This document shows positions 1 through 64,000 of a stretch of 64,000 nt of DNA, in pieces (position 1 is the first letter of the stretch; each line of letters begins with the position of its first letter). Both the position numbers and the translations under genes were made by a program. The notes beneath the pieces are model-generated. The model was not told where the DNA came from and searched no databases. It saw nothing but the letters and a program-made list of their open reading frames with translations. Source of the stretch: Thermocatellispora tengchongensis (lineage in GTDB: Bacteria > Actinomycetota > Actinomycetes > Streptosporangiales > Streptosporangiaceae); assembly GCF_014202315.1 (NCBI RefSeq), contig NZ_JACHGN010000035.1, positions 1-64,000 on the forward strand. Reading direction: 5' to 3'.

Positions 1-156
1 GCCCGGGGTGCCCCGCCCCCACGCCGGGGCCTAACCCCCCCGCGGCGCACTGGCCAACCCCCACCCCCCCCGGGGGCGCGCGGGGGCCCCCCCCCGGGGC
101 CCCCCCGCCCCACCCCCGCCCAACCAACACCACGACAGCCACAGGAGGCCCTAGCC

Positions 157-852
157 ATGATCCGCCGAGAGCAAGCCGAACTAGCCCGCGACCACGCCCT
201 TAACGCGCGTAGGTCGCTCGAAGCCCACATGTCCCAGTGCCGCACGTGCACCAAGGAGGCGATCCCGTGTGAGCTGGGCGGGATCTTGATGGGCGGTTCG
301 GGCAAGATCTGCCGGGAGGCCGCCGACGCGCTAGCGGCCTACCTCCCGCGTGGTACCGAGGTCGTGTATCGGGGCAAGCGCCGGGAGTACTGGGGGCGTG
401 AGTTCACCGTTGCTGGGCTGGCCCCAAAGACCCCCTGGAGCGGGTACACGCTCCGGGGCAAAGGGGTCCGGCCGTTCATAGCCACGCTGGCGAGCGTGCA
501 CCCGTCGAGCCGGGAGTCTCAGCAGCGGGAGCAGTTCGCCGCCGTCAAGCACGCGGTAGAGCAGTGTTGCGCCGTGCTGGCGCGGCACGGCATCACGGTT
601 GATGCGAAGGCCGACCGCACCGACAGCGGCAGCATGCTCGTCACGTGGAGCAGCGCCGAGTACGTCGCAGCCGAGGCGCGTGTCGTGAAGGCGAGCAAGA
701 CGGAGGCCGGGCAGTACCTCGCGGCGGCGCTGTACCTCTTGCAGGTCCTACGCGCGGACACCGCGCGGCGCGATTGGGTCGCGGTCGCACGCGCCGCCGA
801 CAGCGCGCGGAAGCTTGCCGACCGCGTGCGGAAGCAGGTTGAAAGTGCGTAG
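157..852 (+). CDS. Hypothetical protein with N-terminal Cys cluster
   Basis: A 231-residue protein of unknown function, started at ATG 157 after a clear AGGAGG ribosome site. The N-terminal quarter carries a Cys cluster (CRTCTKEAIPC, about residues 28-38) that could bind a metal. The C-terminal half is helical and Arg/Ala-rich. It is followed by a hairpin terminator, so it ends a transcription unit whose beginning lies left of the window. Codon use is GC-rich like its neighbours. Nothing in the sequence identifies a pathway; its position beside phage-type DNA-binding genes suggests an early or accessory gene of the mobile element. Confidence 0.75.
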   Translation: MIRREQAELARDHALNARRSLEAHMSQCRTCTKEAIPCELGGILMGGSGKICREAADALAAYLPRGTEVVYRGKRREYWGREFTVAGLAPKTPWSGYTLRGKGVRPFIATLASVHPSSRESQQREQFAAVKHAVEQCCAVLARHGITVDAKADRTDSGSMLVTWSSAEYVAAEARVVKASKTEAGQYLAAALYLLQVLRADTARRDWVAVARAADSARKLADRVRKQVESA

Positions 853-866
853 CGCGTGACGCCGAC

Positions 867-900
867 AGCGCCGGACCGCCCCGCGCGGACCGGCGCTTTC
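867..900 (+). terminator. Hairpin terminator
   Basis: Arms AGCGCCGG (867-874) and CCGGCGCT (890-897) pair perfectly over a 15-nt loop and are followed by TTTC. It sits 15 bases after the stop of the 157-852 gene. Confidence 0.65.
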
Positions 901-1016
901 GCGCACCCCCCGCCCCCCACGGCTGGGGGCCGGCCGGGGCGGAACTCGGCTGTGTACCTGCGGAAACAAGTTGATCTTGTAGTGTGGTGGGGTTCGCCGG
1001 GTCGGTCGGGGGTGCC

Positions 1017-1769
1017 ATGTCTGGTCTTGCTTCTGGGGTGTCGGCTGTGTCGGGTGCGTGTGTGGGTCCGTGTAATGCGAGGTCACGGCGGGCGTGGTCT
1101 GCTTTCGAGGCGGCTCGTGATGTGCATGCGGATCTGGTGGATGCGTGGGTGCGTGGCGGTGAGGTGGGGGAGCCTCCTGCCGAGCCGGAGGTTCCGGAGG
1201 TTCGGTGGCGGCCGGGGGAGCCGCTGGTGTGCGGCCGGTGCCGGGCGACGGTGCGGAACGCGCTGCTGGAGGTGGATGGGTTCGCGTCGCAGTTGGCGCG
1301 GGAGGTGGATGGGTTTCGTCCGCCGTCGAGGTGGTCGAGGGTGTCGGGGTCGAGGCCGAAGCCGAATGTGTCGCCGGTGGGGGAGTTGCTGGAGAAGCTG
1401 ACGGGCGGGCTGCTGGACTTCGAGGATCGGGCGCGGGCGTGGCTGGGGGCGGGGGAGCGGTTGCCTGGGGCGCGGTCAGCGGTGGCGCGGTCGCGTGCGG
1501 TGGGCTGGTTGACGGAGTCGGGCCGGCTGGAGAGCGTCCTGGTCCGGGAGGACCTGGTGGGGTTGGTGGAGTTCGCTCTGTCGTGGCGGACGGTGTTGGA
1601 GCGGATGGTGGGGGATGAGCCGCCCGCGTGGACGCCGGCCCGGTGCTCGTGTGGGGAGCGGAGGTTCCACTGGGACGTCAAGGCGGGCTTCTACGTGTGC
1701 GCGGCGTGTGCGACGCACGTTTCGGAGAGGGAGGCGTCGGCGCGGGTAGAACAGGAGGTGGCTCGCTGA
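1017..1769 (+). CDS. Zinc-finger-like phage/plasmid protein
   Basis: A 250-residue protein with two Cys groups of zinc-ribbon style: a CxxC (CGRC, about residue 72) preceded by another Cys pair near residues 14-18, and a C-terminal group CSCG...CAAC (about residues 207-229). Such proteins are common in actinobacterial prophages and plasmids next to small helix-turn-helix genes, as here (two follow). ATG 1017 is preferred because GGGGG lies 4 nt upstream; GTG 984 in the same frame lacks a ribosome site. The stop codon is built into a dispersed palindrome (see 1768-1785). A nucleic-acid-binding role is inferred; no target is known. Confidence 0.7.
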   Translation: MSGLASGVSAVSGACVGPCNARSRRAWSAFEAARDVHADLVDAWVRGGEVGEPPAEPEVPEVRWRPGEPLVCGRCRATVRNALLEVDGFASQLAREVDGFRPPSRWSRVSGSRPKPNVSPVGELLEKLTGGLLDFEDRARAWLGAGERLPGARSAVARSRAVGWLTESGRLESVLVREDLVGLVEFALSWRTVLERMVGDEPPAWTPARCSCGERRFHWDVKAGFYVCAACATHVSEREASARVEQEVAR

Positions 1770-1785
1770 TAGCGGTTCTGCTATC
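1768..1785. repeat. Dispersed palindrome copy 1
   Basis: GATAGC and GCTATC flank GGTTCT. This is one of seven related palindromes in the window. The TGA of the preceding gene (1767-1769) overlaps its first bases, so the motif itself supplies TGATAG. There is no T-tract. Confidence 0.8.
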
Positions 1786-1890
1786 GGCTTGCGTCGGGCT
1801 GCGGGGTGTGTAACACTTCCGGGCGACGGAGAGACGTGTGCCCTCGGACCGGTCCTGGTTCGGGGGCTTTCCGCTGTTCGGGGGGTGTGG

Positions 1891-2124
1891 GTGTCCCCTG
1901 TGACGGCGAAGGTTGCGGCTGTTCGGCTGGGCCGGGAGGCGGTGACGATCCGTCAGTGGGCGCGCCGGTATGGCGTGCGGGTGCTGGGGAAGTCGGGCCG
2001 CGAGGTCGTGTACGACTTCGCTGATCTGGCGACGATCGAGGGCTGTATCTGGCGGGGTGATCCTGTGCCCGAGTCGCCGGAGGGCCGGGATGCGTTGCGG
2101 GCTCGGTTGGCGTCGGCCGCTTGA
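1891..2124 (+). CDS. Small MerR/excisionase-type HTH protein
   Basis: A 77-residue protein from GTG 1891, or 74 residues from GTG 1900. The pattern TIRQWARRYGVRVL...VVYDFADLATIEG matches the winged-helix fold of MerR-like and excisionase-like proteins: recognition helix, short wing, then YDFADL. It lies between the zinc-finger gene and another HTH gene, all on the plus strand, and these probably form one early operon. The longer in-frame reading from 1789 crosses low-complexity sequence without a ribosome site and was not used. A role as directionality factor or regulator for the integrase at 4396 is possible but unproven. Confidence 0.65.
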   Translation: MSPVTAKVAAVRLGREAVTIRQWARRYGVRVLGKSGREVVYDFADLATIEGCIWRGDPVPESPEGRDALRARLASAA

Positions 2125-2143
2125 AGTGATCGGGGTGGAGGTC

Positions 2144-2356
2144 ATGGTGGAGCTGCGGAAGCATGCGCGGGTGGCGGGCGCGGAGCGGGAGTCGCTGAAG
2201 GCGGACCTGAAGCGTCGGTATGCGGCGGGGGAGTCGATTCGTGAGCTGGCGGCTTCGACGGGCCGTTCGTATGGGTTCGTGCATCGGCTGCTGGTGGAGG
2301 CGGGCGCGCTGCTGCGGCCGCGGGGCCGGGTTCGGCGGGTGAATGCCGGTGCTTAG
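2144..2356 (+). CDS. Small helix-turn-helix regulator
   Basis: A 70-residue protein from ATG 2144 with GGTGGAGG just upstream. The core, YAAGESIRELAASTGRSYGFVHRLL (about residues 28-52), is a compact helix-turn-helix like that of the small HTH proteins widespread in Streptomyces and relatives, in which SYGFVHR forms the recognition helix. The C-terminus is basic. The stop codon overlaps by 4 nt the 3' end of the convergent gene on the minus strand (2353-2949). It probably binds DNA; its target is unknown. Confidence 0.75.
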   Translation: MVELRKHARVAGAERESLKADLKRRYAAGESIRELAASTGRSYGFVHRLLVEAGALLRPRGRVRRVNAGA

Positions 2357-2949
2357 GTGAGGTGGCTGGCGAGATAGTTCACCAGAATGCCCACGGGCAC
2401 GGAAGCGAGGCCGCCGGTGATGAGGAAGAGTACGTTACGTAGACGCTCGGTCCGTGTTTCCCCAGGGACTTCAGACGTGAGGATCTCCCGGATCTTCTCC
2501 GCCTCGTCTCTGCTGAGCTCGAGGAGTTGCTGGTGTTCCCGAGCCTGGGCGATCAGAGCGTCCCTGGCTGCCTTCTGCTCGTCGATTGCCTGCTGCGCCT
2601 GGGCGATTAGCGTTTCACGTACCGCCTTCTGCTCATTGATAGCCTGTTGGACCTTATCCAAGTAGTCAGCGAACTCGTCATACGCCTTCTGGAACTTTTC
2701 GGCGCGTCGAGTGATCTCTGTAACAGGGTCGTCCGCCGCGAGCTGATCTCTCCTTCGAGCACGGCGCTCGATGACGAAGAGCGTCGCGGCGCCCACCACG
2801 AGGGTGGCCACGATCACGATGGTGGTGCGTAGCCAGGATTCGCTGTCTGCTGCGGACACGATCGAGGCCACGCCCACGAACCCACTGAAGATCCCGAACC
2901 GCCAGGAGTTCCGCTCAAGCGGCTCGCGGTCGCGGGGCTGTTCGCTCAT
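2353..2949 (-). CDS. Membrane/coiled-coil protein, paralogue A
   Basis: A 198-residue protein of unknown function. Two hydrophobic segments lie near the N-terminus (FGIFSGFVGVASIVSAA and TTIVIVATLVVGAATLFVI). A long Ala/Glu/Lys/Gln-rich coiled coil follows, then a C-terminal membrane segment (LFLITGGLASVPVGILV). The coil holds a short duplication (AQAQQAIDEQKAARDALIAQ preceded by a similar unit). The last third is clearly related to the gene just upstream (3043-3555). ATG 2949 (MSEQPRD...) is preferred because AAGGA lies directly upstream; a longer frame reaches 3027. The topology would suit a membrane-anchored exclusion or sensing protein, but that is inference. Confidence 0.7.
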   Translation of the reverse strand: MSEQPRDREPLERNSWRFGIFSGFVGVASIVSAADSESWLRTTIVIVATLVVGAATLFVIERRARRRDQLAADDPVTEITRRAEKFQKAYDEFADYLDKVQQAINEQKAVRETLIAQAQQAIDEQKAARDALIAQAREHQQLLELSRDEAEKIREILTSEVPGETRTERLRNVLFLITGGLASVPVGILVNYLASHLT

Positions 2950-3042
2950 CCTTGTATTGCACAGCATCGTCAGATGGCGTGCCACCGTTGTGATCAGACC
3001 GCGATCGGCAGAGGCTATGGCGCGCAAGGTGCGCGCTGCGGC

Positions 3043-3555
3043 TTAGCTGATGCTGTTGACCCAGATACCGATGGGGATGGACAGGGCAGCGGACACGAGC
3101 ACGCCGGCGAGGAAGAAGCCCCATTCGCGTCGCAGTTCGGCGCGGATTGTTTCCTTGGTTTCGCCGGTGAGGATCTTCCGGATCTTCTCGGCATCTTCCT
3201 TGCTCACAGAGAGGACTTGTCGCTGTTCTTCGGCTTGGGCGATGAGAGCATCACGGGCGGCTTCTTGGGCGGCGAAGTCGCGCTGTAACTCCTGCATGAG
3301 TGTGGCCGCCTCGTCGAATGCTCTGTTGACGCGCCGGATGCGGCGGCGAAGTACCTCGACAGGGTCTTCTTCTGCTTGCCTCAGCCGTTCCGAACCCTCA
3401 AGTATGGACGATGCAAGCCCGTATGACAGCAACGCTATCGGCGTGGCAACCAAGACGGCGTGCTCGATCCTGTTGAGGACCATCCATATGGCGAGGCCAA
3501 AGGGGATCGCTGCTGCGGCAGCGACCAAGAGCGTGTAGAGCTTTCGGCGGTGCAT
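3043..3555 (-). CDS. Membrane/coiled-coil protein, paralogue B
   Basis: A 170-residue protein with two N-terminal membrane segments (YTLLVAAAAAIPFGLAIWMV and AVLVATPIALLSYGLA), a charged coiled coil, and a C-terminal segment FFLAGVLVSAALSIPIGIWV. It shares with the downstream gene a near-identical stretch (AARDALIAQA, then AEKIRKILT against AEKIREILT) and the ending IPIGIWVNS / VPVGILVNY. The two lie 93 nt apart on the same strand and form one unit. Divergent to it is a plus-strand operon, and a palindrome (3642-3665) lies between. Function unknown. Confidence 0.75.
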   Translation of the reverse strand: MHRRKLYTLLVAAAAAIPFGLAIWMVLNRIEHAVLVATPIALLSYGLASSILEGSERLRQAEEDPVEVLRRRIRRVNRAFDEAATLMQELQRDFAAQEAARDALIAQAEEQRQVLSVSKEDAEKIRKILTGETKETIRAELRREWGFFLAGVLVSAALSIPIGIWVNSIS

Positions 3556-3641
3556 TTGTTCATTGCAGCGCAGTCGGTTTATGGCGCACTGGTGCTGTGA
3601 TCGGATCGCTATGTTGCAACAGAAGCAAGATCGCTAATACA

Positions 3642-3665
3642 GGAACATAATTCAGGTTATGTTCC
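3642..3665. promoter_or_regulatory. Palindromic operator between divergent units
   Basis: GGAACATAA (3642-3650) and TTATGTTCC (3657-3665) are perfect reverse complements around a 6-nt centre. The site lies in the AT-richer gap between the minus-strand membrane pair and the plus-strand 3721 operon, where divergent promoters are expected. No second copy was seen in the window. Confidence 0.5.
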
Positions 3666-3720
3666 GCTCCCCGTGTGTTACCGTCGCGAGAGATCAACTC
3701 CCCTCGTGAAAGGTGCTCAC

Positions 3721-3948
3721 GTGAGCAACCACGGAAGCGACCGGCTCCGCTCGGCCGTTCCCCTGGCACTTCCCGGCGAAGAAGTCCGGTGCCCGAACTG
3801 CCACGCCACTCTCGCGCAGTGCGACGACAGCGGGTGCGGCCAGCGACGCAAGCCCGGCTGGCGCATCGCCCACCTCACGGGCCGACCCGACGAGATCCCC
3901 ACCCCCGAGGACGACCGGGCCGAGGAGGACGAGGCGGGCGACGATTGA
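3721..3948 (+). CDS. Small zinc-ribbon-like protein
   Basis: A 75-residue protein from GTG 3721, with GAAAGG 8-12 nt upstream. It has the Cys pattern CPNCHATLAQCDDSGC (about residues 22-37), like a zinc ribbon, then a basic patch and an acidic tail (EDDRAEEDEAGDD). It overlaps the next gene by ATGA and leads an operon of four genes ending in the integrase. A nucleic-acid or protein adaptor role is a guess from the motif. Confidence 0.65.
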   Translation: MSNHGSDRLRSAVPLALPGEEVRCPNCHATLAQCDDSGCGQRRKPGWRIAHLTGRPDEIPTPEDDRAEEDEAGDD

Positions 3949-4256
3949 TGTACACCTCGCGCATCATGGCCATCGACCCGGCCGGCTGCGGCTGCACCGA
4001 GTGCAGCACCAGCGACGGCCAGAGCGTCCCCCTAGACCAGGCCACACCCGATCACATCGTCGGCATGCTGGTCCACGAGCTTCCCGCGAACCGCACGGGC
4101 GAGGACGTGTTCGACCTGGCAGTCCATTGGGACCTCGACGACGGACGCAGCATGACCGAGGTCCGGCCGGGCCGAATCACCGTGACCACGCCGGACGGCC
4201 GCCGCTGGGAGCTGACCGACATCAGCGACTACCGGTGGGCGGTGAGGTACCGGTGA
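3948..4256 (+). CDS. Hypothetical protein
   Basis: A 102-residue acidic protein from ATG 3948, translationally coupled to the preceding gene (ATGA). A short CGCTEC motif lies near residue 14. The rest is mixed strand and helix with several Trp and no recognised fold. It is coupled by GTGA to the next gene. It lies in the integrase operon of the element. Confidence 0.65.
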   Translation: MYTSRIMAIDPAGCGCTECSTSDGQSVPLDQATPDHIVGMLVHELPANRTGEDVFDLAVHWDLDDGRSMTEVRPGRITVTTPDGRRWELTDISDYRWAVRYR

Positions 4257-4399
4257 GCGACCTCGCCGCGCTGGCCGGCCTGGGCATCCTCGTGGCGCTG
4301 ATGTGCCCGTTGGCCGCGCGCGTTGCGGACGGTGCTCGCGCCGAGCTGTACGCCTGGCAGGAGAATCGGGCCGCGCGTCGAGGCGGTGAAGGTCGGTGA
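4253..4399 (+). CDS. Very small membrane-associated protein
   Basis: A 48-residue protein from GTG 4253, overlapping its neighbours on both sides (GTGA at each). One hydrophobic helix (LAALAGLGILVALMCPLAARV) is followed by a charged tail ending RAARRGGEGR. It is likely a single-pass membrane peptide made with the integrase. Function unknown. Confidence 0.6.
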   Translation: MSDLAALAGLGILVALMCPLAARVADGARAELYAWQENRAARRGGEGR

Positions 4400-5364
4400 C
4401 GGACGAGCTGGTCGAGGCGCCTCGCGGCGACCTCGCGCTTCCGCTCGACCTGCCGCCGCTCGTCGTGGAGATCACGCAGATGTGGCTGGAGACCCGCCGG
4501 TCGCCGAACACTCGAGAGGCGTACCGGCGCGCGATCCGGCTGTGGTTCTCCTACTGCGAGCGCACGGGCCTGGATCCGCTGGAGATGTCGGTGCGGCACG
4601 CCGAGCTGTACGCCCGGTGGATGGTCGAGAGCGCCGACCGGACGCCGACGCCGAAGACGATCGCGCAGCGGATGTCGGCGGTGTCGGCCTGGTACAAGTA
4701 CCTGATCAAGAACGACGCCGCCCGGTTCAACCCGTTCGCGGAGGCGGACCGGCCGACTATCCCTCGTCGGCACTCCGAGACGACGGCGTTGACGGAGGAC
4801 GAGGCGCACACCTTGGTCCAGGCCGCCGACAAGGACCATGGTCGGGAGAGGTTGCGCACCGCGGCGCTGATCCGAATGCTGGTCCAGGTCGGGCTGCGCA
4901 TCACGGAGGCGGTGGGTGCGGAGATCGACGACCTGGGATTCTCGCGGGGCTATCGGACACTGCGGCTGACGTTGAAGGGCGGCAAGCCGCACTTTCGGAA
5001 GCTGCCGGTGGAGACGGTGTACGCCCTGGACCAGTACCTCGAGGAGCGGGCGAGCCGGGCCGGGGTGGAACTGCGGGACCTTCATGGGCCGCTGTTCGCT
5101 ACCGGCTCGGGCCGGCCGCTGCCGCGCGAGAAGGCATGGGAGTTGGTGCAGCGGATCGCCCGCCAGGCCGGGATCACCTCGAAGGTGACGCCGCACACGC
5201 TGCGGCACACCTGGGCGTCGATCGCGGAGGCGCGGGGTGCGAAGCCGCGCGAGATCCAGGAGGCCCTGGGCCATGAGTCGTTCGAGACGACCCTGATCTA
5301 CCTGCATTCTCGCGACCAACTGGAGAAGGACCCATCGCAGTTGGTGGCGTCGGCGGTCGAGTAG
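4396..5364 (+). CDS. int: Tyrosine integrase (XerC/D-like)
   Basis: A 322-residue site-specific recombinase that cuts and joins DNA for integration and excision. The N-terminal SAM-like core-binding domain covers about residues 20-115 (ETRRSPNTREAYRRAIRLW). The catalytic domain follows with Arg168 (GLRITE), Lys194 or Lys197 (TLKGGK), His267-Arg270 (HTLRH), His293 (LGHE) and nucleophile Tyr302 (IYLHS). The whole catalytic set is present, so it should be active. The start is GTG 4396, overlapping the previous stop. It is the only integrase in the window. It lies more than 52 kb from the putative right end, and at least 4 kb of element-type genes lie to its left, which is unusual because att sites normally sit beside int. 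Confidence 0.95.
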   Translation: MTDELVEAPRGDLALPLDLPPLVVEITQMWLETRRSPNTREAYRRAIRLWFSYCERTGLDPLEMSVRHAELYARWMVESADRTPTPKTIAQRMSAVSAWYKYLIKNDAARFNPFAEADRPTIPRRHSETTALTEDEAHTLVQAADKDHGRERLRTAALIRMLVQVGLRITEAVGAEIDDLGFSRGYRTLRLTLKGGKPHFRKLPVETVYALDQYLEERASRAGVELRDLHGPLFATGSGRPLPREKAWELVQRIARQAGITSKVTPHTLRHTWASIAEARGAKPREIQEALGHESFETTLIYLHSRDQLEKDPSQLVASAVE

Positions 5365-5373
5365 GAGGTCGGC

Positions 5374-5598
5374 GTGCCCAGGTCGAGATCGAGCGCGATG
5401 GACAAGGCAGCGTGGGTGCACCGTTGCGGCGAGATCAACCTGGGCACGTGGACTGAGCGTGCGGTTTGCGGTGGACCACGCCGAGGATGTCGAGCAGTAC
5501 CGGCTGGTCCGCCTTTGGTGATGCGATGGGGGCGTGAGCGGTCCCTGCCACACGGCGGTCCGCCAAAGGCGGGGCACGTCTACCGGCCAGGTCCATGA
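5374..5598 (+). CDS. Possible small basic protein after int
   Basis: A 74-residue reading frame from GTG 5374, with AGGAGG 5 nt upstream, starting 9 bases after the integrase stop. The product is Arg/Gly/Pro-rich without a known domain, and the frame contains a 10-bp inverted repeat (CCGCCTTTGG at 5509, reverse complement at 5563), which weakens the case for coding. Its stop overlaps the ATG of the next tiny frame. It could be a real accessory gene or a read-through of a structured 3' region. Confidence 0.35.
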   Translation: MPRSRSSAMDKAAWVHRCGEINLGTWTERAVCGGPRRGCRAVPAGPPLVMRWGRERSLPHGGPPKAGHVYRPGP

Positions 5599-5693
5599 AG
5601 TCGCAGCGGGCAGAGTATGCCGAGCTGATTAACAGCGTCCCACGACAGGCTCAGCAGATGTTCAAGTGCCCCATCTTCTCCACTCTGTGGTAA
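5595..5693 (+). CDS. Possible 32-residue peptide
   Basis: A reading frame from ATG 5595, coupled by ATGA to the frame before it and ending 7 bases before a strong hairpin. The peptide (MKSQRAEYAELINSVPRQAQ...) is plausibly helical. Support is limited to coupling and position. Confidence 0.3.
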   Translation: MKSQRAEYAELINSVPRQAQQMFKCPIFSTLW

Positions 5694-5700
5694 CGGGACC

Positions 5701-5735
5701 AGCCCCGCAGTCCCGGTGTACTGCGGGGCTTATAC
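5701..5735. terminator. Bidirectional hairpin terminator
   Basis: AGCCCCGCAG (5701-5710) and CTGCGGGGCT (5721-5730) pair perfectly over 10 nt, followed by TATA. It separates the plus-strand integrase unit from the convergent minus-strand gene ending at 5739. Confidence 0.85.
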
Positions 5736-5738
5736 GCG

Positions 5739-5957
5739 TCAGGCGTTGTCGCCGTCGTCGCTCTTCCCGGTACTTGAGAAGATCGCCTTAGCCCATTCCA
5801 CAAACCGGTCAAGCACTTCCAGTAGCCAATCGCGTCGGTCCTTCGAGAGGGCGACGGAGAGAGCTAGCGCTGGCACGAAAGCCAGCACTGCCACCATCAG
5901 CGGCAGCGCCATTAGGGCTGCGACGATCACGCGCAGCCACAGAGGGAAACCAGACAT
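5739..5957 (-). CDS. Small membrane protein with amphipathic tail, copy 1
   Basis: A 72-residue protein from ATG 5957 (AAGGA 7 nt upstream). One or two hydrophobic helices (residues about 5-38) are followed by a charged amphipathic helix, LLEVLDRFVEWAKAIF, and an acidic tail. The tail resembles that of the next minus-strand gene (ILELVREFTSWIKAAK), so the two look like diverged paralogues. Each has a long, structured, AT-richer leader of its own. A membrane-active role such as exclusion or toxicity is possible but not shown. Confidence 0.65.
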   Translation of the reverse strand: MSGFPLWLRVIVAALMALPLMVAVLAFVPALALSVALSKDRRDWLLEVLDRFVEWAKAIFSSTGKSDDGDNA

Positions 5958-6295
5958 CGAAAGGTCCTTGCACCGACAGAGACGTCTTCAGGAGTGGTCC
6001 TGAAGTACCTCCTAGCCAACCGTCCCCACGGATGCGGAGACGGGACGTGCTCGCGTGATCCTGAAATCGCTGAATCCTGTGATCCTGAGTTCGCTAGCGC
6101 TTGATCGTTACGTTCGTTAGCTACGTGATCGGGAAGATGAGTTGCAGCGTTCAGTACGGGATCGTTTGAGACGTGATGCGGCGGGTGCTTGTGTCGATGT
6201 GTTCGCGATGAGGAGGCTATCGGCATCTCTACGCCGAGTTGCTGAAGGAGAGTGTACACCTCCCTCGTTCGCGGGATGGGCGACAGAGGTGAAGT
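5958..6295. promoter_or_regulatory. Intergenic leader with repeats
   Basis: A 338-nt AT-richer gap with no convincing gene. It holds a perfect inverted repeat (CTTCAGGA at 5986-5993, TCCTGAAG at 5998-6005) close to the start of the 5957 gene. It also holds two direct repeats 24 nt apart, GTGATCCTGAAATCGCT (6055-6071) and GTGATCCTGAGTTCGCT (6079-6095). These look like operator or leader elements for the minus-strand gene. Confidence 0.45.
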
Positions 6296-6487
6296 TTAAG
6301 ACGTACTCTTTGCGGCCTTGATCCAGCTAGTGAACTCTCGGACTAGTTCCAGGATGAACCCGCGACCCGACTCGCGGAACGGCAGGTACAGCCACACGGG
6401 AAGTGACAGCAGGATGATCGCCAGCAGCGGAAGGATAAGTAGGGCGACGATAAGAGCACGTTGCCACCGCGGCAGGGGCATAAGCAT
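6296..6487 (-). CDS. Small membrane protein with amphipathic tail, copy 2
   Basis: A 63-residue protein from ATG 6487 (TAGGGA upstream). A hydrophobic block (RALIVALLILPLLAIILLSL) is followed by a short polar link and the amphipathic helix ILELVREFTSWIKAAK. It resembles the 5739-5957 product in size, order of segments and tail. A longer frame upstream to 6565 crosses hairpin-rich leader sequence and is less likely. Function unknown. Confidence 0.6.
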   Translation of the reverse strand: MLMPLPRWQRALIVALLILPLLAIILLSLPVWLYLPFRESGRGFILELVREFTSWIKAAKSTS

Positions 6488-6977
6488 GGATGAGTCCCTA
6501 AGACGACACGAAAACAGAGGGAAAGCCCACGCATTACAAGCGTGGAATGAAACCCGCGCAGACACTGCGCAGGGAAATTCCGCACGACAAGGCGTGCGGT
6601 TGAAGGGAGCTACAACGACGTCAAACGATCGCTAGTAGATGCGTTAGCCCGGAGTTCACTGGTCTAGAAGCTGCGTCGTGTCTCATGCGAGTTCGTGTCG
6701 TCTTAGAGATCGTGAGGCAGGGTTCACAGGTCTTACTGCAGGGCGTTGATCTAATTCGGCGTCGAGTCCTTGTCGATGGTCCCTTGGAACCGGTGAGTAG
6801 AGAGTACACCCGTGGCGCAGGGTGCGTGGTCGGGATCCCCTTAACTTCTGTCGTGGTCCTGCGGAAATAGCGGATAAACGGCGTATCTAGCGACAATCCA
6901 CCTCTAGGGCGCTTGTGGTTGCAGTCGCATGCGGCCCCTGACCTACTCGTACCATTCAGCTCATCGCGGAGGTTGCC
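6488..6977. promoter_or_regulatory. Intergenic region with two hairpins
   Basis: A 490-nt gap of lower GC with no supported gene. Near its left end are two compact hairpins in tandem: GCGCAG/CTGCGC (6556-6570) and CCGCACG/CGTGCGG (6580-6599), placed as a leader for the minus-strand 6487 gene. The right part should hold the promoter for the plus-strand 6978 gene and the late genes, but no clear -35/-10 pair was found by eye. Confidence 0.4.
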
Positions 6978-7616
6978 GTGCCCGCCATCGTCCCCCAGGC
7001 GTACCGCATGGTCCCGCTCGGCGACCTGGAGCCGCACCCCGACAACCCCCACAAGGGCGACGTGGATGTGATCGCTGAGTCGATCGAGAAGAACGGCTTC
7101 TACGGCACGGTCCTGGTCCAGAAGTCCCGGATGAGGATCATCGCCGGTGAGCACCGCTGGCGCGGCGCGAAGGCCAACGGCCTGGACAAGGTGCCCGCCC
7201 TGCTCATTGACGTAGACGACAAGACCGCCACGCGGATCATGCTCGCCGACAACCGCACCGCCGAGTTCGGTGCGTACGACGACCAGGCCCTTGCCGAGCT
7301 CCTGCGCGGTCTGGACGACCTCGACGGCACCGGGTGGACAGAGCAGGACCTCGACGACCTGGCCGAAGCGATCGCAGCCGACAACGCCGCGGTGGCCCTC
7401 GCCCCCGGAGGAGCCCCGGCCCCGGGCGGCGGCCGCGCCGATCAGGCCGGGACCGGCGCTCGCGCCGAGGAGGAGCTGCCTGAACCGGGAGACGCCGAGA
7501 CCCACACGCGCCCTGTGGTGTGGGGCGTGGTGGTCACCTGCGACAGCGAAGCGCAGCAGGTGCAGCTCCTCGACCAGCTCGCCGGTCAGGGCTGGAACGT
7601 CCGCGCCCTGATGTAA
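6978..7616 (+). CDS. ParB-like nuclease/CTPase-fold protein
   Basis: A 212-residue protein from GTG 6978 with GGAGG upstream. The N-terminal half is a ParB/Spo0J-type domain: PLGDLEPHPDNPHKGD (about 13-28), then GEHRWRGAKANG (about 57-68), matching the G-x-x-R signature of the family. An acidic and Pro/Gly-rich linker follows, and a short C-terminal unit begins WGVVVTCDSEAQQ. Phage ParB-like proteins of this size occur near terminases and are linked to DNA modification, nicking or regulation rather than plasmid partition; no ParA is present. The start is followed closely by the ABC/GNAT gene on the same strand. Confidence 0.85.
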   Translation: MPAIVPQAYRMVPLGDLEPHPDNPHKGDVDVIAESIEKNGFYGTVLVQKSRMRIIAGEHRWRGAKANGLDKVPALLIDVDDKTATRIMLADNRTAEFGAYDDQALAELLRGLDDLDGTGWTEQDLDDLAEAIAADNAAVALAPGGAPAPGGGRADQAGTGARAEEELPEPGDAETHTRPVVWGVVVTCDSEAQQVQLLDQLAGQGWNVRALM

Positions 7617-7650
7617 CCCCTGCCGCCACTACCCCTTGAAAGGTCGTGCT

Positions 7651-8736
7651 GTGCGAGCCGAGATCACGGTATCGGCGCCGGTCCATAAGACCGCCCGCGT
7701 GCTGCAGCTTCAGGGCCTGTTCGACGTGCCCGTAGAGGAGCGGCTGAGCAACTCCTGGCACATGGACGTGCCGATCGAGGAGCGGCCGTGGAGCGTCGGA
7801 ATGATCGTCGGCCCTTCGGGGGCCGGTAAGACGACTATCGCGCGTCACCTGTGGCCGGACCTCGTCGTCACGTCCCACACCTGGCGGGATGACCGGGCGT
7901 TGGTGGACGACTTCCCCGAGGGCATGTCCATCAAGGACATCGTGGCTCTGCTGGGCGCAGTCGGCCTGTCATCGCCGCCGGCGTGGCTGCGGCCTTACCG
8001 CACGCTGTCGAACGGGGAGGCGTTCCGCGCGTCGATCGCGCGGGCGCTGGCCGAGTCGGGCGACCTGGTCGTCATCGATGAGTTCACGTCGGTCGTGGAC
8101 CGCCAGGTCGCGAAGGTCGCCAGCCACACCATCCAGAAGGCTGTACGGCGCGGCGGCCGCCAGTTCGTCGCCGTGACCTGCCATTACGACGTGCTGGAGT
8201 GGCTGCAGCCGGACTGGGTGCTGGATGTGTCCACCGGCTCGTTTGAGTGGAGGTCGGTTCAACCCCGACCGGCACTCGAGTTCGAGATCCGGCCGGTCGA
8301 TGGACGGCTATGGCCCGTCTTCGCACGTCATCACTATCTGAGTACGCAGCTCCACGCCTCCAGCAAGAAGTTCGCCGGGTTCATCGACGGCGAGCCTGTC
8401 GCGTTCCTGGCCTACAGGCACTTCCAGCATCCCCACACACGCAACCTGAAGATGGAGCACCGGCTGGTGGTTTTGCCCGACTATCAGGGGCTCGGCATCG
8501 GGAGCCGGTTCTCCGAGTGGATGGGGCAGCGCCTGTATGAAGAGGGGTTCCGCTACCGGTCGGTGTCCAGTCACCCGGCGCTGATCGCGTATCGGAGCGC
8601 GTCGCCGAGATGGCGGATGATCAAGGGCCAGACGAAGCTCGGCACCCGCTCCAAACACGAGTGGATGCACACGCACACGCTCGACCCGCGCCGGCTCGGC
8701 GTCGTGTCGTTCGAGTACGTGCCGCCGCGTGTCTAG
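7651..8736 (+). CDS. ABC-type ATPase fused to a GNAT-like acyltransferase
   Basis: A 361-residue two-domain protein from GTG 7651 (GAAAGG upstream). The N-terminal ATPase has Walker A GPSGAGKTT (about 54-62), an ABC signature LSNGEAFRASIARAL (about 119-133), Walker B DLVVIDEFTS (about 138-147) and an H-loop VTCHYD. No transmembrane partner exists, so it is not a transporter. The C-terminal GNAT-like half includes HHYLS and RLVVLPDYQGLGIGSRF (about 271-287), the acyl-CoA loop pattern. The layout matches COG2401, described as an ABC ATPase fused to a predicted acetyltransferase. Phage Mu Mom is also GNAT-like and modifies adenine, so base or RNA modification is a reasonable but unproven role. 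Neighbours are ParB-like and ASCH proteins. Confidence 0.85.
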   Translation: MRAEITVSAPVHKTARVLQLQGLFDVPVEERLSNSWHMDVPIEERPWSVGMIVGPSGAGKTTIARHLWPDLVVTSHTWRDDRALVDDFPEGMSIKDIVALLGAVGLSSPPAWLRPYRTLSNGEAFRASIARALAESGDLVVIDEFTSVVDRQVAKVASHTIQKAVRRGGRQFVAVTCHYDVLEWLQPDWVLDVSTGSFEWRSVQPRPALEFEIRPVDGRLWPVFARHHYLSTQLHASSKKFAGFIDGEPVAFLAYRHFQHPHTRNLKMEHRLVVLPDYQGLGIGSRFSEWMGQRLYEEGFRYRSVSSHPALIAYRSASPRWRMIKGQTKLGTRSKHEWMHTHTLDPRRLGVVSFEYVPPRV

Positions 8737-9107
8737 GCGGCGAACGCCTGCTCCCACCCGGCCGGAGCCGGCCGTAAACCGAGCGCTCCAATAGCGGTCA
8801 TCGGCCTGACCGCTGGCTGAGCGTCGGCGAGCAACCAGTGATTCTCGCCGAGTCTGGCCCACGGCGACGGGCTGTCCCTGCGGATGTCGGTGAGATTCAC
8901 CGATCCGAGGATCACGCCGTGCAGTAGCGGCCCTTCGAGGGCGACCCCAAGCTGCTCCATCAGCTCGAAGCCTTCGGCGTCGGTTTTGCGGCCCGCGTGG
9001 ATGAGGAGCCCTCCGCGGTACCGCGTGGTCCAGGGCCGGTTCTCCACGTCCTTGATGCCCGCGACGATCAGCGCCGCCCAGGGCTGCCGGACGGTCAGCA
9101 TCCGCAT
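8733..9107 (-). CDS. ASCH-domain protein
   Basis: A 124-residue protein, convergent with the ABC/GNAT gene (4-nt overlap). It shows the ASCH signature: LTVRQPWAALIVAGIKDVEN, then RYRGGLLIHAG. ASCH domains bind RNA or modified bases, and one branch (YqfB) removes acetyl from N4-acetylcytidine. Its placement beside a predicted acyltransferase is suggestive. ATG 9107 was chosen; ATG 9101 and GTG 9116 are also possible, and none has a strong ribosome site. Confidence 0.8.
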   Translation of the reverse strand: MRMLTVRQPWAALIVAGIKDVENRPWTTRYRGGLLIHAGRKTDAEGFELMEQLGVALEGPLLHGVILGSVNLTDIRRDSPSPWARLGENHWLLADAQPAVRPMTAIGALGLRPAPAGWEQAFAA

Positions 9108-9148
9108 TTGCCGCACCCGAGAAGCGTAATAGATCAGGAGTTCCCCTC

Positions 9149-9634
9149 ATGGTTGTCAGCAAGGCACGCCAGGTCGAGATCTCCCAGCGCCGCTACCAGG
9201 CCGTGCAGATGCGGATCGCCGGGGTGTCGCCCACGGTCATCGCTGAGCGGCTGGGCTACTCGGGTGCAGCGTCGGTGTCCAAGGACATCGACCGGGCTCT
9301 GCAGAAGGCTGCCAAGCAGGAGCAGATGGCGTCGGAGCAGCTTCTCCGACTGGAGATCGATCGCCTCGACCGGATCATGGCGTCGCTGTGGCCGAAGGTT
9401 ATCAAGGGCGAGGTCAACGCCTGCGAGACCGCGCTGAAGTGCATCAACCGGCGGGCGAGCCTGCTCGGCCTGGACCTGATCAACAGGCAGGGCGTCGCTG
9501 ACGGGGACATGGCGTCGCTGCTGGGCAACCTGCTGCTGCAGCTCCAGCAGCGGCACGCCATCCCTGACCCGGACACCGACACGATCCTCGACGCCGAGGT
9601 CATCCACGAGATCGAGCCGGGGGACGACCTGTGA
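9149..9634 (+). CDS. terS: Terminase small subunit (putative)
   Basis: A 161-residue DNA-packaging protein expected to recognise the phage genome and load the large terminase. An N-terminal HTH (RIAGVSPTVIAERLGYSGAA, about 26-45) is followed by a long helical region for oligomerisation and an acidic C-terminus. The start is ATG 9149 with AGGAG 8 nt upstream, and the stop overlaps the large-subunit GTG. Small terminases are poorly conserved, so the call rests on this coupling, size and HTH. Confidence 0.8.
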   Translation: MVVSKARQVEISQRRYQAVQMRIAGVSPTVIAERLGYSGAASVSKDIDRALQKAAKQEQMASEQLLRLEIDRLDRIMASLWPKVIKGEVNACETALKCINRRASLLGLDLINRQGVADGDMASLLGNLLLQLQQRHAIPDPDTDTILDAEVIHEIEPGDDL

Positions 9635-10917
9635 GCACGCCGGCGCCGAGCCCGCTCACGCTGTCGCCCAAGCAGGAGAGGTCCATAGCGGAGTCCACGG
9701 CCCGCCTGAACATCTGGTCGGGCGCGATCCGGTCGGGCAAGACCATCGCCAGCCTCCTGCGCTGGCTGATCTACATCGCGCAGGCGCCCCGTGGCGGTTC
9801 GCTGGTGATCGTCGGGAAGACGAGCGACACGATCGCGAGAAACGTCTTTGATCCGCTCACGGACCCGGCGATCACCGGCCCGGTCGCGCGCCGCATCATC
9901 TACACCCGCGGCGCCCCGACCGCGAACATCCTCGGCCGCCGCGTCGAGATCATCAGCTCGAACGACGCCCGGTCGGAGAACCGGCTGCGAGGCATGACGT
10001 GCGCCGGCGCCTATGTCGATGAGGCGACGCTGATCGAGCGTGAGTTCTGGGACCAGCTCCTCGCCCGTCTCAGCGTCAAGGACGCCAAGCTGTTCGCCAC
10101 AACCAACCCGGACGCGCCGAACCACTGGTTGAAGCGGCAGTTCCTCGACCGGCGACACGAGCTGGACCTGCGGCACTGGCACTTCACGTTGGACGACAAC
10201 AAGGCGCTGGACCCCGCCTACGTGAAAGCGCTCAAGGCCGAGTACCAGGGTCTTTGGTACAAGAGATTCATTCTGGGGCAGTGGGTCATGGCCGAAGGCG
10301 CGATCTACGACATGTTCGACCCGGACCGGCACGTCGTGGACGTGTTGCCGCCGATGGAGCGGTGGCTGACGCTGGGGATCGACTACGGGACCGTCAACCC
10401 GTTCGACGCCATCCTCGTCGGCGTGTCCACCCCGGACAACACCGGCCAGAGGCGCATCTACCTCGCCAGCGAGTTCCGATGGGACTCTCGCGCGGAGCGG
10501 CGGCAGCTCACCGACGCCGAGTACTCGCAGAAGCTCACCGACTGGCTAGACAACATCCCCGACACCTACGGCCCTGGCACCCGCGGGGTGCGGCCGCAGT
10601 GGGTGGTGGTGGACCCCTCCGCCGCGAGCTTCATCACCCAACTCCATCGCGATGGCTTCACCCCAACCATGGGCGACAACTCCGTCAACGACGGCATCCG
10701 CACCGTGTCGAACCTGCTGGGAGCGGACCACTTGCGGGTCCACCGGTCGGTGTCCGGGTTCCTCGACGAGGTCGGGTCGTACGCCTGGGACGACAAACGG
10801 GCGGAGAAGGGCGAAGACGTCCCCGTGAAGGTGGACGACCACGCCTTGGACGCCACCCGGTACGCCCTGCACACCACTCAGGCGGCCTGGCTGCCGCTGT
10901 TGCAGCCGGTCTTCTGA
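9631..10917 (+). CDS. terL: Terminase large subunit
   Basis: A 428-residue packaging motor, ATPase plus nuclease. Walker A GAIRSGKT is at about 31-38, Walker B GAYVDEATL at about 126-134, and a coupling-type ATTNPDAP follows. The RNase H-like nuclease has acidic residues in GIDYGT (about 250), VVVDPS (about 325) and DDHALDATRY (about 403). Length and motif order fit the PBSX/Terminase_6-like group. The start is GTG 9631, overlapping terS. All catalytic features are present, so packaging should be functional. Confidence 0.95.
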   Translation: MSTPAPSPLTLSPKQERSIAESTARLNIWSGAIRSGKTIASLLRWLIYIAQAPRGGSLVIVGKTSDTIARNVFDPLTDPAITGPVARRIIYTRGAPTANILGRRVEIISSNDARSENRLRGMTCAGAYVDEATLIEREFWDQLLARLSVKDAKLFATTNPDAPNHWLKRQFLDRRHELDLRHWHFTLDDNKALDPAYVKALKAEYQGLWYKRFILGQWVMAEGAIYDMFDPDRHVVDVLPPMERWLTLGIDYGTVNPFDAILVGVSTPDNTGQRRIYLASEFRWDSRAERRQLTDAEYSQKLTDWLDNIPDTYGPGTRGVRPQWVVVDPSAASFITQLHRDGFTPTMGDNSVNDGIRTVSNLLGADHLRVHRSVSGFLDEVGSYAWDDKRAEKGEDVPVKVDDHALDATRYALHTTQAAWLPLLQPVF

Positions 10918-10926
10918 CCCACGAAC

Positions 10927-10963
10927 GCGCACCCCCCGATCTGTGGCGGGCTGAGGGGTGCGC
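10927..10963 (+). terminator. Hairpin after terL
   Basis: GCGCACCCC (10927-10935) and GGGGTGCGC (10955-10963) pair perfectly over a 19-nt loop, 10 bases after the terL stop. There is no T-tract, as is common in actinobacteria. Confidence 0.55.
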
Positions 10964-10999
10964 CGCTCCGCACGTCCCACCCACGTGCGTCGAGCACAT

Positions 11000-11049
11000 G
11001 GCGCGGTCCTGGCCCCGTAGTTGAGGGGCTGCGCGGCCGGGACCGCGCC
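11000..11049. repeat. Long inverted repeat between terL and structural genes
   Basis: GGCGCGGTCCTGGCC (11000-11014) pairs with 11035-11049 over 15 positions with a single G:T wobble, enclosing 20 nt that can form an alternative CCCC/GGGG stem. It lies in the 215-nt gap before the 11133 gene. It could be a second terminator, a leader structure or a packaging-related site. Confidence 0.5.
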
Positions 11050-11132
11050 TACGCCACGTCGTGCATTTCACAAGCGAAAGTCGGGGCCATCCGGACCGGG
11101 TGGCCCTTCTGCATGTCCGGGAGGGGCACACG

Positions 11133-11684
11133 ATGCGGGACAACGGGCGACTGACCGAGGGCCGACACCTGGAGGCCGGCGTGGGCCGCCGCGACGCTGC
11201 CCAGTGGCGCTGCCGCTGGAAGCTGGAGAAGTTCCACGGGTCCGACACCGGCCCGGGCGCCAAGCCGTTCGAGGTGATCGAGCGTGAGGGCAACGCTCTG
11301 ATGTACGGCGGGGTTTCCGCGCTGTGGCACCGCCTCACCGGGGGAACGGCCGTCACTGCGTTCGACGCGGCCAACGCCCGGATCGGCGTCGGTGACGGCA
11401 CCGCCGCGGCAGATCCGGTGCAAACCGATCTGCAGGGCACCAGCAAGCTTCGCAAGGGGCTGGACGCCACCTACCCCCAGCACGCGGACGGCACCGGCGC
11501 CGCCGCCAACGCGGTGACGTTCCGGGCGACCTTCTCGACCAGCGAAGCGAACTTCGTGTGGTCCGAGTGGGGCATCTTCAACGCCGCGTCCGGCGGCCGG
11601 ATGCTCAACCGCAAGGTGGAGAACCTCGGGCAGAAGACCAGCGCTGCGAGCTGGGTCTTCACGGTGCAGCTTTCCCTGGCCTGA
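11133..11684 (+). CDS. Phage virion protein, putative appendage component
   Basis: A 183-residue protein from ATG 11133 with GGGAGG upstream. It is Gly/Ala/Thr-rich and mostly beta, with ARIGVGDGTAAADPVQTDLQ (about 96-115) and WSEWGIFNAASGGRMLNRKV near the end, a pattern seen in phage structural proteins of tail fibre or baseplate type. It lies before a large repeat protein, between packaging and portal genes. The function is inferred from composition and position. Confidence 0.7.
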   Translation: MRDNGRLTEGRHLEAGVGRRDAAQWRCRWKLEKFHGSDTGPGAKPFEVIEREGNALMYGGVSALWHRLTGGTAVTAFDAANARIGVGDGTAAADPVQTDLQGTSKLRKGLDATYPQHADGTGAAANAVTFRATFSTSEANFVWSEWGIFNAASGGRMLNRKVENLGQKTSAASWVFTVQLSLA

Positions 11685-11722
11685 GCCTCAACGCGACTGC
11701 CTGACGGGGAGGGGGCCGCGTC

Positions 11723-13714
11723 GTGGCGACCATCTTGGAGGACTTCGAGGACGCAACCCTCAACCTCACGATCACCGGGACCTGGGCGCGGGCGTCCGGG
11801 ACGGCGGCTGCAGGCACGTGGGCGCTGAAGGCCGCCACCATCGGCGCGGAAGAAGCGACCGACGCCATAGTGACCGTCCCGCCCCAGGCCACGTCACTGA
11901 GCTTCTACTACCGGGTGTCGTCCGAGGCGGACTACGACCTGTTTCACGTCCTGGTGGACGGCACGGAAGTGCTTGTCGACTCGGGCGATGTCCCCTGGAC
12001 GCAGACCACGATCGACGTGACCGGCGCGTCGCAGGTGACGTTCCGGTACGACAAGGACGGCTCGGTCAACGAGCTGTCGGACACGGCGTGGATCGACCAG
12101 TTGTCGTTCACCGTGCCCGACACGGGAACGCCCAAGAACTCCACTGACGGCGGCACGCTGGTGGAGACGACTGGTGTCGTCCAGGTGCCGGAGATCGCCA
12201 AGGCCAGCAGCGACACGGGACACCTGGGCGAGACGCGATGGGTGGGCGAGCCGCAAACCGTCCCTACGCCGCCGTCTATCCGTTCGACCTCAACCGCGAC
12301 CTCCGGTGCCGCGGCCTACACCATCAACACGCCAGCCGGTGTCGTCGCCAATGACGTGCTGATCGGGCTCCAGGCAGCGGACCGCGGGTCCACCGCGAAC
12401 ATGACAACCCCAACCGGCGGCAGCGCATGGGAACTGCTCGACTCCCTGGACGCGACCACCGGAGAAGGAGTCATCCAGGCGATCCGGGTGTGGTGGAAGC
12501 GCGCCAGTTCATCCGAACCGGGCTCCTACACCTTCAACCAGCGCAACGGCTCCGATGGCGTCTGCTTGATCGCCGCGGTCAAGGACGCATCACTGTCGGC
12601 GACCCCGCTGATCGCACGTTCGACGCAGGGCACCAACCAGAACGTCACCACGCCGGGCATCACCCCGTCGTCGGGGAACGACCTGGAGCTCCGGCTGGTT
12701 GCGGCCTACCCGCAAAATGCCGCCTTCACCCTCACCCCGCCGGCCGGACTCACCGCCCTGACCAGCATCCAATCGCGGACCTACACCGCCGCGGCGGCGG
12801 CAGCCAGGATGTTGCAGTCCAACACGGTCACTGATCCGGCGGACTTCGTCGCCTCGGTCAGCTCGTTACTCTGGCGGGTCGGCGTCACTGTGGCCGTCGC
12901 CCCGGCAGTCACGGGACCGCCGCAGGTGACGCAGACGGCGTCCGACTCGGGCGCAGTGGTCGAGTCGCCCACGGTCACCGTCCAGCCGGACGGGGTTCCC
13001 ACGTCGGCCAACGACGTTGGAGCCCTGACCGAGACGGCGGCGGCCACGGCCGACCTCGCCTCGTCGGATGTGGCCGAGCTGGGCGAGGCCGCAGCCATCG
13101 ACGCCGCGCCGGGCAGCTCCGACCAGGCGGCGGTGACCGAAGCGTCGATGCTGATGGTCGGCTGGGGCGGCGCTGACCAGGCGGCCCTTACTGAGGTCGC
13201 CCAGGTGGACGTGGACGTGACCGCCGCCGACACGGGCACGCTGGCCGAATCGGTGGCCATCGCTGAGACGGTCGGTCCGGTCGCTGGCGACCACGCGACG
13301 CTGACCGAGGCCATCGCGGTGGAGGTCCAGGCGGTGGTCGCAGACGTCGGTGCCCTGACCGAGTCGGCTGACGTGGCGGTGCTTAAGGACGCCAGCGACT
13401 CCGCGCAGCTCGTCGAGTCAGCCACGGTCGGCCTGTCGGTGTCCGACAGCGCCACGCTCGTCGAGTTCACGCAGGCCGAGGTGTCCGTGACGGCGGCCGA
13501 CAGCGTGGTGCTCACCGACCAGGCCGTGGTGGAAGCCCCGCGGTTCGCCACCGATTCGGCAGTCCTGGTCGAGACGGCAACGGTGGCCACCCTCGGCCGG
13601 GACGTCTCTGGCCTCGGCCCGATGTACCGCCGCTGGTCGGCGGGTTCCCCGTACCGCAGGCACTCCGCTGGTGAGCCGCACCGCGCATGGGGCGCGGGCT
13701 CACCGCGAACGTAG
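11723..13714 (+). CDS. Large repeat-rich virion appendage/adhesin-like protein
   Basis: A 663-residue protein from GTG 11723. Domain 1 (about 1-130) looks like a jelly-roll carbohydrate-binding or MAM-like unit (LSFYYRVSSEADYDLFHVLV, then WIDQLSF). Domain 2 (about 185-400) is a second beta domain. From about residue 400 to 625, roughly twelve units of 15-20 residues follow the pattern (S/A)D-x-x-x-L-x-E-(S/T)-A-x-V; two similar units occur near 141-175. The end carries three short units of the SAGxP type (RWSAGSPY, RHSAGEPH, WGAGSPR). It is probably a fibre, head appendage or host-surface binder. Its place between terL and portal rather than after the tape measure is unusual. Confidence 0.75.
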   Translation: MATILEDFEDATLNLTITGTWARASGTAAAGTWALKAATIGAEEATDAIVTVPPQATSLSFYYRVSSEADYDLFHVLVDGTEVLVDSGDVPWTQTTIDVTGASQVTFRYDKDGSVNELSDTAWIDQLSFTVPDTGTPKNSTDGGTLVETTGVVQVPEIAKASSDTGHLGETRWVGEPQTVPTPPSIRSTSTATSGAAAYTINTPAGVVANDVLIGLQAADRGSTANMTTPTGGSAWELLDSLDATTGEGVIQAIRVWWKRASSSEPGSYTFNQRNGSDGVCLIAAVKDASLSATPLIARSTQGTNQNVTTPGITPSSGNDLELRLVAAYPQNAAFTLTPPAGLTALTSIQSRTYTAAAAAARMLQSNTVTDPADFVASVSSLLWRVGVTVAVAPAVTGPPQVTQTASDSGAVVESPTVTVQPDGVPTSANDVGALTETAAATADLASSDVAELGEAAAIDAAPGSSDQAAVTEASMLMVGWGGADQAALTEVAQVDVDVTAADTGTLAESVAIAETVGPVAGDHATLTEAIAVEVQAVVADVGALTESADVAVLKDASDSAQLVESATVGLSVSDSATLVEFTQAEVSVTAADSVVLTDQAVVEAPRFATDSAVLVETATVATLGRDVSGLGPMYRRWSAGSPYRRHSAGEPHRAWGAGSPRT

Positions 13715-13726
13715 GGAGGACCGCCC

Positions 13727-14020
13727 ATGGAACCGATCTCCTCCCTATCCAGGGAGTTTCTGTACATCCCCGTCAAGGGCCCGTCCGGTGGTGAAGGCGT
13801 CGAAGTCGCCTTCACCAACGAGGACGGCGAACCGACCGAGACGGACTGGCACGACGCCACGTGGGACAACGTCACCGCCGCGGGGGCTGACGCGAAGATC
13901 CTCGTCGGTCCCGGCGAGGGTGCTGTGTCGCTGCCTGAAGGCACCTACCGCGCATGGGTCCGCGTGACCTCTTCCGTCGAGCAGCCGGTCCTTCCGGGCG
14001 GGCTGGTCCCCGTCATCTGA
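13727..14020 (+). CDS. Small phage structural-region protein
   Basis: A 97-residue protein from ATG 13727 (GGGAGGACC upstream). It is beta-rich, with VKGPSGGEGVEVAFTNEDGE and a Trp pair, and has no membrane segment. It lies within the virion block and probably contributes to the appendage encoded just before it. No family was recognised. Confidence 0.65.
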   Translation: MEPISSLSREFLYIPVKGPSGGEGVEVAFTNEDGEPTETDWHDATWDNVTAAGADAKILVGPGEGAVSLPEGTYRAWVRVTSSVEQPVLPGGLVPVI

Positions 14021-14029
14021 GGAGCCACT

Positions 14030-14293
14030 TTGTACCGCATTCCTGTTACCGGCGACATCGTTCGGTACCGAGGCAAGCAGGGCCTCCACGCCGTCCGCGC
14101 CGCGATCGTCACGGCGGACGTGACGACCTTGGATCCCCGCGGTGTCGAGGTCGGCGCGGTACCTGCGCTCGACGACGCGTTCCACGTCCACCTGTGGGTC
14201 TTCACTCCAGGCCAGCTTGGCGGGTTCCACGAGTTCAACATCCCGCCCGGCGAGGATCCGGGCACCTGGCACTGGCCGGTGGCCACCGGATGA
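14030..14293 (+). CDS. Small phage structural-region protein
   Basis: An 87-residue protein that begins at TTG 14030 with GAGGAG 5-10 nt upstream; no ATG or GTG fits better. The product (MYRIPVTGDIVRYRGKQGLH...) is beta-rich and ends with FNIPPGEDPGTWHWP. It overlaps the next gene by ATGA. Unknown function; likely a virion or assembly factor. Confidence 0.6.
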   Translation: MYRIPVTGDIVRYRGKQGLHAVRAAIVTADVTTLDPRGVEVGAVPALDDAFHVHLWVFTPGQLGGFHEFNIPPGEDPGTWHWPVATG

Positions 14294-14454
14294 GCGATCA
14301 GACGATCACCTGGCGACAAGCCGTGTCCCGTGCGGCCGAAGTCTTGGAGCGCGCTGACTGCGAGCCCAACACGGCGATGGTCGAGGCCAAGGTCGCCATC
14401 GCCGAGGGCTGGGTGCAACTGGCTATCGCCTTGTCGGAGATCGAGAAAACGTGA
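14290..14454 (+). CDS. Small helical protein before portal
   Basis: A 54-residue, entirely helical, acidic protein from ATG 14290, coupled to the previous stop. It contains WRQAVSRAAEVLERADCEP and VQLAIALSEIEKT. It lies 15 nt before the portal gene. Small helical genes at this place are common in actinophages; the role is unknown. Confidence 0.6.
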   Translation: MSDQTITWRQAVSRAAEVLERADCEPNTAMVEAKVAIAEGWVQLAIALSEIEKT

Positions 14455-14469
14455 ACAGGAGGGTGGCCG

Positions 14470-16044
14470 ATGCCGCTTCCCGAGCGTAATCAGGAGTGGC
14501 CGCCGCCTGCGATCCGACAGGAGATGCGGCTGTACGACACGCACGGCGCCTGGTACGCCGGCGACCCGGACCGGCTGGCCGACGTGTACGGCGGTAACAA
14601 GCCGGTGCCGATGGTGGGGACGGACCCGAAGGGCTGGGACCGGCCGATCACCCGTGCGGGGGGTTACTTCGGTCGCATGGTTCGCTACTTCTGGGGGACG
14701 CCGACGCCGGCGGCGCAATCCCGGGCGACGAAACTGCACGTCCCGATTGCGGCCGACATCGCGGCGACCAGCGCCGACTTGCTGTTCAGTGAGCCCCCGA
14801 CGCTCAAGGTCAAGGGCAAGAAGGGGCAGCAGCGACTCGATGCAGTGATGCACGAGGCGGGCGTGTACGGCTCGCTGCTGGAGGGTGCCGAACTGTGTGC
14901 CGCGTACGGTGGGGTGTATCTGCGGGTCGGCTGGGACACGACGATGGCGGATTACCCGGTGGTGGACGCGCTGCCGCCGGACGCCGCCGTGCCGGAGTTT
15001 CACAACGGCAGGTTGAAGGCGGTCACGTTCTGGAAGGTCGTGCACGAGGACGACCGGTCAGGCGAGGTGTGGCGGCACCTGGAGCGGCACGAGATCGGCA
15101 GAGTGTTCCACGGCCTCTACCAGGGTGACGAGGACCATCTGGGCATGCAGGTGCCGTTGGAGGACCACCCCGTGACCGAGGAGTTCGCCGCGCTGGTGGA
15201 CGAGGACGGCGGGTTCGACAGCGGATACGAGCGTGGCCTGCTCGTCGATTACGTCCCGAACATGCGGCCGCACCGAACAATCCGGGGCACGGCCATAGGC
15301 CGAAGCGACTACGCAGGCGTCGAACCGCTGATGGACGCCCTGGACGAAACCTGGACGAGCTGGATGCGCGACCTACGGCTCGGCAAAGCCAGGATCATCG
15401 TCCCAGAGGTGTACCTGACGACCACCGGCCGCGGGCAGGCCGCGGCGTGGGACCCCGACCGGGAGATCTACAGCGCGCTGGGCGGCATGCTGCCGTCGCC
15501 GACCAACCCCAGCAACATGATCACGTTGAGTCAGTTCTCGATCCGGGTGGCTGAGCACGCCGAGACGTCGAAGCACCTCATCTCGCAGATTCTGCGCGGC
15601 TCTGGGTACAGCGTGCAGAGCTTCGGTGAGGGCGGCGACGGGCAGGCCCGCACGGCGACCGAGATCCACATGCAGCAGAACCGGTCGTACAGCACTCGGG
15701 GACGGAAGATCGGCTACTGGACGCCGCGCTTGGCCTGGTTATCGGAGGCGATGCTGGCCGTGGATCACGCCGTCTTCGGTACGAAGGTCGTGGCCGAGCG
15801 GGCGATGGTTGAGTGGCCGGACGGCGTCATGCCCGACCCCGAGTCGATGGGGCGGACCCTCGACATGCTGAACCGGGCGCAGGCCGTCAGCCTCGACACC
15901 AAGATCCGGTGGGTTCACCCCGACTGGGACGACGTGCAGGTGGAGGCCGAGAAGAAGCGGCTGCGTGACGAGCTTGGGCTGAATGTCCCGGACCCGGCGA
16001 CGCTGACCGAGATGTTCGTCCCTGACGCGACCGGCGAGGACTGA
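14470..16044 (+). CDS. Portal protein
   Basis: A 524-residue head portal, the dodecameric channel for DNA packaging and exit. Its length, its place after terminase and before the minor capsid gene, and stretches such as WYAGDPDRLADVYGG, RATKLHVPIAADIAATSADL and ILRGSGYSVQSFGEGGDGQA fit the SPP1 gp6-like portal family. The start is ATG 14470 with AGGAGGGTGGCCG upstream. It overlaps the next gene by one base (TGATGG). No sign of damage. Confidence 0.9.
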   Translation: MPLPERNQEWPPPAIRQEMRLYDTHGAWYAGDPDRLADVYGGNKPVPMVGTDPKGWDRPITRAGGYFGRMVRYFWGTPTPAAQSRATKLHVPIAADIAATSADLLFSEPPTLKVKGKKGQQRLDAVMHEAGVYGSLLEGAELCAAYGGVYLRVGWDTTMADYPVVDALPPDAAVPEFHNGRLKAVTFWKVVHEDDRSGEVWRHLERHEIGRVFHGLYQGDEDHLGMQVPLEDHPVTEEFAALVDEDGGFDSGYERGLLVDYVPNMRPHRTIRGTAIGRSDYAGVEPLMDALDETWTSWMRDLRLGKARIIVPEVYLTTTGRGQAAAWDPDREIYSALGGMLPSPTNPSNMITLSQFSIRVAEHAETSKHLISQILRGSGYSVQSFGEGGDGQARTATEIHMQQNRSYSTRGRKIGYWTPRLAWLSEAMLAVDHAVFGTKVVAERAMVEWPDGVMPDPESMGRTLDMLNRAQAVSLDTKIRWVHPDWDDVQVEAEKKRLRDELGLNVPDPATLTEMFVPDATGED

Positions 16045-18149
16045 TGGCCGTCACTCCAGCCGGGGCGATCGAGGCCGGTCTGGAGCAGGCGCGGCTGATC
16101 GCGGCCATGTACGCCGACGCTGAGGCGGCGCTGCTGGAGCGGATCGCCGCGCGGGTCGGCAAGGACCTCGACAACGACGACGGCGACGACTGGGCGGCCA
16201 AGCGGCTCGCTGAGGTGACTCAGCTCCGAAAGGAGGCCGAGTCGATCGTTCGCCGCCTGGAGGCGGCCGCGAAGGCGGCCGCGCAGCGGGCGGTGCTCGA
16301 CACGTGGGCCGAAGGCATGGATGCCGCGGTGCGCGGCGCGGTGCTACAGGTTGCTGACGTGAAGCTGCGCAAGCGGCTGGAGCGGGTGCTACAGGACGCG
16401 AAGAACCTCGGCGCCAAGCAAGGCATCAGCGCCGGTCAGGGCGTCGCCGAGCTGGCCGCGCAGGCGGTCAGGCTGGTCACGTCGGTGCGTGAGGGTGCTC
16501 TGCGGGCGGTGGACGACATTTACCGCAACGTCATCGCCGAGACGGCCGGCCGGGTGCTGGTCGGCGCGGAGACACGACGCGAGGCCGCGCAGCGGGCGCT
16601 CGACCGGTTAACGGCGGAAGGTATCAAGGGGTTCACCGACTCGGCTGACCCGCCCCGGACGTGGACCATGGCCAGCTACGTCGAGATGGCCATGCGGACC
16701 GCGACCGCGCGGGCGGCGGTGGACGGGCACCTGTCCACGCTGCGCGATGCGGGAATCAACCTGGTCAGCGTGTCACGGCTGCCGTACACCTGCGACCGGT
16801 GCGCCCGCTGGGAGGGCGAGGTGCTGGCCCTGTCCGGTACGGCGGGGACGCGCGTGGAGGAGAACCCGGCAACAGGGGCGCAGGTGTTCGTGCAGGTCGC
16901 TGGGACGGTCGCGGAGGCCCGACTGGCGGGCCTGCTCCACCCGAACTGCGGGCACAGCCTGAACGCCTACCTTCCCGGGGTGTCCAGGCCGGCGCCAGTC
17001 GTACGGACGGACACGACGTATAAGGACTCGCAGCGGCAGCGGTACCTGGAGCGGAAGGTACGGCAGCACAAGCGGCGGGCAGCGGTCGCGCTGGACGATG
17101 ACGCTCGCGCGAAGGCCGACGCGAAGGTGGCCGCGTACGAGGGGCAGCTTTCGGAGCTTACGGCGGGAGCTGACCTGCAGCGGAAGCTTCAGGCGGCTCG
17201 GCGGCGGGCGGCGGCCGCGCGTGACGAGGACGCGCGGGCGAAGGCCGAGAAGAAGGTGGCCGAATACGAGCAGCAGCTTCGGGTCCTGCCGAAGGTGACG
17301 TCACTGCGTCGCAAGAAGAGCCGCGAGCAGGCGGATGCTCCGCCGAGGGATCTGGAGAAGCTGACCGACAAGCAGCTCGCCGAGCAGGCCAGCAAGTTCG
17401 CTCACGACGAGGAAGTTCTGGCGCGGCTTGAACAGGAGGTTAAGCGCCGCGATGAGGCCGCCGAGACCGCGCGGAAGGCCGCTGGTCCCGCCGCGCAGGA
17501 CGACCCCATCGCCGCTTTGTCGGAGACCAGCGACATAGGCGAACTCACGGATGACCACCTGACGGCGCTGATGGAGCGGTACCGCGATGACGACGAGGGT
17601 ATGGCCCGCGTCCTCGACGAACTGGACCGCATCGAGCGGCAGTCGCGCCAGCGCGAGGACTGGTCGTGGAACTGGCGCGAGGAGGAAACCGACGCTGACC
17701 GGCAGATCTCCGACCTGATCGCGTCGGGCCGCTACTCCTACATGGAGGCGTACGCCGAGGTGCACGGGCTTGACCCGGCAGAGCTGGAACGGCAGGAGCG
17801 GCGGGCGATGTTGGAAGCGGACCGCCGACCGGGCGAGGACATCGACCAGACGGTGCGCCGCCTGTACGCCGAGTGGCTTGACCAGATGTACGAGCGGGCC
17901 GAGCAGGCGACGAACGGCTTCATGCTGAACGGCGAAGGTAAGGCTGCCGGGATCAACGAGCGGTCGCTGTTCTCCGGGCCTGCCTCGCGCGCCCGCAAGT
18001 ACGCCTCGGAGGAACTGCTGCGGTTCTGGCAAGACACGCCGAGGCTGACGCTCACGGAGTTCCGCGCCCAGTGGCTCGGGCGGGAATCCGACCGGCGAGC
18101 GGCCGCGCAGGTTCGCGCGGGCGGCGCTGGGAGGGAGTTCGGCGTATGA
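16044..18149 (+). CDS. Minor capsid protein (Phage_min_cap2/MuF-like) with long C-terminal extension
   Basis: A 701-residue head protein from ATG 16044. The N-terminal 325 residues match phage minor capsid protein 2/MuF-type proteins, with a conserved TCDRCARWEGEVL (about 249-261) and LLHPNCGHSLNAYLPG (about 296-311). The Cys and His residues there could bind zinc. The remainder is an unusually long charged extension with a duplicated coiled unit (DDDARAKADAKVAAYEGQL and DEDARAKAEKKVAEYEQQL) and an acidic C-terminal region. In related phages this protein binds the portal and is packed in the head. Long C-terminal extensions of MuF proteins sometimes carry ejected effectors; no toxin motif is recognisable here. 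Confidence 0.85.
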   Translation: MAVTPAGAIEAGLEQARLIAAMYADAEAALLERIAARVGKDLDNDDGDDWAAKRLAEVTQLRKEAESIVRRLEAAAKAAAQRAVLDTWAEGMDAAVRGAVLQVADVKLRKRLERVLQDAKNLGAKQGISAGQGVAELAAQAVRLVTSVREGALRAVDDIYRNVIAETAGRVLVGAETRREAAQRALDRLTAEGIKGFTDSADPPRTWTMASYVEMAMRTATARAAVDGHLSTLRDAGINLVSVSRLPYTCDRCARWEGEVLALSGTAGTRVEENPATGAQVFVQVAGTVAEARLAGLLHPNCGHSLNAYLPGVSRPAPVVRTDTTYKDSQRQRYLERKVRQHKRRAAVALDDDARAKADAKVAAYEGQLSELTAGADLQRKLQAARRRAAAARDEDARAKAEKKVAEYEQQLRVLPKVTSLRRKKSREQADAPPRDLEKLTDKQLAEQASKFAHDEEVLARLEQEVKRRDEAAETARKAAGPAAQDDPIAALSETSDIGELTDDHLTALMERYRDDDEGMARVLDELDRIERQSRQREDWSWNWREEETDADRQISDLIASGRYSYMEAYAEVHGLDPAELERQERRAMLEADRRPGEDIDQTVRRLYAEWLDQMYERAEQATNGFMLNGEGKAAGINERSLFSGPASRARKYASEELLRFWQDTPRLTLTEFRAQWLGRESDRRAAAQVRAGGAGREFGV

Positions 18150-18316
18150 CCATCTCCGAGACCGACCGCAGGGCCGCCATCACGTTCGGCCGCCTGGCCG
18201 GCGAGCGCGGCATGCCGGTCACCGCCTGCCCGTACCCGGCGCAGGGCGATGACCGGCAGCGTGCGCTGCGGCTGCTGTGGATGCGCTCGTACGTGCGGCA
18301 CAGCTCGGGCGAGTAG
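18146..18316 (+). CDS. Small Rmf/CrpP-like protein
   Basis: A 56-residue protein from ATG 18146, coupled by ATGA to the minor capsid gene. The pattern GRLAGERGMPVTACPY...RLLWMRSYVR resembles the small Rmf/CrpP-fold proteins found in phage genomes (G-x2-AG-x2-G, CPY, R-x2-W). Relatives of Rmf bind ribosomes; the phage versions are mostly uncharacterised. A terminator follows directly. Confidence 0.6.
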   Translation: MTISETDRRAAITFGRLAGERGMPVTACPYPAQGDDRQRALRLLWMRSYVRHSSGE

Positions 18317-18331
18317 TCGCCCTTTCTCATG

Positions 18332-18353
18332 GGCCCGCCAGGCGCGGGCCTTT
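18332..18353 (+). terminator. Hairpin terminator
   Basis: GGCCCGC (18332-18338) pairs with GCGGGCC (18344-18350) over a 5-nt loop, followed by TTT. It ends the portal/minor capsid unit before the scaffold gene. Confidence 0.75.
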
Positions 18354-18393
18354 CCCATGTCCCGACGACACGCTCCAGGAGGGCGATCTCGTC

Positions 18394-19230
18394 ATGCTCG
18401 AAAACACCCTGCCGACGACGCCGGGCGCGCTGATCGGCTACCGCAAGGACGGCGTCACCCCGATCTACCTGATCGCCGGTGGCGCGCCCGACGACGAGAG
18501 CGGCGAAGGCCAGCCGCAGCAGGAGGAGCAGACTCCTTCGGCTGGGGCCGAGGTCACGCCGCCCGAGCCGCCGGCGGGCGACGACACGGCGGTCAATCCG
18601 GACGCCAAGCGAGTAGACCAGCTTCCTTCGTGGGCGCAGAAGCTCATCAAGGACACCCGCGCGGAGGCGGCCGACTACCGGTCCAAGCTGAAGGACGCGC
18701 AGAAGGCCGCCGACGATGCGACCGCTAAGCAGGGGCCGTCGCAGGAGGAGATCACCGAGCAGGTCAAGACGGAGTTCGCCCAGCAGATTGCCAGGGCCAT
18801 CGGCCTTGCGGCTGAGGAGGAGAAGCCGATCGACCCGCAGCAGGTGATCGAGACGCTGACGGCCGAGCGGGACACCACGGCGAAGGAGCGCGACGCAGAA
18901 AGGGAGCGGCACCGCCGCGCCCTGATCGAGCTCGCGGTGCACCGCGCAAGCCAGAAGGTCGGTGCGGACCCGGACGCCTTGATCGACAGCAGGTCGTTCC
19001 TCAAATCCGTCCGGGACATGGACCCGGACGCCGAGGACTTCTCCACCGCGCTCATGGAGACGATCCAGACGGCAGTGGAGAACAACCCGAAGTTCAAGGC
19101 GGCCGCCCAGGCGGGGCCGCCCGCGCGCTCGGGAGGCGAGTTCACCGGCGGGCCTGGTGGACGTCCCGCGAGTTCCGAGCCCTCCATCGACGAGTTCCGC
19201 GCCAGGCGTAAGAAGCGTGCCTCGTCTTAG
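18394..19230 (+). CDS. Capsid scaffolding protein (putative)
   Basis: A 278-residue protein from ATG 18394 with AGGAGGG upstream. It has a short N-terminal beta segment, an acidic Glu/Gln/Pro-rich linker and a long coiled coil (about 70-200: DTRAEAADYRSKLKDAQKAA and later QVIETLTAERDTTAKERDAE), then a basic C-terminus (FRARRKKRASS) of the sort that contacts the coat. The position directly before the coat gene and the composition fit a scaffold. The stop is followed by a dispersed palindrome. Confidence 0.85.
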   Translation: MLENTLPTTPGALIGYRKDGVTPIYLIAGGAPDDESGEGQPQQEEQTPSAGAEVTPPEPPAGDDTAVNPDAKRVDQLPSWAQKLIKDTRAEAADYRSKLKDAQKAADDATAKQGPSQEEITEQVKTEFAQQIARAIGLAAEEEKPIDPQQVIETLTAERDTTAKERDAERERHRRALIELAVHRASQKVGADPDALIDSRSFLKSVRDMDPDAEDFSTALMETIQTAVENNPKFKAAAQAGPPARSGGEFTGGPGGRPASSEPSIDEFRARRKKRASS

Positions 19231-19235
19231 CCGCT

Positions 19236-19253
19236 GATAGCGGGACCGCTATC
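19236..19253. repeat. Dispersed palindrome copy 2
   Basis: GATAGCGG and CCGCTATC, perfect 8-nt arms around GA, 5 nt after the scaffold stop and 28 nt before the coat start. The left flank CGCTGATAGCGG is identical to that of copy 1. Confidence 0.85.
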
Positions 19254-19280
19254 GGCAGATCGAAGGAGTGAAAGGCCCGA

Positions 19281-20219
19281 ATGGCTAACACCTTTCTCAC
19301 CCCCAGCATCATCGCGAAGGCGGCGCTGGCGACCCTGTACGAGACCTGCGTCATGGCGCAGCTCGTCCACCGCGACTATGAGCAGGAGTTCGTCTCCCGT
19401 GTCGGCGACACGATCAGCGTCAGGAAGCCGGCGGTCTTCCAGGCGACTGAGTTCAACCGTGCGACCGGCATCCAGATCCAGAACGCCAGCGAAGGTTCCG
19501 TGCCGATCACGCTGAATCACTTCGCGGACGTCAGCTTTGCGGTGACCGCCGAGGAGTTGACTCTCGAAATCGAAGATTTCGGGACGCAGCTTCTCAACCC
19601 GGCGATGGAGGCGATTGCGCAGAAGATCGACAGGGACATTCTGTCGCTGCGCAACGACATCGTGCAGCGGGTGGGCGTGCCGGAGGCGCCGATCACGGGC
19701 GTGACCGGCGACGCGATCCACGCCTACTCCGACCCGAAGACGGCGATCGACGCGCGCAGGGTTCTCAACCAGAGGAACGTCCCTGCGGCTGACAGGCATC
19801 TGGCGGTTGGCCCGGAGATCGAGGCGCTGTGGCTGTCGGACCCGCTGTTCCACCAGGCCGACACGCGTGGCGACACGGACGGTCTGCGTGAGGCGAACCT
19901 GGGGCGCAGGGTCTTCGGATTCGACGCCTATCAGACCCAGAACATCGAGGCTCCGACCACGCCTCCGGCGTCCGGTCAGCCGAACACGGAGATCGGCGTC
20001 GCGTTCCACAGGACGGCTTTCGCCCTCGTGACCAGGCCCTTGGTCCTCCCGCAGGGTGCCGCGAACGCGGCCGTGGAGAGCTACAAGGGATTTGGCGTGA
20101 GGGTGGTCATGGACTACGACATCAAGGCCAAGCAGGACGTGGTCAGCGTCGATTGCCTCTACGGCGTCAAGACCTTGGACGCCAACCGAGCGGTCCTCAT
20201 CCACGGAGTGGCGGCGTGA
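19281..20219 (+). CDS. Major capsid (coat) protein
   Basis: A 312-residue coat protein from ATG 19281 with AAGGAG upstream. It is placed after the scaffold and before the connector genes. Regions such as RVGDTISVRKPAVFQATEFN and the central DRDILSLRNDIVQRVGVPEA resemble the P22-like group of HK97-fold coats. No cleaved delta domain is apparent, consistent with a separate scaffold. Overlaps the next gene by GTGA. Confidence 0.88.
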   Translation: MANTFLTPSIIAKAALATLYETCVMAQLVHRDYEQEFVSRVGDTISVRKPAVFQATEFNRATGIQIQNASEGSVPITLNHFADVSFAVTAEELTLEIEDFGTQLLNPAMEAIAQKIDRDILSLRNDIVQRVGVPEAPITGVTGDAIHAYSDPKTAIDARRVLNQRNVPAADRHLAVGPEIEALWLSDPLFHQADTRGDTDGLREANLGRRVFGFDAYQTQNIEAPTTPPASGQPNTEIGVAFHRTAFALVTRPLVLPQGAANAAVESYKGFGVRVVMDYDIKAKQDVVSVDCLYGVKTLDANRAVLIHGVAA

Positions 20220-20500
20220 CGTTCGTCTACCGCAACTCCAACACCGGCCAGGTGGTCGAGGTCGCCGACCGTGACCCCTGTCTGGACATGTTGGACAACT
20301 GGCGGATCATCAGCGGGCCCGAGCCCGCCGACGAGTCCGGTCCGGCTTCGGCCGGGCCGGACCGCCCGTCCGAGCACGACAACAAGGCGGCGTGGATCAA
20401 CTACGCCGTCTCCCGCGGCATGCCCGAGGCCGACGCCAAGTCGCTGAGCAAGGCCGCGCTGATCGAGGAGTTCGGGGAGGCAAACGATGGCGAGGACTGA
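20216..20500 (+). CDS. Small head-region protein with C-terminal HeH/SAP-like motif
   Basis: A 94-residue protein from GTG 20216, overlapping the coat stop. The N-terminal part (FVYRNSNTGQVVEVADRDP) and a Pro/Ser-rich linker precede a small helical end, WINYAVSRGMPEADAKSLSK, which resembles HeH or SAP-like helix-extended loops. It could be a head-completion or accessory protein. Confidence 0.65.
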   Translation: MTFVYRNSNTGQVVEVADRDPCLDMLDNWRIISGPEPADESGPASAGPDRPSEHDNKAAWINYAVSRGMPEADAKSLSKAALIEEFGEANDGED

Positions 20501-20831
20501 CCTGAACGCCGTCCCGGTGCCCCGTGCGGGGCTGGACCTCACCGCCGCGCTGACGCCGGCCATTGCGGACGGGCACATGTTCGTCCACTCGGAGCGGCGG
20601 ATGGTGCGGGTGAAGAACGCCAACGCCTCCGCGCGCACGGTGACGGTGCAGATCCCGGCGACCGTGGACGGCCAGGACGTCGTGGACCGGACCTACGTCA
20701 TCCCGGCCACCAGCGGGGACGTGCTGATCCCCCCGTTCCCTGCCGTCTACCGGCAGGCCAACGGCAAGGTCTACATCGACTATTCGGACCCGGCCGGGCT
20801 GTCGGTCGCGGTGCTCGAACTGCCGGTGTAG
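20487..20831 (+). CDS. Head decoration-like protein
   Basis: A 114-residue beta-rich protein from ATG 20487, overlapping the previous gene by 14 nt, with GGGGAGG upstream. Sequences such as RMVRVKNANASARTVTVQIP and IPPFPAVYRQANGKVYIDYS suggest a beta-sandwich. Position after the coat fits a decoration or stabilising protein; not proven. Confidence 0.65.
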   Translation: MARTDLNAVPVPRAGLDLTAALTPAIADGHMFVHSERRMVRVKNANASARTVTVQIPATVDGQDVVDRTYVIPATSGDVLIPPFPAVYRQANGKVYIDYSDPAGLSVAVLELPV

Positions 20832-20833
20832 CC

Positions 20834-21223
20834 ATGGCGTACGCGACCGCTGCCGACTACACGGCATACAGCGGCCAGGACCCGCTGGACGACATCGAAC
20901 GGCGGTTGGAGCGCGCGTCGGAGCGGATCGACGAGCTGCTGTTCGCCTCGATCTACCCGACCGACGACGCAGGTCTGCCGACGCGGCCCGAGGACGCCGA
21001 GGCGATGAAGCGGGCGACGTGTGCGCAGGTCGCGTGGACGATCGCTGTCGGCGATGAGTTCGGCGTGGCTGCCGCGTTCAAGTCGGTGTCGATCGGCTCG
21101 GTCCGACTGGAGCGCGGCGGCTCCGGAGACGCGCCACCGGCGCGGTACTCTCCGGACGCCTCGTCGATCCTGCAGCGGGCTGGGCTGCTGCCCGGCTACA
21201 TCCTCGACGGGAGCGTGTGGTGA
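20834..21223 (+). CDS. Head-tail connector (adaptor)
   Basis: A 129-residue protein from ATG 20834. The opening AYATAADYTAYSGQDPLDDI and the helix RRLERASERIDELLF are typical of HK97 gp6-like head-tail adaptors, which form a ring under the portal. It overlaps the next gene at TGATG. Confidence 0.8.
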   Translation: MAYATAADYTAYSGQDPLDDIERRLERASERIDELLFASIYPTDDAGLPTRPEDAEAMKRATCAQVAWTIAVGDEFGVAAAFKSVSIGSVRLERGGSGDAPPARYSPDASSILQRAGLLPGYILDGSVW

Positions 21224-21531
21224 TGCTGCCCGAGTGGCTGCTGCGCCACAAGGCGACCATCGAACCGTTTCGGGGCGACGGGGCTTACGGCCCTGTTTTC
21301 GGGCCCGCGTTCGAGTCCCGCTGCCTGGTGGACGACGAGCGGCGCCTTGTGCGTGACGCACAAGGCGCTGAGGTCGTCTCCGACACCACCGTGTTCTTCC
21401 CTCCGGGCACGCTCTGCCCGGAGGGGAGCCGGGTCACCGTCAACGGGCGGGTGACCACCGTCATCACGTCTTTCTCCCGCGACGGCGGCGGGCTGCCGAC
21501 GCCGGACCACGTCGAGGTGGTGTGCCGCTGA
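21223..21531 (+). CDS. Head-closure/stopper protein (putative)
   Basis: A 102-residue protein from ATG 21223, coupled to the adaptor stop. It is beta-rich, with HKATIEPFRGDGAYGPVFGP and FFPPGTLCPEGSRVTVNGR. Its order between adaptor and tail-completion genes fits the stopper of siphophages. The identification is positional. Confidence 0.7.
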   Translation: MLPEWLLRHKATIEPFRGDGAYGPVFGPAFESRCLVDDERRLVRDAQGAEVVSDTTVFFPPGTLCPEGSRVTVNGRVTTVITSFSRDGGGLPTPDHVEVVCR

Positions 21532-21875
21532 TGGTGTTCAACGCGAAGGTCAACCCGGAGGATCTCATGGCCGAGATCCACCGCGCGTCCGGGCGGGGCC
21601 TACGCCTCGCCACGGAGCACGTGCTTGCGGTATCCAACCAGCGTGTCCCGCATGACGAGGGCACCTTGGAGCGGTCGGGCACGGCCGTCGTGGACGAGAC
21701 CAACCTGCGCGGCATCGTCTCGTACGACACCCCGTACGCCGTCGCCCAGCATGAAACCCTCGACTACCAGCACAAGCCGGGGCGCACCGCGAAGTTCTTG
21801 GAACTCGCGGTCCGTGAAGAGGCCGAGGTGGTCAAGCTGCTGATCGCCAAGCAGCTCCGGCAGGTGTTCAAGTGA
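21531..21875 (+). CDS. Tail-completion/HK97 gp10-like protein
   Basis: A 114-residue protein from ATG 21531, overlapping the previous stop. The motif ATEHVLAVSNQRVPHDEGTL and the later SYDTPYAVAQHETLDYQHKP match the HK97 gp10-like minor protein pattern, in which VPxxxGxL and YAxxQHE are typical. Acts in joining tail to head. Confidence 0.8.
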   Translation: MVFNAKVNPEDLMAEIHRASGRGLRLATEHVLAVSNQRVPHDEGTLERSGTAVVDETNLRGIVSYDTPYAVAQHETLDYQHKPGRTAKFLELAVREEAEVVKLLIAKQLRQVFK

Positions 21876-22321
21876 GCGGCTGGACTCGTGACCTGCTGAC
21901 CGGGGTCGCGGTCCTGCTCGGCGAGGCCGGCGTGGCCACCTGGAACCCTAACGGCATCTACGCCGACGCCGAGATCGCGCTGACGATCGGCGGTCTCCCA
22001 GCCAAGCCCGACACGGCTATTGCGCTGGCGGTGTACGGCGTTGGCCAGGCCGGCGACGACGTCGAACAGCCGGACTCCAGCGTGCAGATGCAGGCCCGGT
22101 TCCGCGCAAAGGCGGACCCGAGGGTCGTGGACGACCTGGCGGACGGGACGTTCGACACCATTCACGGCCTGGCGAACGTGACGCTCTCGACGGGCGTTCA
22201 CGTGCTGCTCGCGCGCCGCACGCTGGTCGCTCCGCTTGGCCGCGACTCCAGCGGCCGGTGGGAGCGGGCCGACTCCTTCGACCTGATGGTGCACCGCCCG
22301 TCGCCGCATCGCGACGTGTGA
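21872..22321 (+). CDS. Tail terminator protein
   Basis: A 149-residue protein from GTG 21872, coupled to the previous gene. The start WTRDLLTGVAVLLGEAGVAT and central VQMQARFRAKADPRVVDDLA fit phage tail terminators (minor capsid protein of siphophages), which cap the tail tube. It ends 14 nt before the best copy of the dispersed palindrome, which separates it from the tail-tube gene. Confidence 0.78.
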   Translation: MSGWTRDLLTGVAVLLGEAGVATWNPNGIYADAEIALTIGGLPAKPDTAIALAVYGVGQAGDDVEQPDSSVQMQARFRAKADPRVVDDLADGTFDTIHGLANVTLSTGVHVLLARRTLVAPLGRDSSGRWERADSFDLMVHRPSPHRDV

Positions 22322-22335
22322 CCTCACCTTTTCCT

Positions 22336-22359
22336 GCCGATAGCGGTTCCGCTATCGGC
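22336..22359. repeat. Dispersed palindrome copy 3 (best copy)
   Basis: Arms GCCGATAGCGG (22336-22346) and its exact reverse complement (22349-22359) flank TT: 11 of 11 pairs. It lies between the tail terminator stop and the tail-tube start, with no T-tract. Confidence 0.9.
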
Positions 22360-22386
22360 TTCCTGGCATGCCCAAAAGGAGTGATC

Positions 22387-22863
22387 ATGGGGCTGCGTTC
22401 CCTGCTTGCGAAGGACTGGAAGCTCGACGTCGGTACCGGGCCCGACCTGGAGAACCCGACGTGGATTCCGGTGAGGGGCCTCACGTCCTTCCAGGAGACG
22501 ACCGACGACAACACCGAGGATGACTCGGACTTCGACGACGAGGAGGGCTGGGGCGCCTCGGTCGTCACCGGCCGGACCTGGCAGATCGAGGCCGAGGGCC
22601 GCCGCAAGCGGACCGACGACGCCGCGTTCACGGCCGATCCGGGCCAGGAGGCCATCCGGGCGGCGGCGCGGAAGGTCGGGTTCGGCGCGAACATCCCGGT
22701 GCGGTGGTACCGCCGGGACGGTGCGCCGGACGCCTACAAGGGTGTCTGCACCGTGAGCGAGTTCACCAAGGGCGGCAGTGTGACCGACTTGGAGCCGTTC
22801 AACTTCACCCTGCTCGGCCAGGGCGCCCCCGTCGAGATCCCGAACCCGGTGACCACCCCGTGA
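22387..22863 (+). CDS. Major tail tube protein
   Basis: A 158-residue protein from ATG 22387 with AAAGGAG upstream. It begins MGLRSLLAKDWKLDVGTG and contains SFQETTDDNTEDDSDFDDEE and an immunoglobulin-like end, FNFTLLGQGAPVEIPNP. Size, place before the tail chaperones and these features are typical of siphophage tail tubes. A long non-contractile tail is implied, as no sheath gene is present. Confidence 0.85.
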   Translation: MGLRSLLAKDWKLDVGTGPDLENPTWIPVRGLTSFQETTDDNTEDDSDFDDEEGWGASVVTGRTWQIEAEGRRKRTDDAAFTADPGQEAIRAAARKVGFGANIPVRWYRRDGAPDAYKGVCTVSEFTKGGSVTDLEPFNFTLLGQGAPVEIPNPVTTP

Positions 22864-23369
22864 CGACCTTCCAGGACCTCGACGACTTCTTCGACGACTC
22901 TCTGCCGCTCCCGGTCGGCGGCAAGTGGTATCGCATCCCCGCCCCTGACGCGGAGGTCGGCCTGCTGTGCCAGCGGCTCATGCACGCCAGCCTGGCGGCG
23001 GAGCAGGGCGAGGCGGTGGACGACCCGAAGCTCACCGCGCTCGCCGAGGTCGTGCTGACCGATGACGAGGAGCGCGACCTGTATCAGCGGGTCCTCGGGC
23101 CGGTGTTCGACGAGCTGCGCGCGGACGGTGTGTCCTGGCCGAAGATCCAGCACGTCGGCGCCACGGCGCTGGTGTGGGTCGCGGCCGGTAAGGACGCCGC
23201 CGCGAAGATGTGGGCCTCGGGCGGCATGGGGGAAGCCCCGGCCCCGAACCGGGCGACTCGTCGGGCAGCGGCGGCGAAATCGACCCGGTCACGGGGCTCC
23301 GGGACTACTACGACCCGGACGACGGCCTCTCAGCGCAAGGCCGCACCGTCTCGTGGCAAGACATCCTGA
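22860..23369 (+). CDS. Tail assembly chaperone, short form (gpG-like)
   Basis: A 169-residue chaperone from GTG 22860, overlapping the tail-tube stop. It binds tape measure during assembly in related phages. The conserved ending WASGGMGEAPAPNRATRRAA is the usual actinophage form, followed by a Thr/Ser/Arg-rich tail. The frame overlaps a second one in the -1 register (see 22860-23542). Confidence 0.85.
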   Translation: MTTFQDLDDFFDDSLPLPVGGKWYRIPAPDAEVGLLCQRLMHASLAAEQGEAVDDPKLTALAEVVLTDDEERDLYQRVLGPVFDELRADGVSWPKIQHVGATALVWVAAGKDAAAKMWASGGMGEAPAPNRATRRAAAAKSTRSRGSGTTTTRTTASQRKAAPSRGKTS

Positions 23370-23542
23370 GCCGTTGGGCGCTCGCCGAGGCTGACCTGCA
23401 CGAGCTGTTCGGCATCGACCTCGGTGAGCCCGGCCTACTGCGCGCCAGGTCCTGGCGGTGGCTGCGCACGAGACTGCACGGCCTGCTGACGTGCGACTCA
23501 CGCTTGGCCCGCGCCCTCGATCCCGGTGAGGGGCGGCGGTGA
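22860..23542 (+). CDS. Tail assembly chaperone, long form by -1 frameshift (gpGT-like)
   Basis: The second frame, ending at 23542, lies exactly -1 relative to the first and has no good start of its own. A slip at the G-rich site 23228-23234 would give about 227 residues: 125 from the first frame, then SPGPEPGDSSGSGGEIDPVT and the conserved DILSRWALAEADLHELFGID. The second half encodes the T-like domain with a helical, Trp-rich pattern (ARSWRWLRTRLHGLL). Lambda-type siphophages nearly always make these two products by programmed slippage, so the arrangement fits established biology. Confidence 0.8.
23228..23234 (+). promoter_or_regulatory. Candidate -1 frameshift (slippery) site
   Basis: The heptamer G GGG GAA, read in the frame Met-Gly-Glu, sits at the last shared point of the two chaperone frames. 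The glycine tRNA can re-pair perfectly after a -1 slip and the glutamate tRNA only partly, so the exact slip point is inferred. Confidence 0.6.
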
Positions 23543-24246
23543 AGCCGCGTGTCCTGGACGCGTTCTGCGGTGTGGGCGGGGCTACGCGCGGCTATCAGCT
23601 CGCGGGGTTCTATGTCGTCGGCGTGGACATCCGGCCGCAGCGGCGGTACTGCGGGGACGAGTTCGTGCGCGGTGACGCGGTGCGGTTCATCCGCGCTCAC
23701 GGACACGAGTTCGACTTCATCCACACTTCGCCGCCGTGCCAGGCGCACAGCACGCTGACGCTCGGCACGAACCAAGGCCGTACCTACCAGGAGCTGATCC
23801 CGGTTACGCGCCGGGAACTGCAGCGGACCGGCCGGCCGTGGGTCATCGAGAACGTCCCGACCGCGCCTATCAGGCGGGACCTGATGCTGTGCGGCGTCAT
23901 GTTCCCCGAGCTGGCTGTGCTGCGGCACCGATGGTTCGAGTTCGGGGGCATCCGCGTCGAACAGCCTGCTCACCCGCAGCACCGCGGCCGCGTCGCCGGA
24001 TATCGCCACGGCGAGTGGTTCGAGGGCCCGTACGTCGGGGTGTACGGCAAGGGCGGCGGCAAGGGTCCGGTGTCGCTGTGGCAGCAGGCCATGGGCATCG
24101 ACTGGACCAGCGCCCGCCGTGAGATCCGGCAGGCGATTCCCCCGGCCTACACCGAGCTGATCGGACGGGCTGTCCACGCCCAGCTTCCCGCCGCTGGCTT
24201 CACCCCCACCCCGAACCCCCAGGAGGTGAAACCCGAGTGGCGCTGA
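23539..24246 (+). CDS. DNA (cytosine-5) methyltransferase, short phage form
   Basis: A 235-residue enzyme from GTG 23539, overlapping the chaperone frame. Motif I is LDAFCGVGGATRG (about 6-18), the catalytic PC motif is TSPPCQAHST (about 64-73; Cys68) and ENV follows (WVIENVP, about 110-116). It is short and has little room for a target-recognition domain, like other actinophage C5 methylases. It is inserted between tail chaperone and tape measure genes and overlaps the latter by 10 nt, so it is co-expressed late. A likely role is protecting packaged DNA from restriction; there is no cognate nuclease nearby. Confidence 0.88.
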   Translation: MKPRVLDAFCGVGGATRGYQLAGFYVVGVDIRPQRRYCGDEFVRGDAVRFIRAHGHEFDFIHTSPPCQAHSTLTLGTNQGRTYQELIPVTRRELQRTGRPWVIENVPTAPIRRDLMLCGVMFPELAVLRHRWFEFGGIRVEQPAHPQHRGRVAGYRHGEWFEGPYVGVYGKGGGKGPVSLWQQAMGIDWTSARREIRQAIPPAYTELIGRAVHAQLPAAGFTPTPNPQEVKPEWR

Positions 24247-26609
24247 ATGTGGGCGAACTGTTCGCCACGATCGACGTCAAGGACCGAGGCACGAGCGTTG
24301 TGCGCCGGTTCATGACCTTCATGCGGGACTCCGCGAAGAAGCTCGACATCGACGCGGGCGGGCTCGCCAAGTCGGCCGGCTCGATGGGCGTCCAGTTCAC
24401 CGCTGCGGCGCTCAAGGCGTCCTCGATGGCGGCCTCCCTGGCGGCGGCCGCGCAGGGCGCGATCGGTCTCGGCGTGGCGCTGGCCCCGGCCGCTGGCATC
24501 ATCGCTGCTCTGCCGGGCGCGGTCGCGCTCGGGCAGGCGGCGCTGGCCACCCTCAAGCTTGCGCTGCTCGGGGTCGGCGAAGCGTTCGAGGCGGCCTTGG
24601 GCGATGACCCGAAGAAGTTCGAGGAGTCGCTGAAGGGCTTGTCCCCGGCCGCGCAGGCGGCCGCGCGTGAGCTGCGCTCGGTCAAGCCTGCGATCGACGG
24701 CCTGCGGTCCGCTGTGCAAGACGCGTTCTTCCAGCCGCTGGCTGGACATATCCGGGCGGTCGCGGACGCCGTGGTCGGGCCGCTCCAGTCCGGCATGCAG
24801 GGGGTGGCCAGGGAGTTCGGTGCCGCCGCTGTGGAGGTGGCGCGGTTCGCCTCGTCATCGGCCACGGTGTCCGCGATTTCGTCGATCTTTACCTCGCTGC
24901 GGTCAGCGGTCGCGGCGATGCAACCCGCGATCCAGCCGCTTCTGGCTGGCTTCCGCGACATCGCCGTGGTGGGTGCCGAGTTTTCGTCTGGGCTGGCTCC
25001 TGGCATCGCCGCGGCTGCACAGCGATTCGGTGAGTTCCTGTCCAATGCTGCCGATAGCGGAGCCGCTATTGGCTGGATGCAGGGAGCACTCGACGTGTTC
25101 CGGCAGCTCGGCCAGGTCGCGGGCGACGTGGTCGGCATCATCCGGTCCGTTTTCGCGGCAATGTCCACGGGCGGGTCGAACGCGCTGGGCGTGATCGGCC
25201 AGATCTTGGACCAGCTCAACGCGTTCCTCTCCTCGGCTGAGGGCCAGAGGATCTTGGTCACGATCTTCCAGTCGTTGGCGCAGGTCGGCAGCATGCTCAT
25301 GCCGATCTTCAAGGCGCTTGGTGGCGCGTTGGCGCAGGTAGCGCCGCAGGTCGCCAGCATCGCGACCGCGCTGGGTCCTGGGATCGCCGCCGCGATCTCA
25401 GCGCTTGGGCCGGCCTTGGCTGCGCTTGGACCCGGGCTTACCACGGTGGCGCAGATGCTCGCGCAGGCGTTCGCGTCGCCGGAGCTGCAGGCCGGGCTGC
25501 TCGCGCTGGGGCAAGGGCTGTCGGCGGCGCTCGCTGCGGTGGCGCCTCTGCTGCCGATCGTGGCGCAGCTCGCGGGCATCCTGGGCCAGGTCCTGGGCAT
25601 CGCCCTGCAGAACCTGTCGGCCGCACTGGGGCCGGTGATCGCCGCTTTGGCGAGCGCCCTGCAACCTGCTCTGGCTGCCGTCTCGGCCGCGTTGGCCCAG
25701 CTTGGGCCGCTGATGCAGCCCATCTATGCCGCCTTCGGTCAGATCGCGGCCGCGGTCGTGCAGCAGGTGCTGCCGCCGATCCTGCAACTGATCCCTTCGT
25801 TGCTGAATGGGCTGGTTCCTGCCTTTGCCGAGCTGGCACGGGCGACGCTGCCCGTCCTGCCGATCTTGACGGATCTGGCGGTCATGGCGATCCAGCAGGT
25901 CCTCCCTGCCCTGGTCCCGATCTTGCCCATGCTCACCAAGCTCGGAGTCGGGTTCGCCCTGTTCGGAGCCAAGGTGGCCGAGGTCGTCGGCAAGATCAAG
26001 CCGATCATCGAGGCCGGGGTCGCGGTCTTCCGCTGGATGTACAACACCCTGGTCGGCAACTCGATCATCCCCGACATGGTCAACGCGATCGGCCGCTGGA
26101 TCGGGACCACGCTGCTCGGCTGGTTCCGTGACCTGCCAGGCAAGATCAAGAGCGCGGTGTCGAATCTGGGTTCGACCGTGACCGGCATCGGACGGGACAT
26201 CGTCAACGGCATCTGGCAGGGCATCCAGTCGATGGCGGGCACCTTCTACAACCAGGTCAACTCGTTCTTCACCAACATCGTGAAGAACGTGAAGGGCGCC
26301 CTCGGCATCAAGTCGCCGTCGCGGGTGTTCGCCGAGATCGGCCGCTTCATGATGCAGGGCATGTCGGTCGGCGTCGATAAGACCGCCGGGCTCGTCGTCT
26401 CCTCGCTGAGGAAGGTGGCTTCCCTCGCAGCGAAGACGGCCATGCCAGACCTGTCGGTGCCCGGTGTGACCGTACCGGAAGGGTTCGGCGGCGGCCGTGC
26501 TCTGTCGCGGGCGGTGGTGAACGTGACCAACCACTACCCACAGGCCGAACCCACGAGCGTGACCGTGAACCGCGGGCTCCAGTACGTGGGCGCGATGGGG
26601 GTGATCTGA
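24237..26609 (+). CDS. Tape measure protein
   Basis: A 790-residue protein from GTG 24237 that sets tail length. It begins with NVGELFATIDVKDRGTSVVR and is then Ala/Leu-rich with long hydrophobic helices (about 60-620), many of repetitive APQVA/ALGPALA type. The C-terminal part has ALGIKSPSRVFAEIGRFM and GVDKTAGLV, a widely conserved tape-measure ending. At about 0.15 nm per residue of helix it would imply a tail near 115-120 nm (an estimate only). A copy of the dispersed palindrome lies inside the gene at 25050. Confidence 0.92.
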   Translation: MALNVGELFATIDVKDRGTSVVRRFMTFMRDSAKKLDIDAGGLAKSAGSMGVQFTAAALKASSMAASLAAAAQGAIGLGVALAPAAGIIAALPGAVALGQAALATLKLALLGVGEAFEAALGDDPKKFEESLKGLSPAAQAAARELRSVKPAIDGLRSAVQDAFFQPLAGHIRAVADAVVGPLQSGMQGVAREFGAAAVEVARFASSSATVSAISSIFTSLRSAVAAMQPAIQPLLAGFRDIAVVGAEFSSGLAPGIAAAAQRFGEFLSNAADSGAAIGWMQGALDVFRQLGQVAGDVVGIIRSVFAAMSTGGSNALGVIGQILDQLNAFLSSAEGQRILVTIFQSLAQVGSMLMPIFKALGGALAQVAPQVASIATALGPGIAAAISALGPALAALGPGLTTVAQMLAQAFASPELQAGLLALGQGLSAALAAVAPLLPIVAQLAGILGQVLGIALQNLSAALGPVIAALASALQPALAAVSAALAQLGPLMQPIYAAFGQIAAAVVQQVLPPILQLIPSLLNGLVPAFAELARATLPVLPILTDLAVMAIQQVLPALVPILPMLTKLGVGFALFGAKVAEVVGKIKPIIEAGVAVFRWMYNTLVGNSIIPDMVNAIGRWIGTTLLGWFRDLPGKIKSAVSNLGSTVTGIGRDIVNGIWQGIQSMAGTFYNQVNSFFTNIVKNVKGALGIKSPSRVFAEIGRFMMQGMSVGVDKTAGLVVSSLRKVASLAAKTAMPDLSVPGVTVPEGFGGGRALSRAVVNVTNHYPQAEPTSVTVNRGLQYVGAMGVI
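25050..25073. repeat. Dispersed palindrome copy 4 (inside tape measure gene)
   Basis: GCCGATAGCGG at 25050-25060, then AG, then a right arm (25063-25073) that matches except for one G:T wobble. It is in frame and encodes roughly ADSGAAIG. Confidence 0.85.
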
Positions 26610-26610
26610 G

Positions 26611-27480
26611 GTGCCGAGCTACTCACTCGACGGGGTGCCGCTCGACCACCCGGCCGGCTGCTGGACGCTGAAGCGGGGCACCCAGCGCAGGCCGCTGCCC
26701 GGCGCGCGGGCCGTGAAGGTCAGCGTGCCGGGCCGGCACGGCGACATCCCGGTCGTCGGGCTCGACCTGGAGGCCACGACGATCGGTCTGACCTTCAAGG
26801 TCACCTCGGCCACCCCTTCGGGGGCGGACGGCGGCTACGAGCAGATGGAGCGGAACCTGGAGGCCCTGGCGGCGCTTCTGGGGGTGCGGCATCGGCTGAT
26901 GAAGCTGCGCTATCAGGCAGGAGCCATCGTCCGCGTCGCCGACGTGATGATCACCGCGAACTCCGAGCCGGAGGTCAACACCGGGGCTGCGACCGCGAGG
27001 CTCACTGCAGTGGTTGAGGTGCCGGGCGCGCTGTGGCGGGACGAGGCCGACTCCACGTGGGCTGGCGCACCCAACCAGCTCGCCCAGGCGGTGACCACGC
27101 TCGCAGGCTCGACCGGGCCGATCATCGACGCGCTGCTGCGCTTCACCGGCCCGGCCGTGCAGCCGTCCATCGGGGACGTTGCCACGGGGGGGTGGGTGCT
27201 GCGCCCGGGAGGTCTGCTGGCAGGGGAGCGGCTGCTGATCGACTGTGGCCGCATGCAGGCCGCAAAGGTGACGACCGACACGTGGGACTTGGCCGCCGGG
27301 ACCGACGTGACGGGAGAGATTGACGCGATTGGCCCTGGCTCGCAGTTCCGTTGGCTGCACCTGACGCCCGCCGTTGCAGTGGCCGATCCTTTCTCCCGCG
27401 CGGTGCTGATCTCCACGTCCGCCACGGGCACGAACGCCTCGTCGCAGGTGGAGATCCGCGCTCGCCGCGCCTACCTGTGA
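26611..27480 (+). CDS. Distal tail protein (Dit-like)
   Basis: A 289-residue protein from GTG 26611, two bases after the tape measure stop. N-terminal half (DGVPLDHPAGCWTLKRGTQR, VSVPGRHGDIPVV) matches the ring-forming domain of siphophage distal tail proteins. The C-terminal half is a beta-sandwich (RLLIDCGRMQAAKVTTDTWD). It connects tube to tip. The 3' end overlaps a small minus-strand frame, and the next tail gene is 1.1 kb away, an unusual interruption of the tail operon. Confidence 0.82.
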   Translation: MPSYSLDGVPLDHPAGCWTLKRGTQRRPLPGARAVKVSVPGRHGDIPVVGLDLEATTIGLTFKVTSATPSGADGGYEQMERNLEALAALLGVRHRLMKLRYQAGAIVRVADVMITANSEPEVNTGAATARLTAVVEVPGALWRDEADSTWAGAPNQLAQAVTTLAGSTGPIIDALLRFTGPAVQPSIGDVATGGWVLRPGGLLAGERLLIDCGRMQAAKVTTDTWDLAAGTDVTGEIDAIGPGSQFRWLHLTPAVAVADPFSRAVLISTSATGTNASSQVEIRARRAYL

Positions 27481-27644
27481 TCGGTCCTCGCCCTGCTCTG
27501 CTCGGCGGCGGCCGTCAGTCGTTCCGCGAGGAGATCGGCGTCGTCGGCGTCGAGTTCGGGCGGCCATACGGCCGGGATCATGATGATGCGGCCGCGCGGA
27601 GTCACATGGACGTCGATCGGGGGATGTGAGGTGTGAGTGATCAC
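27471..27644 (-). CDS. Possible small antisense protein in tail region
   Basis: A 57-residue reading frame from GTG 27644, overlapping the 3' end of the distal tail gene by 10 nt. The product contains PPIDVHVTPRGRIIMIPAVW and an acidic helical end and is more protein-like than the other frames here. It lacks a clear ribosome site. It could be a small lysogenic-phase gene (moron). Confidence 0.4.
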   Translation of the reverse strand: MITHTSHPPIDVHVTPRGRIIMIPAVWPPELDADDADLLAERLTAAAEQSRARTDHR

Positions 27645-27659
27645 GATGCAGCCATTGTC

Positions 27660-27695
27660 GCAGGTCGGCAGTCATACGAGCGACTCCCGACCTGC
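27660..27695. terminator. Hairpin in tail intergenic region
   Basis: GCAGGTCGG (27660-27668) and CCGACCTGC (27687-27695) pair perfectly over an 18-nt loop. It could stop transcription from the distal tail gene. Confidence 0.45.
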
Positions 27696-27729
27696 GCCCT
27701 GGTCATCGAGTAGGTTTCTCCGGGCGACG

Positions 27730-27867
27730 TCAGCCGATCGTGAAGCTCATCACCGCGCCGTACCGCACGAGCACGATCACGACGACCAGGATCAGGATGA
27801 CGACCCAGGCGAACTGAGCGACTGGCTTCGGCACGGTGACATTGAAGGAGACGCCAAAGAGCTCCAC
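27730..27867 (-). CDS. Small single-pass membrane protein (moron-like)
   Basis: A 45-residue protein from GTG 27867 with GGAAGGGG 8 nt upstream. It has a short beta-like start (VELFGVSFNVTVPKPVAQ) and then a strong membrane helix (FAWVVILILVVVIVLV) with a small C-terminal tail. It lies antisense to the tail operon, flanked by hairpins, which is typical of independently expressed prophage cargo genes. Function unknown. Confidence 0.6.
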   Translation of the reverse strand: MELFGVSFNVTVPKPVAQFAWVVILILVVVIVLVRYGAVMSFTIG

Positions 27868-28011
27868 TGCGAAGCCCCTTCCCGCGGGCGTACGCCCGCA
27901 TTCGCTAGCCAACATGTGGCCGGACCTGGGGCAACCCTGCACGATGGACGCTACACTGGAGCTGTTCAACTACCAGGTATCCGTTTTGTGACCCAGGTCC
28001 GGCTGATACCC

Positions 28012-28050
28012 AAAGGCCCCGCTCCTCTCTGCAGGAGGGTCGGGGCCTTT
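28012..28050. terminator. Strong hairpin terminator
   Basis: AAAGGCCCCG (28012-28021) and CGGGGCCTTT (28041-28050) pair over 10 nt and can work in both directions. It isolates the tail-tip genes from upstream transcription, so the 28581 gene needs its own promoter or antitermination. Confidence 0.85.
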
Positions 28051-28200
28051 CGGCTGCGTCGATAATACTGCCCCGGGCGTTGGGAGAGTGCGGTTTCCCC
28101 ATAGAGTCGCGGAAAAGCTAGGCGGCGCCTGCTGGCCTGGCTAAACGCTACCATCCAGCTAGTTCTACTGGAGTGGTACCACGCGAATGGGGGCGGCGTT

Positions 28201-28320
28201 GTGGCGCATGATGATGCATTCCGACACCGCCTCGGCGACGACTTAACCATTATCTTTCGTGCACTTATTTTCGCGGCCAATATTGCAGTCATTAAGTTGC
28301 TGATTTCTCGAGCCGTTTAG
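28201..28320 (+). CDS. Possible tiny membrane peptide
   Basis: A 39-residue frame from GTG 28201 (GGGGGCGG upstream) reads VAHDDAFRHRLGDDLTIIFR and then a hydrophobic helix (ALIFAANIAVIKLLI). It lies in the AT-rich island and stops within the tandem repeat. The frame is open upstream to about 28104. Support is only the membrane-like pattern. Confidence 0.25.
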   Translation: MAHDDAFRHRLGDDLTIIFRALIFAANIAVIKLLISRAV

Positions 28321-28352
28321 TATTGCGATTTTCTCGAGCCGCTTAGTATCGC
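28302..28352. repeat. Tandem 25/26-bp repeat in AT-rich island
   Basis: Two adjacent units of the form GATTTCTCGAGCCG, then TTTAGTATTGC or CTTAGTATCGC (28302-28326 and 28327-28352). The second has one extra T, and a partial third GATTT follows. They sit in the most AT-rich part of the tail region, 230 bp before the tail-tip gene. Around them (28051-28580) nothing else is supported except the tiny frame at 28201. Confidence 0.7.
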
Positions 28353-28580
28353 GATTTGTTATGCGTGGGGTCTCGTTGGTAGTTGGAGGTGCAGTGTCTC
28401 GCGAAGGGCCCTGTGTGTCCCTCAGGGCGACGCTGAGGCGATTTGGGGCAAAGCGGGCGGGCGGGTCGATCATAAATCGAACCCATGTACGTATCCCCGC
28501 AAAGAGCAGTCCGCCGATGACCAGGGCGGTGCGACGTTAACGAAACCACCGGTACCTAACGTCTCGGGCAAGGAGGGCCG

Positions 28581-31310
28581 GTGTTCGATCTTCGGCTCGT
28601 TGCCTATGCACCCTTCGGCGGCCAGCTCGGCGTTCTCCCACACCCGCTCTCGGTCGAAACGGGCTGGCCGCTCAACGACGTACCGTCGCTCAAGCTGGCC
28701 TACACGACCACGGCGGTCGGCGCGGGTCTGCTCGACCAGCCGTGTGAGATCGCCGTTCAGTGGAGCACGGACGGCTACGTCTGGACCGAGGCTCCTGACT
28801 CGCGGTTCTTGCGCATCAAGCGCCGCGGCGACGACGCCGACCCGACCGGCCTTGCCCGGTTCGAGCTGCCGGGCTTCGCGTGGATGCTCCGCAAGGTCGT
28901 GCTCTATCCGGGGACGGCGCCTCTGGTGGACGGCAAGCGAGCGTTCCTATCCGCGACCGCGGGCGCGATCCTGCAGACGTTCATCGCCGAGGCCAAGGGA
29001 CGCGGCGCAGTGCCCGGCCTCACCTGGGACTTCACGCCGACGACGGACAGCGCTGGCGCGGCGTGGGACAAGGTTCTCACCATCTATTACCAGCCCGGCA
29101 TGGACGCGCTCACGGCGCTGCTGAACCTCGCTGAGCAGGGCGTGTGCGACTTCCAAGTCAGCGGCCGCACCGTCCAGGTGTTCAACGCCGACACGGTGAT
29201 GGAGCGCGACCTGGCGTCCGGGCCTGGCCCAGTGGACCTGCGGTACGGCCGCGACATCGCCGAGGCACCCGACGACGGCACGTTGGAGGACGTCGCCTCG
29301 TCGGTGCTAGTCGTGGGTGACAACGGGCTCGTCAAGACGTTCACCAATCCTGCGGCGGTGCAGCCGTGGGGGCCGTGGGAGACCTACGTCGGCCACGGCG
29401 GCGTCTCCGATGAGGGCACCGCGACGATCCTCGCGCAGTCCGCACTCGAACGCGCCGGGGCGGAGCGGGTGCAGCGGACGCGAGGCATCGTCCTGTACGG
29501 CGCGCGCTGGCTGCCGCTCAAGGACTACCGGCCCGGTGACCGGGTGCTCGCCCCTGGGGACGATGGCGCGCTGGAGTCGCTGCGGGTCCGTCAGGTGACG
29601 TTGGCCCGCAACAGCTCGGGCGTGCTTGGCGGTTCGCTGGTCCTCAATGATCGCTTTCTTGAGCGGGAGATCCGCTTGGCCCGCCGCACGGCAGGCATCG
29701 TCGGTGGCTCGACGGCGGACGGAGGGTCAGGCGCGCGACCGGCCCCAGAGGCTCCAGAGCCGCGTACTCCGGCGGCACCAGCCGGGCTGATCGTGAATCC
29801 GATCGCGTACATCGACGAGCATGGACTGCCGCAAGGGCAGGTGACGGTCACATGGGGCGCGGTCACCTCCGACGTCGGCGGGGTCGCGCTGAACGTCGGC
29901 GGCTACGAGCTGTTCATGCGGATCAACGAGAGCGGCGCGCCGTGGTTCCTTGTCACCTCGACCGAGGCTGGCGACACCACGGCGACGTACTCGCCGCTCG
30001 TCATTGGCACTGAGTACGCCTTCAAGGTGCGAGCGGTTAACCTCGGCAAGACTGGGCCGTTCTCGTCTGTGGCGGCGGTGACAATCCCCGACGATGCCGA
30101 CGCGCCGCCCGTGCCGACCGCGCCCCAACTGTCCACACGGCTCGGCGTGGTCAGGGTCACCTGGAACGGGCTCGGCGCTGGCGCGGTGCCGATGCCGTCC
30201 GACTTCCTGCACGTCCGCGTCTGGATGCAAGACCCGCTCGCGCCCGGCTGGTCGGAGATCGGCATCCTAGGCGAGGCCGGGGCGATCCTCGTGCCGAACC
30301 TGCCATACGGCGCGGACCGGCAGTTCCGATTCACGGCCCGCGACAGGTCCGGCAATGAGTCGAGTCCGTCTGCGTCGGCGACGATCGCCGCGGTGCAGCT
30401 CGTGACCGGCGACGCCGCCAATGAGAGCATCACGACGGGCGCGCTGGCGGCCAACGCGGTCACCGCCGACAAGCTGGCCGCGGGGGCGGTCGAGGCCGAG
30501 CACATCACGGCTGGCGCGGTCGTGGCCGACAAGCTCGCCGCGGTGCTAACGCTGTCCACGAGAGTGGTCGCGGGCAGCGCATCCGGGGCGCGGGTGGAGC
30601 TGAACAGCTCGGGCCTGACGGCCTTCAACGCGTCCGGCCAGCAGACGGCAAGCATCTCAGCGTCCACCGGCGCGGTCTCCATTGTCGGCCAGCTCGCATC
30701 GGGGGTGACCGGGGCACGCGTCGTGGTCAACCCCGCAGGGGCGGCCAACCCGGAGATTCGCTTCATCCCCGGCAGCGGGACCAACCAGTCGCGGATCTAC
30801 AGCGACGGTTCCCGCTTCACGGGCGAGGCGACGCTGGTCATGGAGTCCGGCACCAACCAGGCGGGCACCGCGATGTGCCGACTGATCCATGCGGCCGGCT
30901 TCTGGCAGGCGGCGATCCTGAACCCATCGAACGGTGAGCAGCGCGGCGGGGTCGTGTCGGTAGTGGAGAACCAGGCGTCGATCGGGTGGGTGCACCCGAC
31001 GCAGGATGACCAGCTCCTCGTGTTCGACCCGTCCGGGACGTTTCACCGCGGCACGTGGCAGTTCACATCGGCGGAGTCCGGGCTGATCATGCTTGAGGTG
31101 GCGATCACCGGTAACGGCACCTACCACGTCGTGAACCTGGGGTACACGATGCTGACCGTCCCGAAATGCGTGTGGTCGGCGCAGACAACGGCTCCCGGCC
31201 CGGCCCCCACGGACCTGTACATCCACAGCCGCACGCAGAGCACATTGTTCTTCCGCACGGGCACTGCGCCGACGTCCACCCTGCTCATCGCCCTGTGGGC
31301 CTGGCGTTAA
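28581..31310 (+). CDS. Tail-tip/receptor-binding protein, copy 1
   Basis: A 909-residue protein from GTG 28581 (AAGGAGGG upstream). Order: an N-terminal hub-like region of about 370 residues (LRLVAYAPFGGQLGVLPHPL ... RQVTLARNSSGVLGGSLVLN), a Gly/Pro hinge near 375-395, two fibronectin-III-like domains (GGYELFMRINESGAPW, YGADRQFRFTARDRSGNESS), a heptad-like ladder of AVTADKLAAGAVEAEHITAG type (about 615-655), and a distinct C-terminal domain (about 700-909) that probably contacts the host. The first 600 residues are closely related to those of 31936-34713. The C-terminal receptor part has diverged. Confidence 0.88.
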   Translation: MFDLRLVAYAPFGGQLGVLPHPLSVETGWPLNDVPSLKLAYTTTAVGAGLLDQPCEIAVQWSTDGYVWTEAPDSRFLRIKRRGDDADPTGLARFELPGFAWMLRKVVLYPGTAPLVDGKRAFLSATAGAILQTFIAEAKGRGAVPGLTWDFTPTTDSAGAAWDKVLTIYYQPGMDALTALLNLAEQGVCDFQVSGRTVQVFNADTVMERDLASGPGPVDLRYGRDIAEAPDDGTLEDVASSVLVVGDNGLVKTFTNPAAVQPWGPWETYVGHGGVSDEGTATILAQSALERAGAERVQRTRGIVLYGARWLPLKDYRPGDRVLAPGDDGALESLRVRQVTLARNSSGVLGGSLVLNDRFLEREIRLARRTAGIVGGSTADGGSGARPAPEAPEPRTPAAPAGLIVNPIAYIDEHGLPQGQVTVTWGAVTSDVGGVALNVGGYELFMRINESGAPWFLVTSTEAGDTTATYSPLVIGTEYAFKVRAVNLGKTGPFSSVAAVTIPDDADAPPVPTAPQLSTRLGVVRVTWNGLGAGAVPMPSDFLHVRVWMQDPLAPGWSEIGILGEAGAILVPNLPYGADRQFRFTARDRSGNESSPSASATIAAVQLVTGDAANESITTGALAANAVTADKLAAGAVEAEHITAGAVVADKLAAVLTLSTRVVAGSASGARVELNSSGLTAFNASGQQTASISASTGAVSIVGQLASGVTGARVVVNPAGAANPEIRFIPGSGTNQSRIYSDGSRFTGEATLVMESGTNQAGTAMCRLIHAAGFWQAAILNPSNGEQRGGVVSVVENQASIGWVHPTQDDQLLVFDPSGTFHRGTWQFTSAESGLIMLEVAITGNGTYHVVNLGYTMLTVPKCVWSAQTTAPGPAPTDLYIHSRTQSTLFFRTGTAPTSTLLIALWAWR

Positions 31311-31320
31311 GGAGATTCGC

Positions 31321-31794
31321 ATGCCGGACCAGTGGCAGGTCACCCAGGTCATCGAGACAGGCGACACATCGGGTCGGATCGAGGCGTGGGAGATCACGAT
31401 CTCCCGGCCGGCCGATGGGGAGTCGGTGTCGCTATGGCTGCCGAAGATGGCGATCGAGAACACCGCCGTCGCGTACGGCCTGACCTCGGCCGACGAGGCA
31501 ATCGACGTGATCCTGCACCAGACGATGCTGCCCATCTACGCCCCGGATGACCAAGAGCCGAACCCATGGCAGGTGGCTGGCGAGCAGGCCCGCGCCACGG
31601 TGCTGGAGCGGGTCGAGCGGTGCAAACGCGATCACGCGACGGTCACGACGGCCGTACCGAAGGGCCGCACGTCGGCCGCGCGGAAGGCGGCCGACGTCCT
31701 CGCGCCGTTGCGCTCGCACGTGCGGATCGACTCGGTGAAGTGCGCGGCCGCCCGGCTGGAGCAGCAGCGGGCGCTTCTGCGGGCGGGGGCGTGA
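31321..31794 (+). CDS. Tail-tip accessory protein, copy 1
   Basis: A 157-residue protein from ATG 31321 (AAGGAG upstream), 10 bases after the tip gene. It contains MAIENTAVAYGLTSADEAID, then VILHQTMLPIYAPDDQEPNP, then a basic helical end. The 34729-35388 product shares the core AxYGI/L...D...DVIL...P and WQ, which supports duplication of a two-gene unit. Possibly a chaperone or assembly factor for the tip. Confidence 0.7.
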   Translation: MPDQWQVTQVIETGDTSGRIEAWEITISRPADGESVSLWLPKMAIENTAVAYGLTSADEAIDVILHQTMLPIYAPDDQEPNPWQVAGEQARATVLERVERCKRDHATVTTAVPKGRTSAARKAADVLAPLRSHVRIDSVKCAAARLEQQRALLRAGA

Positions 31795-31958
31795 TGCAGG
31801 ACCTGGTGGTCGAGCCCGGCCGGATCATCACCGTGCTGCGGCGCCGGGTAGAGGAGCTGACCTACGAGAACGCTGTGCTGTCCGCAGCCGTGGATCAGCA
31901 GCGCGAGGAAATCAACGCTCTGAGGGGGGCCAACGGTGCAGGTGATCGTCCCGGGTAG
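31794..31958 (+). CDS. Short coiled-coil peptide between tip modules
   Basis: A 54-residue protein from ATG 31794, coupled to the previous stop and overlapping the second tip gene by 23 nt. It is nearly all coiled coil: VLRRRVEELTYENAVLSAAV then DQQREEINALRG. A small assembly or trimerisation factor is possible. Confidence 0.6.
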   Translation: MQDLVVEPGRIITVLRRRVEELTYENAVLSAAVDQQREEINALRGANGAGDRPG

Positions 31959-34713
31959 GCCCGCGAAGTTCGCGCTGCGCCTGGTCGCGTACGCGCCGAA
32001 CGGGCCCAGGTTGGGTGTGCTGCCGCAGCACAACGGGTTCGAGCTGGGCGATCCGCTAAACGATGTGCCGGGCCTCAAGGTGAGCTACCCAACGGCCGGC
32101 CTAAACGCGGGCGTGCTGGCGGGCCACTGCGAGATCGCGGTGGAGTACGCAGTGGACGGCGGCCCCTGGGCAGAGCCGCCGAACGCGCGCTTCCTGCGGA
32201 TCAAGCGCGGAGGCGATGAGATAGACCGGACCGGGGCGCGGTCGTACGACTGCCCCGGCTGGGCATGGATGCTGCGCAAGGTCGTGCTGTATCCGAACAA
32301 CGCGCTGGTGGACGGCAAGCGACCGTTCAACGCCGTCAGCCCTGGTGCGATCCTCGCGACGTTCATCCAGGAGGGGCAGGCGCGCGGCGCGCTGCCCGGC
32401 CTGTCGTTCGACTTCTCCGCAGCCCATGACAGCGCGGGGGAGCCCTGGTCGAAGACGCTGACGTTGGCGGTGGAACCCGGCAAGGACCTGCTCGCCGTTC
32501 TGATCAACCTCGGTGAGCAGGGCGTCATCGACTGGCGGATGCAGGGCCGCAGCCTACAGGTGTTCAATCCCGACACCGTGCTCGGCGCCGACCGGGCCTC
32601 CGGCCCGGCACCGATTGACCTGCGGTTCGGCCGCGACGTGACCGAGGCGCCGGACACAGGCACGCTGGAGGACGCCGCGTCGGCCATCCTCATCGGAGGC
32701 GAGGCCGGCCTGTCGGTGGAGGCGACGAACCCGGCGGCCGTCGCACCGTGGGGTAGATGGGAGACCTACCAGTCACAGGGCGGGGTGAAGGACAGCGGTA
32801 CGGCGCTGCTGCTGGCGCAGAACGCGCTGGAGCGGATCGGCCGAGAGCGGGTGCAGATCACCCGCGGGCTGATGTTCGACGCCGCGCGGTGGCTGCCGTT
32901 CGCGCACTACGAGCCAGGGGACTACCTGCTCGCGCCGGGCGACAGTGCGGTGATGCAGTCGCTTCGCCTGCGGCAGATCACCCTCTCGATCGACAAGGAC
33001 GGCTCGATCGGTGGCAACGTCGTCCTCAACGACAGGTTCCTGGAAAGGGAAATCCGCCTGGCCCGCCAGGCGCAGGGCATCCTCGACGGCGGGGTGAGCT
33101 CGGGCGGTTCGGGTGGAGACCCTGCCCCGGAGACGAACAACCGGACCCCGGCCGCGCCGGAAGGTCTCATCGTTGACCCGGTCGCCTACCTGGACGAGAA
33201 CGGCTTCGCTCGCGGCCAGGTGACCGCGACGTGGGGTGAGGTCGCGGCCGATGTCGCTGGCGTGGCGCTGGACATCGACGGCTATGAGCTTTTCGCCCGG
33301 GTCAACCAGGCGGGCGCGCTGTGGATGCAGATCGCCGTGACCGACGAGACGACGGCGGCGTTCTCCCCGCTGGTGGTCGGCACCGAGTACGCCTTCAAGG
33401 TGCGGGCGACCTCGGCCGGGGTGAAGGGGGAGTTCTCCGAGCAGGTCGTAGCGGTCATCCCCGACGACGTGACGCCGCCGCCGGTCCCGAGCATGCCGCA
33501 GGTGTCCACCCGGCTGGGCGTGATCCACGTCGCGTGGGACGGCCTGGGCGGCGGAGGCGAGCCGATGCCGTCCGACTTCTCCGTGGTGCGGGTGTGGATG
33601 CAGGACCCGCTCGCGCCGGGCGCGGCCGTGGTCGGGCACCTGGACGCGGCCGGGTCAGTGGTGGTGCCGGGCCAGCCGTACGGCGCGGATCGGGAGTTCT
33701 GGCTGACGGCAATCGACCGCAGCGGGAACGAGTCCGCGGCCTCGGCGAGCGCCGTCACCGCGACGCAGCCGGTCGTGGACACTGACCTGATCGGCCAGGT
33801 CATTGATGGTGCCCAACACATCATCGACGGCACAATCCCGGCCAACGCGAAGATCGTAGCAGGGACGATCACAGGCGGGCTGATCCAGGCCGGGGCGATC
33901 CAGGCTGGCCACATCGCGGCCAACGCGGTGACCGCTGACAAGATCGCGGCCGGGACCATCCAGGCTGGCCACATCGCGGCGAACGCGGTGCAGGCAGACA
34001 ACATCGCCGCCGGGGCGATCACAGCGACCAAGCTCGCGGCGACAGCGATCGACGGTAAGACCATCACGGGGGCGAACATCCGCACCGCGGCGACCGGACG
34101 GCGCCTGGACCTGCAGCCGCCCGGCGCGACGTTCCCCGAGATGCGGTTCTACCCGACGAACGGCACGAACTACACACGGCTGCGGACCCGCGATGACCAG
34201 TTCTCGGGCGAGGCGACGTTTGAGATCACCTCGGGCACGAACTCGGGCAGCACCGCGGCGTCGCAGACGACGATCGCCGCCGGGTGGATGCAGATGCAGG
34301 TCCGCAACGCCTCGCTGAGCGGCGACAACGGCGGGTTGATGGAGCTGGCCGAGGACTACGCGACGTACGGCTACAAGCACACCTCCAGCGATGAGCAGTA
34401 CTTCTGGTTCGACAGCAGCGGCAGAACCCGGCACGTGGGCAAGTGGTGGGACTTCACCACCTTGGGGCCGACCGCGGGAATCCTCGCCGGGTCGCTCACG
34501 GTGAGCTCGGGCAACTCTGGTGTGACGATCAGCTACGGCGCGACCATGACCGGAAACATGGGCCCGGTCGCATCCGTGCGCGACGGTGCGACCAACCCGA
34601 ACTTCTACTGGTGCGGCACGTCATCCACGCCGTCGTCGTTCCAAATGAGCTGGAGCCAGGGCGGCGGCGTCTACAGCGGCAAGGCCATCTACTGGTGGTC
34701 GCACAGGCATTGA
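31936..34713 (+). CDS. Tail-tip/receptor-binding protein, copy 2
   Basis: A 925-residue protein from GTG 31936. It shows the same order as copy 1: hub-like N-terminus (LRLVAYAPNGPRLGVLPQHN), hinge, two fibronectin-III-like domains (DGYELFARVNQAGALW, YGADREFWLTAIDRSGNESA), then a clearer ladder of GAIQAGHIAANAVTADKIAA units (about 640-700). The C-terminal domain is different (about 715-925, Gly/Ser-rich, ending AIYWWSHRH). Identity to copy 1 is high through the first two thirds by eye and lost at the end, which suggests duplication followed by receptor-domain replacement or divergence. Confidence 0.88.
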   Translation: MQVIVPGRPAKFALRLVAYAPNGPRLGVLPQHNGFELGDPLNDVPGLKVSYPTAGLNAGVLAGHCEIAVEYAVDGGPWAEPPNARFLRIKRGGDEIDRTGARSYDCPGWAWMLRKVVLYPNNALVDGKRPFNAVSPGAILATFIQEGQARGALPGLSFDFSAAHDSAGEPWSKTLTLAVEPGKDLLAVLINLGEQGVIDWRMQGRSLQVFNPDTVLGADRASGPAPIDLRFGRDVTEAPDTGTLEDAASAILIGGEAGLSVEATNPAAVAPWGRWETYQSQGGVKDSGTALLLAQNALERIGRERVQITRGLMFDAARWLPFAHYEPGDYLLAPGDSAVMQSLRLRQITLSIDKDGSIGGNVVLNDRFLEREIRLARQAQGILDGGVSSGGSGGDPAPETNNRTPAAPEGLIVDPVAYLDENGFARGQVTATWGEVAADVAGVALDIDGYELFARVNQAGALWMQIAVTDETTAAFSPLVVGTEYAFKVRATSAGVKGEFSEQVVAVIPDDVTPPPVPSMPQVSTRLGVIHVAWDGLGGGGEPMPSDFSVVRVWMQDPLAPGAAVVGHLDAAGSVVVPGQPYGADREFWLTAIDRSGNESAASASAVTATQPVVDTDLIGQVIDGAQHIIDGTIPANAKIVAGTITGGLIQAGAIQAGHIAANAVTADKIAAGTIQAGHIAANAVQADNIAAGAITATKLAATAIDGKTITGANIRTAATGRRLDLQPPGATFPEMRFYPTNGTNYTRLRTRDDQFSGEATFEITSGTNSGSTAASQTTIAAGWMQMQVRNASLSGDNGGLMELAEDYATYGYKHTSSDEQYFWFDSSGRTRHVGKWWDFTTLGPTAGILAGSLTVSSGNSGVTISYGATMTGNMGPVASVRDGATNPNFYWCGTSSTPSSFQMSWSQGGGVYSGKAIYWWSHRH

Positions 34714-34728
34714 TGAGGAGGTTGCCGC

Positions 34729-35388
34729 GTGGGCGGTAGCGTGACATGGCAGATCTGGGACGCCGAGCTGGCCTACAGCCACACGAGTCTGACCGATCCA
34801 GAGGCTCAGGGACGGCTCGACAACGACGGCGCAGAACCGCTGTGGGGCGTCTACCAGGTCAAGCCTGACCAGATGACGCACATCCACGTCTTTCCACACA
34901 ACACCCTGGAGTGGCGGGCAGCCGAGTACGGCATCGACCACGAGGACATCGGCACCCTCCTGGACGTGATCCTGTACGAACCGTTCATCCCGGACCCGCG
35001 TGACCCGCTGATGTGGCAGGACCCGGGCGCGCTGCGGGTGGCGGAGGAGACGTGGAACCTGCCGACGTGCTGGACGCCGGGGTGCAGCGACGAGACGCGC
35101 CTGCAGGCGCACTTGGAGCGGATCAAGTCGGTGAAGCGGAACCGGGTGGCGCTGGAGAACGCGCCACAGCAGGACCGGCAGGCGGCGCTCCAGTTCGTCG
35201 GGTCGCAGCGGACGGCTGATCCGGACCCGCTCGCGCCGATCCGCGGCGCCCGACTTGACCCGGTGCGGGTGCAGGGCCGACGCATGGCGGTGGAGTGGCG
35301 GCGGGTCTCGGCCGAGACGCTGCTCGCACCGACCTTCCAGACCAAGCCGCCGGCGACGTTCGTCGGCATGCAGCCGCTGCCGACATGA
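34729..35388 (+). CDS. Tail-tip accessory protein, copy 2
   Basis: A 219-residue protein from GTG 34729 (AGGAGG upstream). It is related to 31321-31794 in its middle (LEWRAAEYGIDHEDIGTLLD, VILYEPFIPDPRDPLMWQDP) but has extra N- and C-terminal parts, including a Cys pair (CWTPGC) and a basic region. It follows tip copy 2 as the other follows copy 1. The role is inferred to be assembly or a minor tail component. Confidence 0.7.
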   Translation: MGGSVTWQIWDAELAYSHTSLTDPEAQGRLDNDGAEPLWGVYQVKPDQMTHIHVFPHNTLEWRAAEYGIDHEDIGTLLDVILYEPFIPDPRDPLMWQDPGALRVAEETWNLPTCWTPGCSDETRLQAHLERIKSVKRNRVALENAPQQDRQAALQFVGSQRTADPDPLAPIRGARLDPVRVQGRRMAVEWRRVSAETLLAPTFQTKPPATFVGMQPLPT

Positions 35389-35408
35389 CGCGGTGTGCTA
35401 CTGACCAC

Positions 35409-35434
35409 GGCCTCCACGCGCTGGCGTGGGGGCC
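35409..35434 (+). terminator. Hairpin terminator
   Basis: GGCCTCCACGC (35409-35419) and GCGTGGGGGCC (35424-35434) form an 11-bp stem with one G:T pair and a 4-nt loop, followed by TTCTC. It lies between the tail-tip and lysis genes. Confidence 0.75.
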
Positions 35435-35455
35435 TTCTCATTTCAAGGGGGTCTT

Positions 35456-35893
35456 GTGACCGAGGTGGCCGAGGGCAACGTGATCCTCACGGCGGCCGGC
35501 GTGATCGTGCTCCTCGCGGCCGCCGCGTCCGCCCTGTACGTGCTGGTCGTGCAGCCGGGCCGGAAGCTGTCCCAGATCGCCGAGAAGTTCGGCCAGTTCT
35601 GGGACGACTGGAACGGGGTGGAGGAACGGCCGGGCGTGCCCGGCCGGGCGGGCGTGATGGTGCGACTGCAGCGCATGGAGGAGCAGTTGTACGAGAACCA
35701 CGGCACGAGCCTGCGAGATGCGGTCAACCGCACGGAATCCGCTGTACGCCGGGTGGAGGACGCGCTGGCCGCCCATCTGACGGAACACCGCCTGGCGGCC
35801 GCGCAGCAGGTCGTCATCAACACCACGGCGGTGCACGCCGACGTCCCTCGCGAGGTCGAGGGCTCCTATGACAACTCCGAGGGGGAGAGCTGA
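35456..35893 (+). CDS. Membrane protein of lysis region (DUF2746-like)
   Basis: A 145-residue protein from GTG 35456 (AAGGGGG upstream). One N-terminal membrane segment (VILTAAGVIVLLAAAASALY) is followed by a polar, partly coiled-coil region (RLQRMEEQLYENHGTSLRDA). It is coupled to the amidase gene. Proteins like this, sometimes assigned to DUF2746, neighbour endolysins in actinophages and may act as accessory holins or lysis regulators. Confidence 0.7.
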   Translation: MTEVAEGNVILTAAGVIVLLAAAASALYVLVVQPGRKLSQIAEKFGQFWDDWNGVEERPGVPGRAGVMVRLQRMEEQLYENHGTSLRDAVNRTESAVRRVEDALAAHLTEHRLAAAQQVVINTTAVHADVPREVEGSYDNSEGES

Positions 35894-36867
35894 TGCCGTG
35901 GCTGACGCAGCTCGCCGACGTCGCCCGCAAGACGGGCTTCCCGGTGACGGAGGTGGGCGGGTGGAAGGCACGCGGGCACGGGCCGCAGCCTTCGGTCCAG
36001 GGCGTGGTGTGCCACCACACTGCGGGATGGAATGACCGGCACGTCGTGGTGAACGGGCGTCCGGGCCTCTCCGGGCCGCTGTCGCACTTCTGGCTGCAGC
36101 ACACCGGCCGCATCTGGGTCGTTGCCGCGGGGCGGTGCTGGCACAACGCGCCGAGCACGAGCGGGCACCACACCAACTCGTCGGCGCTGGGTATCGAGGC
36201 CGAGAACGACGGCCACAGCCCGTGGCCGAGCGTGCAGCTCGACGCCTACTACGCGCTCTGTGCGGAGCTGTGCCAGGAGTTCGGCCTGCCCGCGAGCAGG
36301 GTGATGGGCCACAAGGAGGTCAACCTTCAAAAGGTGGACCCGCACGGCCTCAACATGTCCACCTTCCGGGCCACCGTCGCCCGGTGCATGAAGAACCCCG
36401 CAACGATCACCAAGCCACAGCAGGAGGAAGACGTGGCCGAGGTTATCTCTCTGGGAGCCGGTGAGGACCAGGACGTCCCCGCCGATGGTGCGCTGACGGT
36501 GCGCTGGCACACCGAGTGGACCGACGACCCGAACGCGCACAGCCCGGACGGTGCCGCGGTCCTGGCCAGCGGCTCCCGCTGGTGCATCATGGACGGCCTG
36601 GTGAAGCTCCGCGGCCTGCCCCCGGGCGCGGAGGTGGATATCGCCTGGTCGCGCTACTCGCGGGACGGCAAGACCTTCAAGGACGACGCCTGGCGGCTGA
36701 CGGCCCACGCCGACATCAACGGCCGGGTCGAGGAGAACATCGGCGGCCAGTTCGCGCTCAACACCTACAACCAGCTCCGCCTGCGGGTGATCAACCCGAG
36801 CAAGAGCGTCGCCACGGCGGTCGTCGAGAAGGTCTCGATGGCCAAGATCAGCATGTTCCGCCGCTGA
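35893..36867 (+). CDS. Endolysin, N-acetylmuramoyl-L-alanine amidase
   Basis: A 324-residue cell-wall hydrolase from ATG 35893. The amidase_2 domain (about 25-165) has VVCHHTAGW (His41/His42), SALGIEAENDG and MGHKEVN (His140), with the last zinc ligand in KVDPHG (Asp149 or His151). The C-terminal domain (about 185-324) is a beta-sandwich (LASGSRWCIMDGLVKLRGLP) that likely binds the wall. No signal peptide is present, so export needs a holin. The stop is part of a dispersed palindrome. Confidence 0.9.
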   Translation: MPWLTQLADVARKTGFPVTEVGGWKARGHGPQPSVQGVVCHHTAGWNDRHVVVNGRPGLSGPLSHFWLQHTGRIWVVAAGRCWHNAPSTSGHHTNSSALGIEAENDGHSPWPSVQLDAYYALCAELCQEFGLPASRVMGHKEVNLQKVDPHGLNMSTFRATVARCMKNPATITKPQQEEDVAEVISLGAGEDQDVPADGALTVRWHTEWTDDPNAHSPDGAAVLASGSRWCIMDGLVKLRGLPPGAEVDIAWSRYSRDGKTFKDDAWRLTAHADINGRVEENIGGQFALNTYNQLRLRVINPSKSVATAVVEKVSMAKISMFRR

Positions 36868-36883
36868 TAGCGATCCCGCTAGC
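36866..36883. repeat. Dispersed palindrome copy 5 (degenerate)
   Basis: GATAGCGA, TC, CCGCTAGC: two of eight pairs differ from perfect. As in copy 1, the TGA of the preceding gene (36865-36867) runs into the motif as TGATAG, and the flank CGCTGATAGCG matches copies 1 and 2. Confidence 0.65.
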
Positions 36884-36910
36884 GGCCTGAGCCTCGAAGG
36901 AGGAGGCCCC

Positions 36911-37213
36911 ATGTCCACCCCCACCGAGACGACCCCCGCGCCGACGATCGGCCGGATCGTCCACTACAAGCTGAGCGGTCACGACGTGTCCATGATCGAC
37001 CTGCACAACATGCAGTCGTACGGCGGTCAGGGCGTCGTCCGTTCCCCCGTCAAGCTCGGCGACGTCTACCCGGCGATCGTCGTGCGGACTTTCGAGGGCG
37101 CCGAGAAGACCGTCAACCTCCAGGTGCTCCTGGACGGCAACACGAGCTACTGGGCGACGTCGCGGTCCGAGGGGCCGGACCACGGCCAGTGGTCGTGGCC
37201 GCCCCGCGCCTGA
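36911..37213 (+). CDS. Small phage accessory protein after endolysin
   Basis: A 100-residue protein from ATG 36911 with AAGGAGGAGG upstream. It has a disordered Thr/Pro start, then a compact beta fold (GRIVHYKLSGHDVSMIDLHN, VYPAIVVRTFEG, VNLQVLLDGNTSYWATSRSE). Similar small genes accompany endolysins in actinophages; function unknown. A GTTGGAAC/GTTCCAAC hairpin follows. Confidence 0.7.
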   Translation: MSTPTETTPAPTIGRIVHYKLSGHDVSMIDLHNMQSYGGQGVVRSPVKLGDVYPAIVVRTFEGAEKTVNLQVLLDGNTSYWATSRSEGPDHGQWSWPPRA

Positions 37214-37233
37214 CGTTCGATTCCCCCCGATTC

Positions 37234-37260
37234 GTTGGAACCGCGGCGCGCAGTTCCAAC
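37234..37260 (+). terminator. Hairpin between accessory gene and holin
   Basis: GTTGGAAC (37234-37241) and GTTCCAAC (37253-37260) are perfect 8-nt arms. A second small stem, CCCGCC/GGCGGG (37273-37286), comes just before the holin ribosome site. Confidence 0.55.
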
Positions 37261-37306
37261 ACGCGTTGAACCCCCGCCGTGGCGGGCTGTCCCGAAGGAG
37301 GGGCAT

Positions 37307-37567
37307 ATGCACGCAGATCCGCAGCTCGAGTACTCGAAGCCGCCCGTCGAGACCAAGGTCAAGGCGATGACCCTGACCGCTTACCTGGCCGGTGTGGCCG
37401 GTATGGCGGTGCTGCAGGCGGTCGCTACCGACCCGTCGATGATCTCGTTCCTGCCCGACTGGGTGGAGGCGATCACGCTGCCACTGCTGCCGACCGCGCT
37501 GGCGGCCGTGGCCGGCTGGAAGGCCCGGCACACCCCGCGGCCGGACCTCCCGGCCGACCAGCGGTAG
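37307..37567 (+). CDS. Holin
   Basis: An 86-residue protein from ATG 37307 (AAGGAGG upstream). A polar start is followed by two hydrophobic segments (MTLTAYLAGVAGMAVLQAVA and AITLPLLPTALAAVAGW) and a charged tail ending PADQR. Size, topology and position next to the amidase fit a class II-type actinophage holin that releases the endolysin. Confidence 0.8.
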   Translation: MHADPQLEYSKPPVETKVKAMTLTAYLAGVAGMAVLQAVATDPSMISFLPDWVEAITLPLLPTALAAVAGWKARHTPRPDLPADQR

Positions 37568-37583
37568 CTTCTGCCATCATCAG

Positions 37584-37625
37584 AGCGCCCTGCTCCTCCC
37601 GCTCCGGGAGGAGCAGGGCGCTTTC
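37584..37625 (+). terminator. Very strong terminator, end of phage late region
   Basis: A perfect 17-bp stem (37584-37600 with 37606-37622), loop GCTCC, followed by TTT. Sense arm starts AGCGCCCTGCTCC. It is the last phage feature before the lanthipeptide region. Confidence 0.95.
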
Positions 37626-37759
37626 CGCGTTTTCGCAGGTGATCAGTCGTCGTGACGCGCGGCCTCAGCGGGCCGTTCGCGAGCGCTGTTCAGGCCCCTC
37701 TCTGCAGCCGAGGGCGCTAAGGGCGTCTCGCCCTCAGGTCTAACCGGTAGCGTCACGCC

Positions 37760-37855
37760 GTGGAGTGCGGCATCAACCGGCTCAAACGCCATCGCGCTGT
37801 GGCCACGCGCTACGAGGCCACCGTCCTCGTTGCCGGGATCAACGAATGGCTCTGA
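37760..37855 (+). pseudogene. 3' remnant of IS5-type transposase
   Basis: The last 31 codons of a DDE transposase survive: [20 protein letters not shown] followed by [11 protein letters not shown] and a stop. Intact IS5-like relatives typically read ...[27 protein letters not shown], so about seven codons appear lost between two similar TRYE/VRYE sites. An in-frame stop at 37748 ends the frame on the left, and nothing of the catalytic core or inverted repeats remains. It sits exactly between the phage terminator and the lanthipeptide cluster and overlaps the 3' end of the minus-strand gene ending at 37839. Confidence 0.7.
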
Positions 37856-38990
37856 CCGACTTCGATACAGGCCCTGGACTCTCTGCGGACGAGCACAGAA
37901 CGTTCCTGATCACCATCTCACCGGTTCGAGCCGCTTCGGCTAGATCGGACAGCGCTGAGGCAGGTATCGCCTGAAGCCCGAGCCCGGAGGAGTGCACAGC
38001 CGTAGTGAGGTCGCGCTTCTGGGGGTTGCTGAGGTTCGCTGTGCACCCGTGGTGGCTTAGGACCTCGCGAGCTGCGTATCCGTCTCTCGATGCCAGGGCT
38101 TCACCGGTCACGTGCTCATAGACGCACTTGGCTTGGCTCGGGTCCACGCAAAGATCGGCAACGGTCAAGCCGAGACGGATACGGAAGAGCGCGTGATCAG
38201 GCGTTGGCTCGCTGGCGAGATACTGTTCGATCATGCGAGCCGCATAGTCCGCGACGGGCCCGCCGCAGGAGAGCTGACATACCACCGCCAGGCATGCTGC
38301 GACCTGCTCCTCCCACGGCTCGGTGTGCAGGCCGGCGTCGAGGATTGCGCGTGCGGCTTCTGTGTCGCCTGCGAGGCAGCGAGCGATGATGCTGATCTGG
38401 CGACCGTCCAGCAGGTGCCTCCCGATGCCCTTGTTCAGCTCGACGTGCGTGACCGCGTCCTGCCATCGGCCTTGGCGGAGCAGAGCGCGGCTGCCTTCGG
38501 ACAGGTAGACACCCCACATCCAGCGACGCAGTTCGCGCTGGTCGCCGATGTCGCCGGTGAGGTGGCCGGTCGGTAGTGGCCTGCCCTCGATGATGGCGTC
38601 GGCGTTGGTTGCGAGCGCCTGATGCACGGTGGTGAGCATGGCCCAGGCGGCGTCTGGGGCATCGGCGCGCAGGCGCAGGCGGGCGAGGTTGACGACCGGT
38701 TCGAGCATGTGGTGGGCCTGCCGGGCGGTCAGGCGGGGCGCGTTGCGGTACAGGTTGATGTGTCGCCAGCACCAGCCGTGCGCCAGTTCGGGTATTCCGC
38801 AGTCGCTGGCGATCAGTGCGGCCTTGTTGAGTGCCTGGGCGGCGAGTGGCAGCGGGTCGTCGGCGTGCTCGGCATCTCGTGCGAGACGGCTGATCTCGCT
38901 GATCCGCTCCTGGAGGGGCGGGCAGGCAGGCCGGGGCCGGGCGATGAGCGGGAACCGGTGGGCGAGGCGTTCAACGTCTGGGTTCATCAT
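37839..38990 (-). CDS. Helical-repeat protein at end of lanthipeptide operon
   Basis: A 383-residue protein from ATG 38990 (or 38987), overlapping the upstream gene by 20 nt. It is almost all alpha-helical with paired-helix units ([60 protein letters not shown]), suggesting a TPR-like scaffold. There is no HTH or catalytic motif. It is the last gene of the operon; it may hold enzymes and peptide together or regulate. No named family was recognised. Confidence 0.7.
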
Positions 38991-39990
38991 CGGTTCCCGG
39001 GAGTACGGCCTGACGTGCGGCGCGGCTGAGGATGGCCTGTGCGGTGGCGGATAAGCCCATTCGGTTCCAGTGGAAGATCACCAGGTGGGTGAGGATGTGG
39101 CGGATGCCCCGGTCCAGGAGGCCTGTGGCTGAGGCCTCGGCCAGAGCGTGCCCGGCCTGGCGGGCGGCCGCGGCCCAGGACGCCGCGAAAGCGCCCGGCC
39201 CGCTCGGGTCGAGAGAGCCGATGGGGGCGGCCACCAGCGGACGCAACCGGTCGGCCAGAGCCTGCAGCCGGTCGGTGGAGGCGGCGGCCGGTAGCGGGCG
39301 CAGTTCGGCGATGCGGTTCCAGACATCGCCGCGTTCGAAGCGGTCCAGGTCCGCAGCGCTCAACAAGGTGCCGCACACCAGCATTGATATCTCTCTGCGG
39401 CCTATGGGGAGCGTGGGCCGCCGCAGGTAACGGAGCACGTGGGCGGTCTCGGCACAGAACAGCTCGTGGGCGATGTCGATCCCGGTGGGGCCGCCGAAGG
39501 CGGCCGTTTCCGGCTCATAGACGGTCGGCCACCAGCGCGAGATCACCTTCGCCGCCGTGAGGTCCTCCAGGACGGCGTTGACCGCCGCCTTCAGCGTTTC
39601 CAGGCCGGCGTTGTTGATCGGCCGCAGCCGTAGCCGCCAGCACGGGTACTTGCGGATGAACCACCACGCCTCGACCAGGCCGCGGTCTTGGAGCACCTCC
39701 AGGCGTGGCCCAAGTATGACGGCTGCGGTGCGTTCGGCGGTCTTCCAGTCGGGGAACTCGACGCGGACGTGGTACCAGCCGCTTTCGGCGGCGCGGTCTT
39801 CCAGTGCTCGGTACCCGGCGGCCCGGTACGCCTCAACTGCGTCGGCGAGGTGTGCGGCCGGGATGCCGACTTCGGCTGCGGCTGCGGCCACCTGGGTGCC
39901 GGATAAGACCGTGAGTACGGCGGCGGCTATCCGGTCGGGGGTGGCGGTGGTTGGCCGGGTGGTCAGGCGATGAGCAGGCATGTGTCCCAT
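38971..39990 (-). CDS. Stand-alone SpaB_C-type protein (thiopeptide-type bacteriocin biosynthesis)
   Basis: A 339-residue protein from ATG 39990 (ATG 39981 also possible), overlapping the lanC 3' end. A short N-terminal helical segment is followed by WYHVRVEFPDWKTAERTAAV and then LVEAWWFIRKYPCWRLRLRP, the signature of the elimination-type C-terminal domain of lantibiotic dehydratases found alone as TIGR03891-like proteins. The full LanB nearby already contains this domain, so here it is extra. It may help with dehydration or carry out a different step on the FxLD peptide. Confidence 0.8.
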   Translation of the reverse strand: MGHMPAHRLTTRPTTATPDRIAAAVLTVLSGTQVAAAAAEVGIPAAHLADAVEAYRAAGYRALEDRAAESGWYHVRVEFPDWKTAERTAAVILGPRLEVLQDRGLVEAWWFIRKYPCWRLRLRPINNAGLETLKAAVNAVLEDLTAAKVISRWWPTVYEPETAAFGGPTGIDIAHELFCAETAHVLRYLRRPTLPIGRREISMLVCGTLLSAADLDRFERGDVWNRIAELRPLPAAASTDRLQALADRLRPLVAAPIGSLDPSGPGAFAASWAAAARQAGHALAEASATGLLDRGIRHILTHLVIFHWNRMGLSATAQAILSRAARQAVLPGTDDEPRR

Positions 39991-41111
39991 CCGGAGTGTG
40001 GTGGTGCGGGGTGGGTGGAAGTGTGCAGGGCCAGCGCCAGGCCGGTGGTCCCGGTGAGCAGGCCATCGTCGTGCTCTCGGCCGGTTGCGGCGTGCTGGCG
40101 GAGCAGGAGGGCAAGCGCGGGCAGGTGCGCGATGATCGACGGGGTGAGGGCGTCGCGGGCCGCTCGCCAGGTGGTCTGGTAGACACCGGCGACGCCGTGA
40201 CACAGCCCCGGCTCGGTGAGGCGGCCAAGCTGGGCCGGGTCGGCCAGACAAGCGGCCAGGGCGTGTTCGGCGTGGAGTTGGCGGGTGGTGTCGCCGAGGG
40301 CGATGGCGGCCAGTTGCTGGGCGCGGGCGATCCCGATGGTGCCGTAGCACCAGGAGGGCCGTCCCGGGCCGGGTTGCCGGACGCGACCGGTGTCCAGTTC
40401 CGGCCGGGTGATCCATTGCGGCCACCACGGTCCGCTCTCGCCCTGCTGCTCCCATTGGTCGAGCCAGTCGCAGATGTACTGCACGGCGTCGGCCTGTCCT
40501 TCGACGGAGACGCCGGCCCGCAGTGCGGAGGCCAGCAGGGCCAGTACGCCGGTGATGCCGTGGGCCATGCCGAGATTGGCGTGCCCGCCTGGAGTCGGCG
40601 AGCGGGGGTCGGGGTCCTGGCCCACCCACCAGCCGGGCAGCCCGTCGCGGGTGGGGTGGGTGAGCCGTACCAGGTGGCGCAGGATCGGCCGGAGGATGTC
40701 AGGCTCGGGAGTGTAGCGCAGGAGCAGTGCGGCGATCCCGGTCAGGCCGTAGAACAGGTCGTACTCGGCGAACGACGCCGCCTCGCCTCGATCGGCGCGG
40801 GCGGAGGCGTGGGCGAGACGGTGTTCGGCCAGCCGGGTGACATGAGCGTCGATGCCGGCAGCGGCGGAACGGTACCGGCCGGTCTGGGCGGGTTGGGTGG
40901 CGTGCAGGATGAAGCTGATGGCCGGGGCGCCGTAGTAGAGCCCGGCGTGACCGGCGGCGATGATCGGGGTGCTGGTGGCGGCTTTGATCCAGGTGTGCGC
41001 CGTCTGCCACGGCTGGGCTCGGGCGTGGGCGCGCTCGATGTGCAGCAGCGCCATCCCGGCCGCGCCCTTGGCCAGAGACTGGGCCAGCGTGTCAGCGGCG
41101 GGGGCCGTCAT
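39963..41111 (-). CDS. lanC: Lanthionine synthetase C (cyclase)
   Basis: A 382-residue cyclase from ATG 41111, coupled by ATGA to lanB. It joins Cys thiols to Dha/Dhb to form lanthionine and methyllanthionine. Zinc ligands are Cys255 (WCYG), Cys304 and His305 (LCHG). Repeating GxxG helical barrels are visible (YDLFYGLTGIAALLLRY, NLGMAHGITGVLALLAS, DGLLTGTTGLALALH). The catalytic set is complete. Confidence 0.93.
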   Translation of the reverse strand: MTAPAADTLAQSLAKGAAGMALLHIERAHARAQPWQTAHTWIKAATSTPIIAAGHAGLYYGAPAISFILHATQPAQTGRYRSAAAGIDAHVTRLAEHRLAHASARADRGEAASFAEYDLFYGLTGIAALLLRYTPEPDILRPILRHLVRLTHPTRDGLPGWWVGQDPDPRSPTPGGHANLGMAHGITGVLALLASALRAGVSVEGQADAVQYICDWLDQWEQQGESGPWWPQWITRPELDTGRVRQPGPGRPSWCYGTIGIARAQQLAAIALGDTTRQLHAEHALAACLADPAQLGRLTEPGLCHGVAGVYQTTWRAARDALTPSIIAHLPALALLLRQHAATGREHDDGLLTGTTGLALALHTSTHPAPPHSGWDTCLLIA

Positions 41112-44100
41112 CGCACCTTCTTCCCGGGGCGGGCCAGGTGGCGCAGGACGGCGGCGCGGGCCAGCCGGTTGGTGAACGTCTCCAGATCCGGATCGACGCC
41201 GATGGCGCGGACGTGGTGGTCGTGCAGGAGAGTCCGCAGCACGGTGATGGGCTCGCGGTGTGGGGCGAGTTGGTCGCGGTAGGCGGCCAGCGTGCTGCGC
41301 CGGGCGGCCCACGCGGTGGCCACCTTCTCGCCGCCGGGGTAGCGCCGAAGGGCCTGGTGGTCCTCAGCCGGGTCGGCCAGGAGCAGCGTCGCCTGGAGTG
41401 CTGCCCGATCCAGCGCCCCCGTCTCCTGGGGGAGGACGTCGAGCAGCCACTGGCCCCCCTCGCCGGGGCTGGTGGCGAGTCCAGCGGCCAGGTCCGCCAT
41501 TGACGCCGCGGCGAGGGCGTGAGGGGGTAGGCCGGTGCGGGCCGTCATCGTGATCTGTGCCAGCGCGGCCTCCGAGTCGGCCGCCGCCACCTCGTGGGCC
41601 GCGGTCATCGCCTCTCCGGGACCGTAGCGGCCGGTTTGCGGCTGGTAAGCGGCCAGGGCCAGGTGGGCGAGCAGCCCGCGCGTGTGCAGGTCGGAGGCGA
41701 AGCGGGCCAGTTGCGTGGCGGCCTGGCCGTACTCGGCTGGGCTGGCCAGGTGCAGGTAGAGCCACAGTTGCTGGAGGCTGTCGGGCCGGGTGGTGTCGCG
41801 GTCTCGGCGGAACCACCACCGCACCAGCGGGAGGGAGTCGAGCAGGCGCGGGAGGTGCGCGGTCAGGATGTCGTCATAGCGTTCCGGGTGGCCGAGGAGT
41901 TGCGCGTGGATCAGGTCGCTCGCTCCGGGCATCAGCATCGCGGGCGGGCGGTACACACCTGCGGGCAGCCGCACCGGGCGGCGGGCCTGGGGGGCGGAGG
42001 TCAGGGGGACCAGGAACTCGCACGCCCGGCCGGTCCATCCCTCGCCTGGGGCGGATGGGGCCTCGCGCAGTTCCACTCGCCCGGCCCGGTTCAGGCGGGT
42101 CCGTAGGATGAGCCGGTCCAGACGGCTGTCCAGGTCGAGCGGCAGCCGCTGCTCGTCCTGGTGCAGCACGATCCAGGAGGGGACGCGCCGGCGATCACGC
42201 CAGGCGTGCAGGGACTTCTCCCACACCTGCATGGTTTCGCGCGGCGTGGCCACCTCGGCGGCGGTGAGGATCCAGCGGGCCGGGGCCAGCACGGTCCGGC
42301 CGTAGCGGACCCGGGGAAGGTGCGGCAGCGTACGGGCCGCACCGAAGTCGAACGCGCCGTACACGGCGTGGCGGGCGGAGGCGACCCCGGCCAGGAACCG
42401 CGCGAGCGGTGGGGTGTGCACGGAAGCTTCCAGCGCGTGCAGCACCCACGGCACGACTCGTTGGCCGGTCGAGAGCTGTACCAGGTGCATCTGGGTCGAG
42501 TCGGCGGTGACCGCGAGATCGTCCAGGGCGATCAGCTCTGTGCCCGGGGCGGGATGCTCGGCCAGGGAGATCACCGCGGGGAGGAGTTGCGGCGCCCGCA
42601 CGACGTTTTCGTTGTGACGCCGCCGTGGTGGGAAGGACAACTGCGCGGCCACGACGTCCTCGTCGGTGCGAAAGGAAGCGGCCAGCAGGTCTCGGGCCGT
42701 CTGCGGCAGCAGGTGGGCGAACCGTCCGGCCATGCTGCTCTGCGGTCGGGGAGCTCCGGTCACCCACAGGTGGAACCCGCCGCGATCGACCGCTTCGCGG
42801 GAGGTGGCGTGCAGTTCGAAGGCCAGCTCTACGCGCTGCGGGATGACCATGTCGGTCTGGTCGCCGACCGCCAGCGTCTGAATCAGCGGTTCGGTGAGCG
42901 TGATCTCCTGGCGGCCGTCGATCGCGGCCTCCTGGATGAGCGCCAGCAGTTTGGTGTCGCGGTCGGTCATGATCTGCGCGGCCCGTCCGTGCGCCGCGCC
43001 GAGGAACCCGCCCGGCAGTCCCAGCCCGGAGTCGGCGATCAGGTCCCGCACCGAGACCAGGGCACCCGGCCCGTACCGGGTACGGAAGCGCAGGTGGAAG
43101 TCGCGCCACACCTCCGCCCCGAAGGGGCGCGTGGACAGCCGGAGCAGCACCGACGCGGCCGAGGCCGCCTCCTGCAGCACCGCAGGGGGCAGGGTGATCT
43201 GGCCGTCCACCGCGGTGTCGGCGGCGAGCGTGTGCTCGGTGATGGCGCAGATCGCGCGCATCCGCTCGGTGAGCGGCCCAGCATCCGCCAGCGATGAGGG
43301 TGCCTGGCGGCGGGCCAGTTCCCGGTGGATGTCAGTGAGATCGGACACAAGTCGCGCCGGCTCCCCACTACCGGCCGCCCGGAGCTGGTCGATCACATGG
43401 GGCAGGCCGTCTACGACCGTCGCGGGCGGGCGCAAGCTGGTCAACAGGACTCGCTGCCTGACCAGCTCCGCCAGCACGAAACTGATGGTGTCGGGCGGCA
43501 CCGCCGGAAACGCCGCGCTCAACTGGTCGATGAGGTACTGAAACGGAAGCGGGGAGGCCGCTGCGGTCAGTGCGAGCCGTACCGGCGGGGTGTAGCGGAT
43601 GGAGGTCTCCACCCACGGTCCCGGGTCCGCGCCATCGCACGGAGGGCCGGGCACGAAGAACCGGTTGCCGCGGACGACTCCCGCGCTGTTGACGGTCACC
43701 AGCAGCCGGGGCAGCACGTCGGGGTGGATTTCCAGGTAGTCGACGAGCGCGCCCAGCCATTGCCCATCAGCGCGCGCCGCGATTTGATGCGTCGGCCGGA
43801 AGGAGGCCATGGCCGTGGGGCCGATCTGGACCGGCATGACGCCGGCGAACAGCCCGAACGGGGTGGGGCGCCGCTGCCAGCGCAGCAGGTACGACGCCAC
43901 CGCCACCGTGAGTCGGGTACGCCGGTCGGGGTGATCGTGGGTGGTGAGGACCTCGTTGATCTGCTGGGCCAGCGTCGGGCTGGCGACCGTGATGGCCGCG
44001 CACACCTCAGGCCGCGCCCACATGCGCTCCAGCCAGGAGCGGTCGGCTGCTTCCGGCTCACGCAGGTCGGGTGGCTCCAGATCGCCCGGAGCGGTGCTCA

Positions 44101-44149
44101 CCCGCGCCAGCACGAGACCGGCTGGCTGGTAGAGCCGCCGTGCTGTCAT
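41108..44149 (-). CDS. lanB: Lantibiotic dehydratase, full length
   Basis: A 1013-residue class I dehydratase from ATG 44149 (GAAGGGA upstream). It uses glutamyl-tRNA to glutamylate Ser/Thr in the precursor and then eliminates. The N-terminal glutamylation region runs from LVLARVSTAPGDLEPPD through RRPTPFGLFAGVMPVQIG (about 85-102). The C-terminal SpaB_C elimination domain covers about 740-900 (ASDLIHAQLLGHPERYDDIL, LVRWWFRRDRDTTRP, then RYGPGEAMTAAHEVAAADSE). It is followed by lanC with a 4-nt overlap. No damage is visible. Confidence 0.93.
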   Translation of the reverse strand: MTARRLYQPAGLVLARVSTAPGDLEPPDLREPEAADRSWLERMWARPEVCAAITVASPTLAQQINEVLTTHDHPDRRTRLTVAVASYLLRWQRRPTPFGLFAGVMPVQIGPTAMASFRPTHQIAARADGQWLGALVDYLEIHPDVLPRLLVTVNSAGVVRGNRFFVPGPPCDGADPGPWVETSIRYTPPVRLALTAAASPLPFQYLIDQLSAAFPAVPPDTISFVLAELVRQRVLLTSLRPPATVVDGLPHVIDQLRAAGSGEPARLVSDLTDIHRELARRQAPSSLADAGPLTERMRAICAITEHTLAADTAVDGQITLPPAVLQEAASAASVLLRLSTRPFGAEVWRDFHLRFRTRYGPGALVSVRDLIADSGLGLPGGFLGAAHGRAAQIMTDRDTKLLALIQEAAIDGRQEITLTEPLIQTLAVGDQTDMVIPQRVELAFELHATSREAVDRGGFHLWVTGAPRPQSSMAGRFAHLLPQTARDLLAASFRTDEDVVAAQLSFPPRRRHNENVVRAPQLLPAVISLAEHPAPGTELIALDDLAVTADSTQMHLVQLSTGQRVVPWVLHALEASVHTPPLARFLAGVASARHAVYGAFDFGAARTLPHLPRVRYGRTVLAPARWILTAAEVATPRETMQVWEKSLHAWRDRRRVPSWIVLHQDEQRLPLDLDSRLDRLILRTRLNRAGRVELREAPSAPGEGWTGRACEFLVPLTSAPQARRPVRLPAGVYRPPAMLMPGASDLIHAQLLGHPERYDDILTAHLPRLLDSLPLVRWWFRRDRDTTRPDSLQQLWLYLHLASPAEYGQAATQLARFASDLHTRGLLAHLALAAYQPQTGRYGPGEAMTAAHEVAAADSEAALAQITMTARTGLPPHALAAASMADLAAGLATSPGEGGQWLLDVLPQETGALDRAALQATLLLADPAEDHQALRRYPGGEKVATAWAARRSTLAAYRDQLAPHREPITVLRTLLHDHHVRAIGVDPDLETFTNRLARAAVLRHLARPGKKVR

Positions 44150-44215
44150 CGCTATCCCTTCAGGCGTGGTGCGCTGCCGGCACCGCACGCGCGGCACCGG
44201 CAGCGGGTTACTCCA

Positions 44216-44395
44216 TCAGGCGGGGTCGGCGGCGCTGCTGTTGCAGGCGCTGGCGCAGGTGCTGCCGCAGCCGTCGTTGGTGTCGCACGCGAGTGCGGCG
44301 ATGGGGTAGCTGGACTCGATCACCTGCATGTCCAGGTCCCAGTCCTCCTCGGAGACCACTGTGGTGCTGCCGTCGAACGCGATGGCGGCGGTCAT
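44216..44395 (-). CDS. lanA: FxLD-type lanthipeptide precursor
   Basis: A 59-residue precursor from ATG 44395 with GAAGGAG 8 nt upstream; the ribosome site overlaps the stop of the methyltransferase gene. The leader has EEDWDLDMQVIE (WDLD at 19-22, a Trp form of the FxLD box). The core probably starts near Ala36: ACDTNDGCGSTCASACNSSA to the end, with Cys37, 43, 47 and 51, Thr39 and 46, and Ser45, 49, 53 and 54 available for rings. Asp41-Gly42 is the expected target for methylation to isoaspartate, by analogy with OlvA-type peptides. A 66-nt gap separates it from lanB. Confidence 0.9.
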   Translation of the reverse strand: MTAAIAFDGSTTVVSEEDWDLDMQVIESSYPIAALACDTNDGCGSTCASACNSSAADPA

Positions 44396-44399
44396 GTGC

Positions 44400-45662
44400 T
44401 CACTCTCCTTCACTAGATGGGTGTGGGACGGCCTGACCAGGAGCTTCCACTTCCGGCCAGGAGATCGTGACGCGCGTGTGCCGCTTTGTGATGACCGCCC
44501 CTTCGGGCAGCACGTCCTCGGGGGTGTCGATCGGCCAGACCGTGAAGCTCGGGCCGCGGCCGCGGCGGTAGTCGCGATCCCACCTGCGCACCTGCTCCAC
44601 GATGGCCTTGGCCACCTGGCCTCCGCGGGGGCCGTAGCCGTGCGCGCCGAACTCCACGCGGGATTCCCCCGCCGGCCGGGTGGACAGGTAGGCGAAGGAG
44701 TCTCCTTCGACGGTGGCGAAGGGGAACCAGCGTCCGCCTTCCTCGACCGCGACCCCGGGATCTCCGTCGCTGGTGTCCACGGCCAGGGTGCAGTAGCCGG
44801 GCAGCGCCGTCATCATCCACAAGGGGAGGTTCGCGAACGGCTCGGTGCGTTCGACGGTCACACCCGACCAGGCCGCGGCGGGCGTGCCGGCGAGCACGCC
44901 GTTGAGCTTGTGTGGCTCGGCCAGGTTGCCGTCATCGAAGCGCAGGGCGACCTGCGTCCCGCGCAGCAGCCACAGGTGTTCATCGTGCGCGCCGGCGCCC
45001 TGCATTTTGACGAAGCCGCAGACCCGCTGTGATCGGCTGACCAGGTGGTCGCCTTCGCGTTCCAGGGCCAGCGACCGGGTCACGCCCTTCACCCGCAGCG
45101 GGACGACGATTCTGCCGCCCTCGGCGAGCTGGTCTATCCAGGCGGGAGGGATGTCCCAGGCTCCCACGGTGACCAGAATCCGGTCGTAGGGCGCGCTCTC
45201 GGGTACTCCGCCCTCGGCGTCGGCCAGGACCACCCGAACCCGTGAGTACCCCGCCGTCTCCAGGAACATTGCGGCCCGATCGATCACGTCCGGGTCGATG
45301 TCCACGGTCGTGACCTCGCCGCCGGGGCCGACGATCTCCGCGATCAGGGCGGCGTTGTAGCCGCCGGAGCCGATCTCCAGCACGCGCATGCCTGGGGTGA
45401 GCTCGGCCTGCTCCAACTGGAGCGCCTGAATGTTCGGCGCGGAGATAGTGCTGATGTAGACGCCGTGCTCGTCGCGTTTCACCGCCACGATGTCGTCGGC
45501 GTACGCCTCCTCCAGCGACACGCCCGGCGCGAACAGATGCCGGGGTACCGCGCGGAAGGCGGCCTCGACCTCGGGCGAGGTGATGTGCCCGCCCGAGACG
45601 AGCCCATCGGCGAGTTCCTGCCTGAGTTCGGCGGCCGAAGCCTGGTCGGTGTTATCGGTCAC
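44400..45662 (-). CDS. PCMT-like O-methyltransferase of the FxLD system
   Basis: A 420-residue protein from GTG 45662 (AGAGGGGAAA upstream). The N-terminal half is a protein-isoaspartate-methyltransferase fold: STISAPNIQALQL (about 71-83) and SAM motif VLEIGSGGYNA (about 94-104), then VTTVDIDPDV. The C-terminal half (about 230-420) is an extra domain of the FxLD-system methyltransferases (TIGR04364-like). Characterised relatives such as OlvSA methylate a core Asp so that a succinimide and then isoAsp forms. It is the first gene before the precursor, which starts 4 nt after it. Confidence 0.88.
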   Translation of the reverse strand: MTDNTDQASAAELRQELADGLVSGGHITSPEVEAAFRAVPRHLFAPGVSLEEAYADDIVAVKRDEHGVYISTISAPNIQALQLEQAELTPGMRVLEIGSGGYNAALIAEIVGPGGEVTTVDIDPDVIDRAAMFLETAGYSRVRVVLADAEGGVPESAPYDRILVTVGAWDIPPAWIDQLAEGGRIVVPLRVKGVTRSLALEREGDHLVSRSQRVCGFVKMQGAGAHDEHLWLLRGTQVALRFDDGNLAEPHKLNGVLAGTPAAAWSGVTVERTEPFANLPLWMMTALPGYCTLAVDTSDGDPGVAVEEGGRWFPFATVEGDSFAYLSTRPAGESRVEFGAHGYGPRGGQVAKAIVEQVRRWDRDYRRGRGPSFTVWPIDTPEDVLPEGAVITKRHTRVTISWPEVEAPGQAVPHPSSEGE

Positions 45663-45712
45663 GCGGGTGGTTTCCCCTCTGTTGCTGATCACTGTTGATT
45701 CCGCGGCGTGTC

Positions 45713-46045
45713 TCAATCTGCCGCGCTTCCTGCAGCGTCGGTGCCAGCAGCGCACGACACGCGCGAAGCGTCAACGCTGCCCGCTTCAGTGCGGCAGCTC
45801 GCCAAGGACCGGGTGAGGCCCCGTCTTGCACTGGTGATGGCTAGCTGCTGCGCCAGTGCTTCCGCCAATGCCGGGGCTGAGCAGCGGCCGATCACCCCTC
45901 GAAGTCCGCGCTTCTTCTCCTCCTTTGAGAGCTGGGCGTGGCGGGTGGCCCACCAGATGTCGCCCAGGACGTGGATGTGCCACGCTGGGTAGCTCACGCT
46001 CAGTGCGTGATGCTGTAGTTCCAGCTCCGCTGTCAGGTCGGACAT
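45713..46045 (-). CDS. Small actinobacterial protein (WHI..WWATR type)
   Basis: A 110-residue protein from ATG 46045. The segment SYPAWHIHVLGDIWWATRHA followed by LSKEEKKRGLRGVIGRCSAP resembles small actinobacterial proteins of the form PxWxIxxxxxxWWAT, often found near XRE-type regulators. The C-terminal third is low-complexity. It lies 50 nt before the methyltransferase gene on the same strand. Confidence 0.6.
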   Translation of the reverse strand: MSDLTAELELQHHALSVSYPAWHIHVLGDIWWATRHAQLSKEEKKRGLRGVIGRCSAPALAEALAQQLAITSARRGLTRSLASCRTEAGSVDASRVSCAAGTDAAGSAAD

Positions 46046-46063
46046 GGGCCGCCGCGCCTGCTC

Positions 46064-46363
46064 TCATTCATCGGGCATTGCCAGAAGGACCAGGGCCCGT
46101 GTCTCCTCGTCACGGCGGACACTCACTATTACGCGGCCCGGCACAATTCGCTTGAGGCCGATGTGGGGGTCGGGCCACCCGACCCGGATAAGGCCGCCCG
46201 AGCCCGGGTCCGGCATCTCCGCCACGACTCCCAGTAGAGCCGCCGCGGCGTCGAGCCACTCGGCCTCCCACCCGCTGTCCACTTCGTTGCCTTCCGGGGC
46301 GGTGGCCTTCCACAGGAACACCTGTAGCAGCTCTCTGCGCGGGCAGGTGATCGTGCTCCTCAT
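46064..46363 (-). CDS. Hypothetical protein
   Basis: A 99-residue protein from ATG 46363, coupled by a 4-nt overlap to the gene before it. It has mixed strands and helices (LLQVFLWKATAPEGNEVDSG, GRVIVSVRRDEETRALVLLA) and no motif that I recognise. It is part of the minus-strand operon leading into the lanthipeptide genes. Confidence 0.55.
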   Translation of the reverse strand: MRSTITCPRRELLQVFLWKATAPEGNEVDSGWEAEWLDAAAALLGVVAEMPDPGSGGLIRVGWPDPHIGLKRIVPGRVIVSVRRDEETRALVLLAMPDE

Positions 46364-46584
46364 CGGCCGTCACGCCTCGGGCGGGCGGCATGCATCGCCG
46401 CGTTCAGGTCCGACTCGTTGTCCGCGGCCATGTACATCCAGCCGCCCGTGTCCCACAGCGGGAAGCCGTAGAACCGCTGGGAGTGCGGCCCGTACAGCAC
46501 CAAGCAACTGGGTTCCGACAGGTTCCGCAGCTCCGCCTCCAACTGGCCGGCGGCGACCACGCCTGTGGGGTCGTGGTGGCTCAT
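46360..46584 (-). CDS. Hypothetical protein
   Basis: A 74-residue protein from ATG 46584 (GGAGG upstream), overlapping the methyltransferase stop by ATGA. The middle, LVLYGPHSQRFYGFPLWDTG, is rich in aromatic residues. No family was recognised; coupling on both sides supports expression. Confidence 0.6.
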   Translation of the reverse strand: MSHHDPTGVVAAGQLEAELRNLSEPSCLVLYGPHSQRFYGFPLWDTGGWMYMAADNESDLNAAMHAARPRRDGR

Positions 46585-47417
46585 CGCCACGCCTCCGCCC
46601 CGTTCTCGGGCACGATCCCCACGCCAGCCAGCATGTGCAACCCGATCGGCGGGTGGGGGGCGTCGTCGGGCCGCCAGTCCGAGGGCCGTACGAGACCGGG
46701 CTCGACGATCGTCAGCCCATCGAACAAGGACCGGATCTTCTGTGTGGTGCGCGGGTGGAGCCGGCTGGCGGCGCCGTCGTATGCGCTGCGGGCCCCCTCC
46801 GCCGTTGCGGCGTCCTTCGCGTCGTCCGCTGTGCCGTGTGAGATCACCAAGGCACTGCCGGGGACCATCACCTCGCGCAGCCTTGCAACGATCGGCGCGG
46901 GGTCGGCGGCGATGAAATGCAAAACGGCGCAGGCGAATATCGCAACCGGCTCCGTGAAGTCGATCAGCGCCTGTACCTGCTGGTTGCGGAGGAGGGCTTC
47001 GGGTTCGGTCAGGTCGCCGGAGATCGTCAGCAGGCGCTTCTGCGGCCGGTGCACCCCAAGGTGGCCGAGCACCATGAGGTCGTTGTCGGCGTAGACCACG
47101 CGGGCGTCGGGCATCCTGTCGTGGATGTAGTCGTCCACGGGGAGGCCGGCTCCGAAGTCGATGACCTGCCGGATGTGCGTCTCGGCGGCGAGGTAGCTGG
47201 CGGCCCGGCGCACGAAGGCCAGGTTCGCCCGCGCGATGTCCTTGCTCGCCGGTTCAGCCTTAAGCAACTGCTCCACGGCGTCCCGGTCTACCCGGTAGTG
47301 GTCCTTCCCGCCGACCATGAAGGCGTACATGCGGGCCGGATGCGGCTTGAGCAGGCTCTGTCGGGTATACGAGAGACCGCTGTCGTTCTGCTCGATCGAG
47401 GGCTTACTATCGCCCAC
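46581..47417 (-). CDS. SAM-dependent methyltransferase (DUF574/PF04672 type)
   Basis: A 278-residue protein from GTG 47417 with GGAGG 8 nt upstream. It shows HPARMYAFMVGGKDHYRVDR (about 24-43), VIDFGAGLPVDDYIH (about 83-97) as SAM motif I, and VVYADNDLMVLGH. This is the actinobacterial 'S-adenosyl methyltransferase' family of unknown substrate, common beside regulators. It is the first gene of a ten-gene minus-strand run down to 37839, divergent from 47656. Confidence 0.85.
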   Translation of the reverse strand: MGDSKPSIEQNDSGLSYTRQSLLKPHPARMYAFMVGGKDHYRVDRDAVEQLLKAEPASKDIARANLAFVRRAASYLAAETHIRQVIDFGAGLPVDDYIHDRMPDARVVYADNDLMVLGHLGVHRPQKRLLTISGDLTEPEALLRNQQVQALIDFTEPVAIFACAVLHFIAADPAPIVARLREVMVPGSALVISHGTADDAKDAATAEGARSAYDGAASRLHPRTTQKIRSLFDGLTIVEPGLVRPSDWRPDDAPHPPIGLHMLAGVGIVPENGAEAWR

Positions 47418-47655
47418 GGGTCGCACCTCCAGACGTGCGATCAAGGAGCCCGTCGAGCGTGTAGGAGCGTCTCGGCGGGTTCCGCCTTTTCTGGCAGTGG
47501 CCGCGATTGTCTCCTGACGCTTTTGCTCCTCGCACCCGCGCCACAGTGCGCAATCGCTCAGATCTATGGGTGGCGCTGACCTGCGTTTCCGTCGATGACG
47601 GGACGCTTGCCCATCTGGATGGGTAATCTGGCGCCGAAATGATGAGGAGGTGGAG

Positions 47656-48798
47656 ATGCTTACCCAAGGTCGGGACGAACGAAGCCCTCAAGCGCGGGGA
47701 CGTGTACTGGCACGCATCGGTCAGCACTTATGGCAGGAAATGGGCACAGTTAAGGGCGCTGCCATCGAGTTGATGAATCGGCATCCCGACGTGCCCAGCC
47801 TTCAGGCGCATCGCTATGCGTGCGGCCTCTCACAAGATCAAGCTGCCACTCGGTACAACGAGACGACCGGGCATCAGACCACTCTAGGCGGCACCTCTAT
47901 CAACGCATGGGAGACTTGGGCACGCACGCGGGGGCGGTCAGGGTCTCCGCCTTCTCTCTCCAGCCTGTTGATACTGGCCGCCGCCTATGGTCGCGGCCCG
48001 CTGGACCGTGCAGATGAGCACATCTCTCCAGGTGATCTGGTCGCCGAGGCGTATGAGCATCTTGCGCCCGAGGACCAGATCGCGCTCAAGGGACTCATCC
48101 CTCATGCAACTGGCGCAGCCGAAACACAACCAGAGCAGGGCACGTATCAGACCGGGCCGGACCGGGGGGCGGCCGTCCCGCAAGGCGACATCACCGGCTC
48201 CGACTTCACGCTCACCGCCCCGACAGTCGAATACGGCAATCCGGAAATCTATGTTTACCCCCTGCTAAATCCTGCCCCTGGGCAACTACTTCACCTGGAC
48301 TGGTCATCGTTCGGGTATGGGATAGAGCGGCTGATTCAGCAGATCAAGAACGTGGGCCGTCGCATAGACGTTGACGCCTGCTTCGGGATCAACGAAGCCG
48401 GGCTGGTGATGGCGACTTTCCTGGCGTCGGCCGCTTTCGGACGGTGCCCTATTGGATACCTGAAGTGCAACAAAGGCCGCGATCGGGACTTCATCTCACT
48501 TGATCGAGCCTCGCTGTACCCCGACCTGCCGAAGGCCCCGGCGATCGTCCTGTGCGACTTTGAGGTCAAGCATGCTGATGTGGTGGGTTTCATCACGCGC
48601 GAGATCCGCGAGCGCTACCCGGGTGCGGAGGTCTACTTCGCCGTCTTCGGAGCCATGACGAAGGAACGAAACCTCCAGGTCGCCAGCTTCGATGACCTGA
48701 CCGGGGCCGGAATCATGCGGGCGGCGGACTTCAAGGCGGTGTTCATTGCTGCGACGATGAGCCCTCCAGGCATCGAGCCCCCCTTAGAGCTACGTTGA
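47656..48798 (+). CDS. HTH protein with phosphoribosyltransferase-like C-terminus
   Basis: A 380-residue protein from ATG 47656 (GAGGAGG upstream). The N-terminal 100 residues contain an XRE-like helix-turn-helix (YACGLSQDQAATRYNETTG, then INAWETWARTRG). A linker follows, then a phosphoribosyltransferase-type fold (about 205-365): VDACFGINEAGLVMATFLAS and, at the usual PRPP-loop position, AIVLCDFEVKHADVVGF, where the acidic DD pair is altered to CDFE. Thus it may sense a nucleotide or phosphoribosyl ligand rather than catalyse. Divergent orientation to the lanthipeptide operon makes it a candidate regulator. Confidence 0.7.
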   Translation: MLTQGRDERSPQARGRVLARIGQHLWQEMGTVKGAAIELMNRHPDVPSLQAHRYACGLSQDQAATRYNETTGHQTTLGGTSINAWETWARTRGRSGSPPSLSSLLILAAAYGRGPLDRADEHISPGDLVAEAYEHLAPEDQIALKGLIPHATGAAETQPEQGTYQTGPDRGAAVPQGDITGSDFTLTAPTVEYGNPEIYVYPLLNPAPGQLLHLDWSSFGYGIERLIQQIKNVGRRIDVDACFGINEAGLVMATFLASAAFGRCPIGYLKCNKGRDRDFISLDRASLYPDLPKAPAIVLCDFEVKHADVVGFITREIRERYPGAEVYFAVFGAMTKERNLQVASFDDLTGAGIMRAADFKAVFIAATMSPPGIEPPLELR

Positions 48799-48815
48799 TT
48801 CAACGGAGGTGCATC

Positions 48816-49754
48816 GTGACTTCCCAGCCCCAGCCCCCTCTGCCCGGTATCGCACAGAACCTCGCGAGGCTGGTCGCCACAGTGATCAGCGAGATACGTC
48901 CCCGGCTGATCGAGGCCGCGCTGTCGGGTGAGCGCTCAGAGAACAGGAACCTCCGGCACTCCGACAACTTCCTATCGAGCCACGACCTCTGGATGCACAG
49001 GCGCTACCAAGAGCTTCTGGCGGAGATCATCCCGTCGTTCGTCTACGCCTCCGAGGAGGCGGACCCGCAGATCGTCGGGGACGACCCCGACCCTGACCTG
49101 TGCGTGCTGGTGGACCCCCTCGACACCAGCGAGCTGGCGGTCCGAGCCCTGTACGGCTACACGCACGTCATGGTCTACTCCCGTAGCCTCGCCCGTCCGG
49201 TCGCCGCGGTGGTGGGTGACATCTTCCATCACCTGCAGATCTATCTCGCCGCTCGTGATGACGCCGGGCAGGATCAGGCGTTTCTGTTCACACAGACCGG
49301 AACCCGGTATGCCTTGAGGCTGAACCGCTCCGCCGAACTGAACGAGGCGCTGATCACGAACTACTTAATGAAGCCCACCGAGCGGTTTCAGCCGCTCGCT
49401 CGCAAGTCAGCGCTGATGGAGGAACTGAGCCGACCATCTTCAGACGGTGTGAGCCGTGGCCGGGTCGGAGTGGACTTCGGGTCCGTCAGCTTGTGCCACA
49501 TCGCAGCGGGTTTCACTGACGCCGTGATCGAGTTCGCGAAGGGGTTCGCGGTGTGGGATCTGGCGCCCGGCCATTACATCTTGAATGCCGCCGGCGGGGT
49601 GGTCCTGGACCTCCAGGGCCAGCCGATCCCGCTGGACTACCAGTTCGGGACGGTGGCCGAGATCGTGGAGGCGATGGACCGCAGAGACATGTTCGTGGCC
49701 GCGTCCAGCCTTCCCCTGGCTCAGGACATCCTCGCCACGCTCGGGAAGCAGTGA
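48816..49754 (+). CDS. Inositol-monophosphatase-family protein
   Basis: A 312-residue protein from GTG 48816 (GGAGG upstream), 17 nt after the previous gene. The metal-binding motif VDPLDTSE (about 99-106) and the second motif WDLAPGHYILNAAGG (about 247-261) are those of the IMPase/FBPase superfamily, and EEAD near residue 80 may be the third acidic group. The substrate is unknown; its partner upstream suggests a nucleotide- or sugar-phosphate ligand. Ends before a strong hairpin. Confidence 0.82.
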   Translation: MTSQPQPPLPGIAQNLARLVATVISEIRPRLIEAALSGERSENRNLRHSDNFLSSHDLWMHRRYQELLAEIIPSFVYASEEADPQIVGDDPDPDLCVLVDPLDTSELAVRALYGYTHVMVYSRSLARPVAAVVGDIFHHLQIYLAARDDAGQDQAFLFTQTGTRYALRLNRSAELNEALITNYLMKPTERFQPLARKSALMEELSRPSSDGVSRGRVGVDFGSVSLCHIAAGFTDAVIEFAKGFAVWDLAPGHYILNAAGGVVLDLQGQPIPLDYQFGTVAEIVEAMDRRDMFVAASSLPLAQDILATLGKQ

Positions 49755-49773
49755 GCAGCATCCCAGCGCGGCC

Positions 49774-49810
49774 GGGGGAGGGCGTCCTCACCGAGGCGGC
49801 CCTCCCCCTT
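49774..49810. terminator. Bidirectional hairpin terminator
   Basis: GGGGGAGGGC (49774-49783) and GCCCTCCCCC (49799-49808) pair perfectly over a 15-nt loop, with TT after. It stands between convergent genes. A 36-codon frame (49751-49861) spans the hairpin and was not annotated. Confidence 0.8.
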
Positions 49811-49847
49811 GTGACGACGGAGACCGGGTGGGTAGCCGTCCGGGCGG

Positions 49848-50549
49848 TCAGGGCGAAGTGAGCGGTAGGCGCTGGTCGATGATGTGGACTCGCTGGGGGT
49901 TGATGCGGCGGCGCAGCAGGTGGAGCGGTTGGCCGGTGTCGTCGTAGGTGATGCGAGTGAGGTCGAGCAGGGAACTGCTGCGGCTGACCCGGAGTTTCGA
50001 TGCTTCTTTCGGGTCGGCCAGGCGAATCCGGGTGTGGAGGTCCACGACGCCGGATGACCGTTCTACATCGAACGTACTGGCCGTGTGCCGCTCCTTGGAG
50101 ACGTACGTCTGGCCGAGGCACACGAGTTGCCCGTCGATGTCGCCATGCTCCTCCCAGGTGACGATGGGGGAGCCGGTGGGGAGTTGCAGCGCGCGGGCCA
50201 CCTCTTCGGTTGCGGTCGCGCTGCGCGCTGGGGCCTGCGTGAGGTGGCCTGTGCTTCCGGCTCGGCGGCAGGCGGCAGCCCAAGCGGTGGGCTCGTCGCG
50301 CCGCTCGATGGCCATGGGGATCTCGATGGTGGCGGCCGGTCGTTGGACGATCATGCCGCGGTTGGCGACGCGCCAGATCAGCCCTTCCTCCTTGAGTTCC
50401 TTCATGGCTCTGGTGATGACGTGGGCGCCAACGCCGTACGTGTCTTTCAGGTCGTTGGTGTGGGGGAGTGGTTCGCCCGCGGGGTAGGTGCCGTCGAGGA
50501 TCTTGCCCCGGAGGTCGGCCAGGACCTCGGGATACCGCACGACGGGCAC
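49848..50549 (-). CDS. GntR-family repressor (KorSA/HutC type)
   Basis: A 233-residue regulator from GTG 50549 (GGAGGA upstream). The winged helix (about 10-70) has PEVLADLRGKILDGTYPAGE and THVI-type recognition (VGAHVITRAMKELKEEGLIW). The C-terminal UTRA-like ligand domain includes LVCLGQTYVSKERHTASTFD and LRVSRSSSLLDLTRITYDDT. In pSAM2-type elements a GntR protein (KorSA) represses transfer and controls element maintenance, which fits its position at the head of the transfer module and the palindrome 124 nt upstream of its start. Confidence 0.85.
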   Translation of the reverse strand: MPVVRYPEVLADLRGKILDGTYPAGEPLPHTNDLKDTYGVGAHVITRAMKELKEEGLIWRVANRGMIVQRPAATIEIPMAIERRDEPTAWAAACRRAGSTGHLTQAPARSATATEEVARALQLPTGSPIVTWEEHGDIDGQLVCLGQTYVSKERHTASTFDVERSSGVVDLHTRIRLADPKEASKLRVSRSSSLLDLTRITYDDTGQPLHLLRRRINPQRVHIIDQRLPLTSP

Positions 50550-50672
50550 GGGCGGGTCCTCCTCCAGTGGGCTGTTCAGGCTGGCGTTGATCGTATTACG
50601 AGCGGCGTGGAGGCGTCTCACCTGCGGGCTTGACAGTGATCGTCGGGTGATGCAGCATTGCTACGACTATCC

Positions 50673-50688
50673 TGTTTACTCGTAAACA
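50673..50688. promoter_or_regulatory. GntR-type operator
   Basis: A perfect palindrome TGTTTAC-TC-GTAAACA in an AT-rich patch of the gap between the divergent gntR and whiB-like genes. GntR operators commonly have the GT-N-TA-N-AC form seen here. A TATCCT just to its left may be a -10 element. Confidence 0.7.
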
Positions 50689-50830
50689 CACACTAGCAAA
50701 GCATGAAAACGGCGACTCTCCGCTCCACCGGAAGGCCGCCCACCAGAGCGGGCCTCGCCCGGAACTCCACTTCCAGGCGAGGCCCTTACGAACACCAGGT
50801 CTCTCCCCTCGTGAAAGGACCCGAGACCCG

Positions 50831-51199
50831 ATGTCCAGCCACATCGTGGCATCACGCCGCCACGCTGTCACATCCGACGCCGACCGGCACGCCACCCAGC
50901 GCCTGCGCAAGCTCGACGAAACCCTCCTCACCCCCGAGGCGCTGTGCCGCCGACCGGGCCCCGACCCCGACGACTGGTTCCCCATCGCGGAGACCGCCGA
51001 CGCCTACGACGCCGCGTACGCAGCCGCCACCAAGCGGTGCGACGGCTGCCCCTTCACCGGGCTGGCCGGCCTCTGCGTCGAGCGGGCGCGGCTCCTGCCG
51101 TACGACCCGATCGGCGTCATCGGCGGCACCGACCCCAAGCTGCGCCTCCAACTCCGCATTGGCGCGGACCTCCAGAGCTACGGCGGGGTGGCGGCGTGA
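50831..51199 (+). CDS. WhiB-like protein
   Basis: A 122-residue protein from ATG 50831 (GAAAGGA upstream). Cysteines 39, 70, 73 and 82 and GVIGGT (95-100) reproduce the WhiB layout: first Cys followed by DxxxWFP, then CxxC, a third Cys, and the glycine turn before a basic end. The last spacing is CX2CX8C rather than the usual CX2CX5C, so iron-sulfur binding is likely but not certain. It is the first gene of the transfer operon and overlaps the next by GTGA. Confidence 0.75.
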   Translation: MSSHIVASRRHAVTSDADRHATQRLRKLDETLLTPEALCRRPGPDPDDWFPIAETADAYDAAYAAATKRCDGCPFTGLAGLCVERARLLPYDPIGVIGGTDPKLRLQLRIGADLQSYGGVAA

Positions 51200-52818
51200 G
51201 ACTCCTTGCTCCCAGCGCTGAGCGCGAGCGCGCCCGGCTCGAAGCGGAGCAGCTCCGCATCGAGCAGGAGCGCATGCGCGACGAGGCGCGACGCCTGCGC
51301 GAGATCGAGGAGGCCGAGCACCGCGCCGCCCTCGCCGAGCGGGCGGGCGAGCTGGCCGAGCAGGAACAGACCCGGATCACTGCTGAGGCCGAAGCCGAGG
51401 CCGAGCGCACCCGCGCGAAGTGGCGTCGGCGGCGCGCGGTCTGGGCCGAGCGGACGCGGACCGCCGGCCGCCTCGCCGTCATGTCGGTGACCAACGTCGG
51501 CGTCAACCTCGTCGCGGTCTCCGGCCAGGCGATGGCCTTCATGCAGCGTGGTCTTCCGCCGCTCTGGGCCGTGCTCGCGGCCGGGATCGTTGAGTCGGTC
51601 GCCGTGTACGTCTCGTGGCACGCACACGTCGCGCTCCGGGAGGGTGACGCGGCCTGGGTGACCCGCATGACCTCCTACGGGATCGGTGCGGGCGCCGGCT
51701 ACCTGTCGTACACGCACGTGGAGGACTACCCCGAGCTGTTCGCCGCGTGCTCGCTGGCCAGCCCGTGGCTGTGGTCGATGCACTCGCGGCACCTCCATCG
51801 TCAGGATCTGCGGGCGGGCGGGCTGATCGATCCGCGGGCGCCGAAGTTCAGTGCGCTGCGCTGGCTGCTGCACACGCGGGAGACGTTCGCGGCCTTCAAG
51901 TGGGCGGTGAGCGAGGGCGTGCAGTCGCCGCACATCGCGGTTGAGGTGGTGCGGAGCCGCCGCACGGTTCAGATGACGTGGCGGTCGGTGGAGGACACGC
52001 AAGCGGTGGTGGTCGCGACGCAGCGGGTCCAGTTGGAGCTCGCGCTGACGCAACTCGCCGCCGTGTCGGAGGAGCTGCACGGCTTGGACCCGGACGCGGC
52101 GGCGGCCAAGGAGACGATCGCGCGGTTCGTGAACCGTGTGGGCGCCGGGATGTTCCCGATGTATCGTCCGCTGTCCGCTGGCGAGCTTCGTCCGGCGGCC
52201 GAGCAGACGGACGAGAAGCGGACGGACGGCGCGGACGACGACCGGACGGACGGCGGACCAAGGGTAGGCGGATGGCTTCGCCAATTCCTGCCCGGCCACG
52301 GGCGGACGGCGGACGAGAACGGTTCGGCTGGGCGGACGGGCAAGGCGGACGAGAAGCGGACGGACGGCGGACGGAAGGCGGACGACGAGCCCGCGAAGAA
52401 GCGGACGGACGGAGCGGACGGCAAGCGGACGAACGGCGGACGGTCTGCCAAGAAGCGGACGGGCGGGCGTCGTCCGTCCGGGCGGACGAATGGACGGGCC
52501 GCAGGTCCGGACGATCTCGGCGAGCTGCTGCCGCTCGGGCGGACGATCCTCGCCGAGCACCAGCAGAACGGCGTACGGCTGACGCGTGACCGGCTCGCGG
52601 CTGCGGTCAAGGCGGGCGGACGGACGATCAGCAACGAGCGCGCCAGTGCGTTGCTGCGCGTGCTGCAGACGAACGGCTCGTCCGCCGCGAATGGAGCGGA
52701 CGGGAACGGCTCGTCCGCGCAGACGAAAACCGCGGCGGACGGCGGACCGTCCGGCGCTGAGAACGCGGACGAGAGCGGCTCGTCCGCCGACGACAACGAC
52801 GACAAGGGAGCGAACTGA
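51196..52818 (+). CDS. DUF2637-type membrane protein with repeat-rich tail
   Basis: A 540-residue protein from GTG 51196. An N-terminal charged coiled coil (about 5-85: LEAEQLRIEQERMRDEARRL) is followed by four membrane segments (VGVNLVAVSGQAMAF, WAVLAAGIVESVAVYVSWHA, YGIGAGAGYLSYTH, ELFAACSLASPWLW) of the DUF2637 kind found on actinobacterial plasmids and integrative elements. A cytoplasmic helical part and a long disordered region follow, with KRTDG-like repeats, then a C-terminal winged-helix-like stretch (LLPLGRTILAEHQQNGVRLT to NERASALLRVLQ). It probably couples membrane and DNA in transfer or spread. Confidence 0.8.
   Translation: MRLLAPSAERERARLEAEQLRIEQERMRDEARRLREIEEAEHRAALAERAGELAEQEQTRITAEAEAEAERTRAKWRRRRAVWAERTRTAGRLAVMSVTNVGVNLVAVSGQAMAFMQRGLPPLWAVLAAGIVESVAVYVSWHAHVALREGDAAWVTRMTSYGIGAGAGYLSYTHVEDYPELFAACSLASPWLWSMHSRHLHRQDLRAGGLIDPRAPKFSALRWLLHTRETFAAFKWAVSEGVQSPHIAVEVVRSRRTVQMTWRSVEDTQAVVVATQRVQLELALTQLAAVSEELHGLDPDAAAAKETIARFVNRVGAGMFPMYRPLSAGELRPAAEQTDEKRTDGADDDRTDGGPRVGGWLRQFLPGHGRTADENGSAGRTGKADEKRTDGGRKADDEPAKKRTDGADGKRTNGGRSAKKRTGGRRPSGRTNGRAAGPDDLGELLPLGRTILAEHQQNGVRLTRDRLAAAVKAGGRTISNERASALLRVLQTNGSSAANGADGNGSSAQTKTAADGGPSGAENADESGSSADDNDDKGAN
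52200..52510 (+). repeat. GGACGG-type low-complexity repeats in coding DNA
   Basis: Irregular repeats built on GGACGG/GCGGAC encode KRTDG, DRTDGG, KRTNGG and KRTGG units. The encoded stretch is basic, Gly/Asp-rich and disordered. A weaker continuation (GGCTCGTCCGC units, NGSSA/SGSSA) lies at 52,670-52,800. Confidence 0.75.
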
Positions 52819-53246
52819 TGACGACCAGCCGGGCGGACAAGACGGCCGAGCGTGCCTGCTACGTCCCCCTGTGGGACGAGGCCACGGAGGAGTTCCACAA
52901 CGGGTGGCTGACCTACCGGCCGGCCGACCCGTATTTCGTCCACCTGGAGATCGAGGACTGGCCCGCCCCGGTGGTCGCGCCCCGGACGGTGCTCGCGGAC
53001 GGCCTGTCCGGGCTGGCGGAGTGCCTGTCTAAGCCGGACCGCACGGGCCTGCGGGTCCAGCCGTCCTCGAACGGCAAGAACGTGCTGCTCGGCGTCACGC
53101 AGGGAGACCTGCTCCTCGGGCTGTTCCGGACCCCGGCCGACCTGCTGGCCACGCACCTGGACGAGCTCGACGAACTGGTGCCGATGGGTGGGGAGATGGC
53201 TCGCATCGACTGGGACGACGTGATCGCCAACCTGCTGGGGCCGTGA
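52818..53246 (+). CDS. SsgA-like protein (possible)
   Basis: A 142-residue protein from ATG 52818, coupled to the previous stop. The run YRPADPYFVHLEIEDW, then RTVLADGLSGLAECL, a VQPS strand and an ending DLLATHLDELDELVPMGGEM parallels SsgA/SsgB cell-division proteins (YxxxDPYxVxLxF, FARxLLxxGL, TxxLVPxGxE). The fit is partial: the central W and several core residues differ. If correct, it would suggest a link to septation or sporulation during transfer; otherwise it is a small plasmid protein of unknown role. Confidence 0.5.
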   Translation: MTTSRADKTAERACYVPLWDEATEEFHNGWLTYRPADPYFVHLEIEDWPAPVVAPRTVLADGLSGLAECLSKPDRTGLRVQPSSNGKNVLLGVTQGDLLLGLFRTPADLLATHLDELDELVPMGGEMARIDWDDVIANLLGP

Positions 53247-53407
53247 CCGACCGTGAACAGCCGTGAAGCCGCGCCGAGCGCCGACCAGAGCCGCGACCCG
53301 CCACAGCAGAGCGGCCCAACGCGCGCAGGTGCACGTGCGCGCACGTGCGCGAGATCGTATCACGGCCCCGCCAGCCGTAACCGTCCGTGACGATCGGGAG
53401 GAGTCAC

Positions 53408-53632
53408 GTGCCGACCAAGCCCACCCGCCGCGAGGCCCGCCAGATGCGCTTCCACGCCCGCATCAAGGGCGCGCCAACCCCGAAGGAGGCGTTCCACGAG
53501 GCCGTTCGCTACCTCACGGCCGAACTCGCCGACATCCGCAACGCCGACGAGGCCGAAGGCGACCGGCTCTACACCCACTACGCCGCCGAGTTCCGGCGCA
53601 GCGGCGACGACACCAACCGGCAAAGGAGGTGA
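53408..53632 (+). CDS. Small helical transfer-region protein
   Basis: A 74-residue protein from GTG 53408 (GGGAGGAG 5 nt upstream). It has a basic N-terminus (TKPTRREARQMRFHARIKGA) and a helical body (AFHEAVRYLTAELADIRNAD). It is 161 nt after the previous gene, and a GCGCACGTGCGC-like palindromic stretch (about 53335-53350) lies in the gap. Unknown function. Confidence 0.65.
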   Translation: MPTKPTRREARQMRFHARIKGAPTPKEAFHEAVRYLTAELADIRNADEAEGDRLYTHYAAEFRRSGDDTNRQRR

Positions 53633-53634
53633 CC

Positions 53635-54084
53635 ATGCGCAGCATCCGCTCGCCGTACCCCACGCCAGACCAGCCGAAGGCCGAGCAGGTCGGAACGGCC
53701 GCCGAGGAGGGGAAGCCCGCCGACGATACCGCCGCACAGGTCGCCCCGGTCGTGCCTCTGCGCGAGGACCAGCCCCAGCTTCCCGCCAAGCCCGAGGTCT
53801 CGCGGCTGGACCAGTTCGTCGAGTTCGTCCAGGGCCCGCTGTCGGACTGGATCGCCCGCGAGCGACCCGCCTACATGCCCTCGCCCATCACGTTCGTCCG
53901 GGAGCGGTGGTCGCCGGCGTGGCTGCCGGGTGACGCCGGTCTCGTGCTGTGGGCCTGGCGGGTGCTGCTGCTGGCCCGCGCGCTGCTCTACACGGCGTTC
54001 TACGTTCCCGCCATGACGATCTTCCTCCCCGAGCTGACCATGGCCGCGATCGTCGCCTACCTGATCTTGCACTTCTTCGCCTGA
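53635..54084 (+). CDS. Membrane protein of transfer operon
   Basis: A 149-residue protein from ATG 53635 with AAAGGAGGTGACC directly upstream, one of the best ribosome sites of the region. A polar Pro/Glu/Gln-rich first half is followed by two membrane segments (LVLWAWRVLLLARALLYTAF, ELTMAAIVAYLILHFF). Small membrane proteins beside TraB are typical of spread (Spd) functions in Streptomyces elements; this is inference from context. Confidence 0.7.
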   Translation: MRSIRSPYPTPDQPKAEQVGTAAEEGKPADDTAAQVAPVVPLREDQPQLPAKPEVSRLDQFVEFVQGPLSDWIARERPAYMPSPITFVRERWSPAWLPGDAGLVLWAWRVLLLARALLYTAFYVPAMTIFLPELTMAAIVAYLILHFFA

Positions 54085-54099
54085 AAGGGACCCCTCACC

Positions 54100-54513
54100 G
54101 TGGACAAGCTGCTCGTCGGAGTCGGTGCCTGGACCGCCTTGATGCTGGCGGTCGGCATCGTCTTCATCTGGAAGCGGACCGCGCCGCGATTCACCGCCTG
54201 GTGGATGCTCGTGGCCGGCATCGGCCTGATCGGCACGTTCTTCGAGGCCGTCGTACGCACCGTCACTGGGCGCCTGCACCCCATCGTCCCGGCGGTGTTG
54301 CTCGGCGTCTGCCTGGCCATCTGGATCGCGGACGTGTGGGGCAAGAAGAACTCGGTCGGCCGCGCCACTGCGATCGTCGCCCCGCTCATCCCCACGCTGC
54401 TGGTCGTCAGTGCCATCGCGGTCTTCGGCTTCAACACCGCCGACCTCGGCCGTGACGTCAAGAAGGCATGGCAGGAAACCATGACGGCCGACTCCGAGGG
54501 AGGCCGTAAGTGA
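54100..54513 (+). CDS. Multi-span membrane protein of transfer operon
   Basis: A 137-residue protein from GTG 54100 (GAAAGGGACC upstream) with four membrane segments (AWTALMLAVGIVFIW, AWWMLVAGIGLIGTFF, IVPAVLLGVCLAIWIA, APLIPTLLVVSAIAVFGF) and a polar C-terminus. It overlaps the next gene by 4 nt. Size and place fit Spd-like plasmid-spread proteins, without a direct family match. Confidence 0.7.
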   Translation: MDKLLVGVGAWTALMLAVGIVFIWKRTAPRFTAWWMLVAGIGLIGTFFEAVVRTVTGRLHPIVPAVLLGVCLAIWIADVWGKKNSVGRATAIVAPLIPTLLVVSAIAVFGFNTADLGRDVKKAWQETMTADSEGGRK

Positions 54514-55340
54514 TTCCCCTGATCCTGATCCTGGCCGGGCTCATCACCGCGGTGCTCGTGAAGCGCCCCGACGCCCGCGCCGCCACCATGGGAGGGCTTC
54601 GAGCTGGCGCGGCCCAGGCCGACATCGAGTTCCGCCGGGGGTTCACGGCCGCGCGCACCCACTACGACCAGGCGCAGAAGTACCTCACCCGTCCGACCGC
54701 GTCCGGTGACCCGCCGGGGCCCCGCAACCTCCGCTGGTGGGCGTCCGCCCTGGGCGCGGTGGTCGGCGGTACCACCGCGGCGGTCGCGGGCGGAACGTAC
54801 GGGCTGCTCAAGGTCCTCGGTGGCGCCGTCCGGATCGGCAGGCAGGCCGCCGAGGGGGCGCGCCAGGCGTACCGCGACTACAAGGCCATCCACGAGATCG
54901 AGGAAGCCGAGGTGATCGAGGAGATCGAGGACGCCGAGGACACCAAGCCTGCTCCGGAGCAGGCGGCCCCCGCCGAGGAGCCCAAGGACCGGCCCGCCAC
55001 CGACCTGACCAGGTACGACACCCCTCACGAAAGGACCACCGTGAACGCCGAATTCACCTCCTTCCCCCAGCTCCGGCACGACCACGAGACCGCCAACACC
55101 GACATGACCGAGGTCGCGGCGGCGATCGACGGCCAGGTGGCCGGCCTGCTCGCGAAGAACATGGGCCGCGGCGCACTCATCACGGCGCTGATGGCCGCGC
55201 AGGAGACCGCGACCCAGCTCGCCGCCCAGCACGCGCGCATCGCCGAACTCGCCGCCGCCCAGGGCACCGTGGCCGAGGCCCACGCGGCGGTCGGCGGCGT
55301 GGACAACGTCGCCGACAAGGGCGCGTACGCCGAGGGCTGA
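54510..55340 (+). CDS. Membrane-anchored transfer-region protein
   Basis: A 276-residue protein from GTG 54510. One N-terminal membrane helix (PLILILAGLITAVLV), a basic cytoplasmic stretch, a second hydrophobic Gly/Ala-rich segment (ALGAVVGGTTAAVAGGTYGL), then an acidic linker (IHEIEEAEVIEEIEDAEDTK) and an Ala-rich helical C-terminus (MGRGALITALMAAQETATQL). An internal GTG with its own AAAGGA site near 55041 (GTGAACGCCGAATTC) could give a separate soluble product of about 99 residues. Presumed part of the transfer apparatus. Confidence 0.68.
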   Translation: MIPLILILAGLITAVLVKRPDARAATMGGLRAGAAQADIEFRRGFTAARTHYDQAQKYLTRPTASGDPPGPRNLRWWASALGAVVGGTTAAVAGGTYGLLKVLGGAVRIGRQAAEGARQAYRDYKAIHEIEEAEVIEEIEDAEDTKPAPEQAAPAEEPKDRPATDLTRYDTPHERTTVNAEFTSFPQLRHDHETANTDMTEVAAAIDGQVAGLLAKNMGRGALITALMAAQETATQLAAQHARIAELAAAQGTVAEAHAAVGGVDNVADKGAYAEG

Positions 55341-55383
55341 GCCCAGCCGTACGGCAGCATCATCCACGCGAAAGGAGCCCTCG

Positions 55384-57288
55384 TTGTCCAAGGACCGCAA
55401 GCAGAAGCCGGCCGACGAGGTCGCCCGTACCGTGCGGCGGGTCGCTTTCCGCCAGCGGTACCGCACGACGATGGCAGCGCCTTTCGCGTGGCCGCCGATA
55501 GCGCTTTCGCTATCGGCGCTGTTCGACGCTCAGCAGCCCGCCGTGGGCATGGTGTGCGCTGCCGCCACCTGCGCGTACCCGGTGGTCCGCGCGGTGCGTG
55601 CCCGCCGGAACATCGGCGCGGCCGCGTTCGGCACAGGGTGGATGCTGACCGCTGCGGCGGCTGGCCCGTACGGGGCGGTCGCCGCGGCGGGCGTCGCTGG
55701 GTGGTTGTGGTTCTCGGCCTCGCATTGGCGGCGCCACCGTCGCCTGCCGCTGCCTGGCCGTTCGATCAAGCTCGACAACGAGCCGCCGGAGGTGGTCGTC
55801 GAGCAGGTGTCGGAGTTCGATCCCGAGGTGGCGCGGATCATCAAGCGGTTCAACGAGCGTCTGGCCGCCAAGGGCAAGGCTCTGGAGGGGATGACGCTGA
55901 CCACTCCCCAGCGCATCGACGCCGGATACCGCGCGGAGATCCGGGCGGTACCGGGCGAGAAGGAGACCAAGGACATCATGCAGGCGGCCGGGAAGGTCGC
56001 TTCGGCCTTCCAGACCTCGACGCAACTCGCCGTGCTGGAGCCCGTGCCGTCTGGCGACAACTCCCGCGCCATGTTCACCCTCCTGCAAGATGACACGCTG
56101 GCGAAGGTGCGCCGGTTCGAGGACCTGCAGCCCCGCATCCAGGCCGATGGCCGGGCGCACATTGGCTACTTCTACGACCTGCAGCCCGCGCACTGGGCCT
56201 TCTTCACGAAGTCCGGCGGCATGCGGCACGGCATCATCGTCGGCGACTCTGAGGCGGGCAAATCGCGCAGCGTGGAGACGCTGATCAGCCTGGCCCACCT
56301 GTCCGACAAGATCGCGACAGTGCTGCTCGACCCGCAGGGCGGCTCCATGCCGGACTGGAACGGCAACACGCACCGCTGCGCCCTTGGCGAGGACGACTGC
56401 ATGGGCGAGTTGGAGCTGTGGCACTGGGTGATGCGCCGCCGAGTCCACCACCTCGCACGGATCCCATGGGTGGACGAGGACGGCGACGAGCGGTGCGGCA
56501 AGACGCACCTGGTGCCCGGTGACCCCGACGCCGGCGGCATGACCGGCGTCTTCTTCGCCCTGGAGGAGGCACCAGAGCTGCTGCAGCACGACGTTCACGG
56601 CAAGAAGGCCGTGGGCCTGCTCGCATCCGGCGCGAAGACCTGGCGCAAGGGCGGCGGCGGCATTCTTCTCGTCGCCCAAGACCCGAACATGACCGAGCTG
56701 GGCGGGTCCGTGACGCTGCGGGCGCAGCTCCGCAAGAATTCGTGCGCGCTGCGGACGCAGACGCCCGGCGCCGCTTACCAGATGGGCCTCCCGCACGACC
56801 CGTCGCTGCTCCCGGCGACCTTTCGGGACGGGTCGCTGACACAGGGCCTGGCATACCTGAACGGGATCGACCGGCGGGCCGCGCTGATGCGGTGGCTGTA
56901 CACCGAGAAGCCGAAGCACATCGCCCGCACCCCGGCGGCCGGCCGGATCGACGAGCTGACGATGAGCTGGATCGAGGAGTTCACCAGCGCGAAGAAGGCC
57001 GGGCGGGAGCCCGGGGCGGGGAAGCGTGCCGTCACCGAGGAGCCGCGTTCGACATCGGGCGACGTCAAGGCCGCGATCATCGGCGTTCTTGCCGAGGCGG
57101 AGGGCCTGGCGCTGGAGCTTGGCGAGCTGCTGCACGGCGTGCTCAAGCGACGGGTTGTGGCGCCGCCGAGCGAGATCAATGCCCAGCTCAAGCGGCTTGT
57201 GGCGGACGGGCGGGTGTGGCCGATCAGTAAGGACGGGGTTGAGGCGTTCGCCCTGCCCGAGGAAATCCTGGAGAGGCTGCAGGTCTGA
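55384..57288 (+). CDS. traB: FtsK/SpoIIIE-type DNA translocase (TraB-like)
   Basis: A 634-residue conjugative DNA pump from TTG 55384 (GAAAGGAGCCC upstream). Two membrane segments lie near 28-90, then the ATPase: Walker A IVGDSEAGKSRSVETL (about 283-298), Walker B TVLLDPQGG (about 312-320), and a third conserved GILLVAQDPN (about 422-431). The C-terminus has a winged-helix-like region (about 560-634). Actinobacterial elements transfer double-stranded DNA with a single FtsK-like protein, so this gene alone could support mobilisation. A dispersed palindrome lies at codons 37-45. Confidence 0.9.
   Translation: MSKDRKQKPADEVARTVRRVAFRQRYRTTMAAPFAWPPIALSLSALFDAQQPAVGMVCAAATCAYPVVRAVRARRNIGAAAFGTGWMLTAAAAGPYGAVAAAGVAGWLWFSASHWRRHRRLPLPGRSIKLDNEPPEVVVEQVSEFDPEVARIIKRFNERLAAKGKALEGMTLTTPQRIDAGYRAEIRAVPGEKETKDIMQAAGKVASAFQTSTQLAVLEPVPSGDNSRAMFTLLQDDTLAKVRRFEDLQPRIQADGRAHIGYFYDLQPAHWAFFTKSGGMRHGIIVGDSEAGKSRSVETLISLAHLSDKIATVLLDPQGGSMPDWNGNTHRCALGEDDCMGELELWHWVMRRRVHHLARIPWVDEDGDERCGKTHLVPGDPDAGGMTGVFFALEEAPELLQHDVHGKKAVGLLASGAKTWRKGGGGILLVAQDPNMTELGGSVTLRAQLRKNSCALRTQTPGAAYQMGLPHDPSLLPATFRDGSLTQGLAYLNGIDRRAALMRWLYTEKPKHIARTPAAGRIDELTMSWIEEFTSAKKAGREPGAGKRAVTEEPRSTSGDVKAAIIGVLAEAEGLALELGELLHGVLKRRVVAPPSEINAQLKRLVADGRVWPISKDGVEAFALPEEILERLQV
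55494..55517. repeat. Dispersed palindrome copy 6 (inside traB)
   Basis: GCCGATAGCG (55494-55503) and its exact reverse complement (55508-55517) around CTTT. It is in frame within the first membrane-segment region of traB. Confidence 0.88.
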
Positions 57289-57584
57289 TGCGGGCGGCGA
57301 TCCGGATCGCGATGGTGTCAGCGTGGCTGGCGGTCGTCTGGGCGGCCGCACCGCTGGCACACGTGCGCAGCGAGGCTCAGGCAGTGGTGGTGCCGCTCAT
57401 CGTCGTCTCGGTTGGCGCGGTGCTGGTGGCGCTGGAGCGGCTCGGAGCGGGCGTGATCGGCATCGTGCTGACGGTTACCGCGGTCTGGTTGCTGGCGGCC
57501 GCTACGTGGGGCGTGCTCGCCGGCACGGTGCTGCTGGTGTCGGGCATCGCGGTCCTGGTCGGCGGGTACACAGAGACCCCGTGA
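57288..57584 (+). CDS. Small membrane protein after traB
   Basis: A 98-residue protein from ATG 57288, coupled to traB by TGATG. It has about four hydrophobic segments (MVSAWLAVVWAAAPLA, VVPLIVVSVGAVLVAL, GVIGIVLTVTAVWLLAAA, GTVLLVSGIAVLVGG). Likely a transfer or spread accessory; no specific family was recognised. Confidence 0.7.
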   Translation: MRAAIRIAMVSAWLAVVWAAAPLAHVRSEAQAVVVPLIVVSVGAVLVALERLGAGVIGIVLTVTAVWLLAAATWGVLAGTVLLVSGIAVLVGGYTETP

Positions 57585-57590
57585 AGTACA

Positions 57591-57628
57591 TGACGCGTCA
57601 ATGCGCAATAATTGCGTCAAATGCGTCA
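57591..57628. promoter_or_regulatory. GCGTCA repeat cluster before excisionase-like gene
   Basis: The palindrome TGACGCGTCA (57591-57600) is followed by two further GCGTCA units (57614-57619, 57623-57628) in an AT-rich patch with AATAATTGCG. It looks like an operator or iteron-type site for the downstream HTH protein. Confidence 0.5.
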
Positions 57629-57683
57629 TGCTGACAAGTGATGGCAAGGGTTGCGCAAGGCGGCCGGGATCGAAGGGGGATCG

Positions 57684-57872
57684 GTGGCGGAGAAGCATCT
57701 GACTCCAGAGGACCTTGCGGAGCGCTTAGGCGTGCCCAAGGCCACCGTCTACGCCTGGAACTCTCGCGGCGGAGGCCCCCGTTTCATGCGCTTCGGCAAG
57801 CATGTTCGGTACAAGATCGCCGATGTGGAAGCGTGGGAGAATCGGCAGTACGCAGAGCCCACGGCGAGCTGA
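57684..57872 (+). CDS. xis: Excisionase/HTH_17-type protein
   Basis: A 62-residue protein from GTG 57684 (AAGGGGG upstream); TTG 57651 is a longer alternative. The pattern LTPEDLAERLGVPKATVYAW (about 6-25) followed by GPRFMRFGKHVRYKIADVEA is the classic winged-helix of excisionases (AlpA/HTH_17 type). In pSAM2-like elements xis lies next to int and att; here the int gene is missing and the gene is the last one before the probable element end. It could assist the distant integrase at 4396, or be left from a degraded element. Confidence 0.8.
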   Translation: MAEKHLTPEDLAERLGVPKATVYAWNSRGGGPRFMRFGKHVRYKIADVEAWENRQYAEPTAS

Positions 57873-57892
57873 CGATAGCGAGACTGCTATCG
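57873..57892. repeat. Dispersed palindrome copy 7
   Basis: CGATAGC (57873-57879) and GCTATCG (57886-57892) flank GAGACT, starting one base after the stop of the HTH gene. Inner pairs are less perfect than in copies 2, 3 and 6. Confidence 0.75.
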
Positions 57893-57911
57893 GCGGCTCC
57901 ACCAGCACGGA

Positions 57912-57945
57912 AACGGCCCGGCATCGTGATCGATGCCGGGCCGTT
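57912..57945. terminator. Strong bidirectional terminator
   Basis: A perfect 15-bp stem (57912-57926 with 57931-57945), loop TGAT, arm starting AACGGCCCGGC. It ends the plus-strand transfer operon. Confidence 0.9.
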
Positions 57946-57998
57946 CTGTTCCGGTTCTGTTCCGCCTGACGTTGCTTAGCAACGACAAACAACGACAA
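57943..57998. repeat. Clustered short repeats, candidate attachment region
   Basis: Within 56 nt lie a tandem pair GTTCTGTTCCG (57943-57953, 57954-57964), a palindrome GTTGC-TTA-GCAAC (57971-57983), and CAACGACAA twice (57980-57988 and 57990-57998). Such phased repeats are typical of integrase arm-binding or att regions. They lie 70 nt from the glnA stop. No matching direct repeat was found near the integrase or at the left edge, so an att site is not proven. Confidence 0.45.
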
Positions 57999-58067
57999 CT
58001 AACCACAACGTTTTACCAGCTCAGCGCCCACTTCCAGGAAGATCGCCAAGGCCGGAAAACCCCGCTG

Positions 58068-59492
58068 TCACACGTCGTAGTACAGCTCGAACTCGTGCGG
58101 GTGCGGGCGCAGGCGGATCGGGTCGACCTCGTTCTCGCGCTTGTAGGAGATCCAGGTCTCGATCAGGTCCGGCGTGAACACGCCGCCCTCGAGCAGGTAG
58201 TCGTGGTCGCTCTCCAGGGCGTTGAGCACCTCGGGGAGGGAGCCCGGCACCTGCGGGACCTGGCGGGCCTCCTCCGGCGGGAGCTCGTAGAGGTCCTTGT
58301 CCACCGGCTCCGGCGGCTCGATCTTGTTGCGGATGCCGTCGATGCCGGCCATCAGCATGGCGGCGAAGGCGAAGTACGGGTTGCACGACGGGTCGGGCAC
58401 CCGGAACTCGATCCGCTTGGCCTTCGGGTTGGAGCCCGTGATCGGGATGCGGACGCAGGCGGAGCGGTTGCGCTGGCTGTAGACCAGGTTGACCGGGGCC
58501 TCGTAGCCCGGCACCAGGCGGTGGTAGGAGTTCACCGTCGGGTTGGTGAAGGCCAGCAGCGACGCGGCGTGCTTGAGCAGGCCGCCGATGTAGTAGCGGG
58601 CGGTGTCGGACAGGCCCGCGTAGCCGACCTCGTCGTAGAAGAGCGGCTCGCCGTCCTTCCACAGCGACTGGTGGCAGTGCATGCCCGAGCCGTTGTCACC
58701 GAAGATCGGCTTGGGCATGAAGGTGACCGTGTGGCCGGCCTGGAGCGCCGTGCTCTTGATGATGTACTTGTACAGCATCAGGTTGTCGGCGGTCTTCAGC
58801 AGCGTGCCGAACCTGAAGTCGATCTCGGCCTGGCCGGCGGTGCCCACCTCGTGGTGCTGCATCTCGACGTCGATGCCCGCGGCGATGAGGTTGCGCACCA
58901 TCTCCGAGCGGAGGTCGGTGAAGTGGTCCATCGGCGGCACCGGGAAGTAGCCGCCCTTGTAGCGCGGCTTGTAGCCGAGGTTGCCGCCCTCGGTCGCCTT
59001 GCCGGTGTTCCAGGCGCCCTCGATCGAGTCGATGTAGTAGTAGCCGGCGTTCTGCTTGGTCTCGAAGCGGACGTCGTCGAAGATGTAGAACTCCGCCTCG
59101 GGACCGAAGTAGGCCGTGTCGGCGATGCCGGTGCCCTTGAGGTACTCCTCCGCCTTGCGCGCGACGTTACGGGGGTCGCGGCTGTACGCCTCGCCGGTGA
59201 GCGGGTCGTGCACGAAGAAGTTGATGTTCAGCGTCTTGTGCTGGCGGAACGGGTCCAGCACGGCGCTGGAGGGGTCGGGCAGCAGCAGCATGTCCGACTC
59301 GTGGATGGCCTGGAAACCGCGGATCGACGATCCGTCGAACATCAGGCCGTCGGTGAACACACTGGACCCGAAGTTCTCGGCGGGGAACGTGAAGTGGTGC
59401 GTCGTCCCCGGCAGGTCGGTGAACCTGACATCGACGAACTGCACTCCCTCGTCCCTGATGAACTTCAGGACGTCGTCGGCGGAGTTGAACAC
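58068..59492 (-). CDS. glnA: Glutamine synthetase, type I
   Basis: A 474-residue enzyme that makes glutamine from glutamate, ammonia and ATP. GTG 59492 is preferred (GGGAGG upstream), giving the usual length for actinobacterial GlnA1. Visible landmarks are [22 protein letters not shown] (metal/substrate), [12 protein letters not shown] (ATP/glutamate), and [11 protein letters not shown], where Tyr402 is the adenylylation site. It ends FELYYDV. It is the first clear chromosomal gene; its 3' end faces the element and is intact. Confidence 0.97.
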
Positions 59493-59593
59493 TCTCGAAC
59501 CTCCCAGGGGCACGGGCTTGCGACTTTCGACGGTAGGGCTGGGCCGTTTCCGTGCCGTGTCCCGTTTGTTTCGCCCACGTTAAGTGGACGGAC

Positions 59594-60597
59594 TCATGTC
59601 GGATTGATCTTGATGCAGCCGTCGTCCACTTTCCGGTGGCGATCGTACGGGTCCACGGCCGCGCCGGTGGACTTGGCGGCCACCTCGTCGGGCGGCGAGT
59701 CGCCGTAGACGGGATGCACGAAACCGTCGTTCACGTCACACCGCGCGGGACCCGGCCCGCCCGCGTTCCGGCTTCGAAGCCAATACTCCACCCTTCCCCC
59801 CTCGCGGAACGCCAGCAACTCGCCCTTGTGGTGCGCGATCAACCGCATCGTGGTCCGCGGTTGCCCGGCCGGCGGATGGCGTACACGAACAGGTAGTAGA
59901 CGTGAACCCGCAGTTCCGGCCGCCCGTCGCGGCGGCCCGCCGACACCGTCATGTCGCCGTCCACCTTGATCACATCGGACGCGAGCTCGGCGGTGCCGGG
60001 CGCGAAACCGGTGACCCACCAGCGGGAGTTCCACCCCTTCTTCCGGTCCAGGCGTTCCAGGAAACCCCGGCGCTGCTCGGAGGAGAGCAGCGCGATGAAC
60101 GGCCGGGGCCGCTCCCCGGCGAGGGTCGGCCGGTCCAGGTGGGACGCCGCCAGCAGCGCGCGGGCGTGCCGCAGCGCCGCCCCGACCTCCTTGGCGCTCA
60201 GCCCGGCCATCGCCCTGGCCGGGGGGAGGACCAGCCCGCCCTCGCCGTCGGCGAAGCCGGCCGCGGGCGAGCCCGCGAACGGGTCGGGCGCGGCCACCAC
60301 CCTGGGAGCCCTCGTGGCGACGGGACGCGTCTCCTCGGGGACCGGGCCGGACGAGGAGGGCGCGGGCAGCAGGTCGGGACGCAGGGTGACGGCCGCGCCG
60401 GCGGCGGCCACGGCCGCGACCGCCAGCCAGGCGGCGAGCGTGACGCGGCGGCGCGCGCCGTGGCTCCTGTCGTGCCTCCTGCGCCTTCTGTCGAGCCGCC
60501 TGCCCGCCCGGCGCATCCTGGCCGCCTGCTCGGCGTCGATCTGCCGCATGAGCGCGGTGAAGCGCGCGTCCAGGTCGTCGTGGTCGGGGGTGGGCAT
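59594..60597 (-). CDS. Membrane-anchored hypothetical protein, apparently frameshifted
   Basis: The frame from ATG 60597 gives 252 residues: a charged N-terminus (MPTPDHDDLDARFTALMRQI), a basic stretch, one membrane helix (TLAAWLAVAAVAAAGAAVTL), a Pro-rich linker and a folded extracellular part (RWWVTGFAPGTAELASDVIK). It stops at 59839 soon after YYLFVYAIR. In the -1 register the sense continues without a break (PPAGQPRTTMRLIAHHKGEL, then VEYWLRSRNAGG) to a stop at 59594. One lost base near 59,870 would explain this, either a real mutation or a sequencing error. Intact, it would be about 334 residues. Function unknown. Confidence 0.7.
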
Positions 60598-60722
60598 CCG
60601 GTTCTCCGAGGGGGGGTGACCTGCGGGGCGGGCCCATGATCGCAGGCCGGGCCGACGGTTCACGGGCGATTCAACGGCAACTCGGGTTCGGGACCGGCCC
60701 CTGCGCCGGATACCGTGGTCGC

Positions 60723-61184
60723 ATGGACAGCAGGCAGCCGCGGTGGACTCAGACCTGGCTGGGCGGTGTGCGCGCCGGAGGGGCCGACCTCGGCTACCCG
60801 GGCGAACGGCTCGGCCTGCCCGAGCGGGGGAGCGGCGCGGTCGCGGGGTGGGGGCGCAGGATCGGCGCCATCGTCATCGACTGGCTCATCTGCACCTGGG
60901 CCATCGCCCAGGGCCTGCTCGGCTTCTCCACCGCCGACGCCGGCTGGGTCAGCCTGGGCATCCTGGCGCTGGAGTACGTCCTGCTGGTCGGCACCATCGG
61001 CATGACCTTCGGCATGCGCCTGATGAACTTCAGGATCGCCTCGCTCGACGGCGGCCGGCCGAACCTGGTGCAGGTGCTCGTGCGCACCTTCCTGCTGATC
61101 CTCGCGGTGCCGGCGCTCATCTTCGACCGCGACCAGCGCGGCCTGCACGACCGCGCCGCCGGCACCGTCGCCGTACGCCTCTGA
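60723..61184 (+). CDS. RDD-family membrane protein
   Basis: A 153-residue protein from ATG 60723. After a polar N-terminus it has the RDD pattern WGRRIGAIVIDWLI (about 43-56), further membrane segments (WVSLGILALEYVLLVGTIGM, QVLVRTFLLILAVPAL) and the conserved ending FDRDQRGLHDRAAGTVAVRL. RDD proteins are small integral membrane proteins, possibly involved in ion or solute transport; no specific substrate can be given. Confidence 0.88.
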   Translation: MDSRQPRWTQTWLGGVRAGGADLGYPGERLGLPERGSGAVAGWGRRIGAIVIDWLICTWAIAQGLLGFSTADAGWVSLGILALEYVLLVGTIGMTFGMRLMNFRIASLDGGRPNLVQVLVRTFLLILAVPALIFDRDQRGLHDRAAGTVAVRL

Positions 61185-61292
61185 CCTCCGTTCCGCGCGC
61201 GGCTCGGGCGTACGCCGCCGACGCCGGCGGCCGGAGCAGGGGCGGGGTTGCCCGGAACGTGCCCTTCCTGCCATCCTTGGCATCCAACTTGG

Positions 61293-61321
61293 TTGACACG
61301 TGTAGACAACACGGGTAGATC
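61293..61321 (+). promoter_or_regulatory. Promoter of sugar ABC operon
   Basis: TTGACA (61293-61298), a 17-nt spacer, then TAGATC (61316-61321). The region also contains GTTG...CAAC symmetry overlapping the -35, which could bind a LacI- or similar-type repressor. It is 47 nt upstream of the substrate-binding protein start. Confidence 0.6.
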
Positions 61322-61367
61322 GCCCCTGACCTGCGCCGGGGCCGGGACTCGGTGCAGAGGAGAACGC

Positions 61368-62690
61368 ATGAGGAAACACCGCCGCCGCACCGCGCTCACG
61401 GCAGCCGCGCTGCTCGCCGGAGTCGTCACCGCCCTGTCCGCCTGCGGGTCCTCCGGCGGCTCCGCCCCCGGTACGCCCGGCGCCTCCGGGCCCGCCACCG
61501 GCACGCTGCGCTTCGTCGGCCCCGAGGAGCCCAAGACCTTCGAGCCCGTCATCGCCGGATTCGAGGCCGAGAACCCCGGGATTCAGGTCGAGTACACCCA
61601 GGTGCCCTTCGACCAGCTCAACAACGTCCTGCAGCAGCGACTGGCGGCCAAGGACTCCTCCATCGACGTCTACACCGTGGACCAGCCCCGCCTGTCGGCG
61701 CTCGCCGCCCGCGGCTTCCTGGTGGACCTCAGCGACCTGCGCGAGAAGGTGCGCCAGGCCGTCGTCCCCGGCCAGTACGAGGTCAACGTCTTCCGGGACA
61801 AGATGTGGGCGGTGCCGATCTGGACCTCCGACCAGTTCCTGTTCTACAACGCCGCCCTGCTGAAGAAGGCCGGAGTCACCCCGCCCTCCCGCGACCCCGC
61901 GCAGCGCTGGACCTGGGAGCAGGTCGCCGAGGCGGGCAAGAAGGCCCAGGAGAAGGCCGGCGCCCAGTGGGCGGTCATCCCCGAGCAGATCGAGCAGTTC
62001 TACCAGCTCCAGAGTCTGGCCGAGTCGGCCGGCGGCGGCCCGGGCATCACCGGCCCCGACATGCTCACCCCGGCCATCACCACCGACGGCTGGATCAAGG
62101 CCATGACCTGGTACCACGACCTGTTCGCGAACAAGCTCGCCCCCCGAGGGGTCGGCTCCTTCCAGACCTCGCCGCTGTTCAGCGAGGGCAAGGTCGCCTT
62201 CTTCGTCGGCGGGCCCTGGGACGTCGGCGTGTTCGGCGCGGTCAAGGACCTCGACTGGGGGATCGCGCCCCACCCGTACTTCGCGGGCGGCAAGCAGGTG
62301 ACCCCCACCGGCTCGTGGTCCTGGGGCATCAACCCCGCGTCCACCCAGCAGGCGATGGCCCGCAAGTTCCTCGAATACGCCTCACTCGACCCCGAGGGCA
62401 ACCTGCTGACCACCAAGAACACCACGATCATCCCGTCCAACAAGGCCGCCTTCGACACCTACCTGCCCACGCTGGACGCGCTCGCCGGCGACAAGAGCAA
62501 GGGCGTCGGCGAGATCCTGACCTACGACGCCGGCAACACCGCCGTCGCGCGGCCCACCTCCGTCGGCTACATCCAGTTCGAGGAGATCATGACCAAGGCG
62601 TTCGCGGACATCCGCAACGGCGCCGACCCCCGGGCCCGGCTGGAGAAGGCCACCGGGGAGATCAAGACCGCCTGGGCCCAGCTTCGGTGA
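61368..62690 (+). CDS. Carbohydrate ABC transporter, substrate-binding lipoprotein
   Basis: A 440-residue lipoprotein from ATG 61368 (GAGGAGA upstream). It has a signal peptide with basic start (MRKHRRRT), a hydrophobic core and lipobox LSAC (Cys26). The mature part has the family-1 solute-binding pattern: FEAENPGIQVEYTQVPFDQL, YTVDQPRLSALAARGF, and KVAFFVGGPWDVGVFGAVKD. It captures a sugar or oligosaccharide for the permeases encoded next; overlaps the first permease by 4 nt. Confidence 0.92.
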   Translation: MRKHRRRTALTAAALLAGVVTALSACGSSGGSAPGTPGASGPATGTLRFVGPEEPKTFEPVIAGFEAENPGIQVEYTQVPFDQLNNVLQQRLAAKDSSIDVYTVDQPRLSALAARGFLVDLSDLREKVRQAVVPGQYEVNVFRDKMWAVPIWTSDQFLFYNAALLKKAGVTPPSRDPAQRWTWEQVAEAGKKAQEKAGAQWAVIPEQIEQFYQLQSLAESAGGGPGITGPDMLTPAITTDGWIKAMTWYHDLFANKLAPRGVGSFQTSPLFSEGKVAFFVGGPWDVGVFGAVKDLDWGIAPHPYFAGGKQVTPTGSWSWGINPASTQQAMARKFLEYASLDPEGNLLTTKNTTIIPSNKAAFDTYLPTLDALAGDKSKGVGEILTYDAGNTAVARPTSVGYIQFEEIMTKAFADIRNGADPRARLEKATGEIKTAWAQLR

Positions 62691-63580
62691 GCGGGCGGGA
62701 GCGACCCGGCCGGGCGCGGCTGCGCCACCGCCCGGCCGCGGTGGCGCTGGCGTTCCTCGCGCCCGCGCTGGCGGCGCTGCTGGTGCTGCGGCTCATCCCG
62801 GCCGCGATGGCCGTGGTGAGCAGCCTCAGGCACACCAGCCTGGTCACCGGCGAGACCTCCTTCGTCGGGCTGGAGAACTACCTCACGCTCTTCGGCGATC
62901 CGGCCTTCCTGCAGAGCGTCAGGGTCACCCTGGTCTTCAGCCTGATCGTCAACCCGCTGCAGATCGCCGCCGCGCTGGCCCTGGCCGTGCTGTTCACCCG
63001 CCGCTTCGCCGGGGTGCGGTTCTGGCGCTCGCTGGTCATCCTGCCGATCGCGGTGCCGCCCGCCGTCTCCGCGGCGATCTGGAGCGTGGCCTACCGGCCC
63101 GACGGGCTGCTGAACTCGGTGCTGGCCGTGCTCGGCATCCCCGAGCAGCCCTTCCTCACCTCGCCCGCGCAGGCCCTGTGGTGCCTGATCGTGCTGCTGT
63201 CGTGGATCGGCGTCGGCTACTGGATGATGTTCCTCATCGCCGGCCTGCAGGACATCCCCGCCTCCCTGTACGAGGCCGCGGCCATCGACGGCGCCTCGGC
63301 CTGGCGCCGCTTCGTCCACGTCACGCTGCCGCTGCTGCGCCGCCCGCTGGCGTTCGTGCTGGTGGCCGACACGGTGTCGAACTTCCTGGTGTTCGCCCCG
63401 GTGCAGATGCTCACCAACGGCGGCCCCGAGGGCTCCACCAACGTCACCATGTACGACATCTTCACCCGCGCCTACACCGTCGGCGACCTGAACCTCGCCC
63501 AGGCCGAGGTGATGCTGCTGGTGCTGGTGGTCCTGGCCGTCGTGGCCGTGCAGTTCCGGCTGCTGCGGGCGGGGGACTGA
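62687..63580 (+). CDS. ABC transporter permease (MalF-type)
   Basis: A 297-residue inner-membrane protein from GTG 62687 with six membrane segments and the cytoplasmic coupling loop EAAAIDGASAWRRFVHVTLP (about 204-223), the EAA motif for contact with the ATPase. It works with the binding protein before it and the permease after it. No ATPase gene is in the window; a shared MsiK-like ATPase is common in actinobacteria. Confidence 0.92.
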   Translation: MSGRERPGRARLRHRPAAVALAFLAPALAALLVLRLIPAAMAVVSSLRHTSLVTGETSFVGLENYLTLFGDPAFLQSVRVTLVFSLIVNPLQIAAALALAVLFTRRFAGVRFWRSLVILPIAVPPAVSAAIWSVAYRPDGLLNSVLAVLGIPEQPFLTSPAQALWCLIVLLSWIGVGYWMMFLIAGLQDIPASLYEAAAIDGASAWRRFVHVTLPLLRRPLAFVLVADTVSNFLVFAPVQMLTNGGPEGSTNVTMYDIFTRAYTVGDLNLAQAEVMLLVLVVLAVVAVQFRLLRAGD

Positions 63581-63581
63581 C

Positions 63582-64000
63582 ATGGCCCGTCCCCGCGTAC
63601 GCCGATCGGCCGCCGCCGTGCTCGGCGCCCTGGCCGGCCTCGCCTTCGCCGTGCCGCTGCTGTGGGCCGTGACCAGCTCGCTGCGCGAGAACGAGGCCAT
63701 GTTCCGCTACATCTCCGAGCCGTCCTGGCGCACCCTGCTGCCCTCGGACGTGACCCTGGCCAACTACGCCGCCCTGGTCACCGGCGACTTCGGCCGGGCG
63801 ATCCTGAACTCGATCGTGGTCGCCCTGGCCACGGTGGTGCTCGGCCTCGTCATCAGCGCCGCCGCCGCGTTCGGGCTGGCCGCGGTGCGCTTCCGCGGCC
63901 AGGGCGTGCTGTTCGGCCTGGTGGTGCTGAGCTTCCTGATCCCCTTCGACGCGATCGCGATCCCGCTGGCCACCCTGTTTCGCGACTGGAGCCTGCAGAA
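63582..64000 (+). CDS. ABC transporter permease (MalG-type), partial
   Basis: The first 139 or so codons of the second permease from ATG 63582, running off the right edge. It shows a basic start, first membrane segment (LGALAGLAFAVPLLWAVTSS), SLRENEAMF, then VTLANYAALVTGDFGRAILN and further segments, a typical MalG-like N-terminal half. It forms a heterodimer with the preceding permease. Confidence 0.9.
   Translation, partial: MARPRVRRSAAAVLGALAGLAFAVPLLWAVTSSLRENEAMFRYISEPSWRTLLPSDVTLANYAALVTGDFGRAILNSIVVALATVVLGLVISAAAAFGLAAVRFRGQGVLFGLVVLSFLIPFDAIAIPLATLFRDWSLQ

What the first reader, a model, noticed from the sequence alone, without database searches (positions are those of the whole stretch)
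6978..9107. ParB-like, ABC-ATPase/GNAT fusion and ASCH protein: possible nucleobase acylation set
Seen: three adjacent genes with ParB fold, an ABC ATPase without membrane partner fused to a GNAT-like domain, and a convergent ASCH protein. Known: Mu Mom is GNAT-like and modifies adenine; ASCH YqfB removes acetyl from N4-acetylcytidine; ParB-like proteins recur near phage DNA-modification genes. Inference: the fusion may add, and the ASCH protein recognise or remove, an acyl group on DNA or RNA, perhaps as anti-restriction.
Basis: partly seen in the sequence, partly recalled or inferred. Interest (0 to 1): 0.65.

Follow-up and report, generated by a model that had tools for sequence, protein, structure and literature searches.

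The report
Phage ParB–ABC–GNAT nucleic-acid modification module
A prophage carries a three-gene cassette, very likely for chemically tagging DNA, whose core is an ATPase–acyltransferase enzyme and a small docking tail on a neighbouring ParB protein; the enzyme idea was already published, but the constant docking tail seems to be unreported and makes the system testable.

Summary
In detail: a ParB protein, an ABC-ATPase/GNAT fusion and a convergent ASCH gene sit directly upstream of the terminase genes in a prophage. The proposal that this fusion acylates a DNA base is not new: PMC7824862 says Iyer et al. predicted it, and names a phage (pT24) whose protein our query hits. What the tools add is the anatomy. 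The constant partner of the fusion is not the ParB domain but a ~31-residue tail at its C-terminus. The tail lies upstream in 76/77, 78/80 and 75/78 fetched loci, stands alone as a ~50-residue protein in Mu-like phages, is fused into single ParB-tail-ABC-GNAT proteins, and covaries with the ABC domain. All 18 phage records matched by the tail consensus carry the fusion. In close relatives lacking the fusion, ParB has a different C-terminus and ASCH is absent, so tail, fusion and ASCH came as one cassette. ASCH is optional; its YqfB nucleophile is replaced by Glu, so 'reader' beats 'remover'. Best reading: a ParB-guided, ATP-driven nucleobase acyltransferase. DNA as substrate is inferred, not shown.

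The parts
6978..7400 (+). ParB/Srx (ParB-CTPase) N-terminal domain, with the GEHR nucleotide-binding motif
   Evidence: Pfam PF02195 E 7e-12; phrog_723 E 7.5e-42; AF2 residues 1-141 mostly pLDDT >90
7401..7517 (+). flexible linker between ParB domain and tail
   Evidence: AF2 pLDDT 50-70 for residues ~142-180
7518..7610 (+). docking tail (VWGVVVTCDSEAQQVQLLDQLAGQGWNVRAL), the constant partner of ABC-GNAT; free-standing as phrog_28816 in Mu-like phages
   Evidence: HMM hits upstream of ABC-GNAT in 76/77, 78/80 and 75/78 loci; phrog_28816 E 0.008; 18/18 tblastn records carry ABC-GNAT
7651..8274 (+). ABC ATPase domain of the fusion (Walker A GPSGAGKT, signature LSNGE, Walker B VIDEF, H-loop CH)
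   Evidence: PDB fold matches Z ~15
8269..8733 (+). GNAT acyltransferase domain (HHYL, HRLVVLPDYQGLGIG acyl-CoA motif, SSHP, W)
   Evidence: PF00583 E 1.6e-6; 1y9k Z 14.7, 5isv RimI Z 14.2; invariant H227 Y228 R270 Q278 G279 G281 P308 W320
8733..9107 (-). ASCH (PUA-fold) protein, ASC-1-like, probable nucleic-acid or modified-base binder; optional companion
   Evidence: PF04266 E 7e-7; human ASC-1 ASCH E 2e-7; K-x-x-E-x-R motif
7367..9129 (.). cassette: ParB C-terminal third with tail + ABC-GNAT + ASCH; absent from the otherwise syntenic relative L111
   Evidence: blastn against L111 matches 6969-7366 (87%) and 9130-11043 (86%) only
9149..9634 (+). terminase small subunit-like HTH protein (context)
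   Evidence: phrog_645, HTH_23
9631..10917 (+). terminase large subunit (context)
   Evidence: PF03237 E 3e-14; TIGR01547 E 3e-37

Best explanation
The cassette is a phage nucleic-acid modification module, most likely acting on the phage's own DNA before packaging. Shown here: an intact ABC ATPase is fused to an intact GNAT acyltransferase, and it has a constant partner, a ~31-residue tail carried on a flexible linker by a ParB protein. The tail can also be a free small protein or part of one fused ParB-tail-ABC-GNAT chain, and its helix covaries with the ABC domain. Inferred: the tail docks on the ABC domain, the ParB domain (an NTP switch that holds DNA) brings the complex to DNA, the ABC dimer uses ATP to open or scan the duplex, and the GNAT domain moves an acyl group from an acyl-CoA-type donor to an exocyclic base amine (adenine N6 or cytosine N4), hiding the DNA from restriction. 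The ASCH protein is an optional reader of the modified base, not its eraser. In Mu-like relatives a formyltransferase-family gene is linked to the module, which hints that a one-carbon unit enters the modification there.
For: Both catalytic domains are complete and conserved. Tail-fusion linkage: 76/77, 78/80, 75/78; the tail consensus finds only fusion-bearing phages, 18/18. Natural one-chain fusions L379 and L346 (Pfam ParB_N + ABC_tran + GNAT for L379). Tail residue 18 with ABC residue 163 scores 1.80, above the best inter-protein score of all 16 within-clade shuffles (maximum 1.39); tail 21 with ABC 189 scores 1.40. DNA as target: the closest kin of the fused ParB domain include ParB-N6/N4 DNA methylase fusions, so the same ParB core serves DNA modification enzymes. 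Late position: next to terminase genes here, and after tail-fibre genes in Mu-like phages as com-mom is in Mu. The cassette is gained and lost as a unit at the ParB C-terminus. Earlier independent prediction of nucleobase acylation for ABC-GNAT (PMC7824862) and for GNAT-EVE operons with ASCH (PMC7641849).
Against: No modified base has been seen and no direct biochemistry was found. GNAT enzymes modify many substrates; the listed fold matches include a protein acetyltransferase (RimI). No detectable sequence kinship to Mom. Jumbo and some lytic phages carry ABC-GNAT without a detectable tail or ParB, so the tail is not indispensable in every lineage. Covariation rests on ~134 effective sequences and 16 shuffles, and phylogeny inside clades is not fully removed.
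Confidence: 0.5

Rival explanations
1. RNA modification: the ATPase-GNAT pair works like TmcA (helicase-type ATPase plus GNAT making N4-acetylcytidine in tRNA), changing host or phage tRNA or rRNA, with ASCH as an RNA binder.
For: ATPase coupled to GNAT is the layout of TmcA (own knowledge). ASCH relatives include a ribonuclease and an ac4C amidohydrolase (PMC6972931). Several carriers encode tRNAs nearby (Jace, Pmp13, MismyG).
Against: The partner ParB domain is a DNA-linked module whose close kin include fusions to N6/N4 DNA methylases. The module is tied to late or packaging genes. The ATPase is ABC-type, not helicase-type.
Confidence: 0.15
2. Protein acetylation for host takeover or packaging control: the GNAT acetylates RNA polymerase, nucleoid proteins or terminase.
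For: The GNAT domain matches RimI and other acetyltransferases by fold. Phage GNAT Rac acetylates host RNA polymerase (PMC7824862). The gene sits beside the terminase in many phages.
Against: It does not explain the ABC ATPase, the ParB-tail partner or the ASCH companion. Position is not always next to the terminase (Mu-like phages, Jace).
Confidence: 0.12
3. Small-molecule or nucleotide modification: the enzyme acylates a free nucleotide or amino acid, with ABC and ParB only sensing nucleotides (defence or counter-defence).
For: The listed fold neighbours of the GNAT include a presumed small-molecule enzyme (1y9k). ParB/Srx proteins bind NTPs, and a ParB-acetyltransferase fusion bound GTP (PMC12704722). 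A formyltransferase-family gene is linked in Mu-like phages.
Against: The strict adaptor to the ABC domain and the late gene position fit a polymer substrate better.
Confidence: 0.12
4. The three genes are unrelated neighbours in the usual accessory slot before the terminase.
For: ASCH is often missing, and many ASCH-bearing phages appear to lack the fusion.
Against: Tail-fusion linkage is near universal, with one-chain fusions and covariation. Tail, fusion and ASCH are absent together in syntenic relatives.
Confidence: 0.03

Closest known systems
GNAT coupled to ABC ATPase, predicted nucleobase acylation system (Iyer et al.; Tenacibaculum phage pT24, PMC7824862 section 3.4.7)
   Same: Same enzyme: our protein hits pT24 at 36% identity over 77%; same predicted activity
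   Different: Here the enzyme has a ParB partner with a docking tail and an ASCH gene; pT24 has no detectable tail upstream
Mu com-mom
   Same: Phage-late GNAT gene; in Mu-like Komp_PAO1_1 the ABC-GNAT sits after the tail-fibre genes with a small gene overlapping its start, as com precedes mom
   Different: No sequence match to Mom by profile comparison; ABC domain added; the small protein is the tail, not a Com-like zinc finger
ParB-N6/N4 DNA methylase fusions of phages
   Same: Same ParB core beside or fused to a nucleic-acid modification enzyme (PMC12704722)
   Different: Acyltransferase with ABC ATPase instead of methylase; a tail adaptor instead of direct fusion in most cases
(PIN)-GNAT-EVE with ASCH operons (PMC7641849)
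   Same: GNAT with a PUA-fold ASCH companion, proposed to acetylate a DNA base
   Different: No ABC ATPase or ParB named in the passages read; EVE is not found here
YqfB-type ASCH amidohydrolases
   Same: ASCH fold
   Different: Nucleophile Thr24 replaced by Glu; no YqfB hit in the PDB search

Membership tests
ABC-GNAT predicted nucleobase acyltransferase (Iyer et al.) | ABC ATPase domain with intact Walker A/B, signature and H-loop | tested here: met
   Invariant in 63 sequences; fold Z ~15
ABC-GNAT predicted nucleobase acyltransferase (Iyer et al.) | GNAT domain with acyl-CoA binding motif, fused or adjacent | tested here: met
   PF00583; QGxG invariant; GNAT fold
ABC-GNAT predicted nucleobase acyltransferase (Iyer et al.) | homology to the named example pT24 | tested here: met
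   tblastn E 9e-52
ABC-GNAT predicted nucleobase acyltransferase (Iyer et al.) | acyl group on a DNA base | not testable with these tools
   needs nucleoside mass spectrometry
Mom (Mu) family | sequence-profile similarity to Mom | tested here: inconclusive
   hhalign probability under 1%, but the Mom profile was shallow, Neff 1.2
ParB/Srx superfamily | ParB_N domain with GExR motif | tested here: met
   PF02195 E 7e-12; GEHR in the sequence
Canonical chromosome/plasmid ParB (TIGR00180) | full-length match above cut-off | tested here: not met
   40.5 bits against a cut-off of 58.45
ASCH superfamily | Pfam ASCH above gathering score | tested here: met
   30.3 bits against 21.2
YqfB-type ac4C amidohydrolase | catalytic Lys21-Thr24-Glu74 (and Arg26) | tested here: not met
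   K-x-x-E-x-R in place of K-x-x-T-x-R (residues from PMC6972931); matched by motif, not by structure alignment
ABC transporter | membrane partner | tested here: not met
   neighbouring genes are ParB, ASCH and terminases

The most novel reading that the evidence does not exclude
A ~31-residue adaptor, unnamed so far, is the general specificity dock of a widespread phage DNA-acylation enzyme. It plugs exchangeable targeting domains (ParB, nothing, or direct fusion) onto an ABC-GNAT engine, and in Mu-like phages a linked formyltransferase-family enzyme changes the chemistry to a formyl-derived base, which would be a new class of DNA modification.
Probability: 0.3. Interest if true: 0.85.

Novelty: new variant of a known kind. 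Interest (0 to 1): 0.55.

Why it matters
Phage DNA modifications decide which restriction systems work. I found no experiment on this predicted system, and it is common: over 450 viral contigs and over 470 places in cellular genomes, from actinobacteria to planctomycetes. The tail adaptor gives a concrete handle: a small conserved piece whose binding and loss can be tested, and a signature that finds the system even where ParB is absent. If the linked formyltransferase-family gene really contributes, the base formed would be of an unseen kind.

Tried and rejected
A mixed alignment of ParB and ABC-GNAT fragments with the one-chain fusion misaligned, so it was not folded. Sequence kinship with Mom: no match, but the test is weak. 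Small gene in Mu-like phages as Com: rejected, it has no zinc-finger cysteines and matches the tail. ASCH as YqfB-like eraser: nucleophile missing. PMC search for direct evidence of acylated phage DNA: none found. The Iyer 2013 paper itself is not held, so whether it mentions the tail or the formyltransferase could not be checked. VIA-align listed only ABC and a few GNAT chains; Mom did not appear there, which proves nothing.

Full report
What is there. The window holds a prophage of an actinobacterium with an 11.6 Mb genome; the closest copies of the cassette in named genomes are in Nonomuraea. From left to right come an integrase (4396-5364), ParB (6978-7616), ABC-GNAT (7651-8736), a convergent ASCH gene (8733-9107/9116, minus strand), terminase small and large subunits (9149-10917), minor capsid and P22-like coat genes, and an amidase near 36 kb. 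The fusion belongs to phrog_11143 over its full length ('unknown function').

Enzyme. In 63 aligned relatives the Walker A lysine, signature serine and glycine, Walker B Asp-Glu, D-loop and H-loop histidine are invariant, as are GNAT residues His227, Tyr228, Arg270, Gln278, Gly279, Gly281, Pro308 and Trp320. The AF2 model (pLDDT 92, pTM 0.86) matches solved ABC domains over residues 1-207 (Z about 15, rmsd about 3) and GNAT enzymes over 206-360 (1y9k Z 14.7, rmsd 3.7, 138 aligned; 5isv Z 14.2, rmsd 2.9, 131 aligned). Both halves therefore look active. In Lactococcus P335, Oenococcus and Streptococcus MismyG phages the two domains are separate neighbouring genes behind a ParB gene or a tail-bearing ORF in its place.

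The constant partner is a tail, not ParB. Comparing the window with Mu-like Pseudomonas phage Komp_PAO1_1 and Porphyromonas phages showed a 42-49 residue protein just before their ABC-GNAT that resembles the last ~31 residues of the window's ParB. An HMM of that stretch finds it upstream of the fusion in 76/77 loci of the window's viral family, 78/80 of the Mu-like family and 75/78 loci in cellular genomes. It has no Pfam family; the free form is phrog_28816, unknown function, which also matches the window's tail weakly. A search of 50,697 phage records with a 33-residue consensus gave 18 records up to E 10, and every one is a fusion carrier. In the Mu-like set ParB itself is almost absent (2/80), while 46 of 50 loci with enough downstream sequence have an overlapping formyltransferase-family gene (PF00551). 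In the few sequences inspected by eye its catalytic Asn position is not Asn.

Physical coupling. Two planctomycete loci encode one protein with ParB domain, tail, ABC and GNAT in that order (L379, 584 aa; L346, 611 aa, Pfam for L379). In the AF2 model of the window's ParB the core is confident, residues 142-180 are a poorly ordered linker, and the tail is again confident with one helix (pLDDT 88, pTM 0.62), which fits a tethered docking piece. In 233 paired sequences, tail position 18 and ABC position 163 have the second-highest coupling of all residue pairs. With tails shuffled within clades, the best inter-protein score in 16 shuffles was 1.39 against 1.80 observed; the second pair (tail 21, ABC 189) scored 1.40. 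At position 18, Leu/Ile goes with Thr163 (43 cases) and aromatic residues almost never do. This is moderate evidence; some phylogenetic signal remains.

One cassette. The nearest syntenic prophage, L111, matches the window at 6969-7366 (87%) and 9130-11043 (86%) but not between. It keeps ParB with a different C-terminus and goes straight to the terminase. Seven further ParB relatives (L112-L118) likewise lack the fusion and ASCH. Tail, fusion and ASCH thus came or went together here. In 50 terminase neighbourhoods, the 4 with the fusion have tail and ASCH, and the 46 without have neither; the 4 are close relatives, so this is one event, not four. Across wider sets ASCH is optional: 14/43 non-redundant viral loci and 14/66 genome loci within 3 kb. 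The cassette is rare in the host family, 9 of 297 genomes.

ASCH. Its closest solved relatives are human ASC-1 ASCH domains (E 2e-7). YqfB needs Lys21, Thr24, Arg26 and Glu74 (PMC6972931). Nearly all ASCH proteins beside the fusion have K-x-x-E-x-R, so the Thr nucleophile is absent. A reader or nucleic-acid binder is more likely than an eraser; ASCH companions of GNAT-EVE operons have been proposed to bind modified DNA (PMC7641849).

Target. DNA is favoured because the fused ParB domain's nearest kin include ParB-N6/N4 DNA methylases, because the genes sit with late or packaging genes, and because in Mu-like phages the module sits after the tail-fibre genes, where Mu has com-mom. RNA and protein targets are not excluded. 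Kinship with Mom could not be shown.

Novelty. The central idea is published: PMC7824862 states that a GNAT coupled to an ABC ATPase was predicted to acylate a DNA nucleobase and names pT24, which our protein hits. I found no report of the tail adaptor, the one-chain fusions or the formyltransferase link, but the Iyer 2013 paper is not held, so priority is uncertain. I call the window locus a variant of that predicted system, defined by the ParB-borne tail.

Noticed in passing
L095:5110-5727, L096:5128-5601, and 46/50 loci of L119-L198: A formyltransferase-family gene (phrog_9240) overlaps the end of ABC-GNAT in Mu-like phages; its usual catalytic Asn is replaced in the sequences inspected. 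It may supply a one-carbon group to the modification.
   Followed up: partly
own genome G000:C33:104439-104609 and C17:286877-287047: Short fragments 86-89% identical to ABC-GNAT pieces: remnants of two other, decayed cassette copies in the same genome.
   Followed up: no
L025 and L015: L025 carries two tandem ABC-GNAT genes; L015 carries two tandem tail-bearing genes before the fusion, so the module is sometimes duplicated.
   Followed up: no
L328-L389 (mostly planctomycete genomes): The module is very common in planctomycete contigs, some with nearby terminase genes; their phages are little known.
   Followed up: partly
L111-L118: ParB of most fusion-less relatives ends in a different conserved C-terminus (PRPKxG...LTAAxHDEVxxL...), perhaps a dock for another partner.
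   Followed up: no
window 2353-3027, 3043-3555, 5739-5957, 6296-6565 (minus strand): Two pairs of similar small predicted membrane proteins between the window start and the cassette, on the opposite strand; function unknown.
   Followed up: no
L104 (Rhizobium phage RHEph10) 3971-4615: A related ABC ATPase without GNAT next to two ParB-like genes: possibly the same engine with another enzyme.
   Followed up: no
G294:C28:76371-77453: A family relative whose ABC-GNAT has one in-frame TAG, probably a decaying copy.
   Followed up: no
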